IMG/VR virus record: IMGVR_UViG_3300030399_000039
Location: 1-40,967 of that record
Source of the DNA: a virus
Direction: 5' to 3' (one strand)
DNA length: 40,967 bases
The notes below the pieces were generated by a model that worked only from the letters and a program-made list of their open reading frames with translations, had not been told where the DNA came from and made no database searches. The translations under genes were made by a program, and so were the position numbers. This document shows, in pieces, positions 1 to 40,967 of this stretch (position 1 is the first letter of the stretch; each line of letters begins with the position of its first letter).

Positions 1-34
1 GAAAATGGATGCTCACGTGTCAGCATCCATTTTC
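1..34. repeat. Inverted repeat at the contig start (probable fold-back artefact)
   Basis: Bases 1-12 (GAAAATGGATGC) are the exact reverse complement of 23-34, separated by 10 bases. In the other copy of this locus (around 40833-40866) bases 1-9 are replaced by unrelated portal coding sequence. The extra arm is therefore most easily explained as a chimeric or fold-back read end. Confidence 0.7.
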
Positions 35-1247
35 CATAACTTGCATATTGGACAGCCGTAACTTGTTCAGAGCGCACAAAGTTAACAGCCTTTTGAATGT
101 CCCGTAGCACGTCAGTGTAGGATTTTATGTATTGGTTTCCTAAGTGATAACGCCCATCGCCGTCTTGGTAAATCAAAGGAAGATACTGAGATGGCCATTC
201 TTTTTCCTCTAAAATATCATCTCCGTTTACTACCCATTCAATAATCTTATAGCCATCATCTGCCCAGCGTGTGTCATGCACGGTAATAGGGCGTAATGCA
301 TCTAGCTTTCCTTGGGCGATAAGCTTAGATTGCATGGCTTCTCGCTTAGCTATTTCCTCTTTCACTTCCTTTTTAAGGACTACGGTACCATCCGATAATT
401 CCGCAAGCTCAACTGGCTCAAAGCGCTTACGCCACATTCGTCCTAGGAAAATATCATCACGATCGTTAACCTGGTTATTAAAGAATTGACCACCACCAAA
501 CGCAAAGGAATTATCTGATGCCTCTTTTCCATACTCGGAGTGATACTTTTCTTTAGATAGCCTAAATATGCGACCACAATAATCTCCATCGGACTTAACA
601 GGATCGGTGGCATTTGGATCCCAAAATGCTCCACACACTTCTAAAATATGCTTCACCCCTAGACGCTGATTAAATGAACGCGCATGTTCATATTCTCGGT
701 ATATTTCATACCCTCCAAACCCACATGAAACTGCGTCTCTCAATACCTCTTGTCTTTGCGTAGGAAACTTAGAGTGATAAAGGATTTCCCTCACTAAATC
801 ATCGTAAAGTTTAGTCTTGTCACGCACCTGTGAATTGTCGGACTCAATAGGCTTTAAGATTAATCCAGGCGCACTGTTACGGTCTTCACCTAATACCTCG
901 TTAATCATAGGCTGACAGATATTAAACGTCAGGACAGGCTTATGAGCTAATCTACGATAGGCGGCTTGCTGTTCATCCCACTGGATATTTAGATTGGCGA
1001 AGTTGTTGTTATCTATCCACTTATTGTAATTGTTAGAGAAGTACTCAAATGCCATACCCGCTTCTTTCTGAAGCTTATCCCGATAGGTAGAGCCAGTCTC
1101 TTCATCCTCAATCTCATCGAGAGAACGCATCTTACTGGTCTCATCCAATTCAGGGTTGCCTAGCTCTCCATAGACTTCTTGCTCTAAGATATGGGCTAAC
1201 CCTTCCTCAATCTGTTGGTCTTCGTTTCTCTCAATTATGTTGCCCAT
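1..1247 (-). CDS. P22-like portal protein, N-terminal part (gene continues across the assembly junction)
   Basis: This is the first half of the portal, the dodecameric ring at the DNA-packaging vertex that binds terminase and later the tail. The ATG at 1247 (MGNIIERNEDQQ) overlaps the terminase large-subunit stop by 13 bases and is preceded by a strong GGAGGGGAG SD. The frame stays open to the window edge, and through the 126-bp terminal repeat it continues in frame into the segment ending at 39737. The joined gene is 781 codons, close to the roughly 725 residues of P22 gp1. The segment RLAHKPVLTFNICQPMINEV is typical of the P22-type portal family. Bases 1-9 do not match the other copy of the junction, so the last few residues encoded here are artefactual. 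Position right after the terminase genes supports the call. Confidence 0.88.
   Translation of the reverse strand, partial: MGNIIERNEDQQIEEGLAHILEQEVYGELGNPELDETSKMRSLDEIEDEETGSTYRDKLQKEAGMAFEYFSNNYNKWIDNNNFANLNIQWDEQQAAYRRLAHKPVLTFNICQPMINEVLGEDRNSAPGLILKPIESDNSQVRDKTKLYDDLVREILYHSKFPTQRQEVLRDAVSCGFGGYEIYREYEHARSFNQRLGVKHILEVCGAFWDPNATDPVKSDGDYCGRIFRLSKEKYHSEYGKEASDNSFAFGGGQFFNNQVNDRDDIFLGRMWRKRFEPVELAELSDGTVVLKKEVKEEIAKREAMQSKLIAQGKLDALRPITVHDTRWADDGYKIIEWVVNGDDILEEKEWPSQYLPLIYQDGDGRYHLGNQYIKSYTDVLRDIQKAVNFVRSEQVTAVQYASYGKWMLTREHPF
10..135 (+). repeat. Terminal direct repeat, left copy (assembly overlap of a circular genome)
   Basis: Bases 10-135 are identical to 40842-40967 (126 bp, offset 40832). 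The portal reading frame is continuous through the overlap, so the repeat marks the closure point of a circular or circularly permuted genome, not two gene copies. The length is close to common assembler k-mer sizes, so an assembly overlap is more likely than a physical terminal repeat. Circular permutation would fit headful packaging as in P22. Confidence 0.93.
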
Positions 1248-2797
1248 TGCTCCCCTCCATAGGATTGTAAATGCTGCAAAACTGGTGGAAGATTTACTTC
1301 CCCTCTAAGTCCTATTTCATATGCGTGCGTTAAAGCTAACGAATCTCCTCTATCCGGTGATCGGCCTAGCTTCCTTCCAGATGTTTCACCCTTATCTAAT
1401 AACTTTCTCTGACCACGGCTAGTAAAATAATACCTGACGCTTAATAAGTCTTGGGCTAATAAATCATCATTGGGTATTTCAACCGGCGCGTCCTTTAACC
1501 ATTCCAATAGCTCACCATACATCTCATCCCGTTTGTTCACATACTTGTCAGCGTTAGCCTTGGAAGGAGAGGAACACCCATTCACCGGTATTACGTAATC
1601 TTTATACCCTTGATGACGTAGGATTGTTATCACCCCAGACCCAAGCCCAATTGAATCAATCAGTACCTTATCAATGCCTTCAGTCTTAATAATGTTGATT
1701 ATTATACCAGCAATCTGGGCTTCATCTTTATGAAGATGCGTCTCTAAATTATAGGCTACTCTGCCTTGGCGTCTAATGATACTCGTGAAGTCTTTCCCCA
1801 TCCCTCCAATATCAGCGCCTAACAGTTTAGGCCCTATTCTGGCGCACGTTCCAGTACGTCTAGCTGCATTGATCAAGTCAGCCGTAAAGAGGGCGTCTTC
1901 AATAGATTCATCAAAGGCTTCAACAGGATTGCATGGATATTCTCGCCTGAACAAAGACAAGCCTATCTTGCCATCTCCCCCTTCCTTTATTTTTAATCTA
2001 CGCCAATACAGCTGCAAATCATCTAGCTGATACAGCTCTTTTAAGATGACCTCATCATCATCCAATGTAAGAGGAGTGGGTGAAATCGCACGATAACTTG
2101 GTTCCCAAAACCAGGGAATGAAAATAGCAATGTACTCATCTTCTCCATACATGGCTTGCTGCCATTTCTTGAAAAAGAAATTGTCTTGCCCGTACGCGGT
2201 GGACTCTAGAATGATCTCAGTACCCGCTATGCGCGGCACCGCTTGAAACAGGCCAGCAATATGGTCTTCAGCATTAGCCCAGAAGGCCACTTCGCTACCA
2301 TGTAATAGCTGAACTGTGGACGACCGCCCCGCACCTTTAGTTTTGGCCGTCGCTAGCGCATAGGAACAATCAATCTGGCCAAAGGATAGCTCATTGGCGT
2401 TGTCTCTACTCGCCTCCGCTTTAACAAAAGCTGGACAGTTCTCATGATAGCGTTTGACCATCTGAAAGAGATTCATGGTGGCTTTGTCTTCGTGGGTTAA
2501 GATGAATGTCTTGATGCCCATGTTGTTGGTAGAGAGCCAGTAATAACGGCCTGCAACGTAAGTGGAGCATCCTTGCTGACGACCTTTTAAAAGAATTGCC
2601 CGCACCATCCCTGTGCGGGTCTTTTGCTCTTCCACTCTCTGGTGGATATAGCGTTGAGCCACATTCAATTGAAATGGCTCAACTCGTCCATTCCGTGGAC
2701 GTATGAAAAGACAATTCTTCGCGTAGAACTCAAAGTCCTTCGCTAAGTCCTGCCTCAACTGTAATTCCTGATGAATTAGATGATTGACGTGATTCAC
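1235..2797 (-). CDS. Terminase large subunit (packaging ATPase and nuclease)
   Basis: This is the motor that cuts concatemeric DNA and pumps it through the portal. The 520 residues show an N-terminal ATPase: Walker A at residues 71-78 (KGRQQGCS), Walker B at about 164-172 with acidic E169 (LLHGSEVAF), and an EST coupling motif at 198-200. The C-terminal RNase H-like nuclease carries acidic motifs in GADIGG, LIDSIGLGSG and SPDRGDS. Length fits P22-like TerL proteins. It overlaps the small-subunit gene by 68 bp. The longest frame starts at a GTG without a clear SD, and a TTG a little downstream, preceded by AGGAATTACAG, is an alternative start. The 3' end overlaps the portal start. Confidence 0.92.
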   Translation of the reverse strand: MNHVNHLIHQELQLRQDLAKDFEFYAKNCLFIRPRNGRVEPFQLNVAQRYIHQRVEEQKTRTGMVRAILLKGRQQGCSTYVAGRYYWLSTNNMGIKTFILTHEDKATMNLFQMVKRYHENCPAFVKAEASRDNANELSFGQIDCSYALATAKTKGAGRSSTVQLLHGSEVAFWANAEDHIAGLFQAVPRIAGTEIILESTAYGQDNFFFKKWQQAMYGEDEYIAIFIPWFWEPSYRAISPTPLTLDDDEVILKELYQLDDLQLYWRRLKIKEGGDGKIGLSLFRREYPCNPVEAFDESIEDALFTADLINAARRTGTCARIGPKLLGADIGGMGKDFTSIIRRQGRVAYNLETHLHKDEAQIAGIIINIIKTEGIDKVLIDSIGLGSGVITILRHQGYKDYVIPVNGCSSPSKANADKYVNKRDEMYGELLEWLKDAPVEIPNDDLLAQDLLSVRYYFTSRGQRKLLDKGETSGRKLGRSPDRGDSLALTHAYEIGLRGEVNLPPVLQHLQSYGGEQWAT

Positions 2798-3206
2798 AAA
2801 GCTTTTTCACCCATTCCGTATGAGAGTTCTGGACGTTCCCTTCAAATTTCTCTACTAACAAACCATGCATCTTTAGGCGTAATCCTATGGCTGCTGTGGC
2901 CGCCGTATAGCGTCCATCCTCTTTCGCCCGTTGAATAATATCGGCCAAGTCCGCATCACACTTACGCTTAATCTCAACTAAGTCGTAAATTCGGCCTTGT
3001 TCTATCTGAGCAATAGCCGCTTGTTGCTTGTCCTGATGCGCTTGAATGGCGTCTCTAACAGCCGGATTATGTAACAATAAATGGCCAGTCTTCCCTATGT
3101 TCTTACCATCTTTATATCCACATAGACGAGCAGCATCGCTTGCATTACGCGTAGTCAGGTAATGAGTCACAAATTCTTGTTGTCTTGGTGTAAGTATAGG
3201 GTTCAT
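2730..3206 (-). CDS. Terminase small subunit
   Basis: This protein recognises phage DNA and presents it to the large terminase subunit. The first residues, MNPILTPRQQEFVTHYLTT, followed by NASDAARLCGY and a hydrophobic NPAVRDAI stretch, match the N-terminal HTH of the Terminase_2 family. A charged central region and variable tail follow. I take ATG 3206 because it places the LTPRQ motif at the usual distance from the N-terminus; the frame also extends upstream to a TTG at 3233. No good SD precedes either start. It is the first gene of the structural operon, with a sigma70-like promoter 60 bases upstream. Confidence 0.85.
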   Translation of the reverse strand: MNPILTPRQQEFVTHYLTTRNASDAARLCGYKDGKNIGKTGHLLLHNPAVRDAIQAHQDKQQAAIAQIEQGRIYDLVEIKRKCDADLADIIQRAKEDGRYTAATAAIGLRLKMHGLLVEKFEGNVQNSHTEWVKKLCESRQSSNSSGITVEAGLSEGL

Positions 3207-3264
3207 ATGGGGCAATAATAATAAATTGTCCAAAATAAATCAATTAGTTTTGAATTAAAATGAG

Positions 3265-3294
3265 TTTTTATTTGTTTGGCACGAGAATGTCAAA
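3265..3294 (-). promoter_or_regulatory. Candidate sigma70 promoter for the structural operon
   Basis: On the minus strand there is a consensus -35 TTGACA (3294-3289), a 17-bp spacer and a TAAAAA -10 (3270-3265), between the end of the early-left genes and the terminase small subunit. Position and spacing fit; the -10 is only a moderate match. Confidence 0.5.
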
Positions 3295-3303
3295 CTTAGG
3301 CTA

Positions 3304-3528
3304 TTAAAATTTGTTCATTTCTTGATAATCTATCCATGATTGTTCAATCAAATGACAATCATTAATTACTTCTTCTAAAGGATCGCACTCATATATTATT
3401 ACTTCTTCATGGCATTCAGGACAATTAATATATTTATCTGCTCTCTCTTCTTTATGAACCACAGTAAAAGTTGTTTCTCCACATTCCCTACAATAATATT
3501 TACACGACTCATAATCCTTTATATTCAT
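3304..3528 (-). CDS. Small zinc-ribbon protein
   Basis: The 74-residue product has two cysteine knuckles, CRECG and CPECH, about 24 residues apart, which is a classical zinc-ribbon arrangement. An acidic C-terminal helix follows. ATG 3528 is chosen because GAGGC lies 7 bases upstream. It is the last gene of the early-left arm and starts 10 bases after the preceding stop. It resembles the Lar-like genes of this arm in having two knuckles but lacks the trailing W-N motif, so I keep it separate. Nucleic-acid or protein binding is inferred only. Confidence 0.7.
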   Translation of the reverse strand: MNIKDYESCKYYCRECGETTFTVVHKEERADKYINCPECHEEVIIYECDPLEEVINDCHLIEQSWIDYQEMNKF

Positions 3529-3538
3529 TCTTATAGCC

Positions 3539-3835
3539 TCAATATAGAAAGAGAGTTTTAGGTTGAACCACGAAACGAACACCTTCCCAGATAGAAGCAA
3601 CCACAGCAAACCAACGATACCAAACTGATTTAGGAAGAGGATGGTGCGTATGGCTAGGAAATCTATGCAAGACTACTAGCTCATCCATTCCCTTAATTTC
3701 TACATAATCCAAATTACCTTGTAGATTGCCATTCAAGATAATTTCTGAAGTAAGAGACAAACCCACCTGTCGCCGTTCATCATGATAGCGTTGTAAATAT
3801 GCGGCTATATTGTAACCATTATTTAAGTGGGACAT
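3539..3835 (-). CDS. Hypothetical early protein (98 aa)
   Basis: Function not recognised. The protein starts MSHLNNGYNIAAYL, has a His-rich centre (HRFPSHTHHPLP) and an aromatic C-terminal stretch (WYRWFAVVASIW) that may be amphipathic or membrane-associated. It overlaps the preceding gene by 17 bases and ends just before the next SD, so it sits in the early-left operon. The MSH start echoes its neighbour (MSHVNKF), a possible weak sign of duplication. Confidence 0.65.
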   Translation of the reverse strand: MSHLNNGYNIAAYLQRYHDERRQVGLSLTSEIILNGNLQGNLDYVEIKGMDELVVLHRFPSHTHHPLPKSVWYRWFAVVASIWEGVRFVVQPKTLFLY

Positions 3836-4034
3836 GAGGAAAATTCAGCAGGTGAAGTATAAAGGATCGTAAGCTCTCTATCTCTTTATCCTTCTGAGCT
3901 AGCTTTTTATACGTTTTATATTCTTCGTTAAGTGTATGAGGATAAGGAAATGACTGATGTTCAAATAAGTGCGCGATAGGTTCATACCATTCCATAAATT
4001 TTTCCAGCCTTTCAAATTTATTAACGTGTGACAT
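3819..4034 (-). CDS. Hypothetical early protein (71 aa)
   Basis: Function not recognised. It is predominantly helical, with charged residues and the segment YKTYKKLAQKDKEIESLRSF suggesting a short coiled coil. An AGGA element lies upstream of ATG 4034. The start overlaps the end of the preceding small Cys/His gene by 14 bases. Confidence 0.65.
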   Translation of the reverse strand: MSHVNKFERLEKFMEWYEPIAHLFEHQSFPYPHTLNEEYKTYKKLAQKDKEIESLRSFILHLLNFPHVPLK

Positions 4035-4164
4035 TACGCTTATTCCTGTAACAAAAATAGCAAATCCATTCTCCGCGGCTTCCCATAATTTGATGTTGCC
4101 ACGCTATAAAACGCCACCTATGAAAACCTAAGGAACACTTAAGTTTAGCCACCCACTTTTTCAT
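4021..4164 (-). CDS. DUF1660-like Cys/His mini-protein (47 aa), copy 2
   Basis: This short gene begins at ATG 4164 with AGGGA upstream, 10 bases after the previous stop. The protein opens MKKWVAKLKCSLGFHRW and ends with CYFC, giving a C-x4-H plus C-x2-C set that could bind one zinc ion. It is a clear paralogue of the next upstream gene (MKSLLGKIKCSLGFH); the two share a 23-base identical DNA tract (4113-4135 and 4311-4333). The pattern recalls the short prophage zinc-binding family DUF1660. Function unknown. Confidence 0.7.
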   Translation of the reverse strand: MKKWVAKLKCSLGFHRWRFIAWQHQIMGSRGEWICYFCYRNKRNVTR

Positions 4165-4173
4165 ATTTTTTCC

Positions 4174-4353
4174 CTAGATCCAACCATTACTTTTACTCTT
4201 CCCACAAACCTCGCATATCGTGGTTAATTTTTCGGGCGTCTTATATATAGCATAATTACCATACGATATAACGGTAGTTTCTCCAATCTCATAATATAAT
4301 TCATATAAATGAAAACCTAAGGAACACTTAATTTTACCAAGTAAGCTTTTCAT
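4174..4353 (-). CDS. DUF1660-like Cys/His mini-protein (59 aa), copy 1
   Basis: Start ATG 4353 (MKSLLGKIKCSLGFH) is preferred because GGAG lies 8 bases upstream and because it aligns with the paralogue at 4021-4164. The C-terminus has CEVCGK, completing a possible Cys-His-Cys-Cys metal site. The middle is longer and more aromatic than in copy 2. An upstream in-frame ATG (4368) would add five residues. This looks like a recent tandem duplication in the early-left operon. Confidence 0.72.
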   Translation of the reverse strand: MKSLLGKIKCSLGFHLYELYYEIGETTVISYGNYAIYKTPEKLTTICEVCGKSKSNGWI

Positions 4354-4567
4354 CGGTATCAGCTCCATTTAAAAATTGCTCTGGCGTAATCCCTCTTTCT
4401 TCTAATTCGTTGTAGCGCTCTGCTAATCTTTGATACTCATTATAAACCCTGTGTGCTCGCTCTGGAGGATACTCAAGAGATAAATAATACTCACAGACGG
4501 GCGTATGTTCTCTACACAGCTTAATGACTTCTGAAGTTTTAATAACATACCATAGAGGATTACTCAT
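4334..4567 (-). CDS. Hypothetical early protein (77 aa)
   Basis: Function not recognised. It is a soluble, charged, mostly helical protein with HRVYNEYQRLAERYNELEER forming a likely amphipathic helix. It overlaps both neighbours by a few bases, typical of co-translated early genes. Confidence 0.65.
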   Translation of the reverse strand: MSNPLWYVIKTSEVIKLCREHTPVCEYYLSLEYPPERAHRVYNEYQRLAERYNELEERGITPEQFLNGADTDEKLTW

Positions 4568-4964
4568 TTTTATTTCTCATCCCTCTTTTCATTTCCTTCA
4601 CCCTACTACATAAATAATCTTGAATAGAGTCAACTCGGGCTAAAATATGGGAAGCTGGCGCTCCATCATTTAATGCTTCTATAATCCTAGAACAATTTTC
4701 TAAGGCATATTCACACAGGTGTAATTCTTTCGTGGGACTTTGAAAGTTATTCCAATCTTCTATTCCTTTCTGTAAGTCGGCAGGAAGATAATATCTATCA
4801 AAAGCTATCATTGGTATGCCATTACAAAGGTGATGATAACACTCACAATAAATATTAAAATGCGGCTTGGTCGCTTCATCGGCTGGTTGCTCAGGAGGAC
4901 GATATACATGCGTGGCATTTATATTAGGCAATCTATTACATATTTCACATAGAAAAATTTCCAT
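4560..4964 (-). CDS. Lar-like zinc-ribbon protein, member 1
   Basis: Lar family proteins (Rac prophage type) relieve type I restriction and have the pattern CPFCG, a second cysteine pair, then an E-A-x2-x-W-N motif. This 134-residue protein shows CEICNRLP near the N-terminus, a second pair at CECYHH, and IEDWNNF. A helical tail with its own cysteines follows. ATG 4964 is used, with GAGGAG upstream inside the preceding gene's last codons, and the stop of that gene overlaps the ATG. It is one of five similar genes in this arm. Family membership rests on the motif pattern, and anti-restriction activity is inferred. Confidence 0.7.
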   Translation of the reverse strand: MEIFLCEICNRLPNINATHVYRPPEQPADEATKPHFNIYCECYHHLCNGIPMIAFDRYYLPADLQKGIEDWNNFQSPTKELHLCEYALENCSRIIEALNDGAPASHILARVDSIQDYLCSRVKEMKRGMRNKNE

Positions 4965-5230
4965 CAATCTTTCTCCTCAAAAATTTTACAATCTCCAAAT
5001 TCATCTGTAGGTATAATGACCATATCCAATTTTCTGGTGATAGCCATTAAAGCACCGCATTCTAAATCTGATATAAAAGCAAGAGCATCATCAATATCCG
5101 TAAAGTGATTAATTTCTGGTATTTCTTGTTCTACCTCATCTATAAAGGCTTTAACGGTATAAAGAGATTGTCTCGGATTATTGCGTAGGATCTTACGAAA
5201 CAATCTCAGCTCCATAGTTTTATTTTTCAT
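4964..5230 (-). CDS. Hypothetical early protein (88 aa)
   Basis: Function not recognised. It is an acidic soluble protein with alternating helices and a strand-like C-terminal part (LDMVIIPTDEFGDCKIF). It sits between two Lar-like genes, starts within the last codons of its upstream neighbour, and supplies the SD for member 1 of the Lar-like family. Confidence 0.68.
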   Translation of the reverse strand: MKNKTMELRLFRKILRNNPRQSLYTVKAFIDEVEQEIPEINHFTDIDDALAFISDLECGALMAITRKLDMVIIPTDEFGDCKIFEEKD

Positions 5231-5517
5231 TACTGCGCTTTCTCTCCTGTGATGAAATTTCCACCAGCATCCATCGGCCAGAAATGATATAAAATTTTAA
5301 TAGCCAACTCCTTAGGTAATTGATAGTCCTTATTATGTAGATAAAATTCTGGATCATTTTCCAATCTTTCATAAAGCTCCTTAATATGCTTCTGAATTTC
5401 CAAAAATAAGTAATCATATTCAGCTGTAAATTTATTCCACTCGTCTGTATCAACGACTGTAATTCCTCTTGTAGTATTACCCATATTTAAATCATTAAGC
5501 TTAAGGTAGTGTTTCAT
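5230..5517 (-). CDS. Hypothetical early protein (95 aa)
   Basis: Function not recognised. The C-terminal segment ILYHFWPMDAGGNF resembles ILYPFWPIKIKEFDF near the end of the 230-residue protein at 8964-9656, so the two may share a small C-terminal motif. The centre (EIQKHIKELYERLEND) is helical. The stop and the next start overlap as TAATG. Confidence 0.68.
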   Translation of the reverse strand: MKHYLKLNDLNMGNTTRGITVVDTDEWNKFTAEYDYLFLEIQKHIKELYERLENDPEFYLHNKDYQLPKELAIKILYHFWPMDAGGNFITGEKAQ

Positions 5518-5518
5518 T

Positions 5519-5722
5519 TTAAATACTCGAATAGGCTGCGTTTTTCATCTTTTCTTGAAATTGTTCTTGGTCACAGATATTTTCCTCGCCTGAACTAACT
5601 ACAATATTCTGATTATCGGTATCTGTTAAAGAAATGATTGTAAAATCCGGTTCAGTTTCTGGCGGATCTAGAGGTTCTTTATCTCTACAAATCCATGTTA
5701 ATAAGTATTTAGCAGTTTTCAT
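5519..5722 (-). CDS. Hypothetical early protein (67 aa)
   Basis: Function not recognised. The N-terminus (MKTAKYLLTWICRDKEPLDP) is followed by an acidic segment. Its stop is one base from the next start, and its first ATG overlaps the end of a Lar-like gene by 4 bases. Confidence 0.6.
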   Translation of the reverse strand: MKTAKYLLTWICRDKEPLDPPETEPDFTIISLTDTDNQNIVVSSGEENICDQEQFQEKMKNAAYSSI

Positions 5723-6054
5723 TCGCTTTCTCCCAAGTATTTTTCTAAAAATTTATCTAAAAATTTATCTAAATCAGGCAAGTGTTGCGCTCTCAAGTGA
5801 TATATTTTCTTTAACTGCAGTAGTGGAACCGCAATCGTCCTTTCGTCTTTCATGGCTGCATTCCATTTTTCTATTAACTCTTTTAAATAAAATTCTTCGA
5901 ACTCATCTAGCCACGTTATATGCTCGTTATCGCAGTCAGGGCAATTAGTAGATAGATAGTATTTTCCGCTAGTTGGCAGTTGTGAACTTGCCTGAATATC
6001 TGGAAAATATCCGCATTTCATACAGGGAAGCAGTGCTTCCATACCATTATTCAT
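5719..6054 (-). CDS. Lar-like zinc-ribbon protein, member 2
   Basis: The 111-residue protein has CMKCGYFP at residues 12-19, CPDC in the middle and IEKWNAAMK afterwards, the Cys2-Cys2 plus W-N order of Lar-type proteins. A helical tail (LDKFLDKFLEKYL) follows. GAGG precedes ATG 6054, and the preceding gene overlaps by 8 bases. The shared CxxCxxxP signature (CMKCGYFP, CPVCQVFP, CNTCHQFP, CKTCKIHP) shows that the adjacent genes arose by duplication. Confidence 0.75.
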   Translation of the reverse strand: MNNGMEALLPCMKCGYFPDIQASSQLPTSGKYYLSTNCPDCDNEHITWLDEFEEFYLKELIEKWNAAMKDERTIAVPLLQLKKIYHLRAQHLPDLDKFLDKFLEKYLGESE

Positions 6055-6370
6055 CTTTTCTATCCTCTTGGTTAATATATTTCTCTATTCTAAAAATCTG
6101 CATCTTCAAGGTTTCTTCTTCTTCATAAAAAGAGAGAGAGGCTTTAATAATATTAAAATCTTCTAAGGCTTGGCTAGTGCTAATGTAAGAATTACGTTCA
6201 CTATACGAATTCCACTGCTCAATACTGGATAATATAGGGCCAGAAAATTCTGGTGGTTTGAACTTCATCCCTTTATCTCTTTTACAATACGGACATCTCG
6301 CATGATATAAGCCAGAAAAATAAATAAACTCAGGAAATACTTGACATACGGGACAGCACTTAACTTCCAT
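6047..6370 (-). CDS. Lar-like zinc-ribbon protein, member 3
   Basis: This 107-residue paralogue has CPVCQVFPEF, CPYCKRD and IEQWNSY in order, then a helical C-terminal half (EETLKMQIFRIEKYINQ). It has a GGAGAAAG SD and overlaps both neighbours by 8-11 bases. Zinc binding is strongly suggested by the paired CxxC knuckles. The role in counter-restriction is inferred from the Lar family. Confidence 0.77.
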   Translation of the reverse strand: MEVKCCPVCQVFPEFIYFSGLYHARCPYCKRDKGMKFKPPEFSGPILSSIEQWNSYSERNSYISTSQALEDFNIIKASLSFYEEEETLKMQIFRIEKYINQEDRKDE

Positions 6371-6683
6371 TTTCTTTCTCCAATTGCTGCTTAATATATT
6401 TTTCTACCACCAAAAATTCTGATGGAATTTCATTTTCATGTACCCAAAACATACATCTTAGATGTGCCCACTCTTTAAAAGCTTCTTCAGCACTAATTTT
6501 TTTGTTTTCTGAGCGACACATTTCATTCCAGTTATAAATTACATCTGAAATATTCTCTACGGGAAAATCAATATTTTTTTTAGTGCCACATTTACAATAA
6601 ACCCCATAGGTTTCCTCATTATTCCCCATATTAACATAAGAAAAAGTAGGGAACTGATGACAGGTATTACATTTTTCAACCAT
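6360..6683 (-). CDS. Lar-like zinc-ribbon protein, member 4
   Basis: This 107-residue paralogue shows CNTCHQFP, a reduced second knuckle (CKCG, one residue between the cysteines), and IYNWNEM. The tail SEFLVVEKYIKQQLEKEN matches the EKYINQ tail of member 3, so the two are the closest pair. The CxC second knuckle is shared with the plus-strand members at 13.4 and 13.8 kb. Confidence 0.77.
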   Translation of the reverse strand: MVEKCNTCHQFPTFSYVNMGNNEETYGVYCKCGTKKNIDFPVENISDVIYNWNEMCRSENKKISAEEAFKEWAHLRCMFWVHENEIPSEFLVVEKYIKQQLEKENGS

Positions 6684-7110
6684 AAAAAATACCCCATATT
6701 AAATAAGAAATATTAAAGCCCGCTGCTAGCATAGTTATCCAATAAAAACAACAAGCTCTAAAAAACAGTTTTTTAGAAGCGATATAGTTCTCTTTAGATT
6801 TTCCAGTATAAATTGAATCTACCAAATTACCTCGAGAGTCACCTAGGGTAGGAGTATTATTATAATGCTTCTGGCAATATCTATATAACAAACTTTCCAT
6901 ATCTTTTTCCGGATCGTCCCCTGGCTGCATTTGATAAGCATTCCAGTTATTTATTAATGAAAAAATATTAATTATTGCTCCTACAATACCGGCTCCGCAC
7001 CCAGGACACTTTATTTTTATATTATCAAATACTTTGTTTTCATTATCGGGATATAACCATATTACTGGATGAATTTTACAGGTTTTGCAAGCGTAAGTAA
7101 AAATATTCAT
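6676..7110 (-). CDS. Lar-like zinc-ribbon protein with C-terminal membrane segment, member 5
   Basis: The 144-residue protein has CKTCKIHP, CPGCG and INNWNAYQ, then a linker and a hydrophobic C-terminus (residues about 114-144, including FYWITMLAAGF and ISYLIWGIF) that looks like one or two membrane segments. Among the family only this member appears membrane-anchored. It could instead be a degenerate tail after duplication. It overlaps member 4 by 8 bases. Confidence 0.72.
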   Translation of the reverse strand: MNIFTYACKTCKIHPVIWLYPDNENKVFDNIKIKCPGCGAGIVGAIINIFSLINNWNAYQMQPGDDPEKDMESLLYRYCQKHYNNTPTLGDSRGNLVDSIYTGKSKENYIASKKLFFRACCFYWITMLAAGFNISYLIWGIFYG

Positions 7111-7304
7111 TATTTAAAAACTCCCGATTTAAATATCCAGCGACACAAACAACTTAAATGCAAAAATGTTTCAAAAAAATGTTTAACCGGCAAGTCATGA
7201 GGAATATAAACCGTTAGCATACTAGCGTCATACTTAAGCCTATCATAAGCCGCTACTACTTCGGCATATGAATTAACCTTCTTCCCTGTTTTGTTCTTCT
7301 TCAT
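7110..7304 (-). CDS. Hypothetical early protein (64 aa)
   Basis: Function not recognised. It has a lysine-rich N-terminus, then a mixed segment ending in HLSCLCRWIFKSGVFK. An AGGAG SD precedes ATG 7304 inside the upstream gene. The stop overlaps the start of Lar-like member 5 by one base. Confidence 0.62.
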   Translation of the reverse strand: MKKNKTGKKVNSYAEVVAAYDRLKYDASMLTVYIPHDLPVKHFFETFLHLSCLCRWIFKSGVFK

Positions 7305-7392
7305 AATGCTCCTGTTGTATTAAATAGTCCGCTTGCCACCAATCTGGTTGATAATGCTCATCTGGTTCAGGAGGCAAATCCGTTTCATTCAT
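7273..7392 (-). CDS. Acidic micro-protein (39 aa)
   Basis: A short gene supported by a near-perfect GGAGGAG SD 7 bases before ATG 7392, lying in the last codons of the preceding gene. The product is strongly acidic and rich in Glu, Gln and Trp (HYQPDWWQADYLIQQEHYEE). It overlaps the next start by 32 bases and supplies that gene's SD. A DNA-mimic role is conceivable from the charge but not shown. Confidence 0.65.
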   Translation of the reverse strand: MNETDLPPEPDEHYQPDWWQADYLIQQEHYEEEQNREEG

Positions 7393-7396
7393 GTAT

Positions 7397-7798
7397 CTAC
7401 TCCTCCGGCGTAATCCCGTTTAATAATCTTACATTTGTGTAAATAATTCTTAATATATCTTTTACCTGGTCATATAGCCCTTTTAATTTCCAATCTAAAT
7501 CGTCCAAGTCATTTTCTAATTTTTCTATGCGGCTATAAATTTGAGTTATCTCATTTGAAGTAACAGAATCTAACCCGATGGTAATTTTATGATTTTCGTC
7601 TATCTTTTTATTTAATTCTTTAACTTGGGTTTGTAAAAGATAAATCTGGCCTCCAAATTCACTAATTACTTTATCAATTCTAAGTTCTCTTTCTTGTGAA
7701 GCATAATATTTCTCATGCTCAGAACTTAATCCGTGGGGATGTAAGAATTTTTCATATACAAATTTTTGTCCTGGAGACATTTCTTCCTCATCTGACAT
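7397..7798 (-). CDS. Coiled-coil protein (133 aa)
   Basis: Function not recognised. Residues from about 40 onwards contain long heptad-like stretches (LLQTQVKELNKKIDENH and IEKLENDLDDLDWKLKGL), so it should form a coiled-coil oligomer. No membrane segment is seen. AGGGG is placed before ATG 7798. Confidence 0.7.
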   Translation of the reverse strand: MSDEEEMSPGQKFVYEKFLHPHGLSSEHEKYYASQERELRIDKVISEFGGQIYLLQTQVKELNKKIDENHKITIGLDSVTSNEITQIYSRIEKLENDLDDLDWKLKGLYDQVKDILRIIYTNVRLLNGITPEE

Positions 7799-7799
7799 T

Positions 7800-7949
7800 T
7801 TAATTTACCCCTGGATTTGGTTCATCTAATTCTTCTACTAACTCTGTTAATTCCCGAATGAGCCTTTCTGTATTACTTTCTGGTCTACACCTGCTGAAAA
7901 AGTTTATTATATTTCCGAAGGTATAAATTACCGCTAGAGGATTAATCAT
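7800..7949 (-). CDS. Small hypothetical protein (49 aa)
   Basis: Start ATG 7949 follows a GGGAGA SD. The product starts with a hydrophobic segment (INPLAVIYTFGNIINFF), perhaps membrane-associated, then an acidic helix. It is packed one base from the next gene. Function unknown. Confidence 0.6.
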   Translation of the reverse strand: MINPLAVIYTFGNIINFFSRCRPESNTERLIRELTELVEELDEPNPGVN

Positions 7950-7952
7950 CCA

Positions 7953-8081
7953 TTATCTCCCATAATGACTAAGGTAATACCTACGGCAAGTTTCTAAAGC
8001 AATTTTTTGTCTTAGCTTGGTATATCTACGATTCTCTAAAAATGAGTTGTAAAGTTCTTTAATTGAAATTAATAAGGTCAT
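7953..8081 (-). CDS. Small basic hypothetical protein (42 aa)
   Basis: The ATG at 8081 (MTLLISIKELYNSF) has an AGGAG SD 8 bases upstream and overlaps the preceding stop by 4 bases; a longer frame upstream has no SD. The product is basic and helical (RRYTKLRQKIALETCRRYY). Function unknown. Confidence 0.6.
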   Translation of the reverse strand: MTLLISIKELYNSFLENRRYTKLRQKIALETCRRYYLSHYGR

Positions 8082-8353
8082 GAGGTTTCTCCTGCAATAT
8101 GATTGGGAAGAAATTTTTTCGCTGCTTCCCATCCGTGTATAAAACAATCCACTTCTCTAGCATCAAAAAATTTATAGTGAGCACTAGAATTTTTAAACAA
8201 ATAATGCTCTAAAATGCAGTTACTACTTCCGAAGCCGTCACTTACTTCAATTTCCTGAGCTTCTTTATCTATTTCTTCACTTACCAAAAATATATACCAG
8301 CTTCCTAATCTATCATTCTCTCCGCTGAATATTCGTCTGATAATTAATTGCAT
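8078..8353 (-). CDS. MIKL-family protein on the left arm
   Basis: The 91-residue protein begins MQLIIRRIFSG, has GSWYIFLV in the middle and FDAREVDCFIHGWEAAKKFL towards the C-terminus. This order (short beta-rich start, K/S-W-x-(V/I) strand, then E-x-(E/D)-x-(Y/F)-(L/I)-x-(A/G)-(F/W) helix) matches the five tandem paralogues at 16170-17421 on the other strand. ATG 8353 is chosen because GGGAG lies 9 bases upstream and because it matches the paralogues' N-termini. Function unknown. Confidence 0.65.
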   Translation of the reverse strand: MQLIIRRIFSGENDRLGSWYIFLVSEEIDKEAQEIEVSDGFGSSNCILEHYLFKNSSAHYKFFDAREVDCFIHGWEAAKKFLPNHIAGETS

Positions 8354-8354
8354 T

Positions 8355-8540
8355 TTATTCATCTCCCTCTTCCATAGCATTTATCTTTTTAAAACAAGTC
8401 TGACAACATTTCTGGGGAATAGCTTCTAGCATAACCTCTAACAGAACCTTTTTTAATTCTTCCATAACAGTGGAAATTATTCGGCTTTCTTGCATATTAC
8501 ATTCTGGATCATAAAATTTATTCTTAGAATGTAAGCTCAT
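8355..8540 (-). CDS. Small cysteine-containing early protein (61 aa)
   Basis: Function not recognised. A helical N-terminal two-thirds is followed by QKCCQTCFKKI, a CxxC-type cluster that may bind metal. GGG precedes ATG 8540, and the gene overlaps the upstream stop by 4 bases. Confidence 0.6.
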   Translation of the reverse strand: MSLHSKNKFYDPECNMQESRIISTVMEELKKVLLEVMLEAIPQKCCQTCFKKINAMEEGDE

Positions 8541-8887
8541 ATTTTTACCCTTCTTACAAAATTTGATTCACTAGGAAATTGATTCACATCAATCTTATCA
8601 GGGTTAATATGCTCAGTGCCTGCCTTTAACTTATCACGTAGCGCATTCCACTCTGGTTCACTTAAATGCTGACAACAAAGACAGTATCTAGATTCTTCAT
8701 AGGTTTTTGGCATGGTCGTGTAGGTATATCCCCCTTGGCTTTTAAAATAAAGCTCAATGTCATGGGTAATACCACTATCTTCTAGAACCATGTCTTTTAA
8801 AAAATCATCTAATGGTAGATTGGAATCATTAGATGCCTTTGATGTTAACCCCTGTAGTTCGCCTATTAGTTCCGATATCATTTTCAT
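8537..8887 (-). CDS. Hypothetical early protein (116 aa), first gene after a strong promoter
   Basis: Function not recognised. ATG 8887 (MKMISELIGELQGL) is preceded by AAGGAG; an upstream ATG at 8920 lacks an SD. Residues near 70-90 contain YCLCCQHLSEPEWNALRD, a small Cys cluster followed by a W-N that faintly recalls Lar-type proteins, but with only one knuckle. A consensus-like promoter lies 45-70 bases upstream, so this is probably the first gene of the left operon. Confidence 0.65.
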   Translation of the reverse strand: MKMISELIGELQGLTSKASNDSNLPLDDFLKDMVLEDSGITHDIELYFKSQGGYTYTTMPKTYEESRYCLCCQHLSEPEWNALRDKLKAGTEHINPDKIDVNQFPSESNFVRRVKI

Positions 8888-8930
8888 TTTTAATCTCCTT
8901 GGTTTAAAAACATACTTCACTTTAAGCAGT

Positions 8931-8958
8931 ATATACTACTCCGATCATGTGTCAACAC
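8931..8958 (-). promoter_or_regulatory. Strong sigma70 promoter for the early-left operon
   Basis: On the minus strand: TTGACA (-35), a 16-bp spacer containing CGGAGTAG, and TATACT (-10), inside the palindromic AGTATATACT. It faces the early-left genes and sits 44 bases before the first ATG. The GGAGTAGTAT element resembles sequences at the plus-strand promoters near 10.63 and 25.66 kb. Confidence 0.65.
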
Positions 8959-8963
8959 TTATT

Positions 8964-9656
8964 TTAATTATTTTTTGAAATAGCTGAAATAAGCCTTTCT
9001 TTACTAGGAGAAGTGAAATCGAACTCCTTAATTTTGATAGGCCAAAAGGGGTAAAGGATCCTTTGTTCCAGAGCATCCTCTATGAAGTCTGGTTCAGTCG
9101 TGATAGTTTTATACTGAAGAGGCTTATACAGCACAGGAACGACGGTGCTACCCTTTATGGTTAATTCTGTATAAGATTTCTTTAACTCGTGAAAACTATA
9201 CTCAATTAAAGGATCGGTAATTTTTAAAGGGCAAGAATTTTTAGGAGCATAACCGCTCTCCGTAGCTCCCAAGTTCCAATAAAATTTCCAGATTATTTCC
9301 ATGTTTCTACTAATTGGAGGGATTTTTTTAATATCGCAGGATAGCGTTATCTGTGAAAGCGTATTTACTTCATCGTTTTTCACATACTTTTCTAAATCAT
9401 CCAGTATCTTCTTTAAAAGTAATTCATCGTCGTAACTACGCATCACTATATTTGTCCATACCAAATAATTAGTGAAATCATGTAAATATAGAGCTTGTAA
9501 TTCTGGATTTTTTTTAGTTACCCACCATAGAGTTCTGCACTCTGTAGTTAGCCGCCCTTCAAAAGCATGTAAATAAATACGGCTATATCGAATAAATATC
9601 CTTCTCACAATTTCCTTGTTTCTCTCTTGTCTGTCAATTGCTTGTCTCCTGTCCAT
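8964..9656 (-). CDS. Hypothetical early protein (230 aa)
   Basis: Function not recognised. It is a soluble, basic-to-neutral protein with a helical N-terminal half (RRIFIRYSRIYLHAFEGRL) and a more mixed C-terminal half ending near ILYPFWPIKIKEFDF, a phrase resembling ILYHFWPMDAGGNF in the 95-residue protein at 5230-5517. The ATG has an excellent AGGAGGGAG SD. It is the largest early-left gene and lies nearest the control region, so it is probably expressed very early. Confidence 0.72.
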   Translation of the reverse strand: MDRRQAIDRQERNKEIVRRIFIRYSRIYLHAFEGRLTTECRTLWWVTKKNPELQALYLHDFTNYLVWTNIVMRSYDDELLLKKILDDLEKYVKNDEVNTLSQITLSCDIKKIPPISRNMEIIWKFYWNLGATESGYAPKNSCPLKITDPLIEYSFHELKKSYTELTIKGSTVVPVLYKPLQYKTITTEPDFIEDALEQRILYPFWPIKIKEFDFTSPSKERLISAISKNN

Positions 9657-9707
9657 CTTCTCCCTCCTTCTTAAAAATCCCTTGAATTTTTCAAAAAACC
9701 TACTATC

Positions 9708-9974
9708 CTAGTGTGTCAACTCAACCTTTAATTCATCGAATATGCTGAACGGAGGGACAGGGGGAGGCGAACATAGTAAACAGTAGGGCACATCCAACTT
9801 ACCGGGGCGTTGATAACTTTGAAAAAAGACAGACAATTTTAAAAAAATAATAAGAACTTGACGGGGGGAGGGGGTTTTAGTAATAACGCGTGGTTGCCTG
9901 GCTCCATGGTACCCCTCGAAAAATCGCTCTGTCAAGATAATTTTGAAATGAGAAATTAATGACCAAAATTTCAT
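9708..9974 (-). CDS. Doubtful small ORF in the control region (88 aa)
   Basis: ATG 9974 (MKFWSLISHF) has an AGGAG SD 8 bases upstream, the only reason to list it. The protein is proline-rich and low in complexity where it crosses G-rich DNA (PPPVPPF), with no recognisable domain. The same DNA carries promoter-like and G-tract signals, so it may be non-coding. Confidence 0.3.
   Translation of the reverse strand: MKFWSLISHFKIILTERFFEGYHGARQPRVITKTPSPRQVLIIFLKLSVFFQSYQRPGKLDVPYCLLCSPPPVPPFSIFDELKVELTH
9751..9767 (+). other. G-rich tract (possible two-tier G-quadruplex)
   Basis: The 17 bases GGAGGGACAGGGGGAGG contain four G runs in an otherwise AT-rich region. With the second G-rich tract at 9863-9874 it stands out in the 420-bp intergenic control region. 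A two-tetrad quadruplex is possible but untested. Confidence 0.35.
9858..9886 (+). promoter_or_regulatory. Candidate rightward promoter with a G-tract spacer
   Basis: TTGACG (-35), a 17-bp spacer made of two G runs plus TTTTAG, and TAATAA (-10). Spacing is ideal; the spacer composition is unusual for a sigma70 promoter and could be an activator or repressor site. The next plus-strand gene starts about 190 bases downstream. Confidence 0.4.
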
Positions 9975-10005
9975 GCTAACTCTCCTATTTGTGAAAAAGT
10001 TCGCC

Positions 10006-10025
10006 ATGATAGTGATCATTTTTTG
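10006..10025. promoter_or_regulatory. Small palindrome in the control region
   Basis: ATGAT-AGTG-ATCAT forms a perfect 5-bp inverted repeat followed by a T run on the plus strand. It could be an operator half-site pair or a weak terminator of rightward transcripts just before the 67-residue gene. The arm is short, so the evidence is limited. Confidence 0.3.
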
Positions 10026-10078
10026 TTTGGCAAGATATTTATTAAGGTTTTGTTAAATTAGTGTTAAGGATTTATTAA

Positions 10079-10282
10079 ATGAAAGATATCAAACATGCTG
10101 GGAGTTATTTAAATATAAAAACTGGAGAATGGGTAATAGCCCCAACCTCTAAGAAAGATATTTCAGAGATTAAAGAAGCTTTAAAAAAAGGGAGAGAAGC
10201 TTTATCAAAAATATTTGTAGATGAAATACTAGAAATCCACAAGGGAATTTTGGAAAGAGGTAGTTGGAAAAAAAATACATAG
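10079..10282 (+). CDS. Hypothetical small protein of the control region (67 aa)
   Basis: Function not recognised. It is a lysine-rich protein with an N-terminal beta-like part (AGSYLNIKTGEWVIAPT) and a helical C-terminal part (ISEIKEALKKGREALSKIF). AAGGA precedes the ATG. It converges on the repressor-like gene, with a long inverted repeat between them. Confidence 0.6.
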   Translation: MKDIKHAGSYLNIKTGEWVIAPTSKKDISEIKEALKKGREALSKIFVDEILEIHKGILERGSWKKNT

Positions 10283-10296
10283 CTATAATTGAAAGG

Positions 10297-10356
10297 TCTT
10301 CGATTACCGTTATACATTTCGGTATTCCTACGGCAGGCGACACCGTTAATCGAAGA
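10297..10356. repeat. Long inverted repeat between convergent genes
   Basis: A 10-bp perfect arm TCTTCGATTA (10297-10306) pairs with TAATCGAAGA (10347-10356) around a 40-base loop that itself contains a small ACCG/CGGT hairpin. It lies between the 67-residue gene and the repressor-like gene, which face each other. A bidirectional transcription barrier is possible, but no T run follows either arm. A protein-binding or recombination site is an alternative. Confidence 0.5.
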
Positions 10357-10367
10357 AGTCGCCACCC

Positions 10368-10586
10368 CTACTTTCCTAAGATCAAATCCATGGCTTTTAT
10401 TTTACCTTTTGTGAGCTGTTCAATCACCGCAGATGAAGTACCTGGTATTTTTCCTTTCTTCGCCCATTTATTCGCTTGCCCAACGCTTCTATTAGTACGC
10501 CTGGAAATCTCGTCTAAAGACCCAAATAGTTTAAGCGCTTTAGCAAAGGCGGGCGGTAATGGATACTTTGTAATTCCAGCTTTCAT
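10368..10586 (-). CDS. Cro/YdaS-like HTH repressor
   Basis: The 72-residue protein reads PAFAKALKLFGSLDEISRRT then NRSVGQANKWAKKGKIPG, followed by AVIEQLTKGKIKAMDL. This is the layout of Cro/YdaS-type regulators: a helix, the HTH with S-x-x-x-x-N-K-W recognition helix, then a closing helix with K-I-x-x-x-D-L. It is divergent from the RecT-like gene, and the shared 94-bp gap holds the rightward promoter. It is therefore the best candidate for the factor binding the conserved promoter elements. The ATG has no SD, so translation may be weak or the mRNA leaderless. No CI-like partner is visible. Confidence 0.75.
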   Translation of the reverse strand: MKAGITKYPLPPAFAKALKLFGSLDEISRRTNRSVGQANKWAKKGKIPGTSSAVIEQLTKGKIKAMDLILGK

Positions 10587-10613
10587 AATTTTTTAAATTT
10601 CTTAAAATAAATG

Positions 10614-10642
10614 TTTACATACAACTAAAACGGAAGTATAGT
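10614..10642 (+). promoter_or_regulatory. Early rightward promoter with conserved spacer
   Basis: TTTACA (-35), a 17-bp spacer and TATAGT (-10), driving the RecT-like gene. The spacer agrees at 12 of 17 positions with the spacer of the promoter at 25649-25677. The core TAAAACGGAAGTAT also recurs on the minus strand before the fibre operon. This suggests a shared regulator, perhaps the adjacent HTH protein. Confidence 0.65.
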
Positions 10643-10680
10643 CTATTTCTCTTAAATATGCAAAAGGAGATATTGCCCTT

Positions 10681-11556
10681 ATGACAGCTTTAACGGTTTC
10701 TCAAGATTTACCTTCTTTTCCTATGCCAACTACATGGGCAGAATATAAAGAGTATGCGCAAATAATTTGCAAAAGTTCTTTTTGCCCCGCTAATTTTAAA
10801 GGAAATTGGGAAAATGTATTACTAGCCATGCAATTCGGCAAGGAACTGGGTTTACAGCCTCTACAAGCCCTGCAAAATATAGCAGTGATTGGTAGTAGAC
10901 CTACTCTGTGGGGAGATGCTGTCATGGCTTTAATTCGGTGCCATCCAGAATTTGAAGATATTGAAGAAAAAATTGAAGGAGAAGGAGAAGCCTTAACTGC
11001 TTATTGTACTATCACTAGACGTGGCCAAACGCCGGTTATAGGAAAGTTTAGTAGAGCAGACGCAAGACAAGCTGGATTATTGACAAAAGATATTTGGATT
11101 AAATACGAAAAACCAATGCTAAAAAATAGAGCTAGAGGATTTGCGGCTAGAGATGGCTGGCAAGATGTCCTCAAAGGTTTGTGGGTACGCGAAGAAGCTG
11201 AAGATATCCCTGAAGAAAAAGAAGTTAAAAATAATTCTAAAAAAATTAATAATCCTATAGAAGGAACAATTTATACTATCCCAGAAGAAGAATGGGATAA
11301 ATTAGTGGATAGTAGTGCTTATGGTACCACCGCTTTAAAGATTGCTTGGGAAGCTTTACCTCATAATGCAAAACAATATATAGCAACTAATCGAAAAGAA
11401 GAATGGAAAACTTTAAAAGTAGTCGCCGCTAAAAATGATGAAGCAGAGATACTAGTAAATTCTGAGAATGAGGTTGAAAAAGATTTAGCCGAACATTCAG
11501 AATGGTTACAAGAAAATGAAGGTGAAGAAGCTGAAGAAGGTGAAAATGTGCAGTAG
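10681..11556 (+). CDS. RecT-like single-strand annealing recombinase
   Basis: The 291-residue protein follows a pattern common in phage RecT-type annealing proteins. It has NVLLAMQFGKELGLQPLQAL, then VIGSRPTLWGDAVMALI, a CTITRRGQTPVIGKFSRADA segment, and LKNRARGFAARDGWQDVLKG. Such proteins bind single-stranded DNA and anneal complementary strands during phage recombination and concatemer formation. The C-terminal third is acidic (ends EENEGEEAEEGENVQ), as in several annealing and SSB-like proteins. An AAAGGAGA SD precedes the ATG. It is the first gene of the right operon. No adjacent exonuclease is obvious; the VRR-NUC protein at 19.6 kb is the only other DNA-processing nuclease. Confidence 0.68.
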   Translation: MTALTVSQDLPSFPMPTTWAEYKEYAQIICKSSFCPANFKGNWENVLLAMQFGKELGLQPLQALQNIAVIGSRPTLWGDAVMALIRCHPEFEDIEEKIEGEGEALTAYCTITRRGQTPVIGKFSRADARQAGLLTKDIWIKYEKPMLKNRARGFAARDGWQDVLKGLWVREEAEDIPEEKEVKNNSKKINNPIEGTIYTIPEEEWDKLVDSSAYGTTALKIAWEALPHNAKQYIATNRKEEWKTLKVVAAKNDEAEILVNSENEVEKDLAEHSEWLQENEGEEAEEGENVQ

Positions 11557-11558
11557 TG

Positions 11559-11576
11559 AACGGTAGGCATACCGTT
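11559..11576 (+). terminator. Hairpin after the RecT-like gene (weak terminator)
   Basis: AACGGTA-GGCA-TACCGTT is a perfect 7-bp stem just after the stop codon, followed by only a partial U tract (TATTTCT). It could attenuate or stabilise the transcript. Confidence 0.45.
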
Positions 11577-11593
11577 TATTTCTCCTGACCTTT

Positions 11594-11620
11594 GACAGTT
11601 TAGGTGCACAAAAAACTGTC
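11594..11620 (+). ncRNA. Hairpin related to the 60-nt RNA repeats
   Basis: GACAGTTT (11594-11601) pairs with AAACTGTC (11613-11620). The loop starts AGGTG and ends AAA, resembling the CAGTTTA(A/G)CGTG...AAACTG hairpins at 15.13-15.28 kb on the same strand. No good promoter or U-rich terminator is attached, so it is probably an element in the mRNA between two genes. Confidence 0.45.
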
Positions 11621-11652
11621 ATTAATTATTAAGCATATCAAGAGAAAATTAA

Positions 11653-12021
11653 ATGGAAGTTTTAGAAACCTTACAAAAAAATTGGAGTCTTCCTAAATCG
11701 GCTCCTACAAAAAGTAAACTACCGCCGGAAGCGTTAGAAGCTTTAGCTGAGCAAATTGCGGCTATGAGATTGCAAAATAAGTTTATTAATTTGTTTTATC
11801 AGGGAAAAATAACATTAAGTTCAATCCCTAAAATGGGTAAAATAGCTAAAAGAAATATGCTTGAAGAGATGATAGATCATAATAAAAATTCTATGGATAA
11901 TTTGATTGATAAATTTACTTCTGAAGACTTTGATGAGACTCAAACTTGGCTTATGCAATTTACTTTGAAAAATTTAAAAGAAACTAATGAATGGCTTAAA
12001 CAGTGTATAAAGGAAATGTAG
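11653..12021 (+). CDS. Hypothetical early protein (122 aa)
   Basis: Function not recognised. It is an all-helical soluble protein (PPEALEALAEQIAAMRLQNK, LMQFTLKNLKETNEWLKQCI). AGAG lies upstream of the ATG. It sits between the recombinase and the RNA ligase, with its stop 2 bases from the ligase ATG, so the two are likely co-translated. Confidence 0.68.
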   Translation: MEVLETLQKNWSLPKSAPTKSKLPPEALEALAEQIAAMRLQNKFINLFYQGKITLSSIPKMGKIAKRNMLEEMIDHNKNSMDNLIDKFTSEDFDETQTWLMQFTLKNLKETNEWLKQCIKEM

Positions 12022-12023
12022 AA

Positions 12024-13034
12024 ATGAGTGAATTTAAATCATTTGGAAAAATACCTGCATTGGAAAACTCCCCTTTGAGAGTTAGAATTACTCAAAAAAT
12101 TCATGGGACTAATGCGCAAATTTATATTTATCCTCAAGAAACTTACACTGGGGAAGAAGCTTTTGGCATTAAAGCTGGTTCACGTTCACGCTGGTTAACA
12201 GCAGAAGATGACAATCATGGGTTTGCAAAATGGGTTGATGAGCACCATGAATTTTTAATAAAATTTCTTGGCCCCGGAAGACATTATGGTGAATGGGCAG
12301 GTAAAGGAATTAATAGAGGGGAAGGTTTAGATAGGAAGAGGTTTTTTTTATTTGATGAAGAAAGATTTAGAAAGAATTTAACTCGACTAGATAATGCAGA
12401 TGAAATTATGAGTGTATTCCTTGAACTTGGAATTTCTAGCGTCCCTGTTTTGGTAGACATGGAATTTATTAAATTCTCTACCGAAAATTTGATGACTTTT
12501 GATACTGTTTTGGACAGATTAAAAGAGATGGGATCTTTAATAAAAGAAGGCTATATGTTTCCTGAAGGGATAGTAATTGAAATTTATGATGCAAAAAGAG
12601 TTAATCCATCAATATTCTTGAAAAAAACTTTCGATAAAGAAGACGTAGCTTGGGAAGGTAAGAAAGAAAAAGTACCCGGAAAGCCTTTAGTGGATGTTAG
12701 TCATTTACTTCAACCAGGACGTTTACAAAATATTCTAAGTCGCGAAGAGCGATATACTAGAGATTATCCTAATACTTTAGGAGAGATAGCTAACTTGTAT
12801 TTAGAGGATTTATATGCGGAAGGATTTTTATGTGGGAATGATGAAGAATTTAGAGCAAAAATGGTAAATGATATTCGCACAATAGTAGGAACACTTAAAG
12901 AAATTAAACGCTCACTAGGTAAAAATCTGTATAGATTTATTAGAAGTCAAATGGAACATGAGTTTGATGAGAAAGAGCTTGGAGTAGTCGAGGATTCCTC
13001 GGTAACTGAAAGAGGAGCAATAAAGAATGTCTGA
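12024..13034 (+). CDS. RNA ligase (Rnl2-type nucleotidyltransferase)
   Basis: The 336-residue protein has the covalent nucleotidyl-transfer motif KIHGTN at residues 25-30 (K25 would carry the AMP). Other nucleotidyltransferase motifs follow: an arginine-containing SRSRWL, GEWAGKGI (motif III type), EGIVIEIYD (motif IV type) and LKKTF (motif V type). The C-terminal 100 residues are helical. Such ligases seal nicked RNA, often tRNAs cut by host anticodon nucleases; no polynucleotide kinase is seen here, so it would depend on substrates with 5' phosphate. ATG 12024 (MSEFKSFG) is used because AAGGA precedes it. Confidence 0.82.
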   Translation: MSEFKSFGKIPALENSPLRVRITQKIHGTNAQIYIYPQETYTGEEAFGIKAGSRSRWLTAEDDNHGFAKWVDEHHEFLIKFLGPGRHYGEWAGKGINRGEGLDRKRFFLFDEERFRKNLTRLDNADEIMSVFLELGISSVPVLVDMEFIKFSTENLMTFDTVLDRLKEMGSLIKEGYMFPEGIVIEIYDAKRVNPSIFLKKTFDKEDVAWEGKKEKVPGKPLVDVSHLLQPGRLQNILSREERYTRDYPNTLGEIANLYLEDLYAEGFLCGNDEEFRAKMVNDIRTIVGTLKEIKRSLGKNLYRFIRSQMEHEFDEKELGVVEDSSVTERGAIKNV

Positions 13035-13539
13035 TAACGTAAACCATCCTCCACATTATCAGGATTTAACGAATTGCGATCATTGCAAAAATCCAATTGA
13101 ATGTATCAATATTTCTCGTAACTTTAATTTTAATTTGGGCAATGTGATTAAATATATTTGGCGAGCTGACAAAAAAGATAATAGGTTAGAACAATTACAG
13201 AAAGCCCAATGGTATTTAGAAGATGAAATTAAAAAATATTTTCCTCTGCCAATTTCTTCAAAACTCACAACGAGTGAAGTAGAAAGTCTAGAAGAAGAGG
13301 ATATTGATTCAGGTGCTTTTTTACCATTAGGTCATGAAATATATTTCAGGAACTGCAAGCAATGTTCTCTTTCTCCGGTTTGTCGTAAGACTAATAAGGA
13401 AACTAATAGTTGGAGTGTGTTACTGTGCAAGTGTTATTTCCCATTGGATATGGATAAGGAGTGTGTCACTCATTGGTTTAACTCATCCAGATTACAGTAT
13501 CTTGAAAAAAAATGGGATGAAATTAATGTCGGGTACTAA
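13027..13539 (+). CDS. DUF3310 domain fused to a Lar-like zinc ribbon
   Basis: Residues 1-77 fit the phage DUF3310 domain: NVNHPPHYQ, IECINI, LGNVIKYIWRADKK and a LEQLQKAQWYLEDEI helix. Residues about 105-165 contain CKQCSLSP, CKCYF and a THWF segment, the Cys2-Cys2 pattern of the Lar-like genes on the opposite strand and of the gene two steps downstream. An extra CDHC pair is inserted near residue 18. DUF3310 proteins are widespread in phages but their reaction is not established. The fusion appears genuine, since the frame is unbroken and the start overlaps the ligase stop by 8 bases with GGAG upstream. Confidence 0.78.
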   Translation: MSDNVNHPPHYQDLTNCDHCKNPIECINISRNFNFNLGNVIKYIWRADKKDNRLEQLQKAQWYLEDEIKKYFPLPISSKLTTSEVESLEEEDIDSGAFLPLGHEIYFRNCKQCSLSPVCRKTNKETNSWSVLLCKCYFPLDMDKECVTHWFNSSRLQYLEKKWDEINVGY

Positions 13540-13648
13540 ATATGAAAACATCTATGAAGACATCATAGTGCTTATTATTTCTTTATCAGTAATTCTTGGG
13601 GGAATTGTAAGTTTTTTATCTGAGGCATTAAAATGGGTGATAATATAA
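13526..13648 (+). CDS. Small single-membrane-span protein (40 aa)
   Basis: The short frame MSGTKYENIYEDIIVLIISL... has a hydrophobic run (IIVLIISLSVILGGIVSFL) long enough to cross a membrane. It starts inside the end of the fusion gene and ends 16 bases into the next micro-gene, typical translational coupling. A start nine bases upstream is also possible. Function unknown. Confidence 0.6.
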   Translation: MSGTKYENIYEDIIVLIISLSVILGGIVSFLSEALKWVII

Positions 13649-13746
13649 AAGAACAAATATTTTATACCATTCTGATTGTCTATATTATTTGTGGATTAGG
13701 GGTAATAGGGTTGGTGTTAAAGTTTTTATGGGATTGTCTTAAATGA
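13633..13746 (+). CDS. Small single-membrane-span protein (37 aa)
   Basis: ATG 13633 has GAGG 8 bases upstream. The product has a polar start (MGDNIKEQ) and one hydrophobic span (TILIVYIICGLGVIGLVL). Its TGA overlaps the next ATG (ATGA). With the preceding gene it forms an overlapping pair of tiny membrane proteins. They are far from the lysis genes, so a spanin role is unlikely. Confidence 0.6.
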   Translation: MGDNIKEQIFYTILIVYIICGLGVIGLVLKFLWDCLK

Positions 13747-14003
13747 GCTCAGATCTGTGCAAAGTATGTGGGTTTCAGCCAACTATGAGAAAAGAACCCA
13801 GGGATTCCTGGGTGAATCTAAATCTAAGAAAATATAGATTACGGATGCAATGTGGATGTAAAAGTAAAGATTTATTTATTGATATTAATTCCCCTAATGA
13901 GTACTCCCAAGAATATAAAAAATTATGGGAAGCGTGGATTAGAAGAGAAGAAGATTATGCACTAGCTAGTGAATATGAGATAAGATTGGAGATATTAAAA
14001 TGA
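13743..14003 (+). CDS. Lar-like zinc-ribbon protein, right-arm member
   Basis: The 86-residue protein has CKVCGFQP, CGCK and LWEAWIRRE, matching the CxxCxxxP / CxC / W pattern of the left-arm family and of the C-terminus of the nearby DUF3310 fusion. The W-N becomes A-W-I, slightly degenerate. It overlaps both neighbours by 4 bases. Counter-restriction is inferred from Lar, not shown. Confidence 0.7.
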   Translation: MSSDLCKVCGFQPTMRKEPRDSWVNLNLRKYRLRMQCGCKSKDLFIDINSPNEYSQEYKKLWEAWIRREEDYALASEYEIRLEILK

Positions 14004-14455
14004 TCCCTAAATTCAGATGTTATTTGCATAATCTTGAAGGATTAAATGTCCCATATTTTGAAGGTATAGGACGTATGTTTGATGTTGAAAAAATAGACTT
14101 TGGATTTCAAGGAGGAGAAGAGACATGGGTATTTTATAGATGTCCTTCTGAATGTGAATCACCTTTAAAGGATGTGCATTTAATGCAATGGACTGGATTA
14201 AAAGATAAAAACGGAAAGGATATTTATGAAGGGGATATTGTAAAAGATTTAGGCGTGTCCCATTTGAATAGTGTTAATTGTGATGCTCCCCCTGTTGAGC
14301 AAATAAAATGGGAAGGGTCAGGATTTAAAATAACGCGAGGCACCAGTACGTTGGCCTTTGAAATGGAAGAAATATATTATCCCGAATATTATTTAGAAGT
14401 CATAGGAAATATTTATGAAAATCCTGAATTATTGGAGGTAAAAAATGATAACTGA
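14000..14455 (+). CDS. YopX family protein
   Basis: The 151-residue protein ends with the YopX signature: LMQWTGLKDKNGKDIYEGDI, a variable beta region, then EVIGNIYENPELL. KFRCYLHN near the N-terminus fits the family's usual K-F-R-x-W start. YopX proteins are common small phage proteins of unknown biochemical role. It starts within the last codon of the Lar-like gene and overlaps the next start by 11 bases. Confidence 0.85.
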   Translation: MIPKFRCYLHNLEGLNVPYFEGIGRMFDVEKIDFGFQGGEETWVFYRCPSECESPLKDVHLMQWTGLKDKNGKDIYEGDIVKDLGVSHLNSVNCDAPPVEQIKWEGSGFKITRGTSTLAFEMEEIYYPEYYLEVIGNIYENPELLEVKNDN

Positions 14456-14669
14456 ACGAGTCAATATCAAAGATATAAAACCAGAAATATGTAGCATACT
14501 TCATGTCCATAAACATTATTCTCCTACCGAGAGCAGAATTATGTTATATGCTGGTAATCAATTTGGAAAAAAATATAAATTATTGATTGATACTTTTTGT
14601 CCGCATGATCTACTCGATAAAATAGCAGATAGTTATATATCAGTGAATGTTAAGAATTATTTAAGTTGA
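14445..14669 (+). CDS. Hypothetical early protein (74 aa)
   Basis: Function not recognised. It is a small mixed alpha/beta soluble protein (RIMLYAGNQFGKKYKLLID). It has a TTGGAGG SD inside the YopX gene and is followed directly by a terminator-like hairpin, so it may be the last gene of this transcript. Confidence 0.65.
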   Translation: MITERVNIKDIKPEICSILHVHKHYSPTESRIMLYAGNQFGKKYKLLIDTFCPHDLLDKIADSYISVNVKNYLS

Positions 14670-14675
14670 ATTGCC

Positions 14676-14716
14676 AAGGTGTTTTTAACCGAATATCAGC
14701 GGTTTTTTTCCACCTT
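14676..14716 (+). terminator. Rho-independent terminator
   Basis: Inner stem AACCG (14687-14691) pairs with CGGTT (14700-14704), running into a seven-T tract (14703-14709). An outer AAGGTG/CACCTT pair (14676-14681 and 14711-14716) could extend the structure. It lies 20 bases after a stop codon and before a new SD-led gene. Confidence 0.65.
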
Positions 14717-14778
14717 CATAGCTGAATTTGTGGGTAAGACAGTGGCAAGAATTTAACCCTCATTAATAGGAGAGAAAA

Positions 14779-15111
14779 ATGTTTAAAAGAATTTTAGTGC
14801 TTTACACCCATGAATTAGATCGAAATTTATATATCATTGGCGAAAGACTTTCTAATCCAAACGCCATGGTACAAAAGTTACATGATCCATGGCCTATAGT
14901 AATAAATATAAACGAAATTCTCTGGGTAAAACCTCACTCTAATCATACGGGATGGTTTGTTATTTCCTTCAGAGGCTTCGTACATACTAATTGGCAATTA
15001 TTAAAGGACTTGCTCGCTATTGAATGTACCTGGGAAGAATTGCAGGATTTATTAGTTCCAAAGGGTACCTTCATTGGTTCTCCTCAAGATTTTGGGTATG
15101 GTCAAGGTTGA
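14779..15111 (+). CDS. Hypothetical protein (110 aa)
   Basis: Function not recognised. It has beta-rich stretches (RILVLYTHELDRNLYIIGE, GWFVISFRGFVHTNW) and an acidic C-terminal helix with WEELQDLL. It has a TAGGAG SD. It lies between the terminator at 14.7 kb and the structured RNA region, so it may have its own promoter, which I could not identify. Confidence 0.68.
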   Translation: MFKRILVLYTHELDRNLYIIGERLSNPNAMVQKLHDPWPIVININEILWVKPHSNHTGWFVISFRGFVHTNWQLLKDLLAIECTWEELQDLLVPKGTFIGSPQDFGYGQG

Positions 15112-15130
15112 ATACCTAAGACACGGTTAT

Positions 15131-15302
15131 ACAGTTTAACGTGGGCCGTTTTAAACTGAGGTCGAGGAATAACTTCCTGTTTGCGTATTTACAGTTTAGC
15201 GTGACCGAAAAACTGAAGCCAGGGGAGTTAGAACCCCATGTGCGCATTTAGGGTTTTAGCGTGGCTGAAAAAACCCAGTGCAAGGTTTAAAACTCCTATA
15301 CA
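15131..15302 (+). ncRNA. Three tandem 60-nt structured RNA units
   Basis: Three imperfect copies with an exact 60-base period start at 15131, 15191 and 15251. Each has hairpin A, with a 6-7 bp stem (CAGTTT/AAACTG in units 1 and 2, GGGTTTT/AAAACCC in unit 3) and a loop opening A(A/G)CGTG followed by a G/C-rich step. Hairpin B follows (AGGAA/TTCCT in unit 1, GGGG/CCCC in unit 2, AGG/CCT in unit 3). Sequences between units are also similar (TTGCGTATTTA and TGCGCATTTA). Arm sequences differ while pairing is kept, which indicates selected RNA structure. No frame is open across the units. A terminator follows at 15310-15339. Not matched to a known RNA family by eye. Confidence 0.65.
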
Positions 15303-15309
15303 CTCGTCT

Positions 15310-15339
15310 GGCTGTACGAGGCACACTACAGCCTTTTTT
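15310..15339 (+). terminator. Rho-independent terminator after the RNA repeats
   Basis: GGCTGTA (15310-15316) pairs with TACAGCC (15327-15333), followed by six Ts. It would end the transcript carrying the three 60-nt units, making a short RNA of about 200 bases or an attenuated leader. Confidence 0.75.
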
Positions 15340-15408
15340 GGAGGCAAGCTGGGGTGTAATGTGTCATTAAGAATAGCAATATTCCCAAGGGGGCGTGAAC
15401 CTAGTAAG

Positions 15409-15497
15409 CCTCCTCCATTGGAGGGAGGAAATTATTTTTGTAGTTACTTGTCCTTTCTGCAGAAATAATATTCGACTATGCAAATCGGACTCCCTCC
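15409..15497 (+). promoter_or_regulatory. Two mutually exclusive hairpins before the duplicated small gene
   Basis: CCTCCTCC (15409-15416) can pair with GGAGGGAGG (15420-15428), followed by AAATTATTTTTG, a terminator-like form. The same GGAGGGAG (15420-15427) is perfectly complementary to CTCCCTCC (15490-15497), just before the next gene's SD (15510-15515). The arrangement resembles an attenuator or riboswitch expression platform. No ligand domain is proved; the 60-nt units lie upstream beyond another terminator. Confidence 0.45.
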
Positions 15498-15521
15498 ACC
15501 ATTTATTATGAGGTGAATCTT

Positions 15522-15785
15522 ATGTCATTATATTTAGACATTCTTACGAAGTTTATTAATACTCGTATTAGTGAAGTTAATATAAATGACTACGGAACCA
15601 TCGTTTATGAGGTAAATTTTATGTCAGTATATTTAGACACTCTTACGCAGTTTATTAATACGCGTATTAAAGAAGTTAAAGAAGTAGCCGAATCAGGAAG
15701 CGATTCAGCGATTAAGGCTTATGAGGATGTATTAGATCATATCAAGCAGATTGGTGATGATCCAAAAGAGAATACCACCGAGTAA
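15522..15785 (+). CDS. Small protein with internal duplication including its ribosome site
   Basis: The frame from ATG 15522 gives 87 residues in which MSLYLDILTKFINTRISEV recurs as MSVYLDTLTQFINTRIKEV 33 residues later. The DNA upstream of both ATGs is duplicated too (TTATGAGGTGAATCTTATG and TTATGAGGTAAATTTTATG), so an independent 54-residue product can start at 15621. The C-terminal tail is unique (YEDVLDHIKQIGDD). Function unknown. Either the long form is an accidental in-frame fusion of two gene copies, or both forms are made. Confidence 0.7.
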   Translation: MSLYLDILTKFINTRISEVNINDYGTIVYEVNFMSVYLDTLTQFINTRIKEVKEVAESGSDSAIKAYEDVLDHIKQIGDDPKENTTE

Positions 15786-15807
15786 TGATCGGTATAGCTG
15801 GAGTTTT

Positions 15808-15866
15808 CTAGTTTAACCAGGGTATAGATATAACTAGATCCTAATTCCATCGAATTCGAGGGAATT
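15808..15866 (+). ncRNA. Two-hairpin element resembling the 60-nt RNA units
   Basis: CTAGTT (15808-15813) pairs with AACTAG (15832-15837) around a loop starting TAACCAGG. AATTCC (15843-15848) pairs with GGAATT (15861-15866). The order (hairpin A containing AGTTTAAC, then hairpin B) parallels the units at 15131-15302, but there is no clear primary-sequence match beyond AGTTTAAC. It lies in the 107-base gap before an SD-led gene. Confidence 0.4.
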
Positions 15867-15892
15867 AAAAATATACAAAAAAGGAGGCAAAA

Positions 15893-16177
15893 ATGAAGAA
15901 AGAACATTATGCTGCATTAAATTTTGAGAAAGAATTTTTAACTCTTAGTGGTCATCAATTTAAGATAATCGCTTTCATTACAGCCGACCTTTTTAATCTG
16001 TTTTTTGGAACGCTGCCACCTTCCACGCAAAAACATTTTACTGACTATATTGAAAATCGTCTTGAAATTCTTTCAAAGGGTGGGTTATCCATGAGAGCAG
16101 AGAAAGATATCCAAGAAGGATATGAGTTGCTCCTTAAAAAACTTACTAATTTTATGGATAAGGCCAAAAATGATTAA
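15893..16177 (+). CDS. Hypothetical early protein (94 aa)
   Basis: Function not recognised. It is helical with a hydrophobic centre (HQFKIIAFITADLFNLFFGT) that may be a buried helix. An excellent AAAGGAGG SD precedes ATG 15893. Its last codons (ATGATTAA) overlap the start of the first MIKL-family gene, and it ends KND* like that family's KEEND*, but it lacks the family's motifs. Confidence 0.7.
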   Translation: MKKEHYAALNFEKEFLTLSGHQFKIIAFITADLFNLFFGTLPPSTQKHFTDYIENRLEILSKGGLSMRAEKDIQEGYELLLKKLTNFMDKAKND

Positions 16178-16418
16178 ATTAATTGTACATCACGAAGTTT
16201 TCACTTACAGGAAGTCTAGTAAAATACCAAGAAAGCAATCTTGGACAGTTCAATTCGTTCCTACCTTTCCCAACTTTAGTTCATCACTTTTTGAACATGT
16301 TTCTATAGGATTCCCTAAGATAGAAGATTTAAAATTATATCTAAAATATTTTACACAGGGCGCTAATATATGTGGACAAAATGTAGAAGTTGAAATGAGG
16401 GAAATATCAAATGATTAA
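16170..16418 (+). CDS. MIKL-family paralogue 1
   Basis: The 82-residue protein starts MIKLIVHHEV, has QSWTVQFVP in the middle, and a C-terminal helix-strand IEDLKLYLKYFTQGANICGQ followed by VEVEMRE. The same plan recurs in the next four genes. It overlaps the gene before and the gene after by the same octamer ATGATTAA (stop TAA in one frame, ATG-ATT-AA in the other). No known domain is recognised. A small beta-sheet plus helix fold is plausible. Confidence 0.7.
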   Translation: MIKLIVHHEVFTYRKSSKIPRKQSWTVQFVPTFPNFSSSLFEHVSIGFPKIEDLKLYLKYFTQGANICGQNVEVEMREISND

Positions 16419-16635
16419 ATTAAGGGTTATTCATAAAGTTATTAGACACTCTAATTTCAATAGGCATTCATGGTCAGTAGAACGTAAAGAATCAAATCCT
16501 ATGATCTTCTATTCGTTATTAGAATTAGACTTATATATACTAGCTTTTCGAACTGGAGCTTTCGCAGCGGGCGAGCGGAATGTTGAAATTAATAAAATAA
16601 TGGAAGAAGAAATAGTAGGGAGCATTGATGATTAA
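16411..16635 (+). CDS. MIKL-family paralogue 2
   Basis: The 74-residue protein reads MIKLRVIHKVI, HSWSVERKE, LLELDLYILAFRTGAFAAGE and NVEINKI. It has a GAGGGAAA SD. Both ends overlap neighbours by ATGATTAA. The GAxAxGE step after the conserved helix aligns with paralogues 1 and 4 (GANICGQ, GANACGE). Function unknown. Confidence 0.72.
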   Translation: MIKLRVIHKVIRHSNFNRHSWSVERKESNPMIFYSLLELDLYILAFRTGAFAAGERNVEINKIMEEEIVGSIDD

Positions 16636-16879
16636 ATTAACAGTCATAAAATCTAATAGAAATCCTAAATGTTCAAATTTAGATACTCATCCTCATAAAT
16701 GGGAATTTACCGTACAACATGAAAATAAAAGATGGTCTGAGGGTTTAATAGAACTATACCAAGAAAAAGAAGCAGAGTTATATTTAGAAGGATTTCATTC
16801 CGGCTGGGAACAATCGAAAAAAGCCGAAAAGTATGAAATGATATTTATCGATCAAACACAAAAGGAAGAAAATGATTAA
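16628..16879 (+). CDS. MIKL-family paralogue 3
   Basis: The 83-residue protein reads MIKLTVIKSN, HKWEFTVQHE, EAELYLEGFHSGWEQSKKAE. It keeps the N-terminal strand, the K-W strand and the E-L-Y-L helix but replaces the GAxAxGE turn by a charged helix, like the left-arm member at 8078-8353 (HGWEAAKKF). AGGGAG precedes the ATG. Confidence 0.72.
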   Translation: MIKLTVIKSNRNPKCSNLDTHPHKWEFTVQHENKRWSEGLIELYQEKEAELYLEGFHSGWEQSKKAEKYEMIFIDQTQKEEND

Positions 16880-17168
16880 ATTAAAAGTAACTAAATTTTT
16901 AGACGGAAGTACTAGCTGCAGAAACATCGAAGATTCGAAAAGACTTTGTTGGCAAGTAGAAAAGATACATGCCCCACACAAAGAAAAGGACGATAAGTAT
17001 TACCTTAGTGATATTCTTATGAATTTCTATGCCCTCCCAGAATTAGAATTATATCTTTCAGCTTTTGAAGCAGGTGCAAATGCGTGCGGAGAATTTGTTG
17101 TAATTGAAAGAACTGAGATAGTTGAAGAAACGATATTTCCAGAAGAGGATGAAGATGAACAAGATTAA
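16872..17168 (+). CDS. MIKL-family paralogue 4
   Basis: The 98-residue protein reads MIKLKVTKFL, LCWQVEKIH, PELELYLSAFEAGANACGEF and VVIERTE, with a long acidic tail (FPEEDEDEQD). AGGAAG lies before the ATG inside the previous gene. The tail overlaps the next gene by 14 bases. Confidence 0.72.
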   Translation: MIKLKVTKFLDGSTSCRNIEDSKRLCWQVEKIHAPHKEKDDKYYLSDILMNFYALPELELYLSAFEAGANACGEFVVIERTEIVEETIFPEEDEDEQD

Positions 17169-17421
17169 ACTCACTGTTATAGAAAATCCTTTTACAACTA
17201 AGTGGTATATAATAGCAGAAAATAATGGGGTTAAAGTTTATGATATGGATAACCCTATGGCTATTCTAACAAGTCTTGAAACTTTAGAGATTTTTCTAGC
17301 CGGATTTAAACACTCTTCCTATATATCAGGCGACGAATTAGAAATTGAATGTAAGAACTCAGAAGGTGAAGTAGTTGAAAGCTATCTCACATTTACTTCT
17401 TCAAATTTTCGTCACGCGTAA
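17155..17421 (+). CDS. MIKL-family paralogue 5
   Basis: The 88-residue protein reads MNKIKLTVIENP, TKWYIIAENNG, LETLEIFLAGFKHSSYISGD and ELEIECKN. It is the last gene of the right arm. Its final 29 bases overlap the end of the convergent holin gene, with no room for a separate terminator. It is the most divergent member at the N-terminus (two extra residues). Confidence 0.7.
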   Translation: MNKIKLTVIENPFTTKWYIIAENNGVKVYDMDNPMAILTSLETLEIFLAGFKHSSYISGDELEIECKNSEGEVVESYLTFTSSNFRHA

Positions 17422-18010
17422 TAAGCTTCTCTAATTCGGCTACTCTTTCAGTAGCTTCTTTAGCACGTCTACCGCTGCCTACATAATAAGATATGGGGTC
17501 TTTGATAAGAATTGTCAAGGCCACGAATATTTCTAGCAATCGCCTTCCATTTACGTCCGGAATAATATTATCCGGCAATGCAATTAAAATCGTGATAAGC
17601 CCTATCAATAAAAACAATCCTATCAATATTAATTTAGGGGTAGAATCTGGATGGCCTACACGTGCCATCTCTACTTCCCGAGATCGCGCATTGCTTCTAT
17701 CGGCCACCTCAGAAGAATAAGCATCCTTGTCTAATAGACCAGTATCTATCTGATGTTTAAAATAGGCTTCTCGTTCTTGTAAAGCAAGCGTTGCAATCTT
17801 TTCTTTATGGTCTAGCTCTATCTGAATCAGTTTTGTTTTGGCTTCTGTATCGCCGTTAATCTTCTTAATAAGCTCTTCGGTATTAGCTAGGGATCCACCA
17901 AATAAATCTCCAATGATAGTGCCTAATAGAGCACCACCAGGTAAGGGGAGCACGCTCCCTAATGCAGGGGCAAATTTTGCTACGGTATTTCCTAAGTCTT
18001 TTAAGTTCAT
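17393..18010 (-). CDS. Holin (3TM family)
   Basis: The 205-residue protein matches the plan of the 3TM holin family. It has a hydrophobic glycine-rich N-terminal segment (ALGSVLPLPGGALLGTIIG), a long charged coiled-coil arm (KINGDTEAKTKLIQIELDHK), a SNARSREVEMARVGHPDSTP stretch, then two transmembrane spans (LILIGLFLLIGLITILI and LLEIFVALTILIK) and PISYYVGSGRR. Holins of this family make inner-membrane lesions that release the endolysin. It lies 10 bases after the endolysin gene, a normal lysis cassette. No spanin pair was recognised. Confidence 0.82.
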   Translation of the reverse strand: MNLKDLGNTVAKFAPALGSVLPLPGGALLGTIIGDLFGGSLANTEELIKKINGDTEAKTKLIQIELDHKEKIATLALQEREAYFKHQIDTGLLDKDAYSSEVADRSNARSREVEMARVGHPDSTPKLILIGLFLLIGLITILIALPDNIIPDVNGRRLLEIFVALTILIKDPISYYVGSGRRAKEATERVAELEKLITRDENLKK

Positions 18011-18020
18011 ATTTTTTCTC

Positions 18021-18566
18021 TTAAAAAATTGGTAGTTGAGTGGATAAAATTTCTGGGAGAACCATATTTTTAGGAGGCAATATTAATTCAATATGCCCTA
18101 AATCGTTAAATTCATTATCATCTAAATCGCCGTCGCCGTCCCAATCACACCCATTTCTAGGGATATACATAGTTTCGTTATTTCTAAACATTCTATAAAT
18201 AGCCATATTGAAATGCGCAATGATGTAGGAAAAACGATATGCGTATTTTTCGTCCCAGATATTTCCTTTTTTAGGAAGAGGGTAAGGCATGATATCCATA
18301 GCCATTGAATACTCAGGTACATTAGGCCATTTTTTACGAGCGGATCCGCGTTCTGATTCGGGAAAAGCTTGAATGCAATTATGCTTACCGTTCGGCCATC
18401 TCACTTTAGATTTGCCGCTATTAAAAGCTATGAATTGATCTTCTTCATTACGCGCACTACAAATAACCTTAAAGTCTACGTATTGAATAACAATATGGGC
18501 TGCCCTTTTCAAAATAGGATGACATTCATTTAAATAAACTAATGATTTTTCACTAAATACGGGCAT
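18021..18566 (-). CDS. Endolysin, peptidase M15-like, with an EF-hand calcium loop
   Basis: The 181-residue protein has the three zinc ligands expected of M15 D,D- or L-alanyl-D-glutamate peptidases: H62 (NGKHN), D91 (SMAMDI) and H158 (LGHIEL). Between the second and third lies a textbook EF-hand loop, D141-E152 (DWDGDGDLDDNE), with ligands at positions 1, 3, 5, 9 and 12 and a hydrophobic residue at 8. The M15 endolysin of phage T5 is also calcium-regulated. The H-to-D spacing is longer than usual, with a charged insert. Role: cleaving peptidoglycan stem peptides. An AAGGA SD precedes ATG 18566, and the holin follows. Confidence 0.75.
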   Translation of the reverse strand: MPVFSEKSLVYLNECHPILKRAAHIVIQYVDFKVICSARNEEDQFIAFNSGKSKVRWPNGKHNCIQAFPESERGSARKKWPNVPEYSMAMDIMPYPLPKKGNIWDEKYAYRFSYIIAHFNMAIYRMFRNNETMYIPRNGCDWDGDGDLDDNEFNDLGHIELILPPKNMVLPEILSTQLPIF

Positions 18567-18584
18567 ACCTTTTCTTCCTTGAAT

Positions 18585-18661
18585 TGGTTGCGGGGGTAGG
18601 ATTTGAACCTACGACCTGATGCTTATGAGACATCCATGCTGCCAGACTACACTACCCCGCG
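18585..18661 (-). tRNA. Initiator-like tRNA-Met (anticodon CAT) with C1 x A72 mismatch
   Basis: The 77-nt cloverleaf has acceptor CGCGGGG against CCCCGCA, so position 1 C faces A72 unpaired, the hallmark of bacterial initiator tRNA. Discriminator A and CCA are encoded. The loop CTCATAA gives anticodon CAT. D-loop AGTCTGGCA and T-arm GTAGG-TTCAAAT-CCTAC are regular. However, the anticodon stem is GATGT/GCATC and lacks the three G:C pairs that direct initiator tRNA to the ribosomal P site, and pair 11:24 is T:A. It is therefore a hybrid between initiator and elongator types. It lies immediately upstream of the endolysin gene on the same strand, with a promoter-like sequence just before it. Confidence 0.85.
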
Positions 18662-18690
18662 ATAGCTATCATGTATAAAATAGAGTAGAT

Positions 18691-18718
18691 ATTATACACG
18701 ATATGCGGCTCATGTATA
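18691..18718 (-). promoter_or_regulatory. Candidate promoter for tRNA and lysis genes
   Basis: On the minus strand: a perfect TATAAT -10 (18696-18691) with a weak TATACA -35 (18718-18713) at 16 bp. Transcription would begin about 20 bases before the tRNA 5' end and continue into endolysin and holin. Confidence 0.45.
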
Positions 18719-18722
18719 GATT

Positions 18723-19583
18723 TTACAAAATAATGCTACTGACATTGGCTACTAAATAGTCCAAGTAATAGCAAAAAGGCTCGTCTTGTCCTACTTCGAT
18801 GGCATGACCAATCCCTTGAAATACTTTAATAGCAGAATGAGTACATTCATGCACAATTTCATTTAAAGAAGGAAGACGTTTTGGTTTAGGGGCATACGAG
18901 AAACATAGACAGCTTACTAATTTTTTACTAACTTGGCAGTCATAGGACACATGGAAAGCACCCCCTTTATTTATAAACTCTCCAATACTTTCTGCAAATC
19001 CAGCTTCTTGTTTATCCCGAGGAATTAACTGATCTAACATTCTCTCTTCAAGGGAAAGCACTAAGAATGGTTCTTCTTCTGATTCTAAAAATTCATCACG
19101 GTATTTAAATATTTTAGTAATAACAGGGTAAACAGTAGGGATTAGGTTCCACTCAGTAAATAATTCATTTTCTATGACTTTTTGAAAAATTGATAAAGAT
19201 TGCATGCTGCCATTTCTTGAAAAAGAAATTGTCTTGTCAGGCGGACTCTCTACATCGCTTTTACCACCGGAATTTTGCAGACACGCATCAATGTATACGT
19301 CGCAATCACACTTTTCTTGTGCTTCCTTAAGAATTTGCTCCTCTGAATAATCTACATATCTATAGTCTACAGCAAATTTAAAGTGATAAAAATTATAAAA
19401 TCTAGATAAGCTACAGATAGGATAATGCCGCCAAGGAGTGGTATAACATAGATTTGCCTCATTATGCATGTTATGAGTCAAATACTTTTGAGCTTCACTA
19501 GATAAATCACCAAATTTTACCTTTACTTCGGGAGCATCTTTACTCCCCGAAATTATATCTTCAGTGCTTTTAGGCTCCGTCAT
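18723..19583 (-). CDS. Metalloprotease-like protein with HECTH motif
   Basis: The 286-residue protein carries HECTH at 245-249, an HExxH zinc-protease type motif, followed by D-E-P-F at 267-270, where E268 could be the third ligand about 19 residues downstream. A hydrophobic C-terminal helix follows (YYLDYLVANVSSII). This C-terminal arrangement (VHE-x-x-H, then a D/N-E-A/P motif) is common in small phage proteins of unknown role. The N-terminal 230 residues are not recognised and contain several cysteines. The gene overlaps the VRR-NUC gene by 14 bases and precedes the tRNA and lysis cassette. Catalysis is inferred from the motif only. Confidence 0.6.
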   Translation of the reverse strand: MTEPKSTEDIISGSKDAPEVKVKFGDLSSEAQKYLTHNMHNEANLCYTTPWRHYPICSLSRFYNFYHFKFAVDYRYVDYSEEQILKEAQEKCDCDVYIDACLQNSGGKSDVESPPDKTISFSRNGSMQSLSIFQKVIENELFTEWNLIPTVYPVITKIFKYRDEFLESEEEPFLVLSLEERMLDQLIPRDKQEAGFAESIGEFINKGGAFHVSYDCQVSKKLVSCLCFSYAPKPKRLPSLNEIVHECTHSAIKVFQGIGHAIEVGQDEPFCYYLDYLVANVSSIIL

Positions 19584-19848
19584 TTAATAATGTCTCCAAT
19601 AATTCCTCCGCACTATATACCACATAAATCTTTCCGCAGTAAGTGGCATGCATTATTCTTTGATCTTGCGTAAGGGTGGCTTTATCGTGGCTTTTAATCT
19701 CCACCAGAAAGTTCTTACCTCTCCAGCCAATAAGCAAATCAGGACACCCTTTCCCAACCGACGCCAAAGAAATAACGCTCGCACCAAACTTACGCGCCTC
19801 ATCCACGCATTCTTTTTGTATCGCATCTACTTTCCCGTGTTTTCTCAT
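19570..19848 (-). CDS. VRR-NUC nuclease (PD-(D/E)XK fold)
   Basis: The 92-residue protein has the single-domain VRR-NUC layout: GKVDAIQKECVDEARKFGA, then GCPDLLIG with D37 and VEIKSHD with E50 and K52, forming the D-ExK catalytic core, then the LTQDQRIMHATYCGKIYVV helix-strand. These enzymes act on branched DNA such as Holliday junctions or flaps, so it probably trims replication and recombination intermediates before packaging. Its ATG overlaps the fibre gene's TGA (ATGA), and no separate SD is seen, implying translational coupling. Confidence 0.88.
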   Translation of the reverse strand: MRKHGKVDAIQKECVDEARKFGASVISLASVGKGCPDLLIGWRGKNFLVEIKSHDKATLTQDQRIMHATYCGKIYVVYSAEELLETLLNDGA

Positions 19849-22800
19849 GAAGGTATAGTATTGTAATTCAATATAAATCCTACTACTAAAGTACTGCTGG
19901 TAGCATCGCTATTTTGATAGATATCTAGTGTTCCCCAGCTTTTAGGCCCTATAAAAGAAAATAGGCTACTAATATCTAGCGTATTAAAATTGAATGTGGA
20001 AGTCGATGCTATTAACGTAGCACTATCATTTCCGACTGCGCCAGATCCATCATAGTTTCGGCATATACTATTCATATACAAAGTAGTAGCAGGAGCTACA
20101 GAAGTATAATAAACCATCAGTACATTTATTAAGGAGCCAAAATCCTGGGGGATCTGAAAAGGAAAATCTATATTTGTACTATCCGTTAAGGCTGATCCTT
20201 GAAGAGGAAAAGAACTACCTAAAGCATCCGAAAAAGAATTTACAGGAGGTGCAGCCCACTGATAGGATTTAATCGTACTAACGCCTCCCCCATTTCCTCC
20301 ATTCAAAGAAAAGAAGTTATTATTATTACTGCCAGGATCAGGCCGACCATGAAACTCTAAACTTCCTAATGGAGGGATGACAATACTAGTCGCATTATCC
20401 AATTTATCCGGTGAAGTGGTTTGAACCGTAATATTACCACTAGCTCCATTTTTAATGGTACACCAAAAATATTGAACCATGGTGTTATTATCAGCATATG
20501 AAGCTTGAAATTGAGGAATAGTAACCACTACGCCAGGACTGGTTATTTCTATAATTGCTCCCCAATGATCTAAGGTTAATGTTAAGGCAGAGCTAGACGT
20601 ATAAACCAAAGTATTTCTATTGTTCTGAGGATTGCCTATTAATTCCCAATCCGTAGTAGAGCCGCCAGGTTGATATAAAATCACACCCGAATTTGGAGGG
20701 ATAGGAACTTGCATGCGATAACCACCAATTGTATCACTACCTTGTGGGGCGATCTGGGATTGCTGGCTTCCGCTACTTCCAATATACATTGCTGAGAAAT
20801 TTTCTACCTGATAAGCCCCTGGCAAACTTGCCAGAATAGTATTAAATCCTCCAAAATAACTAGCCACATAGGCTTGTCCCATTTGATTAGTGCCAGGAGA
20901 ATAATTTGAACTTTGTAAATTTACGAAGGAAATTACTCCTCCTGTCAGAAAATTAGTGATGTTTTTGAAAATATATTGTTCTGTTGCCGCATCTAAGAAA
21001 AGAGTAGCCCGATATCCTGGTTGAAGATAAACGGTTTCATATCCTTCAATTAAAGTACCTGATATTGCGGTAAAAGCCATAGGAGTATTTGTATCTGCAT
21101 TATAGAAATCACAACTAAATCCCCAGGGAATAAATCCCTGACCTTGTTCTGGCAACTCAATAGCAATGCCCTTGCTAGTGGCCACAATCTGGGTACCTTG
21201 GTCTACTGAACTGAGAGTATAGGTGGTATAAGGATTTGAAATATTAGTGGAGGGTAACCATGTAATAGAAGATCCGGTTATATTAAGTTGTACTCCATCC
21301 GCGCTTACTATTACGCCGCTTCCCAGAGGAATGGTAAGGTTTCCCGATTGCCCGGCAATATATTCTCCAGCTTCTTGGCAAGCTAATGTAGTTGCATATA
21401 CTCCGCCGGACTGCGCTATAAACGCAAAAGGAGGTTCAAACGATCCTATACCTCCAATTGCTATTTCTAATGGAGCTGTATCATCACAGACAATAAGAGT
21501 ACCGGCATCTGCAGAGCTTAAATAATAAATTCCATTAGTTCTCGTAACTGAAGTAATAATACTAGGAGCGGTAGGGATTAGATAACTATTAATAATTGAC
21601 CATTGCGCTCCTCCAAATCCCGAAGGAATAATAGATTGGAGTGTATAAGCTGTATAGTTCGCCATATCTATCGTGCTGAAACCATCAATAAAGCCATTCA
21701 GCTCACACATATCTCCAGAAATATTTTTAAAAACTGTGGTAAGTCCAGCGACCGTAGGATTACTTAATGTCACTCCAATTCCATTGGTCAAAATAACCGT
21801 TACTCCGTCATAACTAGCATCGGTAATATTAAATGATGAATTTTTATAAACGACAGTCGTTAACGAATTAAGAGGATAACCCCCCGTTACATACCATTGT
21901 GGAGTAGAAGAGGTAGTAAGCGCAGAAATTTCTATACTGGAATATGGAGGAACGATAATAGAAGTTGCATTATTAAGATGACCCGCTGTAGCGGCAGTAA
22001 TAGTACAGTTTCCCGAACTAATATTTGTATAAGTGGTAGTCATTCCAGGGACAATATTGTTTATTGATGGATTAGGATCGTCCAAAGTAACCGTAATAGG
22101 AGACACCATAAATACTATAGAATTATTGTAGGATGGTGTATCAACGGTAAAGTCAACACTAACCAAATAGGTAGAACGTGGACTAGTTAAAGAAGCATCT
22201 AACGCTCCCATAACCCATGTACTATTTCCACTATCATCAATGGAAAGTTTAGTGAAAGTACAGCTATTATTAGGAAGCAAAACCTGGTTATTTCCCATGA
22301 GGTCTGAGCCGCTTACTACTGTAGAATAAGGGGTCAATCCAATATTAAATACGCGTACTGAAAATCCTACTGGCAAATACTGGCTCGATTGCAATGGAAA
22401 ATTTATAGTACCCACGTCGCTATAAGCAACATAAAGGGTTGTCCCATTATGCGCAGGAACAATATTGACATTCTGAGTGCCTATCAAATTGTTTTGAAAA
22501 GGAATAGGACTGCTAGGAGAAATAATATCCCATGTAGTATTGGCTCCGGATTGGGCTATCTTTTGAATTCTTACACTGGTTTCCGGAGCTAACAGATTAT
22601 AAGAATGACCTAGGTCACTTCCTTGGAAAGTAGGGATCACATAATGATTTGAATCATTTTTTACATCAAAATACTGACCTATCTCTAATGCCACTTGAGC
22701 CGCTGTAGGAAGAGTAAAATTAGCTACCGCACTTAACCCTTGAAATGCAATTAATCCATTGATATCTATTTCCTGAGCTTGATAGCTAGCACTCTGAATA

Positions 22801-23375
22801 TTTACATTAGGCGCAAAGCTAAAATCTTCGTTAAGAATGCTCCAGTCCGCCATGGTGCCAGCAGTCCCATTGTTCTTAATGTAGGTAGTATTATCTGCTG
22901 TTACATAAGCAATATCTCCGTCACTGGTAGTTAAAGCTAGAAGCGCCGTATCATTCGCTGCTGTTAAATATCTTCCTTTAACCTGTACCCAGTTACCCCC
23001 ACCAGTTGCTCCAATCACACTTACATTATCTGGAGTTTCTGTACTACCTGATTGAAATTGAAAAAGTTTTGATAGAGAAGTTACTACGGCAATAATTCCA
23101 TTAGCTGCACCGGTCATATTAACGGACGCCAATGCACTGGGAGTTGCGTAGGGTTCACGCAACGCAGTTATCCATAGATTACGTAAAGTAATAGTAGGAT
23201 CAATAGCGATCGTGCCAGTTCTCCCTGGACTATAGCCATCTCCCGAACCATCTGTATAGACATCTTCGGAAGGATCAGCATACAAAAGTGGAATCGAAGG
23301 AGTTAAAGGATGACCGCTCCCAGTTCCCCCAATTACTCCAGGAGCACCTTGAGAACCCGAGGATTTAATTTTCAT
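19845..23375 (-). CDS. Large modular tail fibre / receptor-binding protein (1176 aa)
   Basis: This is the longest gene. After a glycine-rich N-terminus (SGSQGAPGVIGGTGSGHP) and a head region, it contains about seven to eight diverged modules of 80-100 residues between roughly 190 and 1035. Typical phrases are TTLYVAYSDVGTINFPL, GIYYLSSADAGTLIVCDD and TTYTLSSVDQGTQIVATS, each followed by a beta-rich stretch with VPP/LPP-type turns and ending in W-x-I/V. The C-terminal 140 residues (FSDALGSSFPLQGSALTDST onward) look like a separate beta-sandwich tip. Threonine, serine and asparagine richness fits a trimeric fibre. The gene has a GGAGGAC SD and lies downstream of another fibre gene and a 124-residue protein. 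No tailspike enzyme motif is seen. Confidence 0.78.
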   Translation of the reverse strand: MKIKSSGSQGAPGVIGGTGSGHPLTPSIPLLYADPSEDVYTDGSGDGYSPGRTGTIAIDPTITLRNLWITALREPYATPSALASVNMTGAANGIIAVVTSLSKLFQFQSGSTETPDNVSVIGATGGGNWVQVKGRYLTAANDTALLALTTSDGDIAYVTADNTTYIKNNGTAGTMADWSILNEDFSFAPNVNIQSASYQAQEIDINGLIAFQGLSAVANFTLPTAAQVALEIGQYFDVKNDSNHYVIPTFQGSDLGHSYNLLAPETSVRIQKIAQSGANTTWDIISPSSPIPFQNNLIGTQNVNIVPAHNGTTLYVAYSDVGTINFPLQSSQYLPVGFSVRVFNIGLTPYSTVVSGSDLMGNNQVLLPNNSCTFTKLSIDDSGNSTWVMGALDASLTSPRSTYLVSVDFTVDTPSYNNSIVFMVSPITVTLDDPNPSINNIVPGMTTTYTNISSGNCTITAATAGHLNNATSIIVPPYSSIEISALTTSSTPQWYVTGGYPLNSLTTVVYKNSSFNITDASYDGVTVILTNGIGVTLSNPTVAGLTTVFKNISGDMCELNGFIDGFSTIDMANYTAYTLQSIIPSGFGGAQWSIINSYLIPTAPSIITSVTRTNGIYYLSSADAGTLIVCDDTAPLEIAIGGIGSFEPPFAFIAQSGGVYATTLACQEAGEYIAGQSGNLTIPLGSGVIVSADGVQLNITGSSITWLPSTNISNPYTTYTLSSVDQGTQIVATSKGIAIELPEQGQGFIPWGFSCDFYNADTNTPMAFTAISGTLIEGYETVYLQPGYRATLFLDAATEQYIFKNITNFLTGGVISFVNLQSSNYSPGTNQMGQAYVASYFGGFNTILASLPGAYQVENFSAMYIGSSGSQQSQIAPQGSDTIGGYRMQVPIPPNSGVILYQPGGSTTDWELIGNPQNNRNTLVYTSSSALTLTLDHWGAIIEITSPGVVVTIPQFQASYADNNTMVQYFWCTIKNGASGNITVQTTSPDKLDNATSIVIPPLGSLEFHGRPDPGSNNNNFFSLNGGNGGGVSTIKSYQWAAPPVNSFSDALGSSFPLQGSALTDSTNIDFPFQIPQDFGSLINVLMVYYTSVAPATTLYMNSICRNYDGSGAVGNDSATLIASTSTFNFNTLDISSLFSFIGPKSWGTLDIYQNSDATSSTLVVGFILNYNTIPS

Positions 23376-23376
23376 A

Positions 23377-23751
23377 TTATTGTCCTCCGAACCAAAGTAC
23401 GGTACCAGTTGTATCGGTCAGATAATCAATGCCACCAATAGTTGCGCCACTTAAAATCATCTCACAGGCCACTATTTTTAAATCACCTGGATAACACCAT
23501 GCCCATACTCCGGGTACGCCATCTATTGTCAGATAAACAATATATCGGGCAGGTGCAGGGGGATTTTCGGTTCCAGTCCCACTATCCCAGGTAAATGCTT
23601 TTGCCCTTTCAACTGGCGCACCCGCATACTGGGTAAAAGGGGTATCTAAAACTGCGGGAAACCCTCCACGCGTAATGGTTAAACCTATACTGCTTGTATA
23701 TTCAATAGGCGCAAGGGGATAAGTTGGGGTATCTAAAGGTACTGTTGCCAT
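23377..23751 (-). CDS. Hypothetical fibre-associated protein (124 aa)
   Basis: Function not recognised. It is rich in beta-strand and proline (ENPPAPARYIVYLTIDGVPG, DLKIVACEMILSGATIGGID). It ends one base before the large fibre gene and starts after an AAGGA SD. Position suggests a fibre linker, adaptor or assembly factor. Confidence 0.68.
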   Translation of the reverse strand: MATVPLDTPTYPLAPIEYTSSIGLTITRGGFPAVLDTPFTQYAGAPVERAKAFTWDSGTGTENPPAPARYIVYLTIDGVPGVWAWCYPGDLKIVACEMILSGATIGGIDYLTDTTGTVLWFGGQ

Positions 23752-23778
23752 ATTTCATCCTTGAAATAAATAAAAAAA

Positions 23779-23985
23779 TTAAAAATTATCGTCAGTTATT
23801 CCTTTAACTGCCCACATAACGGCTGTCTCTAAATGCGTCTTTGCAATCGCTAATTCACGCGGTGAAAACTCCGCATGGAAATGAAATCTGTCCCAAAGCT
23901 GTTCGGCTAATTCTTTGACTTCTCTAACCTCGTCTTTTGTTCTCTCTGTGGCCTTTTGCTCTTTTCTAAATACGTCTTTTGTCAT
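23779..23985 (-). CDS. Acb2/Tad1 hairpin-domain protein (candidate anti-CBASS sponge)
   Basis: The 68-residue, all-helical protein ends with AEFSPRELAIAKTHLETAVMWAVKGITDD. The (A/K)xTHLExAVMWAxxxI core is the signature of the Acb2/Tad1 hairpin domain. Acb2 proteins bind cyclic oligonucleotides made by CBASS and block effector activation; Tad1 relatives bind Thoeris signals. The N-terminal half (KEQKATERTKDEVREVKEL) is a charged helix, probably for oligomer packing. An AAGGA SD precedes the ATG. It lies between two fibre genes, an unexpected place for a counter-defence gene, so it would be expressed with them. Ligand specificity cannot be read from sequence. Confidence 0.75.
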   Translation of the reverse strand: MTKDVFRKEQKATERTKDEVREVKELAEQLWDRFHFHAEFSPRELAIAKTHLETAVMWAVKGITDDNF

Positions 23986-23995
23986 AGTTCTTTCC

Positions 23996-25498
23996 TTAAA
24001 ATTTAATCATTGCGCAGAGCACGCATGCCGGGGGAATAATGGAAAATGGAGTACTGCTACCGTTGCTAATTCCTAAATGCGACCCTCCACTACTATCTAA
24101 TGAAGTTCCTCCATTAAATACATAACCAGAACCTAACACCGGCAAATTAGCTTGAGTTAAAGTAACGGTTTCAGCGCCTGGAGTTTGGCCAACCGTCTGT
24201 ACAGGTCTAACAGTGCCGCTCGGATTAGATACCATGGGGAAAGCTGCGCCCAAAGGAGGTAGGCCAAATGTATCTATACCATTGCCCCCCCATATATTTC
24301 CTAAAAAGCTGCCTAAAAGGGGATAATCGGAATAAAGTAAAATTCTCGAAATATCGCTACTAATTTTTAACCATCCAGTCCAAGGCCCAGTATTTTCTGT
24401 TACGTCATATGCAACAAATTTTATTTCACCCGTAAAAAAATTAGGTTGTCCATATCCCAACTGTCCATTTGGAAGAACAACAATAGGCGCGCCCACTAAG
24501 GAAGCAAAATTATTAGGATTAACTGGCACTGGTAACAAAGCCCCTCGCGTTAAAGCTGCTACTTCATTGTAAGATTCATAGGCAAAGTCAGGAAGGATTT
24601 CTCCCGATACATACTGTTGATTCACCACCCCAATCTGACATGTCTGATTAAGAGGCAATTTAACCATCAAATAAAGCTGGTCATCACCATTATTTCCAAT
24701 AGTCTTACCTGATACATCCGGCACAGTAAATTGAGCCTCGTATTGCGTCCAAGTAGGAGTTAAAACACATACCGTATCGGTATCTACATTGATGCTTGGG
24801 GTATTAGAGCCAGTCCCAAAGAACTGACGTAAACTAAATTCTACCGTTGATTCCGATGAACTCATCAACCAAATCCCAAGAGATATTTCTTGATTAGAAA
24901 ATGCTGTTACATCTCCAATTGGAACGAAAACTTGTTTAAAGGTTTCTCCCGTCCCTGCTGCACTACACGCAAAGTTTAAATAAACTAATGGATTACCAGG
25001 AACAACTTCTTGGCCAATTACAAACTCTGGAAAAGTAATATTGTCGGTAGCCGATGTATTGCTTTTAGCAAAGTTCCATCCCCCTGGTGCTAATGCAGCG
25101 GACGCCGGTAAAGGAGAAGGAAATGAAAAAGCATCAAAGAATTGTGGGTTAGCTGAGAAATTGTAAAAGTCTTGTAGCGTGGTTACGTCTGTTCCGCCGC
25201 CACCTGCGCCTAATGGAGAAAATATAGGGTAGGTACCAACCGGTGTTTCCCCATCTGCTTTTAAAATCCTAATCCAATAGGGTTCATCATCTTCCCAATA
25301 AGAAGGCCCTGGGATCATTCCCCATTGATTTAATTCAATTAAAGGCCCAAAAAATATAGTTCCCGTAGGGTCTTTAGCAACAAGCTTTGGCTGATTTGGA
25401 TCTACAGAACGCGCAGTCTGAACAAATCCATTGGCTACTGGATTTCCTTCATCATCTATAAATACTAACTGGGGATTTGCTGCTTGTGACCAGGACAT
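23996..25498 (-). CDS. Tail fibre / appendage protein with collar-type C-terminus (500 aa)
   Basis: The N-terminus (MSWSQAANPQLVFIDDEGNP ... VQTARSVDPNQPKLVAKDP) resembles the virion-attachment region of phage fibres. The middle is beta-rich (KTIGNNGDDQLYLMVKLPLN). The C-terminus has TPGAETVTLTQANLP and a glycine-rich SLDSSGGSHLGISNGSS tract before IPPACVLCAMIKF, as in tail-collar / microcystin-dependent type domains. ATG 25498 is chosen because AGAGGCAAGG precedes it; the frame also extends to a TTG 33 bases upstream. It is the first gene of the fibre-lysis operon and has a promoter-like sequence upstream. Confidence 0.75.
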   Translation of the reverse strand: MSWSQAANPQLVFIDDEGNPVANGFVQTARSVDPNQPKLVAKDPTGTIFFGPLIELNQWGMIPGPSYWEDDEPYWIRILKADGETPVGTYPIFSPLGAGGGGTDVTTLQDFYNFSANPQFFDAFSFPSPLPASAALAPGGWNFAKSNTSATDNITFPEFVIGQEVVPGNPLVYLNFACSAAGTGETFKQVFVPIGDVTAFSNQEISLGIWLMSSSESTVEFSLRQFFGTGSNTPSINVDTDTVCVLTPTWTQYEAQFTVPDVSGKTIGNNGDDQLYLMVKLPLNQTCQIGVVNQQYVSGEILPDFAYESYNEVAALTRGALLPVPVNPNNFASLVGAPIVVLPNGQLGYGQPNFFTGEIKFVAYDVTENTGPWTGWLKISSDISRILLYSDYPLLGSFLGNIWGGNGIDTFGLPPLGAAFPMVSNPSGTVRPVQTVGQTPGAETVTLTQANLPVLGSGYVFNGGTSLDSSGGSHLGISNGSSTPFSIIPPACVLCAMIKF

Positions 25499-25531
25499 CC
25501 TTGCCTCTTGTCTATTAAATTTAAGAATCAA

Positions 25532-25560
25532 ATCTTAATAAATATTCCCGTTTTAATCAA
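25532..25560 (-). promoter_or_regulatory. Candidate promoter for the fibre-lysis operon
   Basis: On the minus strand: TTGATT (-35), 17-bp spacer, TAAGAT (-10). The spacer contains AAAACGGGAATAT, almost the same as AAAACGGAAGTAT in the promoter at 10.63 kb, which suggests one regulator acts on both. Confidence 0.5.
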
Positions 25561-25648
25561 TAAAATTCATTATTTCTTTATTAGTGACTTTTATTAATAA
25601 AAATATTTTACTAGTGAAGTTAGCCATGAAAATAATTTAAAATATTTC

Positions 25649-25677
25649 TTTACATACGTCTAAACAGGTAGTATTGT
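25649..25677 (+). promoter_or_regulatory. Rightward promoter of the SPFH island
   Basis: TTTACA (-35), 17-bp spacer and TATTGT (-10). The spacer TACGTCTAAACAGGTAG matches that of the early rightward promoter at 12 of 17 positions. It faces the 125-residue gene and is divergent from the fibre promoter about 90 bases away. Confidence 0.65.
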
Positions 25678-25719
25678 TCCGTTTGAAATCTACTTAATGT
25701 TATCTTAAAGGAGGATAAA

Positions 25720-26097
25720 ATGAGCGAAGAAAGAGAACGTCTTTATAAATTCGAAGCGTGGATAACACGCGAAGGAAAAGTAATTGTAGAAGAAGATGTT
25801 GGGCCTGAGAACTCAAAATTTTTTAATTCTAATCCTTTGGAACTAATCTGGGCGATGAATAGAGTGGTGAATGAATTATCAGGAACCGCAACTTCTATTA
25901 GCAGAGCTAATGGAGAAGGGTTGGCATTAATTGCTAAAAATATGGTTAGGCTCCAAGTCAAAAAACAAAAATTTCAAAATAGTAATGAGAATGATAATGA
26001 GGATGATAATGAGGATGAGGATGATAAAGATAATAAACCCTCAAGTTCAGCTTTTAAAGAGTTTTTAGAGGGTCTCCAAAAGATGATGAAAGAATAA
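25720..26097 (+). CDS. Acidic-tract protein, first gene of the island (125 aa)
   Basis: Function not recognised. The N-terminal 85 residues (EAWITREGKVIVEEDVGPEN, WAMNRVVNELSGTATSISRA) look globular. They are followed by a lysine patch, then an Asp/Glu/Asn tract (NDNEDDNEDEDDKDN, residues about 92-106) encoded by repeated GATGATAATGAG-type DNA, and a helical end (FKEFLEGLQKMMKE). The repetitive DNA is prone to slippage. It has an AAAGGAGG SD and the island promoter directly upstream. Confidence 0.72.
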   Translation: MSEERERLYKFEAWITREGKVIVEEDVGPENSKFFNSNPLELIWAMNRVVNELSGTATSISRANGEGLALIAKNMVRLQVKKQKFQNSNENDNEDDNEDEDDKDNKPSSSAFKEFLEGLQKMMKE

Positions 26098-26103
26098 TAG
26101 ATA

Positions 26104-26181
26104 TGGCCGCTAGCTTATATGGTAGAGCACCAGACTCATAATCTGCGGGGGGAACTGGTTCGACTCCAGTGCGGCCAACCA
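26104..26181 (+). tRNA. tRNA with anticodon CAT (elongator Met or Ile2)
   Basis: The 78-nt cloverleaf has acceptor TGGCCGC/GCGGCCA (seven pairs, T1-A72), D arm GCTT-ATATGGTA-GAGC, loop CTCATAA, T arm ACTGG-TTCGACT-CCAGT, and encoded ACCA. The anticodon stem CCAGA/TCTGC has a C-C mismatch at its base. The variable region is long for class I (seven bases, GGGGGGA). Anticodon CAT could decode AUG or, if C34 is modified to lysidine, AUA. It is therefore the second CAT tRNA of the phage. Confidence 0.8.
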
Positions 26182-26182
26182 T

Positions 26183-26461
26183 CTATTTTTTCTTTTTAGA
26201 TTTTGATTTCTTACCAAGAGAAGGGTATTCGCGAATAGCAGCATTTTTTATGCCTTGAGGATTAGGAGCATTTCCAGATAGTTTGATAGCTGCTTTTCCT
26301 CTAGCAATATCTTTTTTACCGTCATCAGTAAGAGGGTAAGAACCTGGAGGGGCACCCCCTGCAGGGCCGGCAAATTTCTCTTTAGAGCTATATTTGCCTA
26401 CATTGGAACCACCAGGTTTTTTCCTGGCTGCTTTGACGGACTTGGTAAGTGTTTTTTTCAT
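26183..26461 (-). CDS. Small basic phage protein of the P-G-S-Y-P type (92 aa)
   Basis: The protein has basic ends (MKKTLTKSVKAARKKPGG and GKKSKSKKKK) around GGAPPGSYPLTDDGKKDIAR, KAAIKLSGNAPNPQGIKNAA and IREYP. The G-S-Y-P ... A-P-N-P-x-G-I-K-x-A pattern recurs in many phage proteins of unknown role, probably nucleic-acid associated. It is the only minus-strand gene in this island. Its stop abuts the tRNA 3' end, and its ATG is only 13 bases from the divergent HTH gene's ATG, leaving no room for an SD or promoter between them. Confidence 0.65.
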   Translation of the reverse strand: MKKTLTKSVKAARKKPGGSNVGKYSSKEKFAGPAGGAPPGSYPLTDDGKKDIARGKAAIKLSGNAPNPQGIKNAAIREYPSLGKKSKSKKKK

Positions 26462-26474
26462 AAGGGGAATATTA

Positions 26475-26753
26475 ATGAATAAAGAAAAGAAATGCAATAA
26501 GGAAGAGAAAGAATTGCTTAATGTTATAGATATTACAAAACTAACTAATAGACATTCGTGTACTGTTTATCGTTGGATTAAAAAAGGTAAGTTTCCAGCA
26601 CCTTCTGATGTTATTACCAAGAAAGTGGAAGGAGTATACTCACCTTCAAATAAACCACGAAAATATTCGTTTAAAGTCCAGGAAAGGTTTTGGAAAAAAG
26701 AAGATGTAGAAAAATGGCTGGCAGACAACAAGGATAAAATTAATGAAGAGTAA
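26475..26753 (+). CDS. AlpA/MerR-like HTH protein (92 aa)
   Basis: VIDITKLTNRHSCTVYRWIKKGKFPAPSDV is the winged-helix start of AlpA-type regulators and excisionases (HTH with T-V-Y-R-W-I-K recognition helix and G-K-F-P wing). RFWKKEDVEKWLADNK is the closing helix. ATG 26475 follows an AGGGGAA SD. Since no integrase is present, a transcriptional role is more likely than excision. Confidence 0.75.
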   Translation: MNKEKKCNKEEKELLNVIDITKLTNRHSCTVYRWIKKGKFPAPSDVITKKVEGVYSPSNKPRKYSFKVQERFWKKEDVEKWLADNKDKINEE

Positions 26754-26766
26754 AGGCAATATCGAA

Positions 26767-27102
26767 ATGACATTTTCTTGTTTGTCTAGCATGGAGATGA
26801 ACGAAATCCATACTAATGGATATCCTAATAGTTTTCATAAATTTGAAGATGCAGGTATAAATGATAACTCGGTAGCCCTAAGCGCTATTGATCATACCAA
26901 GGAACTGCATGTTCTATTTCAGTTTTTTGATACGGACACTAAAGAATTTGTTGGAGCAGGTAGAATACACTGGCCAGCCGAAGTTGTATGTGGTTATAGA
27001 TGTAAAGTAATGCTACAAAAAATTGATAAAATAGAAACAATCGAAGAAAACTTACAACCCTGCATAGAACCTACACGGAGTAAAATTGATGGCCATAAAT
27101 AA
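26767..27102 (+). CDS. Hypothetical island protein (111 aa)
   Basis: Function not recognised. It is mixed alpha/beta, acidic overall, with ELHVLFQFFDTDTKEFVGAG as a beta-hairpin-like core. ATG 26767 has AAAGG upstream; an in-frame ATG at 26743 overlaps the preceding gene and is an alternative. It overlaps the next gene by 14 bases. Confidence 0.65.
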   Translation: MTFSCLSSMEMNEIHTNGYPNSFHKFEDAGINDNSVALSAIDHTKELHVLFQFFDTDTKEFVGAGRIHWPAEVVCGYRCKVMLQKIDKIETIEENLQPCIEPTRSKIDGHK

Positions 27103-27319
27103 CTCATTTCAACTGTATTGTAATAAAACTATACCGTCGGTTGTAAAGATTAATATCGATCGTGTAGAAGACGGCTTTGTTCCGCAATTAAAAATCAATA
27201 CTCATTACTCGTCAGAAGAAACTAAGTTGGCCTTAATGGCGATCCTTAAGCATACTGAAAATGTTTTGAAAAGTGTCTTTCAGGCTGAACAGGAAAGTAG
27301 AGAGGTTAAAATCAGTTAA
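27089..27319 (+). CDS. Hypothetical island protein (76 aa)
   Basis: Function not recognised. It has a beta-rich first half (VVKINIDRVEDGFVPQLKI) and a helical second half (ETKLALMAILKHTENVLKSV). CGGAG precedes ATG 27089 within the upstream gene. Confidence 0.65.
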   Translation: MAINNSFQLYCNKTIPSVVKINIDRVEDGFVPQLKINTHYSSEETKLALMAILKHTENVLKSVFQAEQESREVKIS

Positions 27320-27332
27320 AAGGATATTAACT

Positions 27333-27488
27333 ATGAAGAAGAGTAAAAGCCGCAAGAAAAAAATGTATGGTAAAAAGAATAAAAGTTTAAGAAGTAGAAT
27401 TATTCAGATCTCCCATACTGAAGGAATTGACGCTGCGAAAAAAGCGGCTAAAAATTCCATATTTTTGAAAAGAAGTACGGGGTATTAA
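27333..27488 (+). CDS. Highly basic small protein (51 aa)
   Basis: It starts MKKSKSRKKKMYGKKNKSLR and ends AAKKAAKNSIFLKRSTGY, so nearly 40% of residues are Lys or Arg. Nucleic-acid or membrane-phosphate binding is likely on charge alone. AAAGGA lies 9 bases before ATG 27333; the open frame extends upstream but has no SD there. Confidence 0.68.
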   Translation: MKKSKSRKKKMYGKKNKSLRSRIIQISHTEGIDAAKKAAKNSIFLKRSTGY

Positions 27489-27515
27489 TTTTTAAACGTT
27501 AGAGGAATTAATTTT

Positions 27516-28361
27516 ATGAAAGCTATGTTTTATTGGGTCTTTGGCGTCACTATTGGATTACTAATATTATTTTTAATATCTTGTTTATCGAAAGTTCCAG
27601 CCGGATATCGCGGAGTCATTGTTAATTTATATGGAAGTGATAAAGGCGTAGCAGAAAAGTCAGTAGGCGTAGGACGATATTTTGTGGGATGGAATTCAGA
27701 ACTTTATATTTTTCCCACTTTTTTACAAAATTATTCCTGGACTGGAAACCAATCTATCACTATGCAAACCTCTGAGGGACTTTCTATTACTACCGATGCG
27801 GGTATTACTTACAGTATTACCCCAGAAAATGTAGTAAAAGTTTTTATAAAATATAGAATGGGCATAGAAGAAATTACCAATACTTTTTTGCATAATATGG
27901 TACGCGATGCCATGAATGAAGTTTCTAGTACAATGACAGTAGATCAAATCTACGGCTCTCACAAAGAAATCTTTATTTCTAAAGTAAATGATTTGGTTAA
28001 AAAGCAAGCTTCCATCAATGGAATTGAAGTAGAAAAAATCTACTTGGTTGGTAGCTTTAACCTTCCAAAAACCGTTATAGAATCTATCAATATTAAAATA
28101 CAAGCCGCTCAAAATGCGATCAAAGTAGAAAATGAAGTGGCTACTTCACGCGCAGAGGCTCAAAAAACTATTGTAGATGCTCAGGCTAGAGCAAGCAGAA
28201 CGCTTATAGAAGCTTCCTCTCAAGCCAAAGCCAATAAAATCCTAGCAGATAGCTTGACTCAAGAGTTTGTTCAATATCAAGCTATTCTTAAATGGAATGG
28301 AGAGCTGCCAAAAATGACCGGAACGAATGCCGTTCCTTTTGTAAACATTAAGGAAAAATAA
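27516..28361 (+). CDS. SPFH / prohibitin-like (Band 7) membrane protein
   Basis: The 281-residue protein has an N-terminal transmembrane span (residues about 6-25, VFGVTIGLLILFLISCL). The SPFH domain starts VPAGYRGVIVNLYG and contains QSITMQTSEGLSITTDAGITYSITPE and the VRDAMNEVSSTMTVDQIYG helix. A long Ala/Glu/Gln coiled coil follows (KVENEVATSRAEAQKTIVDAQARA, about 205-255). This is the HflC/prohibitin/stomatin layout, about the usual length. Host HflK/HflC form rings around the FtsH protease and organise the inner membrane, and a phage copy could modulate FtsH or membrane state. It is flanked by tiny membrane proteins. It has an AGAGGAA SD. Confidence 0.88.
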   Translation: MKAMFYWVFGVTIGLLILFLISCLSKVPAGYRGVIVNLYGSDKGVAEKSVGVGRYFVGWNSELYIFPTFLQNYSWTGNQSITMQTSEGLSITTDAGITYSITPENVVKVFIKYRMGIEEITNTFLHNMVRDAMNEVSSTMTVDQIYGSHKEIFISKVNDLVKKQASINGIEVEKIYLVGSFNLPKTVIESINIKIQAAQNAIKVENEVATSRAEAQKTIVDAQARASRTLIEASSQAKANKILADSLTQEFVQYQAILKWNGELPKMTGTNAVPFVNIKEK

Positions 28362-28362
28362 T

Positions 28363-28548
28363 ATGAAAAGGATATCGATAGCCATAATTCTTATAGCATT
28401 TTTCCTGATTTCTACTTCTGAAATTTTACCGCAGATTATTTCTAGCGATAAAAATTCATTAGCAATGCTACTTTTAAGTCTTTTATTATTTATTTTTTTA
28501 AGTTGTATAACGATACGTATTTTATTTAAAGAATGGTTCCGGAATTAA
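28363..28548 (+). CDS. Small two-span membrane protein (61 aa)
   Basis: Two hydrophobic spans (SIAIILIAFFLISTSEI and LAMLLLSLLLFIFLSCITI) are joined by a short polar loop, with a basic start and end. It begins one base after the SPFH stop with AAGGA upstream, so it is likely co-translated with it. Function unknown. Confidence 0.68.
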   Translation: MKRISIAIILIAFFLISTSEILPQIISSDKNSLAMLLLSLLLFIFLSCITIRILFKEWFRN

Positions 28549-28575
28549 ATTTTAAACTTTACAGGGGGTAATTTT

Positions 28576-28830
28576 ATGAGAATGGATTATGCACTTCAAG
28601 AGCCTAGAAAATTAAAGATAGATTGGTGGGGGATAACCCATATTATAGCGCGAGCATTTTTTATTAATAGTGTAGTATTTTTTGGTCTCTCTACTTATAT
28701 GACGTGGGGACTTCCCGATCTTAGATTAACATACGAATATTTAGATCTGGCCGGTATGTGGTCCTTGATCGGCGGAGTAAGTTGTTATTTTGGATTATTA
28801 ATTGCATGTTTAAAATATACGGAGAAGTAA
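28576..28830 (+). CDS. Small two-span membrane protein (84 aa)
   Basis: After a charged N-terminus (MRMDYALQEPRKLKIDWWG) there are two spans (IIARAFFINSVVFFGLSTYM and MWSLIGGVSCYFGLLIACL). It has a CAGGGGG SD. It is part of the membrane-protein cluster around the SPFH gene. Function unknown. Confidence 0.68.
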   Translation: MRMDYALQEPRKLKIDWWGITHIIARAFFINSVVFFGLSTYMTWGLPDLRLTYEYLDLAGMWSLIGGVSCYFGLLIACLKYTEK

Positions 28831-29040
28831 ATGAACAATAGAAAACGATCAGATCATCAAGATTTTCAAGATAATATTCAATCTCAATTTATTGAAATTA
28901 GTAGTGGGTTGAAAGACATTCAAGAATATGCCGAAAACATGCGATATTTAATAGAAGAGGTTTTATGTGAAATTGACGAATTTATGGATAAAGTAGAAAT
29001 TGAGTCAGATGCAATCGTTAAAGGAGAGGATAAGATATGA
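28831..29040 (+). CDS. Small acidic coiled-coil protein (69 aa)
   Basis: Helical, with a heptad-like segment (QSQFIEISSGLKDIQEYAEN, then MRYLIEEVLCEIDEFMDKVE). It starts directly at the previous stop with CGGAG upstream, and its stop overlaps the next micro-gene (ATGA). Function unknown. Confidence 0.65.
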   Translation: MNNRKRSDHQDFQDNIQSQFIEISSGLKDIQEYAENMRYLIEEVLCEIDEFMDKVEIESDAIVKGEDKI

Positions 29041-29123
29041 GCACTGAAGTAATTTGCATTTTATCATTTGCAGGAGGAATGCTAATAACTCATCTACTTA
29101 TCATATATTTTTCAGGAAAATAA
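29037..29123 (+). CDS. Micro membrane protein (28 aa)
   Basis: MSTEVICILSF then AGGMLITHLLIIYFSGK: one hydrophobic span. ATG 29037 overlaps the previous stop as ATGA and has AGGAGAGG upstream. The next gene starts one base after its stop. The coupled layout makes it likely to be translated. Confidence 0.6.
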   Translation: MSTEVICILSFAGGMLITHLLIIYFSGK

Positions 29124-29124
29124 A

Positions 29125-29469
29125 ATGTCTACAGTTACCTATTCTCGATTAAACTTAGAGTCTATTGAAAAGGCAATTCTTATTTTAGAAGAACAAAAAC
29201 GTCGCTATAATGAAAAAATTGAAGCAAGAAAAGAACAATATTACACACGTCGTGAATTAATGAAATTGTTAAATATTTCTTTAACTGGTTTTAACGAATG
29301 GATGAAAAGTGGCGTCCTACATTTCCCAGATTATATAGAGCCTACTAGCAAAGTGTATTTGTGGAGAAAGAAAAAGTTACAAGCTTGGGCTAAACGAATG
29401 TTGAAAGATGAAAAAATTAAATATAGGGTTAAGCAAAGAATAATTGATAGTGGATTAGGAGATCATTAG
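29125..29469 (+). CDS. HTH (AlpA-like) DNA-binding protein (114 aa)
   Basis: An N-terminal coiled coil (IEKAILILEEQKRRYNEKIE) is followed by QYYTRRELMKLLNISLTGFN and EWMKSGVLHF, a winged HTH of AlpA/MerR type, then VYLWRKKKLQAWAKRM as closing helix. It is basic overall. It is the second such protein of the island. AGGA precedes the ATG. Confidence 0.68.
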   Translation: MSTVTYSRLNLESIEKAILILEEQKRRYNEKIEARKEQYYTRRELMKLLNISLTGFNEWMKSGVLHFPDYIEPTSKVYLWRKKKLQAWAKRMLKDEKIKYRVKQRIIDSGLGDH

Positions 29470-29802
29470 ATGTATTGGGATCAAAACGATAAGAACAATG
29501 CTTTAATTATGACTATAATAGAAGAAGGCAACGAGGTATCATTTGCTACAAATTATATATTCGATGCTAGCTTTAATAAAGAAGCATGGAGATTAATTAA
29601 ACAGTATCAACCAGATGTTTACAGAAAATTAACACGCGATTTCAAAAACTTTGTAGAAGAATTTTCACTCTTCTTGAAAGATATAGAACATGAATTGCCG
29701 ATTTATGATAGTGTTGTAGAAGACCATCTTAATGAAGCTAGAAAAAGGATCTCAGAGATTAAAAAAGAAAAACATAAACCTAATCTAAAAGTGATTAAAT
29801 AA
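29470..29802 (+). CDS. Hypothetical island protein (110 aa)
   Basis: Function not recognised. It is a charged, mainly helical protein (RKLTRDFKNFVEEFSLFLKD, HLNEARKRISEIKKEK). The ATG directly follows the previous stop, and the tRNA-Thr begins one base after its own stop, so the tRNA must be cut from this mRNA. Confidence 0.65.
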   Translation: MYWDQNDKNNALIMTIIEEGNEVSFATNYIFDASFNKEAWRLIKQYQPDVYRKLTRDFKNFVEEFSLFLKDIEHELPIYDSVVEDHLNEARKRISEIKKEKHKPNLKVIK

Positions 29803-29803
29803 C

Positions 29804-29879
29804 GCTCTTATAGCTCAATTGGTAGAGCAACTGCCCTGTAAGTAGAAGGTTCTGGGTTCAAGTCCTAGTGGGAGCACCA
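29804..29879 (+). tRNA. tRNA-Thr (anticodon TGT) with C33
   Basis: The 76-nt cloverleaf has acceptor GCTCTTA/TGGGAGC, D arm GCTC-AATTGGTA-GAGC, anticodon arm ACTGC-CCTGTAA-GTAGA, T arm CTGGG-TTCAAGT-CCTAG, and encoded ACCA. Alignment with bacterial tRNA-Thr(UGU) puts TGT at 34-36, with G1:C72 and C2:G71 as expected for threonine. Position 33 is C instead of the near-universal U, and the base of the anticodon stem is A-A. Reading GTA (Tyr) would need a shifted loop, and the short variable region argues against Tyr. Confidence 0.8.
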
Positions 29880-29899
29880 ATAAACAAAGGAGATTAAAA

Positions 29900-30040
29900 A
29901 TGAAAAATATTCCTGAAGAAAAAGAACAAAGTTTCTTTATTATAAAATTAAAGATGTATGTATTTTATTTCACATTAGTAGTTATCGTAATGTATTGTTC
30001 TGTCTTGGCAATTGATTTGATATTTAGTTTTTTTAAATAA
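29900..30040 (+). CDS. Small single-span membrane protein (46 aa)
   Basis: It has a polar start (MKNIPEEKEQ) and one long hydrophobic span (MYVFYFTLVVIVMYCSVLAI). The AAAGGAG SD 8 bases before the ATG is strong. It lies between tRNA-Thr and the last micro-gene. Function unknown. Confidence 0.68.
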   Translation: MKNIPEEKEQSFFIIKLKMYVFYFTLVVIVMYCSVLAIDLIFSFFK

Positions 30041-30061
30041 AATTAACACAGGAGATAAAAT

Positions 30062-30130
30062 ATGATAACGTCGATAATTATTGGAGCCGTGCTTGGGGGA
30101 GTAATTGGAGTATTAATATTTGGCCTATAA
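30062..30130 (+). CDS. Micro membrane peptide with glycine-zipper (22 aa)
   Basis: The whole product is one hydrophobic helix, MITSIIIGAVLGGVIGVLIF plus two residues, with repeated small residues (GAVLGGVIG) as in self-assembling membrane helices. ACAGGAGA precedes the ATG. Its TAA lies 3 bases from the end of the convergent ejection gene. Short length makes proof by sequence alone impossible, but SD and composition support it. Confidence 0.6.
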   Translation: MITSIIIGAVLGGVIGVLIFGL

Positions 30131-30133
30131 TAA

Positions 30134-32269
30134 TTACTGATTAGAATAATAATTAAGAATATTACGTACTCTTTCTTCTGTATATTTTGATGCAGAGGAT
30201 TGAGGAACTTTTCCCTCATTAATATAATTTTTTCTTAATCCATTTTTACTTGTTAAAGATTTAGATATTTTATGACCTACTAGAGTGGACGCTAGTCCTC
30301 CTAATAATGGAGCTAAATAAGGAGGTAAATTATTATTATGATCTGCTAGCCCTCCGGCAGCGCTCCCAAGAACTAAAGGTAAAAATGCGGCTAAATGCTT
30401 TTGATTTACATAACCGGTATTAGGTGAATTAATAATTAATTTTGATGTATCACTTAATTCATTTATAGTTTCTAGTTCATGTAACTTTTTCCCTATTTGA
30501 TGTCCTGGCTTCTCAGAATCTTTTAAAAGACGTGCTCTTTCTTCCGGGGACATTTTCTTGAATGTAGATACCATGCGGGCTATATTGGCTTTAGGATTTC
30601 CACGATCATCAAATGTTGCTCCTTTCTCAAATAAATCATACAAAGCATTCTTACGGGCTTCTTCTGGAAGAGAATCCCATACTTTTTTGTTTGCTGGTTT
30701 ACGTAGTTCCTCAGCAATTAGTTCATCTGGTAAAGTTCCTTCTCTTATTTTCTTAATATTTCGTTCTCTAAATGGAAGAACATTTACTCTGAAATCTGGA
30801 CGAGCTTTATTAAAAATATCTACCAAATCATTACGACCACTTTTTTCTAAAGTATTAACCAAATCTTTTTCAGCATTATCAGCCAAATCATTATAAAAAC
30901 TTTTTAATACCTCATCACCAGCTCGGTTAGCTAATCTAGCTTTTTTACGATATTTTTTTCTCAATAAATCAAATTCATTAAGAGTTGGAAATTCTTTTGG
31001 AGATTTAATATGCTTTTGCAATTCAGATTTTTCTGAGGACGGCACCAAGGAGCCGCTTTTAGTTTTAATTTCTCTTTTTAATTCTTCTAACTTTTCTTTA
31101 GAAAATTCTTTAAGATTTGGTCTTTCAGTAATCAATATTCCTGCTTTATCAGCTTCCTTACTTAAAGTTTTAAAATCATTTCTAGATTTATTACTAAGTT
31201 CTTTATAAGGTTTAATAGTTCCTGCACGCAATACTTCACCTACCCCTGTAGGCTTAGTGCTTCCTAATAACTCATCTAAAATATTTTGGCCTTTTTCATT
31301 TAAAGTATTAAGTACTTTATTTGCTTTATCAATTCCACCCGATCCAAAGATATTTGCTATCCAGTGCCGATATAATTTATCTAGATGAGGATCATTAGTT
31401 AGAGTTCCTAAATCAATTGGTAGCTCCCCTATTGTTTTATCTAATTCCTTTACCTGTTGTGGGGTTCTAATCTTAGAACCTGGTTCTTTTGATTTCTTTA
31501 CTATATTTTGTAAATATTCTTCTCCAATAGCGGAAGGTGCTCTAAACAACGCATGTGTCAAAGCATTTAAAGGGGCACCTAATTTAGCGGCCTCTTCAAC
31601 ATCTCCATGTTGCACGCCAGAACTATATGCGGCTCCATAAGCTCCTCCTTCAACAGCTGCATCTAATAATTCTGGCAAATATTTTTCTATTCTTCCCGCT
31701 TCCTTTCCAGGAGCAATAAATTTACGAGCAGCTTTAGTTGCATTTTGAAAAATATTTCCTGACTTTAGAAATTTTGAAGGAACACCTAAAGCTTTTGAAA
31801 TAGCCCCAAAAGGTGTAAATAGTGACGCTGTTTGTCCTCCCAGATAAGCCTCTGGAAATATCGCTTCTTCTGGAGGGCGAACACCAAACAAGAAAGGCTT
31901 ATAACTTTCCCCACGTTCCTTCGCTGATATATTCTTTGGAATGTTGTATGGGGCTGCAAATAAAGATGCAATAGGATGTAAAAAGCCCGCGGCTAAATCT
32001 TTTACTCCTTCCCCTAGCACTTTAGGGACATCTTTGATCGCGCTCAATCCTTCAGATTCATGTTTAGCCTTTAAAGCATGTAACTCTTCTAAACTCAGTG
32101 CGTCCAACTGCTCCGCTGTGTAACGACTGGTATTAGAATTTTTTGAAGGCGCAGGCTGCTTCAAGCTATTTTGATAAGCTTCCATTTTAGACTTTTGTAA
32201 TTCTTGAGCATGCAAACGGTTTAACTCTTCTAAACTCATAGCATCTAATTGCTCAGGTGTATATGGCAT
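30134..32269 (-). CDS. Ejection (internal virion) protein, large (711 aa)
   Basis: It occupies the position of P22 gp16, the last of three proteins ejected with DNA to form a channel across the envelope. The N-terminus has two copies of a short motif, YTPEQLDAMSLEELNRLHAQ and YTAEQLDALSLEELHALKAK, about 50 residues apart. A hydrophobic/Ala-Gly region follows (FLHPIASLFAAPYNIP, GGAYGAAYSSGV), then a long charged helical body (EKLEELKREIKTKSG, FDLLRKKYRKKARLANRAGD). Near the C-terminus a Gly/Leu-rich hydrophobic segment (LAAFLPLVLGSAAGG) could insert into membranes. It overlaps the previous gene as TAATG with an AAGGA SD. Confidence 0.72.
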   Translation of the reverse strand: MPYTPEQLDAMSLEELNRLHAQELQKSKMEAYQNSLKQPAPSKNSNTSRYTAEQLDALSLEELHALKAKHESEGLSAIKDVPKVLGEGVKDLAAGFLHPIASLFAAPYNIPKNISAKERGESYKPFLFGVRPPEEAIFPEAYLGGQTASLFTPFGAISKALGVPSKFLKSGNIFQNATKAARKFIAPGKEAGRIEKYLPELLDAAVEGGAYGAAYSSGVQHGDVEEAAKLGAPLNALTHALFRAPSAIGEEYLQNIVKKSKEPGSKIRTPQQVKELDKTIGELPIDLGTLTNDPHLDKLYRHWIANIFGSGGIDKANKVLNTLNEKGQNILDELLGSTKPTGVGEVLRAGTIKPYKELSNKSRNDFKTLSKEADKAGILITERPNLKEFSKEKLEELKREIKTKSGSLVPSSEKSELQKHIKSPKEFPTLNEFDLLRKKYRKKARLANRAGDEVLKSFYNDLADNAEKDLVNTLEKSGRNDLVDIFNKARPDFRVNVLPFRERNIKKIREGTLPDELIAEELRKPANKKVWDSLPEEARKNALYDLFEKGATFDDRGNPKANIARMVSTFKKMSPEERARLLKDSEKPGHQIGKKLHELETINELSDTSKLIINSPNTGYVNQKHLAAFLPLVLGSAAGGLADHNNNLPPYLAPLLGGLASTLVGHKISKSLTSKNGLRKNYINEGKVPQSSASKYTEERVRNILNYYSNQ

Positions 32270-33489
32270 TATTTTTGTCCTTTTCTGGCTATTGCGGCCG
32301 CTATCATATCAACATCCGGATTATCAGTAGCCTTAGGAATATTAACACTAGCATTAAAATAAGGCTGTGTAGATTTTAATGACTCACGATAGGTAGTGAT
32401 TTCACTATTTAAAATATTAACTAATGAATTAAACGCTTGGAGAGATTGTTTAGGATTACTAAACCAATTATCCGGATTTGCAATAAATTCTAATTTTTCG
32501 GCTACTACGGGTTGAATAGATCCTTTTAAGAAGGATCTAAATTGTTCTGTAAAAGCAGGGATTTGTTGATTAATGGCCAAATTGTACTGATCAAATAAAG
32601 GACTTTCTTTTCCGCTTACTGACTTCAATTGCTGCCAAGTTTTCTTTCCTTTGCCTACTAATCCTACAAATTCAGCCAAAGCATGAGGATTAATAGTGGA
32701 TATAGTTTTCTCAATGTTAGTAGCTTGTAATAATCTAGATTCTACTTCAGCGGGTACACTGTCTTTTAATATTTTATTAGCTGCTAACCCACTAGCTTGA
32801 CTAGAAATCTCTGTAGGAAATGGATTTTGTGGAGAAGCACTACTAGTATTAGCGCCAGGAACCGGTATTCCACCAGGTGCAGCATTCTGAATAGGAGGTC
32901 TTAATGGAATTGTAGGCTGCGCTCCTGGAGAAGAATTAGGGTCTGCATTTCTGCCATATAAGTTCCAGGGTAAACCAGTTGGAGATTGATTCTGTTGTAC
33001 CGCATTAGCTTCATAAAGCTGTTTTCCATATCCACTCAATGCTCTAGCAGGTGCCGTAGCAATTTGAGACTTTCTTAATTCATTTAATGTCTCAATAGCT
33101 TCTGGGGAAAATCTTCGATTAGCAATAGCTGCATTCAAAGCGGATGTTAAAGAATTTTGTTGCTTAACCGTTAATTCAGCGGGCGCTAATTGAGCTTGAA
33201 TACTATGCAAAGCCGCATTGGACATTAACTCGCGTGCCCTGTAAGGCGTCAATGAAGTATCAGCATCAAAATGTCTAGTCTGCGCTTCCTTCAAAGGAAC
33301 TTCAGCAAATTGATTCATATTTCTACCACGATAATACTCCGGCAAATAAGGTAATTCTGTCTTAATCTTATCCCCTTCCTGCATAGTATGATAAGCGGTA
33401 GCATCTGCTTGACGCGCAGCTGCTTGCTGGAGAATTTGCTTCCCTTGCTTCATCGCTAAATCTAATAATGATTCAAAAAATTGCGCCAT
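32269..33489 (-). CDS. Ejection (internal virion) protein, middle (406 aa)
   Basis: By order it corresponds to P22 gp20. It has an Ala/Gln-rich helical N-terminus (LLDLAMKQGKQILQQAAARQ), a low-complexity Pro/Asn/Ser centre (GGIPVPGANTSSASPQNPFP) and a helical C-terminal half (ARALSGYGKQLYEANAVQQN lies before the linker). No signal peptide is seen. Assignment rests on composition and position between the other two ejection-type genes and not on a clear family motif. Confidence 0.6.
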   Translation of the reverse strand: MAQFFESLLDLAMKQGKQILQQAAARQADATAYHTMQEGDKIKTELPYLPEYYRGRNMNQFAEVPLKEAQTRHFDADTSLTPYRARELMSNAALHSIQAQLAPAELTVKQQNSLTSALNAAIANRRFSPEAIETLNELRKSQIATAPARALSGYGKQLYEANAVQQNQSPTGLPWNLYGRNADPNSSPGAQPTIPLRPPIQNAAPGGIPVPGANTSSASPQNPFPTEISSQASGLAANKILKDSVPAEVESRLLQATNIEKTISTINPHALAEFVGLVGKGKKTWQQLKSVSGKESPLFDQYNLAINQQIPAFTEQFRSFLKGSIQPVVAEKLEFIANPDNWFSNPKQSLQAFNSLVNILNSEITTYRESLKSTQPYFNASVNIPKATDNPDVDMIAAAIARKGQK

Positions 33490-33505
33490 TCTTTGCTCCT
33501 GCTAT

Positions 33506-34234
33506 TTAAAGGTTCATATTAAAGCCGGGCACATTAGAATATCCCCCATCATAATATCCCCCATTCCCATGCGTACGTGCCCATGATAAATCGGCTTGGC
33601 CTTTAGAACTATAAGGACTAATCACATTGTTCATGGCACCGCTCAATACTCCAAATCCACCACCAGTCGCATAGTTAGCAGCTGCATTAATTCCCGTCTT
33701 TAACAAATCATTCCAAGGTGCCCATTTAGCAAGCTGACCTTCAGCTTTAGCATTCCCTTGATCTACATTTAATCCAGTCAAGGATTGGCCTAGCTTACTC
33801 GCACTATCATATCCCTGATTAGCCACATTTCCTTCCCCTTGCAAGTAAGAATTGTTGGTATCAAAATAATGCTTCAAATAAGTTTCCATGTCTTCATCTA
33901 GCAGTCCACTCGTATAGTCCGCTATCTGCTTATCTTGCTGGCCTGTACCCAATGTCCCCTGCTGAGCAGCGTTATTTCTAATGACATCTAGTATCTTAGT
34001 GAGACGACTATTATAACCTTCTGAAGGCTTATAACTGGACGTAGCTTTATTAATATACTCAGCCGGATTTTGCATATTATTAAGTCCGGCATCATACTTT
34101 CCAAACGCCGTGTTCCCACGATCAATAAAAGGCTGATACGCCGCCTTAGATGCTTCCATCGCCTTAGCTATGCCTTTCTCTTTCTCTTTGGCTGCCTTAG
34201 AAGCACCACCATCAAATATGTCTAATAAGCTCAT
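33506..34234 (-). CDS. DNA-transfer/ejection protein, gp7-like (242 aa)
   Basis: The sequence has the pattern common to podovirus DNA-transfer proteins: an Ala/Lys-rich start, AYQPFIDRGNTAFGKYDAGL, YNSRLTKILDVIRNNAAQQG with TLGTGQQDKQIADYTSGLLD, then a Gly/Ala-rich hydrophobic C-terminus (INAAANYATGGGFGVLSGAM). P22 gp7 is similar in size. It is the first of the three presumed ejection genes. Confidence 0.68.
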   Translation of the reverse strand: MSLLDIFDGGASKAAKEKEKGIAKAMEASKAAYQPFIDRGNTAFGKYDAGLNNMQNPAEYINKATSSYKPSEGYNSRLTKILDVIRNNAAQQGTLGTGQQDKQIADYTSGLLDEDMETYLKHYFDTNNSYLQGEGNVANQGYDSASKLGQSLTGLNVDQGNAKAEGQLAKWAPWNDLLKTGINAAANYATGGGFGVLSGAMNNVISPYSSKGQADLSWARTHGNGGYYDGGYSNVPGFNMNL

Positions 34235-34243
34235 AAATATTTC

Positions 34244-34519
34244 CTATAGCGCTGTTAAATTAAAGGAGTACCAAACATTATTGATGCGTGTCTGCAAAAT
34301 TCCGCTGGTATAAGATTGAACAATTATTGTTTCATTTGAGGCTGGAATTGTGGCGATTTGATCATCACTCAACTGAGGAACTACAAACCCAGAGCTATTC
34401 ATATAGCTCACAATATACTCATACAAATTTGCCATCCAAGTCGCCCAGGTGTCTATCAATTCGCCTTGTTGGTTAACCATTTGTGCCTGTACTACCGGAG
34501 GGCCTAAATTTAATGCCAT
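34244..34519 (-). CDS. Small structural-operon protein (91 aa)
   Basis: Function not recognised. The N-terminus (MALNLGPPVVQAQMVNQQGE) precedes an aromatic helix (WATWMANLYEYIVSYMNSSG) and a beta-rich end (IIVQSYTSGILQTRINNVWY). It sits where P22 carries the tail needle gene 26, but it is far too short for a trimeric needle. A connector-capping or virion accessory role is likely from position. Start and upstream stop overlap (TAATG). Confidence 0.65.
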   Translation of the reverse strand: MALNLGPPVVQAQMVNQQGELIDTWATWMANLYEYIVSYMNSSGFVVPQLSDDQIATIPASNETIIVQSYTSGILQTRINNVWYSFNLTAL

Positions 34520-35979
34520 TAATTTACCCCCACTGAATAATAAATCACGCCACCGTACACATTAAAGTCAATCTGATTTGTGCATTCATACTCAAACACT
34601 ATATTTCTGCCGTCTGCAAACCCACTAACCTGGTCAAATTTTGGTATCACGCTCCCATCTCCCAAGGGGCTTAAGGGAAGTTCCATAGTATTTCCGAAGG
34701 TTTGACCGCCATCTTTAGACACTTTAAGCCTTACTACTGGGGCAGTATTATTAGGTGTCAAAAGGCCTATGCCACGCGGCATATTGAGCTGGAAGCGGTG
34801 GATAGCAATTTGGCGTTCATCGGAGGTGGCGAAAGGAGCCAAGCGCTGTAAACGGCGAATAGGCTCACCATTATTGTCAAGATAGTTTGGGGAGATTGCA
34901 TAGAGTACTCCATCAATTCCTAGCCCGTAATGGGTTCCATTAAAGAACGCATGGGCATTTATAATATCTCGCGTTCCGTCTAACATCTCTTTTTCAAACC
35001 AATCTTCAGAAGATTCATCTTTGAAAAAGGTATGATCGTCAGTAGTAAAAGAAAGGTGATATTGGGGATAAGTAGTAACACTACTTACAAACCCTATGGC
35101 ATCAGCTACATTCGTATAATCACTAATGGTATCTTCAAGAGCGCGATCACTTATCCTTTCTATTCCACGCTGACTTAACTGCATGACCAAAACTCGACCT
35201 TGATTATTGGCTAAAAATGGTACAGCTCCTTTGCCGCTTTCTGTGACGGATCCTTGTTGGCCTAATGAGCCACGGGCGGATAATCCCACGGACTGAAAGA
35301 AACTGGTGTCTCGTTTAGCGGGAGGGCTTGCGCCACCTGCGTCGTAGAAAGAATTGATGGTATGACTGCCAAAAATGTAGAGGCGTCCTTCGCTGCTTGC
35401 ACTTCCTTGACATTGATCTGCACTGCTACCTGATAAGACAATCTGATTAATACTTGGATAAGTAGTGGCATCATTCACGTTAGAAACGGCAACAAAGGAG
35501 CTAGTTCCGAGTGGAACATACATACGATTATCCAAATAGCTTGCCATTAAAGGCTGAGATAATCCCGTATCAGAAAAAGAGCTAACACTATCCCATACCC
35601 ACGCCTTCACTCCATCCACAAAAATAACATGAGGTTGTGGAACGCCGCCAACTGTACGCTCATTGGCGTTAATACTTACAAATCCTGATGCCGTGGTTAA
35701 GGTGCCAATAGTAGTGGCTACCAGAGAAGTATCTAGGCTAAAAACCCGACTCCCCGCTACCCCATATAAAAGGTTGTTATTAACAAATAAGGCGCGACCC
35801 ACTCCTCCTAGAGAAGCGGTCATGGCTAACAGCCCAGGTGTTCGTAAGAGATAGCCTGGTGTTTTTCCTTCGGCTTCTCGGACTACGTACATATTAACGG
35901 TACGTGAATCAAGGTACTGTTTAGATTGTTGTTTGTTGTAACCTGTAAGGAGGGTAATTTTTTGTTGTTCTACAGTCAT
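34519..35979 (-). CDS. P22 gp10-like packaged-DNA stabilisation protein
   Basis: The 486-residue protein starts MTVEQQKITLLTGYNKQQSK and continues QYLDSRTVNMYV and TPGLLAM. This matches the tail-hub / DNA-stabilising family represented by P22 gp10 (472 residues), which forms the hexameric tail nozzle below the connector. Beta-strand repeats and phrases such as LEGRLYIFGSHTIN-like SSEGRLYIFGSHTINSFYDA fit its propeller-like fold. ATG 35979 shares bases with the previous TGA (TGATG). A longer upstream frame runs through the preceding gene and is rejected. Confidence 0.82.
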   Translation of the reverse strand: MTVEQQKITLLTGYNKQQSKQYLDSRTVNMYVVREAEGKTPGYLLRTPGLLAMTASLGGVGRALFVNNNLLYGVAGSRVFSLDTSLVATTIGTLTTASGFVSINANERTVGGVPQPHVIFVDGVKAWVWDSVSSFSDTGLSQPLMASYLDNRMYVPLGTSSFVAVSNVNDATTYPSINQIVLSGSSADQCQGSASSEGRLYIFGSHTINSFYDAGGASPPAKRDTSFFQSVGLSARGSLGQQGSVTESGKGAVPFLANNQGRVLVMQLSQRGIERISDRALEDTISDYTNVADAIGFVSSVTTYPQYHLSFTTDDHTFFKDESSEDWFEKEMLDGTRDIINAHAFFNGTHYGLGIDGVLYAISPNYLDNNGEPIRRLQRLAPFATSDERQIAIHRFQLNMPRGIGLLTPNNTAPVVRLKVSKDGGQTFGNTMELPLSPLGDGSVIPKFDQVSGFADGRNIVFEYECTNQIDFNVYGGVIYYSVGVN

Positions 35980-36737
35980 CACCAAGGCCCCCATAATCCA
36001 TATCCACTGCGAGCGTAGCTCCATCCCATATCCCCTTGTGGCAAGTCTCTGCGAGGGACAGAAACTTTCAAGGTGAAGTTAGCAGCTAATATCATAGTCT
36101 CTAGCTTATCCATTAGTTTTTGTTGCGCTTCAGTCCACTGTCCTATCTGATAAAATCCTATGAGTTCGAAGGCTAATTTGTAGCGTAAAAATTTTAGGTA
36201 CCATTGAGGACAATCCGTCATTATTGTATCGAGGGTGACTTGTAAAAAAGCTTGAGCAAACGTGAGATAAACTAAAGCCCCACTATTTACTGCAATAGGA
36301 TTAAGAAATTCTAAAGTGCCATTAAATTGGCCTCTTTCCAGCGAAACCCCTAATGGATAAGTATAGGCATTTTGATTTCGCGCACAGTAATCTAATTCTT
36401 CTGGAACTAATATTTCAATTGGAATAAGCCAACTATTGTTGATTTGATATTGAATAGACGCGCTTAATAGTTCTATGGGTTCTGCGGTAGTAACAATATC
36501 ATTAGTAGGTAAAGCTCCAATGGTATAGCTACCTTGATTATTAATTGGGGTAAAACTAAGTTTAGTTCTATAAGGAATATGCAGCTTCGTTGCCGAAAAT
36601 GTACTGAGCTGTTCATTCAGTAAATCTAATGCGGTTTGTATATAATTTAATGTAGGCGTTTCAGTAGGCATACAAATAGCCGTCATGTGTAACGCCTTAA
36701 AAATTACATCTTTTGCCGTAACGCTTGGAAGCTGCAT
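35979..36737 (-). CDS. Head-tail connector / tail accessory factor, gp4-like (252 aa)
   Basis: It occupies the place of P22 gp4, which binds beneath the portal. The helical N-terminal part (AKDVIFKALHMTAICMPTET, IQTALDLLNEQLSTFSATKL) and the C-terminal helix WYLKFLRYKLAFELIGFYQ resemble the gp4 family arrangement. A beta-rich insertion in the middle makes it longer than P22 gp4 (166 residues). An AGGATAACGT SD follows a 15-codon micro-gene. Assignment is by order plus weak sequence resemblance. Confidence 0.6.
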   Translation of the reverse strand: MQLPSVTAKDVIFKALHMTAICMPTETPTLNYIQTALDLLNEQLSTFSATKLHIPYRTKLSFTPINNQGSYTIGALPTNDIVTTAEPIELLSASIQYQINNSWLIPIEILVPEELDYCARNQNAYTYPLGVSLERGQFNGTLEFLNPIAVNSGALVYLTFAQAFLQVTLDTIMTDCPQWYLKFLRYKLAFELIGFYQIGQWTEAQQKLMDKLETMILAANFTLKVSVPRRDLPQGDMGWSYARSGYGLWGPW

Positions 36738-36747
36738 ACGTTATCCT

Positions 36748-36795
36748 TTAGCAGCGCTTTTTGCCGCCGCGATCTTTATCTTTCTTGTCTTTCAT
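36748..36795 (-). CDS. Micro-gene in the structural operon (15 aa)
   Basis: ATG 36795 is preceded by a perfect GGAGGT SD at normal spacing and overlaps the upstream TGA (ATGA). The product MKDKKDKDRGGKKRC is highly charged with a terminal cysteine. It ends 10 bases before the connector gene. It may be a real peptide or a leader that couples translation of the connector gene. Confidence 0.5.
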   Translation of the reverse strand: MKDKKDKDRGGKKRC

Positions 36796-37022
36796 AAGAC
36801 CTCCGTACATTCAAGTTTAGACAACTTGGCCGCTTTTTCCTTTGCTTCCTTAGGTGGTTCTACCTTCGGAGGAATAGGAGTTTGTGACCATCCTTTAGCT
36901 AGATAGGCTTGCGTGGCATCGGTATCGACTACAATGGGGGTTTCCCCTTGTTTGTAGAGCATAGATGTATTATTCACATCTTTTACGTCCTGCCAGCTCA
37001 CGGTATGACTCATTGGATCCAT
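36792..37022 (-). CDS. Small head-operon protein (76 aa)
   Basis: Function not recognised. The first half (VSWQDVKDVNNTSMLYKQGE, DATQAYLAKGW) looks like a small folded unit. The second half is Pro/Glu/Lys-rich (PIPPKVEPPKEAKEKAAKL). It has an AGGAG SD and lies directly after the coat gene, where head completion or decoration proteins are often found. Confidence 0.65.
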   Translation of the reverse strand: MDPMSHTVSWQDVKDVNNTSMLYKQGETPIVVDTDATQAYLAKGWSQTPIPPKVEPPKEAKEKAAKLSKLECTEVL

Positions 37023-37037
37023 AGAATTGCTCCTGTA

Positions 37038-38270
37038 TTAAGTAATAATCGCACATCCATATTCTCCAAATACCTGAATACCGTATAAGTCTTCTAAACG
37101 ATATTTAGACAAAGAAGGATCGCCTAAGTAGTAACCGGTCATACGTAATGACAACTTACTGACTTCAGAACGCGCACGTTCACACATTACAGCAGCAGGC
37201 GGTTTCATTAAATCGATAACTACAATCTGAATGGCTTCTTTATTCATCGCAAACCCAACGTTGTATTTACTACCGGAAGCTCCCAGAATATTAATGGCTG
37301 CTCCACTAGAAGGTGCATTCGTTACATTCTGATAAGGATCTGTAGTTGAGTAACTTAAGTATGGATAAATAGGAATAGTCGCCACACCACTAGCAGCATT
37401 AACCGGCGCAGTCACAATAAATTGTGCGAGTTGCCCAGTATCTAACTTACTTTCAGGGTTAACGCTATTAACTCCGCTAATAGTAAATCTATCACCTTGG
37501 GTTAATACACCGGTACTTCCTACCCAGCCATTACTTAATAAAGTAGTTGCCCCAGAGGCGGTTGAACCACTAATTAACGGAACAGAACTGGTGTAAGCGC
37601 CAACGGTATGCGTAGTGTTATTTTGATTCATCATTGCATCAAAATTCGAAATACGCGTAACTCGACCACTCTGAGAAGCTTGCTTATTGAAGACTTCATT
37701 AAAGTTATTCTGTACAGCGGTAACGATATTTCCGTAGTCATTTACATTCACAACTAAGAAACGCTCGTTATCATCTACACCAAATAAATTTAACTTGTTA
37801 TTGGCAAGCTGAACCATACCGAACGAAGTCAATGGAGTCCCTGGAGTTCCGACCCAATTGTAAGTCCTATTCATAGCGCTATTAATGATGTTTCTTTCCA
37901 TCATATTCGCAAGCTTAGCACCACCTGGTTCTGCAAAGTTCTTGGTGAAATCATCTAAGTTCAAGGTCATATCCACGTCGGTAAATGCGACTGGTACAAC
38001 GTCATTAAAACTTATCGATAAATCTTCAGTGTACTGAATAACTGGATTGCTCACTCCGGTAATATCAGGCCCTGCATATCCATTTAAATAAATAGGCTTA
38101 CGAATAGAAATCGCTTGGCCAGTAGGGAACAATGGGCTTTTCATTACTGAACGCACATTAAATGCACTTTCAAATGTAGTACTGCATAAATAAAACATCG
38201 CTAACTTATTTTTTAAACGACGTAAATACTCCACAGTTCGAATTTGGTTTGTGACTAATATATTAGACAT
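37038..38270 (-). CDS. Major capsid (coat) protein, P22-like
   Basis: The 410-residue protein is the shell subunit (HK97 fold). P22 gp5 has 430 residues. Features include an N-terminal helix (MSNILVTNQIRTVEYLRRLK), a polar E-loop region (GQAISIRKPIYLNGYAGPDI), LANMMERNIINSAM in the spine-helix position, a beta-rich insertion containing GDRFTISGVNSVNPESKLDT (as the GDKISF segment in the P22 I-domain), and an AVMCERARSEVSKLSLRMTG C-terminal region. It follows the scaffold gene. ATG 38270 is used because AGGTGAT precedes it; a GTG 9 bases upstream is not. Confidence 0.85.
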   Translation of the reverse strand: MSNILVTNQIRTVEYLRRLKNKLAMFYLCSTTFESAFNVRSVMKSPLFPTGQAISIRKPIYLNGYAGPDITGVSNPVIQYTEDLSISFNDVVPVAFTDVDMTLNLDDFTKNFAEPGGAKLANMMERNIINSAMNRTYNWVGTPGTPLTSFGMVQLANNKLNLFGVDDNERFLVVNVNDYGNIVTAVQNNFNEVFNKQASQSGRVTRISNFDAMMNQNNTTHTVGAYTSSVPLISGSTASGATTLLSNGWVGSTGVLTQGDRFTISGVNSVNPESKLDTGQLAQFIVTAPVNAASGVATIPIYPYLSYSTTDPYQNVTNAPSSGAAINILGASGSKYNVGFAMNKEAIQIVVIDLMKPPAAVMCERARSEVSKLSLRMTGYYLGDPSLSKYRLEDLYGIQVFGEYGCAIIT

Positions 38271-38305
38271 GTTTATCACCTATCTTCGTAGGCGATGCAC
38301 AATTC

Positions 38306-39310
38306 CTATCTAGTTTTTGGTAGCCTAGCCCTTACTTTCTCATACGCATCTAAGTCACCCGTCGATGCTGCATGAGCAGCAGCCTTGTCTAAAGCACTAT
38401 AACTGGACAATCCTTGTCCACCTGCTCCACTTAATTTTTTAGTAGGAGAAGTAAGGTTTGGAGTATCTACCTTCGGAGCAGCATGCAGGAGTTTAGCTTC
38501 AAGACGACCTACCGCTCTTGCAGCGGTCATAGGATCCATAGCGGCAACTTTGCGCCACTCATCGGGATTTTTAGCAAGATAATAGTAAATCTCTGCTGCT
38601 TTATCCGACGAAGCGACTGCGTAGTCCATGGCTTTAGTTTCAGGGAGGCGGTTTAACTTAACTGATTTAACAACAGCGTCAAAATCAGCATATTTCTTTT
38701 TAGCTACTTCACATTGCTGGATCAAAGATTGCTGTAACTGTTCTTCATGAGCTGCAATTTGCCTTTTGTGGGCTACTTCCTTCTCATGCTCAGCCAGTAT
38801 CTTTTGGTTAGCTTCATATCTAGTATGCGTATCTTCTTCCCATTCATCACGCGCTTCGATATAAGCTGCCATATCTCCATTGAATGCTTTCAAATTAGGT
38901 TTAGCAGCATAAGGATACAGCTCGACTTGCGGCTCTTCACTTTCTGCTTTACCAGCTACTTCTGGCCTTCCCTGGCTATTAGCACGCGCTAATTCTTCCC
39001 TTAATAGTTCATTCTCTTTAGCTAGCTCAGCTTCTTTTATCTTTTTTTGATAGTGAAGTTTATTGATGCGTTTCTTAAAGCTTTCTGGATCGTCATCCTT
39101 AAGCAGCTTATTAAGCTCAGCATCATCTTCATCTTCTTCACTATTCTCTTCAGCTGTATGCTCTTCCGAAGGCATTCCACCTTCTTCCGTAATCTCTTCT
39201 TGTCCCTCTTCTTGAGGAACTCCTTCAAAATCTGGTTCTGGTTCCGGTGGTTTTGCCTGTGAAACAGGAGGCGCTACCGTAAGCGCTTCATCATCTAAAT
39301 TATCTGACAT
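38306..39310 (-). CDS. Scaffolding protein
   Basis: The 334-residue protein fits a P22 gp8-like scaffold (303 residues). It has an acidic disordered N-terminal third (EEGQEEITEEGGMPSEEHTA, ENSEEDEDDAELNKLLKDDD), long charged coiled-coil helices (KKIKEAELAKENELLREELA, KEVAHKRQIAAHEEQLQQSL), and a basic helical C-terminus (YEKVRARLPKTR) that in P22 contacts coat protein. It lies between the portal-proximal genes and coat, in the standard order, with an AAGGA SD. Confidence 0.82.
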   Translation of the reverse strand: MSDNLDDEALTVAPPVSQAKPPEPEPDFEGVPQEEGQEEITEEGGMPSEEHTAEENSEEDEDDAELNKLLKDDDPESFKKRINKLHYQKKIKEAELAKENELLREELARANSQGRPEVAGKAESEEPQVELYPYAAKPNLKAFNGDMAAYIEARDEWEEDTHTRYEANQKILAEHEKEVAHKRQIAAHEEQLQQSLIQQCEVAKKKYADFDAVVKSVKLNRLPETKAMDYAVASSDKAAEIYYYLAKNPDEWRKVAAMDPMTAARAVGRLEAKLLHAAPKVDTPNLTSPTKKLSGAGGQGLSSYSALDKAAAHAASTGDLDAYEKVRARLPKTR

Positions 39311-39330
39311 CTGTTATTTCCTTATAACAT

Positions 39331-39510
39331 CTATGCAAGCCGGCATATTGGCATATATTCCCGTAGATTCACCCCTACGTAAGGTTTCAACCCAATATTA
39401 TAAAGACAAAGCGACTTTAATTCTATACTTTTGAATTTGTTTTGATTAATATAGTAGAACTTACCTTGGGCAACAAGCAGTAAGTAGCCAATTCCCCCGA
39501 CTCCTGTCAT
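39331..39510 (-). CDS. Small head-operon protein with hairpin-embedded start (59 aa)
   Basis: ATG 39510 follows an AGGAG SD 7 bases upstream. The product MTGVGGIGYLLLVAQGKFYY ... KSLCLYNIGLKPYVGVNLRE is mildly hydrophobic at its start. It fills most of the gap before the scaffold gene. The SD and ATG sit in the loop and top of a large inverted repeat, so translation may be controlled. Function unknown. Confidence 0.6.
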   Translation of the reverse strand: MTGVGGIGYLLLVAQGKFYYINQNKFKSIELKSLCLYNIGLKPYVGVNLREYMPICRLA

Positions 39511-39544
39511 TTTTTCTCCTATATTGACGACTCGGGGGTTTTTA
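39494..39544 (+). terminator. Inverted repeat: antisense terminator or start-site hairpin
   Basis: CCCCCGA (39494-39500) pairs with TCGGGGG (39532-39538), with an inner GTCA/TGAC pair (39506-39509 and 39525-39528). On the plus strand it is followed by TTTTTATTTT, a good terminator for antisense transcripts. On the minus-strand mRNA the loop contains the AGGAG SD and the ATG of the 59-residue gene. Confidence 0.5.
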
Positions 39545-39564
39545 TTTTAACAAAATGTATTTTC

Positions 39565-39747
39565 TCACCCATAAAAAATTGGTTCAGGCTTGAATCGTTT
39601 ATATTTGCTTCTTTTATTAATAAAAGGCTCATAGAATTTATATCCGGCCTTATCATGAGCTGCCCATTCTTGAGCATGAGGGTCATGATGTCCTTTATCT
39701 GGTCTATCTTTCAATACTTTCTGATAGGGATTCCTTTTACCGGTCAT
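39565..39747 (-). CDS. Small basic protein after portal (60 aa)
   Basis: ATG 39747 (MTGKRNPYQKVL) has an AAAGGAG SD and overlaps the portal stop by 11 bases; a longer frame upstream lies inside portal. The product is basic and His/Lys/Tyr-rich (KDRPDKGHHDPHAQEWAAHD, RSKYKRFKPEP). Function unknown; its position suggests a head-assembly accessory. Confidence 0.65.
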   Translation of the reverse strand: MTGKRNPYQKVLKDRPDKGHHDPHAQEWAAHDKAGYKFYEPFINKRSKYKRFKPEPIFYG

Positions 39748-40967
39748 CGTTATCTGCTCCTTTGCTTTCACTAATCTGTTTTCGTAGCTTCTCATTCTCT
39801 TTCAGAAGCTCGTCAATCTTATCGTGTGCATCGCTTTCGTCCAGTATTTTTCCAACATGCGTAAAATGTGCATTTTTAGTGGCCAAATCAGCCTTGATCA
39901 CCTCAGCCTGTGCACGCGTATTAGTCGTTTCTACCTCTTGTTCTCCTTTAGCCGCTACCTGAATGAGCTTAAACTTCTCAAACTCTATCTTAGCTAAATC
40001 TACCATGCGTTGCTCTTTGGCTATCTCAAGCTTCACCTGCATTTCCTGCATTTTAACTTGCGCATTAATTTTAGATTCTTCTGCTCTCTGTTGAACTTCC
40101 ATCATCTGGGCTTTTATTTTCTCCTGGGCAAGCATTACTTCAGGAGGAGGCTGATTAGCCTGTTGCATAGCTTGCTCATCACCCTCTACTTGAGCTTTGA
40201 TTTGAGGAGGAAGAATAAGCTTAGCGCGTTCAACTATCTCTTCTTTGTTAATACCGTTATACGTAGAAGCCAATAAATCAGGAGCAGCTGCGGCAAAGTT
40301 AGGATTGGTAGCCGCTAACTCTAATAAAAATCCACGTTCAGCTTCTAGCTGAAGTTCATAGTTAACGCCAGCTTCTACCATGATGCTCAAGTTATCTAAA
40401 TCTAATTCATTGAGATGCATTCCCTCGGGAGCAGGCTGATTGATACGTACAGAATAAGATTTATTCTCTTTATCACGTAAGCTCACTAACCTGGTCTTAG
40501 AATAAACGCGGGGGATCATATCCACCAGAATCATTCCAATCTGAAGAAGAGCACGGTCACTATTGCTGATGTAAATATTAGACTGCGTATTTTCCTGGCT
40601 AATCCTCATTCTACGGGCACGGCCAGACTCTTCATTTCCACGACCATCCATGGTCGCGTACTTACCCATTACTTCACGTCCTGTGTTAGAAATGCTATCG
40701 GCTAACTGCAACAGCTCGACAGGATAGGCACTTCCTTGCTGAAAGAATGGCCTGTCATCTGGATGTTCTTTATTATAATTGTACAACATGTAAGCATAGC
40801 TTTTATTGGGATTGTTCCAAAACACTTCATTGCCTTCTAATTGCTCACGTGTCAGCATCCATTTTCCATAACTTGCATATTGGACAGCCGTAACTTGTTC
40901 AGAGCGCACAAAGTTAACAGCCTTTTGAATGTCCCGTAGCACGTCAGTGTAGGATTTTATGTATTGG
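39737..40967 (-). CDS. P22-like portal protein, C-terminal part (continues from the window start)
   Basis: This completes the portal begun at 1247 through the terminal repeat. Bases 40842-40967 equal 10-135 and the frames agree. The segment includes VRSEQVTAVQYASYGKWMLT, RARRMRISQENTQSNIYISN and the stem/wing region of P22-type portals. It is followed by a long coiled coil (KINAQVKMQEMQVKLEIAKE, IEFEKFKLIQVAAKGEQEVE) corresponding to the portal barrel and an acidic end (SESKGADNDD). No start codon is needed here. Confidence 0.88.
   Translation of the reverse strand, partial: QYIKSYTDVLRDIQKAVNFVRSEQVTAVQYASYGKWMLTREQLEGNEVFWNNPNKSYAYMLYNYNKEHPDDRPFFQQGSAYPVELLQLADSISNTGREVMGKYATMDGRGNEESGRARRMRISQENTQSNIYISNSDRALLQIGMILVDMIPRVYSKTRLVSLRDKENKSYSVRINQPAPEGMHLNELDLDNLSIMVEAGVNYELQLEAERGFLLELAATNPNFAAAAPDLLASTYNGINKEEIVERAKLILPPQIKAQVEGDEQAMQQANQPPPEVMLAQEKIKAQMMEVQQRAEESKINAQVKMQEMQVKLEIAKEQRMVDLAKIEFEKFKLIQVAAKGEQEVETTNTRAQAEVIKADLATKNAHFTHVGKILDESDAHDKIDELLKENEKLRKQISESKGADNDDR
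40842..40967 (+). repeat. Terminal direct repeat, right copy
   Basis: Identical to 10-135. Collapsing the two copies gives a circle of about 40,832 bp. The bases before it (40833-40841) are normal portal coding sequence and replace the artefactual bases 1-9. Confidence 0.93.

Follow-up and report, generated by a model that had tools for sequence, protein, structure and literature searches.

A short hairpin that we term P2 occurs in four related copies in the middle operon of an IMG/VR virus record of 40,967 bases (the window, analysed along its whole length). Three copies form a tandem array with an exact 60-nt period, and the fourth precedes a different gene. All four are on the same transcribed strand and outside genes, and pairing is kept where the arm sequences change. 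We tentatively favour the reading that P2 is a cis-acting site for an RNA-binding protein.

Four copies of one hairpin in a phage operon

The head genes of the phage (terminase, portal, scaffold, coat and head closure) resemble those of P22-type podoviruses, and its terminase is ~42% identical to those of Vibrio and Pseudoalteromonas phages. No phage record matched the first 25 kb of DNA at megablast level. The + strand middle operon (10681-17421) encodes a RecT-like protein, an RNA ligase, a DUF3310 protein and a YopX protein. The array lies inside it, in its largest intergenic gap (15112-15521, 410 nt, in the gene set that we picked), and begins ~20 nt past the stop codon of a 110-aa ORF, of which it would form the 3′ UTR. 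AlphaFold modelled the 110-aa protein alone with a pLDDT of 50. A promoter-like site is located ahead of the operon at 10614-10642, and none was found just 5′ of 15131. The relevant features are as follows.

11593..11621, + strand: fourth P2 copy, 9 bp with an 11-nt loop (TGACAGTTT-AGGTGCACAAA-AAACTGTCA, loop AGGTGCACAAA)
14779..15111, + strand: 110-aa ORF just 5′ of the array
15128..15187, + strand: unit 1, with P2 at 15132-15158 (8 bp, 11-nt loop) and P3 at 15165-15178 (AGGAA-TAAC-TTCCT, 5 bp)
15188..15247, + strand: unit 2, with P2 at 15192-15215 (6 bp, 12-nt loop) and P3 at 15222-15237 (GGGG/CCCC, 4 bp)
15248..15307, + strand: unit 3, with P2 at 15251-15276 (7 bp, 12-nt loop, two compensatory pairs) and a weak P3 (~3 bp)
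15310..15339, + strand: terminator-like hairpin, GGCTGTA-N10-TACAGCC-TTTTTT (7 bp, 10-nt loop, T6)
15340..15417, + strand: long hairpin, GGAGGC-AA-GCTGGG..CCTAGT-AA-GCCTCC then TCCA (z -3.1)
15419..15501, + strand: three-way-junction RNA of 83 nt, with a 9-bp closing stem, arms of 13 bp and 5 bp and a 3′ CCA (z -5.2)

The three units share TTTA[AG]CGTG cores at 15135, 15195 and 15255, spaced by exactly 60 nt, which confirms both the period and the conserved A(A/G)CGTG loop described in an earlier note on this DNA. The alignment scores of unit 1 with unit 2 and of unit 2 with unit 3 were reached by 1/1000 and 2/1000 shuffles, respectively, and a 21-nt consensus drawn from these same units gave 2 matches at ≤3 mismatches against 0 expected. 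P2 is CAGTTTAA-N11-TTAAACTG in unit 1, CAGTTT-N12-AAACTG in unit 2 and GGGTTTT-N12-AAAACCC in unit 3. Relative to units 1 and 2, unit 3 carries two full pair swaps in P2 (C-G to G-C and A-T to G-C) with pairing kept, so the compensatory arm changes that had been claimed are real. Paired swaps are also seen between the P3 stems of unit 1 (AGGAA/TTCCT) and unit 2 (GGGG/CCCC). The common two-hairpin plan proposed for the units was not confirmed in all of them: P3 dwindles from unit 1 to unit 3, which also has a competing fold. In unit 2 a possible 7-bp closing stem (TGCGTAT/GTGCGCA) would produce a three-way junction.

The hairpin and T6 tract of the rho-independent terminator reported after the array are present, but the description of it as clean was too strong: it is only fair, with a probability of 0.13-0.44 in context. 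A pattern scan misses it because its loop is 10 nt. An ORF at 15238-15468 was judged non-coding, as it lacks a ribosome site and its sequence is unlike protein. tRNA genes in the array were rejected (Rfam and ARAGORN standard mode), and forced low-threshold ARAGORN matches were not credible. At 4097 and 5909, CGTG-like sites fall within ORFs, lack such a hairpin and were dismissed as copies.

The similar hairpin suspected at 11594-11620 proved to be a true fourth copy. The element at 11593-11621 is the window's best match to unit 2 besides unit 2 itself, scoring 31-33 compared with best scores of 21-27 in shuffled windows for the same two queries. A second suspected copy at 15808-15866 was unrelated by alignment and by window scoring. 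The fourth copy sits between the RecT gene and an ORF starting at ATG 11653, within a predicted leader fold (11557-11660, z -2.9) in which its pair probability is 0.86-1.0. A predicted TTTCTC..GAGAAA helix encloses it and pairs the GAGA 5′ of ATG 11653 (11642-11645, a weak ribosome site) at a predicted ≥0.99. Across unit 1, unit 2, unit 3 and the fourth copy, the P2 loop measures 11, 12, 12 and 11 nt, compared with arms of 8, 6, 7 and 9 bp, and AGTTT is separated from AAACT by 11, 12 and 15 in the three copies in which these letters are preserved. In the leader (11557-11652, + strand), the loop of this copy contains a palindrome, GTGCAC, that might allow loop-loop dimerization.

Other repeats and hairpins are found in the record. 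An 83-nt segment is duplicated at 15498-15679 (+ strand) with a period of 99 nt; the copies are 87% alike and include the ribosome site and initial codons of ORF 15522. Five small ORFs at 16170-17418 (+ strand) look paralogous; most start MIKL-V, they show 22-33% identity to the first, and Pfam holds no family for them. Positions 1-34 form a perfect 13-bp hairpin with the loop CACGTGTC. In the gap at 14671-14757 (+ strand), a closing stem TTGCCA..TGGCAA surrounds a terminator-like hairpin AACCG..CGGTTTTTTT, with a z of only -1.6.

Folding strength and the search for relatives

Taken as a whole, the array is no more stably folded than its shuffled versions (z -0.01 for a 238-nt region and -0.3 in a second run). 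Of the single units, only unit 2 folds better than its shuffles (z -2.8, compared with +0.2 for unit 1 and -0.9 for unit 3). With pairing limited to 70 nt, the unit 2 hairpins form at 0.94-0.98 in context; P2 is partial in unit 3, which has a competing fold, and has a pairing probability of <0.1 in unit 1. The fold tools used predict nested folds only. Thermodynamics supports one unit only; support for the other units is comparative and comes from few copies. The idea of structured RNA repeats is supported for P2, through its compensatory arms, constant loop and fourth copy.

In the noncoding gaps that we tested, the RNA with the strongest fold was the element at 15419-15501, which had been overlooked in the earlier note. 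Its closing stem is TGGAGGGAG/CTCCCTCCA, followed by CCA. The 3′ half of the long hairpin at 15340-15417 can alternatively pair with the start of this element (CCTCCTCCATTGGAGGGAGG); each is perhaps a separate element. Both look tRNA-like in outline. Neither Rfam nor ARAGORN in standard mode reported a tRNA at 15340-15501, and there is no canonical T-loop. These downstream elements may be worth more attention than the array.

No Rfam family, ToxI included, matched the array at gathering score or to E 5. The best sub-threshold match, in the downstream region, was to an enterobacterial sRNA and scored far under its cut-off. Rfam holds CRISPR repeat families, and none was matched to E 5; this is a weak test of CRISPR-repeat mimicry. 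BLAST of the array against phages and against plasmids gave chance-size matches only. An IMG/VR pattern scan with the loop-and-arm core returned 18 stretches with no tandem copies and a few short chance stems, and a second scan gave no tandem copies and chance matches only, among the matches listed. The IMG/VR scans need exact words, and the lack of a homologue in the phage and IMG/VR searches does not amount to absence in nature. The 110-aa protein, RNA ligase, major head protein and RecT led to no useful relatives, YopX and terminase led only to distant phages that lack the remainder of the operon, and no close relative was found by any protein anchor.

Possible roles of the repeated hairpin

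It is possible that P2 is a dispersed cis-acting RNA-binding hairpin, with the single copy serving as an operator-like leader and the three 3′ UTR copies as a multivalent site or decoy; we favour this reading tentatively. The + strand middle operon would then employ P2 four times or more, in the leader of gene 11653 and, ahead of the terminator, in the 3′ UTR that follows the 110-aa gene, with one RNA-binding protein, of phage or host, binding the 11-12-nt loop and the stem. At 11593, binding might affect translation, as the flanking helix is predicted to pair the GAGA before ATG 11653. The triplicate at 15131-15276 may serve to retain or titrate the protein, or may determine 3′-end stability. 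Transcription of the copies, the binding protein, the translational effect and the titration are what we infer. We favour a cis-acting hairpin because the fourth copy lies outside the array, on the same strand and likewise between genes, because two compensatory pairs separate unit 3 from units 1 and 2, and because the leader folds better than shuffles with the fourth copy and the GAGA predicted to be paired. The promoter-like site before the operon, with none just before 15131, argues in the same direction, as does the phage precedent of the T4 gene 43 hairpin operator (PMC3014915). The reading is weakened by the failure to find a homologue, and hence true covariation, by an array no stabler than shuffles in which unit 1 P2 is hardly predicted in context, by the weakness of GAGA as a ribosome site, and by there being no identified RNA-binding protein. 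Four short copies could also be duplication debris.

That last explanation, a decaying tandem duplication with no present function, is rather unlikely. The surroundings are rich in duplications (15498-15679 and the paralogous small ORFs at 16170-17418), and units 1 and 3 fold no better than shuffles. However, pairing has been retained through changes in both arms, the fourth copy lies at a distance, and idle 200-nt stretches are rarely kept by phage genomes. We consider it similarly unlikely that the units are a transcription-control element, working through RNA polymerase or a nut-like complex by antitermination or attenuation, or serving as processing sites, and so setting read-through into the genes from 15522. 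The array is directly 5′ of a terminator within a run of + strand genes, terminator-like hairpins also occur at 11559-11580 and 14687-14710, and unit 3 has a competing fold. Nevertheless, we saw no clean mutually exclusive terminator-antiterminator pair and no similarity to HK022 putL or putR as located here, and the array is ~4.5 kb from the promoter-like site of the operon, whereas put and nut sites are found close to early promoters.

Binding of the repeats as double-stranded DNA, as replication-origin iterons or regulator operators, would explain their dyad symmetry and the conserved 18-bp core at 60-bp steps. This is improbable in view of the half-site spacing, which varies (11, 12 and 15), of arms that change in a compensatory way rather than keeping their sequence, and of the location of every copy within a single operon and on its transcribed strand, with a terminator then following. 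Because the loop is constant while arm length and the TTT/AAA half-site distance vary, an RNA hairpin is preferred to a rigid DNA dimer site. Both the iteron and the put readings rank below the cis-acting hairpin.

A trans-acting decoy or antitoxin-like RNA in the style of ToxI or pseudo-ToxI, directed against a toxin or nuclease that the host uses in defence, seems more doubtful still. Three tandem structured units ahead of a terminator, an RNA ligase gene in the same phage and the precedent of pseudo-ToxI in phage PhiTE (PMC3475682) speak for it. Against it are the strongly differing sequences of the units, the single copy elsewhere and the lack of an own promoter, in addition to the family and toxin searches and the unit length considered below. 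If released as a separate RNA, the array would be a new class of multivalent phage decoy, unrelated to ToxI or CRISPR-repeat mimics, whose target would be a defence protein of the host that binds or cuts RNA; the element at 11593 would be a single-copy relative. We regard this, too, as very doubtful. The earlier proposal of a new phage RNA, taken as a separate trans-acting transcript, finds no support: no upstream promoter was found, and the array follows a stop codon by ~20 nt in a + strand operon.

Should P2 prove to be a protein-binding site, a single phage would employ one RNA element both as a lone operator and, triplicated, as a reservoir. This arrangement is testable and might lead to a new RNA-binding protein of phage or host origin. 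A mere decaying duplication would be nothing out of the ordinary.

Comparison with known systems

With the type III antitoxin RNAs (ToxI, TenpI and CptI) and pseudo-ToxI, the array shares a tandem arrangement of structured units with an intrinsic terminator after them. However, type III antitoxins are near-identical H-type pseudoknots with units of 34-36 nt (PMC5086642), whereas the phage units are strongly diverged and 60 nt long, as the earlier note had recognized in calling the repeat longer than usual. In type III systems a toxin gene comes after the terminator; here there is none, nor an Rfam match. Pfam, PHROGs and PADLOC identified no toxin or defence family among the array neighbours, in agreement with the earlier observation that no ToxN-like toxin follows, and ORF 15522 has only a weak VakA match (E 0.0096). 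Unit length, family match and toxin therefore all count against the type III antitoxin reading, and the likeness to ToxI or pseudo-ToxI that had been drawn is not upheld. RNA anti-CRISPRs (Racrs, PMC10651486) are alike in being small phage-encoded repeat-like hairpins, but they are solitary CRISPR-repeat mimics; for the array, the weak Rfam test gave no match.

The HK022 put antiterminator RNA (structure in PMC9378689), which acts on RNA polymerase through the β′ zinc-binding domain, is similar in its length of ~60-70 nt, its two stem-loops and its place in a phage operon with terminators. The phage units differ in being tandem, far from any promoter and without sequence similarity to putL or putR: local alignments of the units to these sites, which we located as the similar pair on opposite HK022 strands and not via annotation, scored no better than shuffles.

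Phage translational operators, hairpins that sit close to a ribosome-binding site and alter translation once bound, offer a further comparison. The operator of T4 gene 43 is a hairpin ~40 nt 5′ of the start codon (PMC3014915). No DNA polymerase gene was recognized among the proteins scanned, and AATAAC in unit 1 P3, which recalls the -UAAC- loop of the T4 operator, is missing from the other units and was treated as chance. Although the phage hairpin differs from the T4 operator in being also triplicated in a 3′ UTR and in having no known binder, the copy at 11593-11621 is likewise a short hairpin 5′ of a start codon with a nearby ribosome site predicted to be paired, and it is this copy only that, through the predicted GAGA pairing, would fit the features of an operator.
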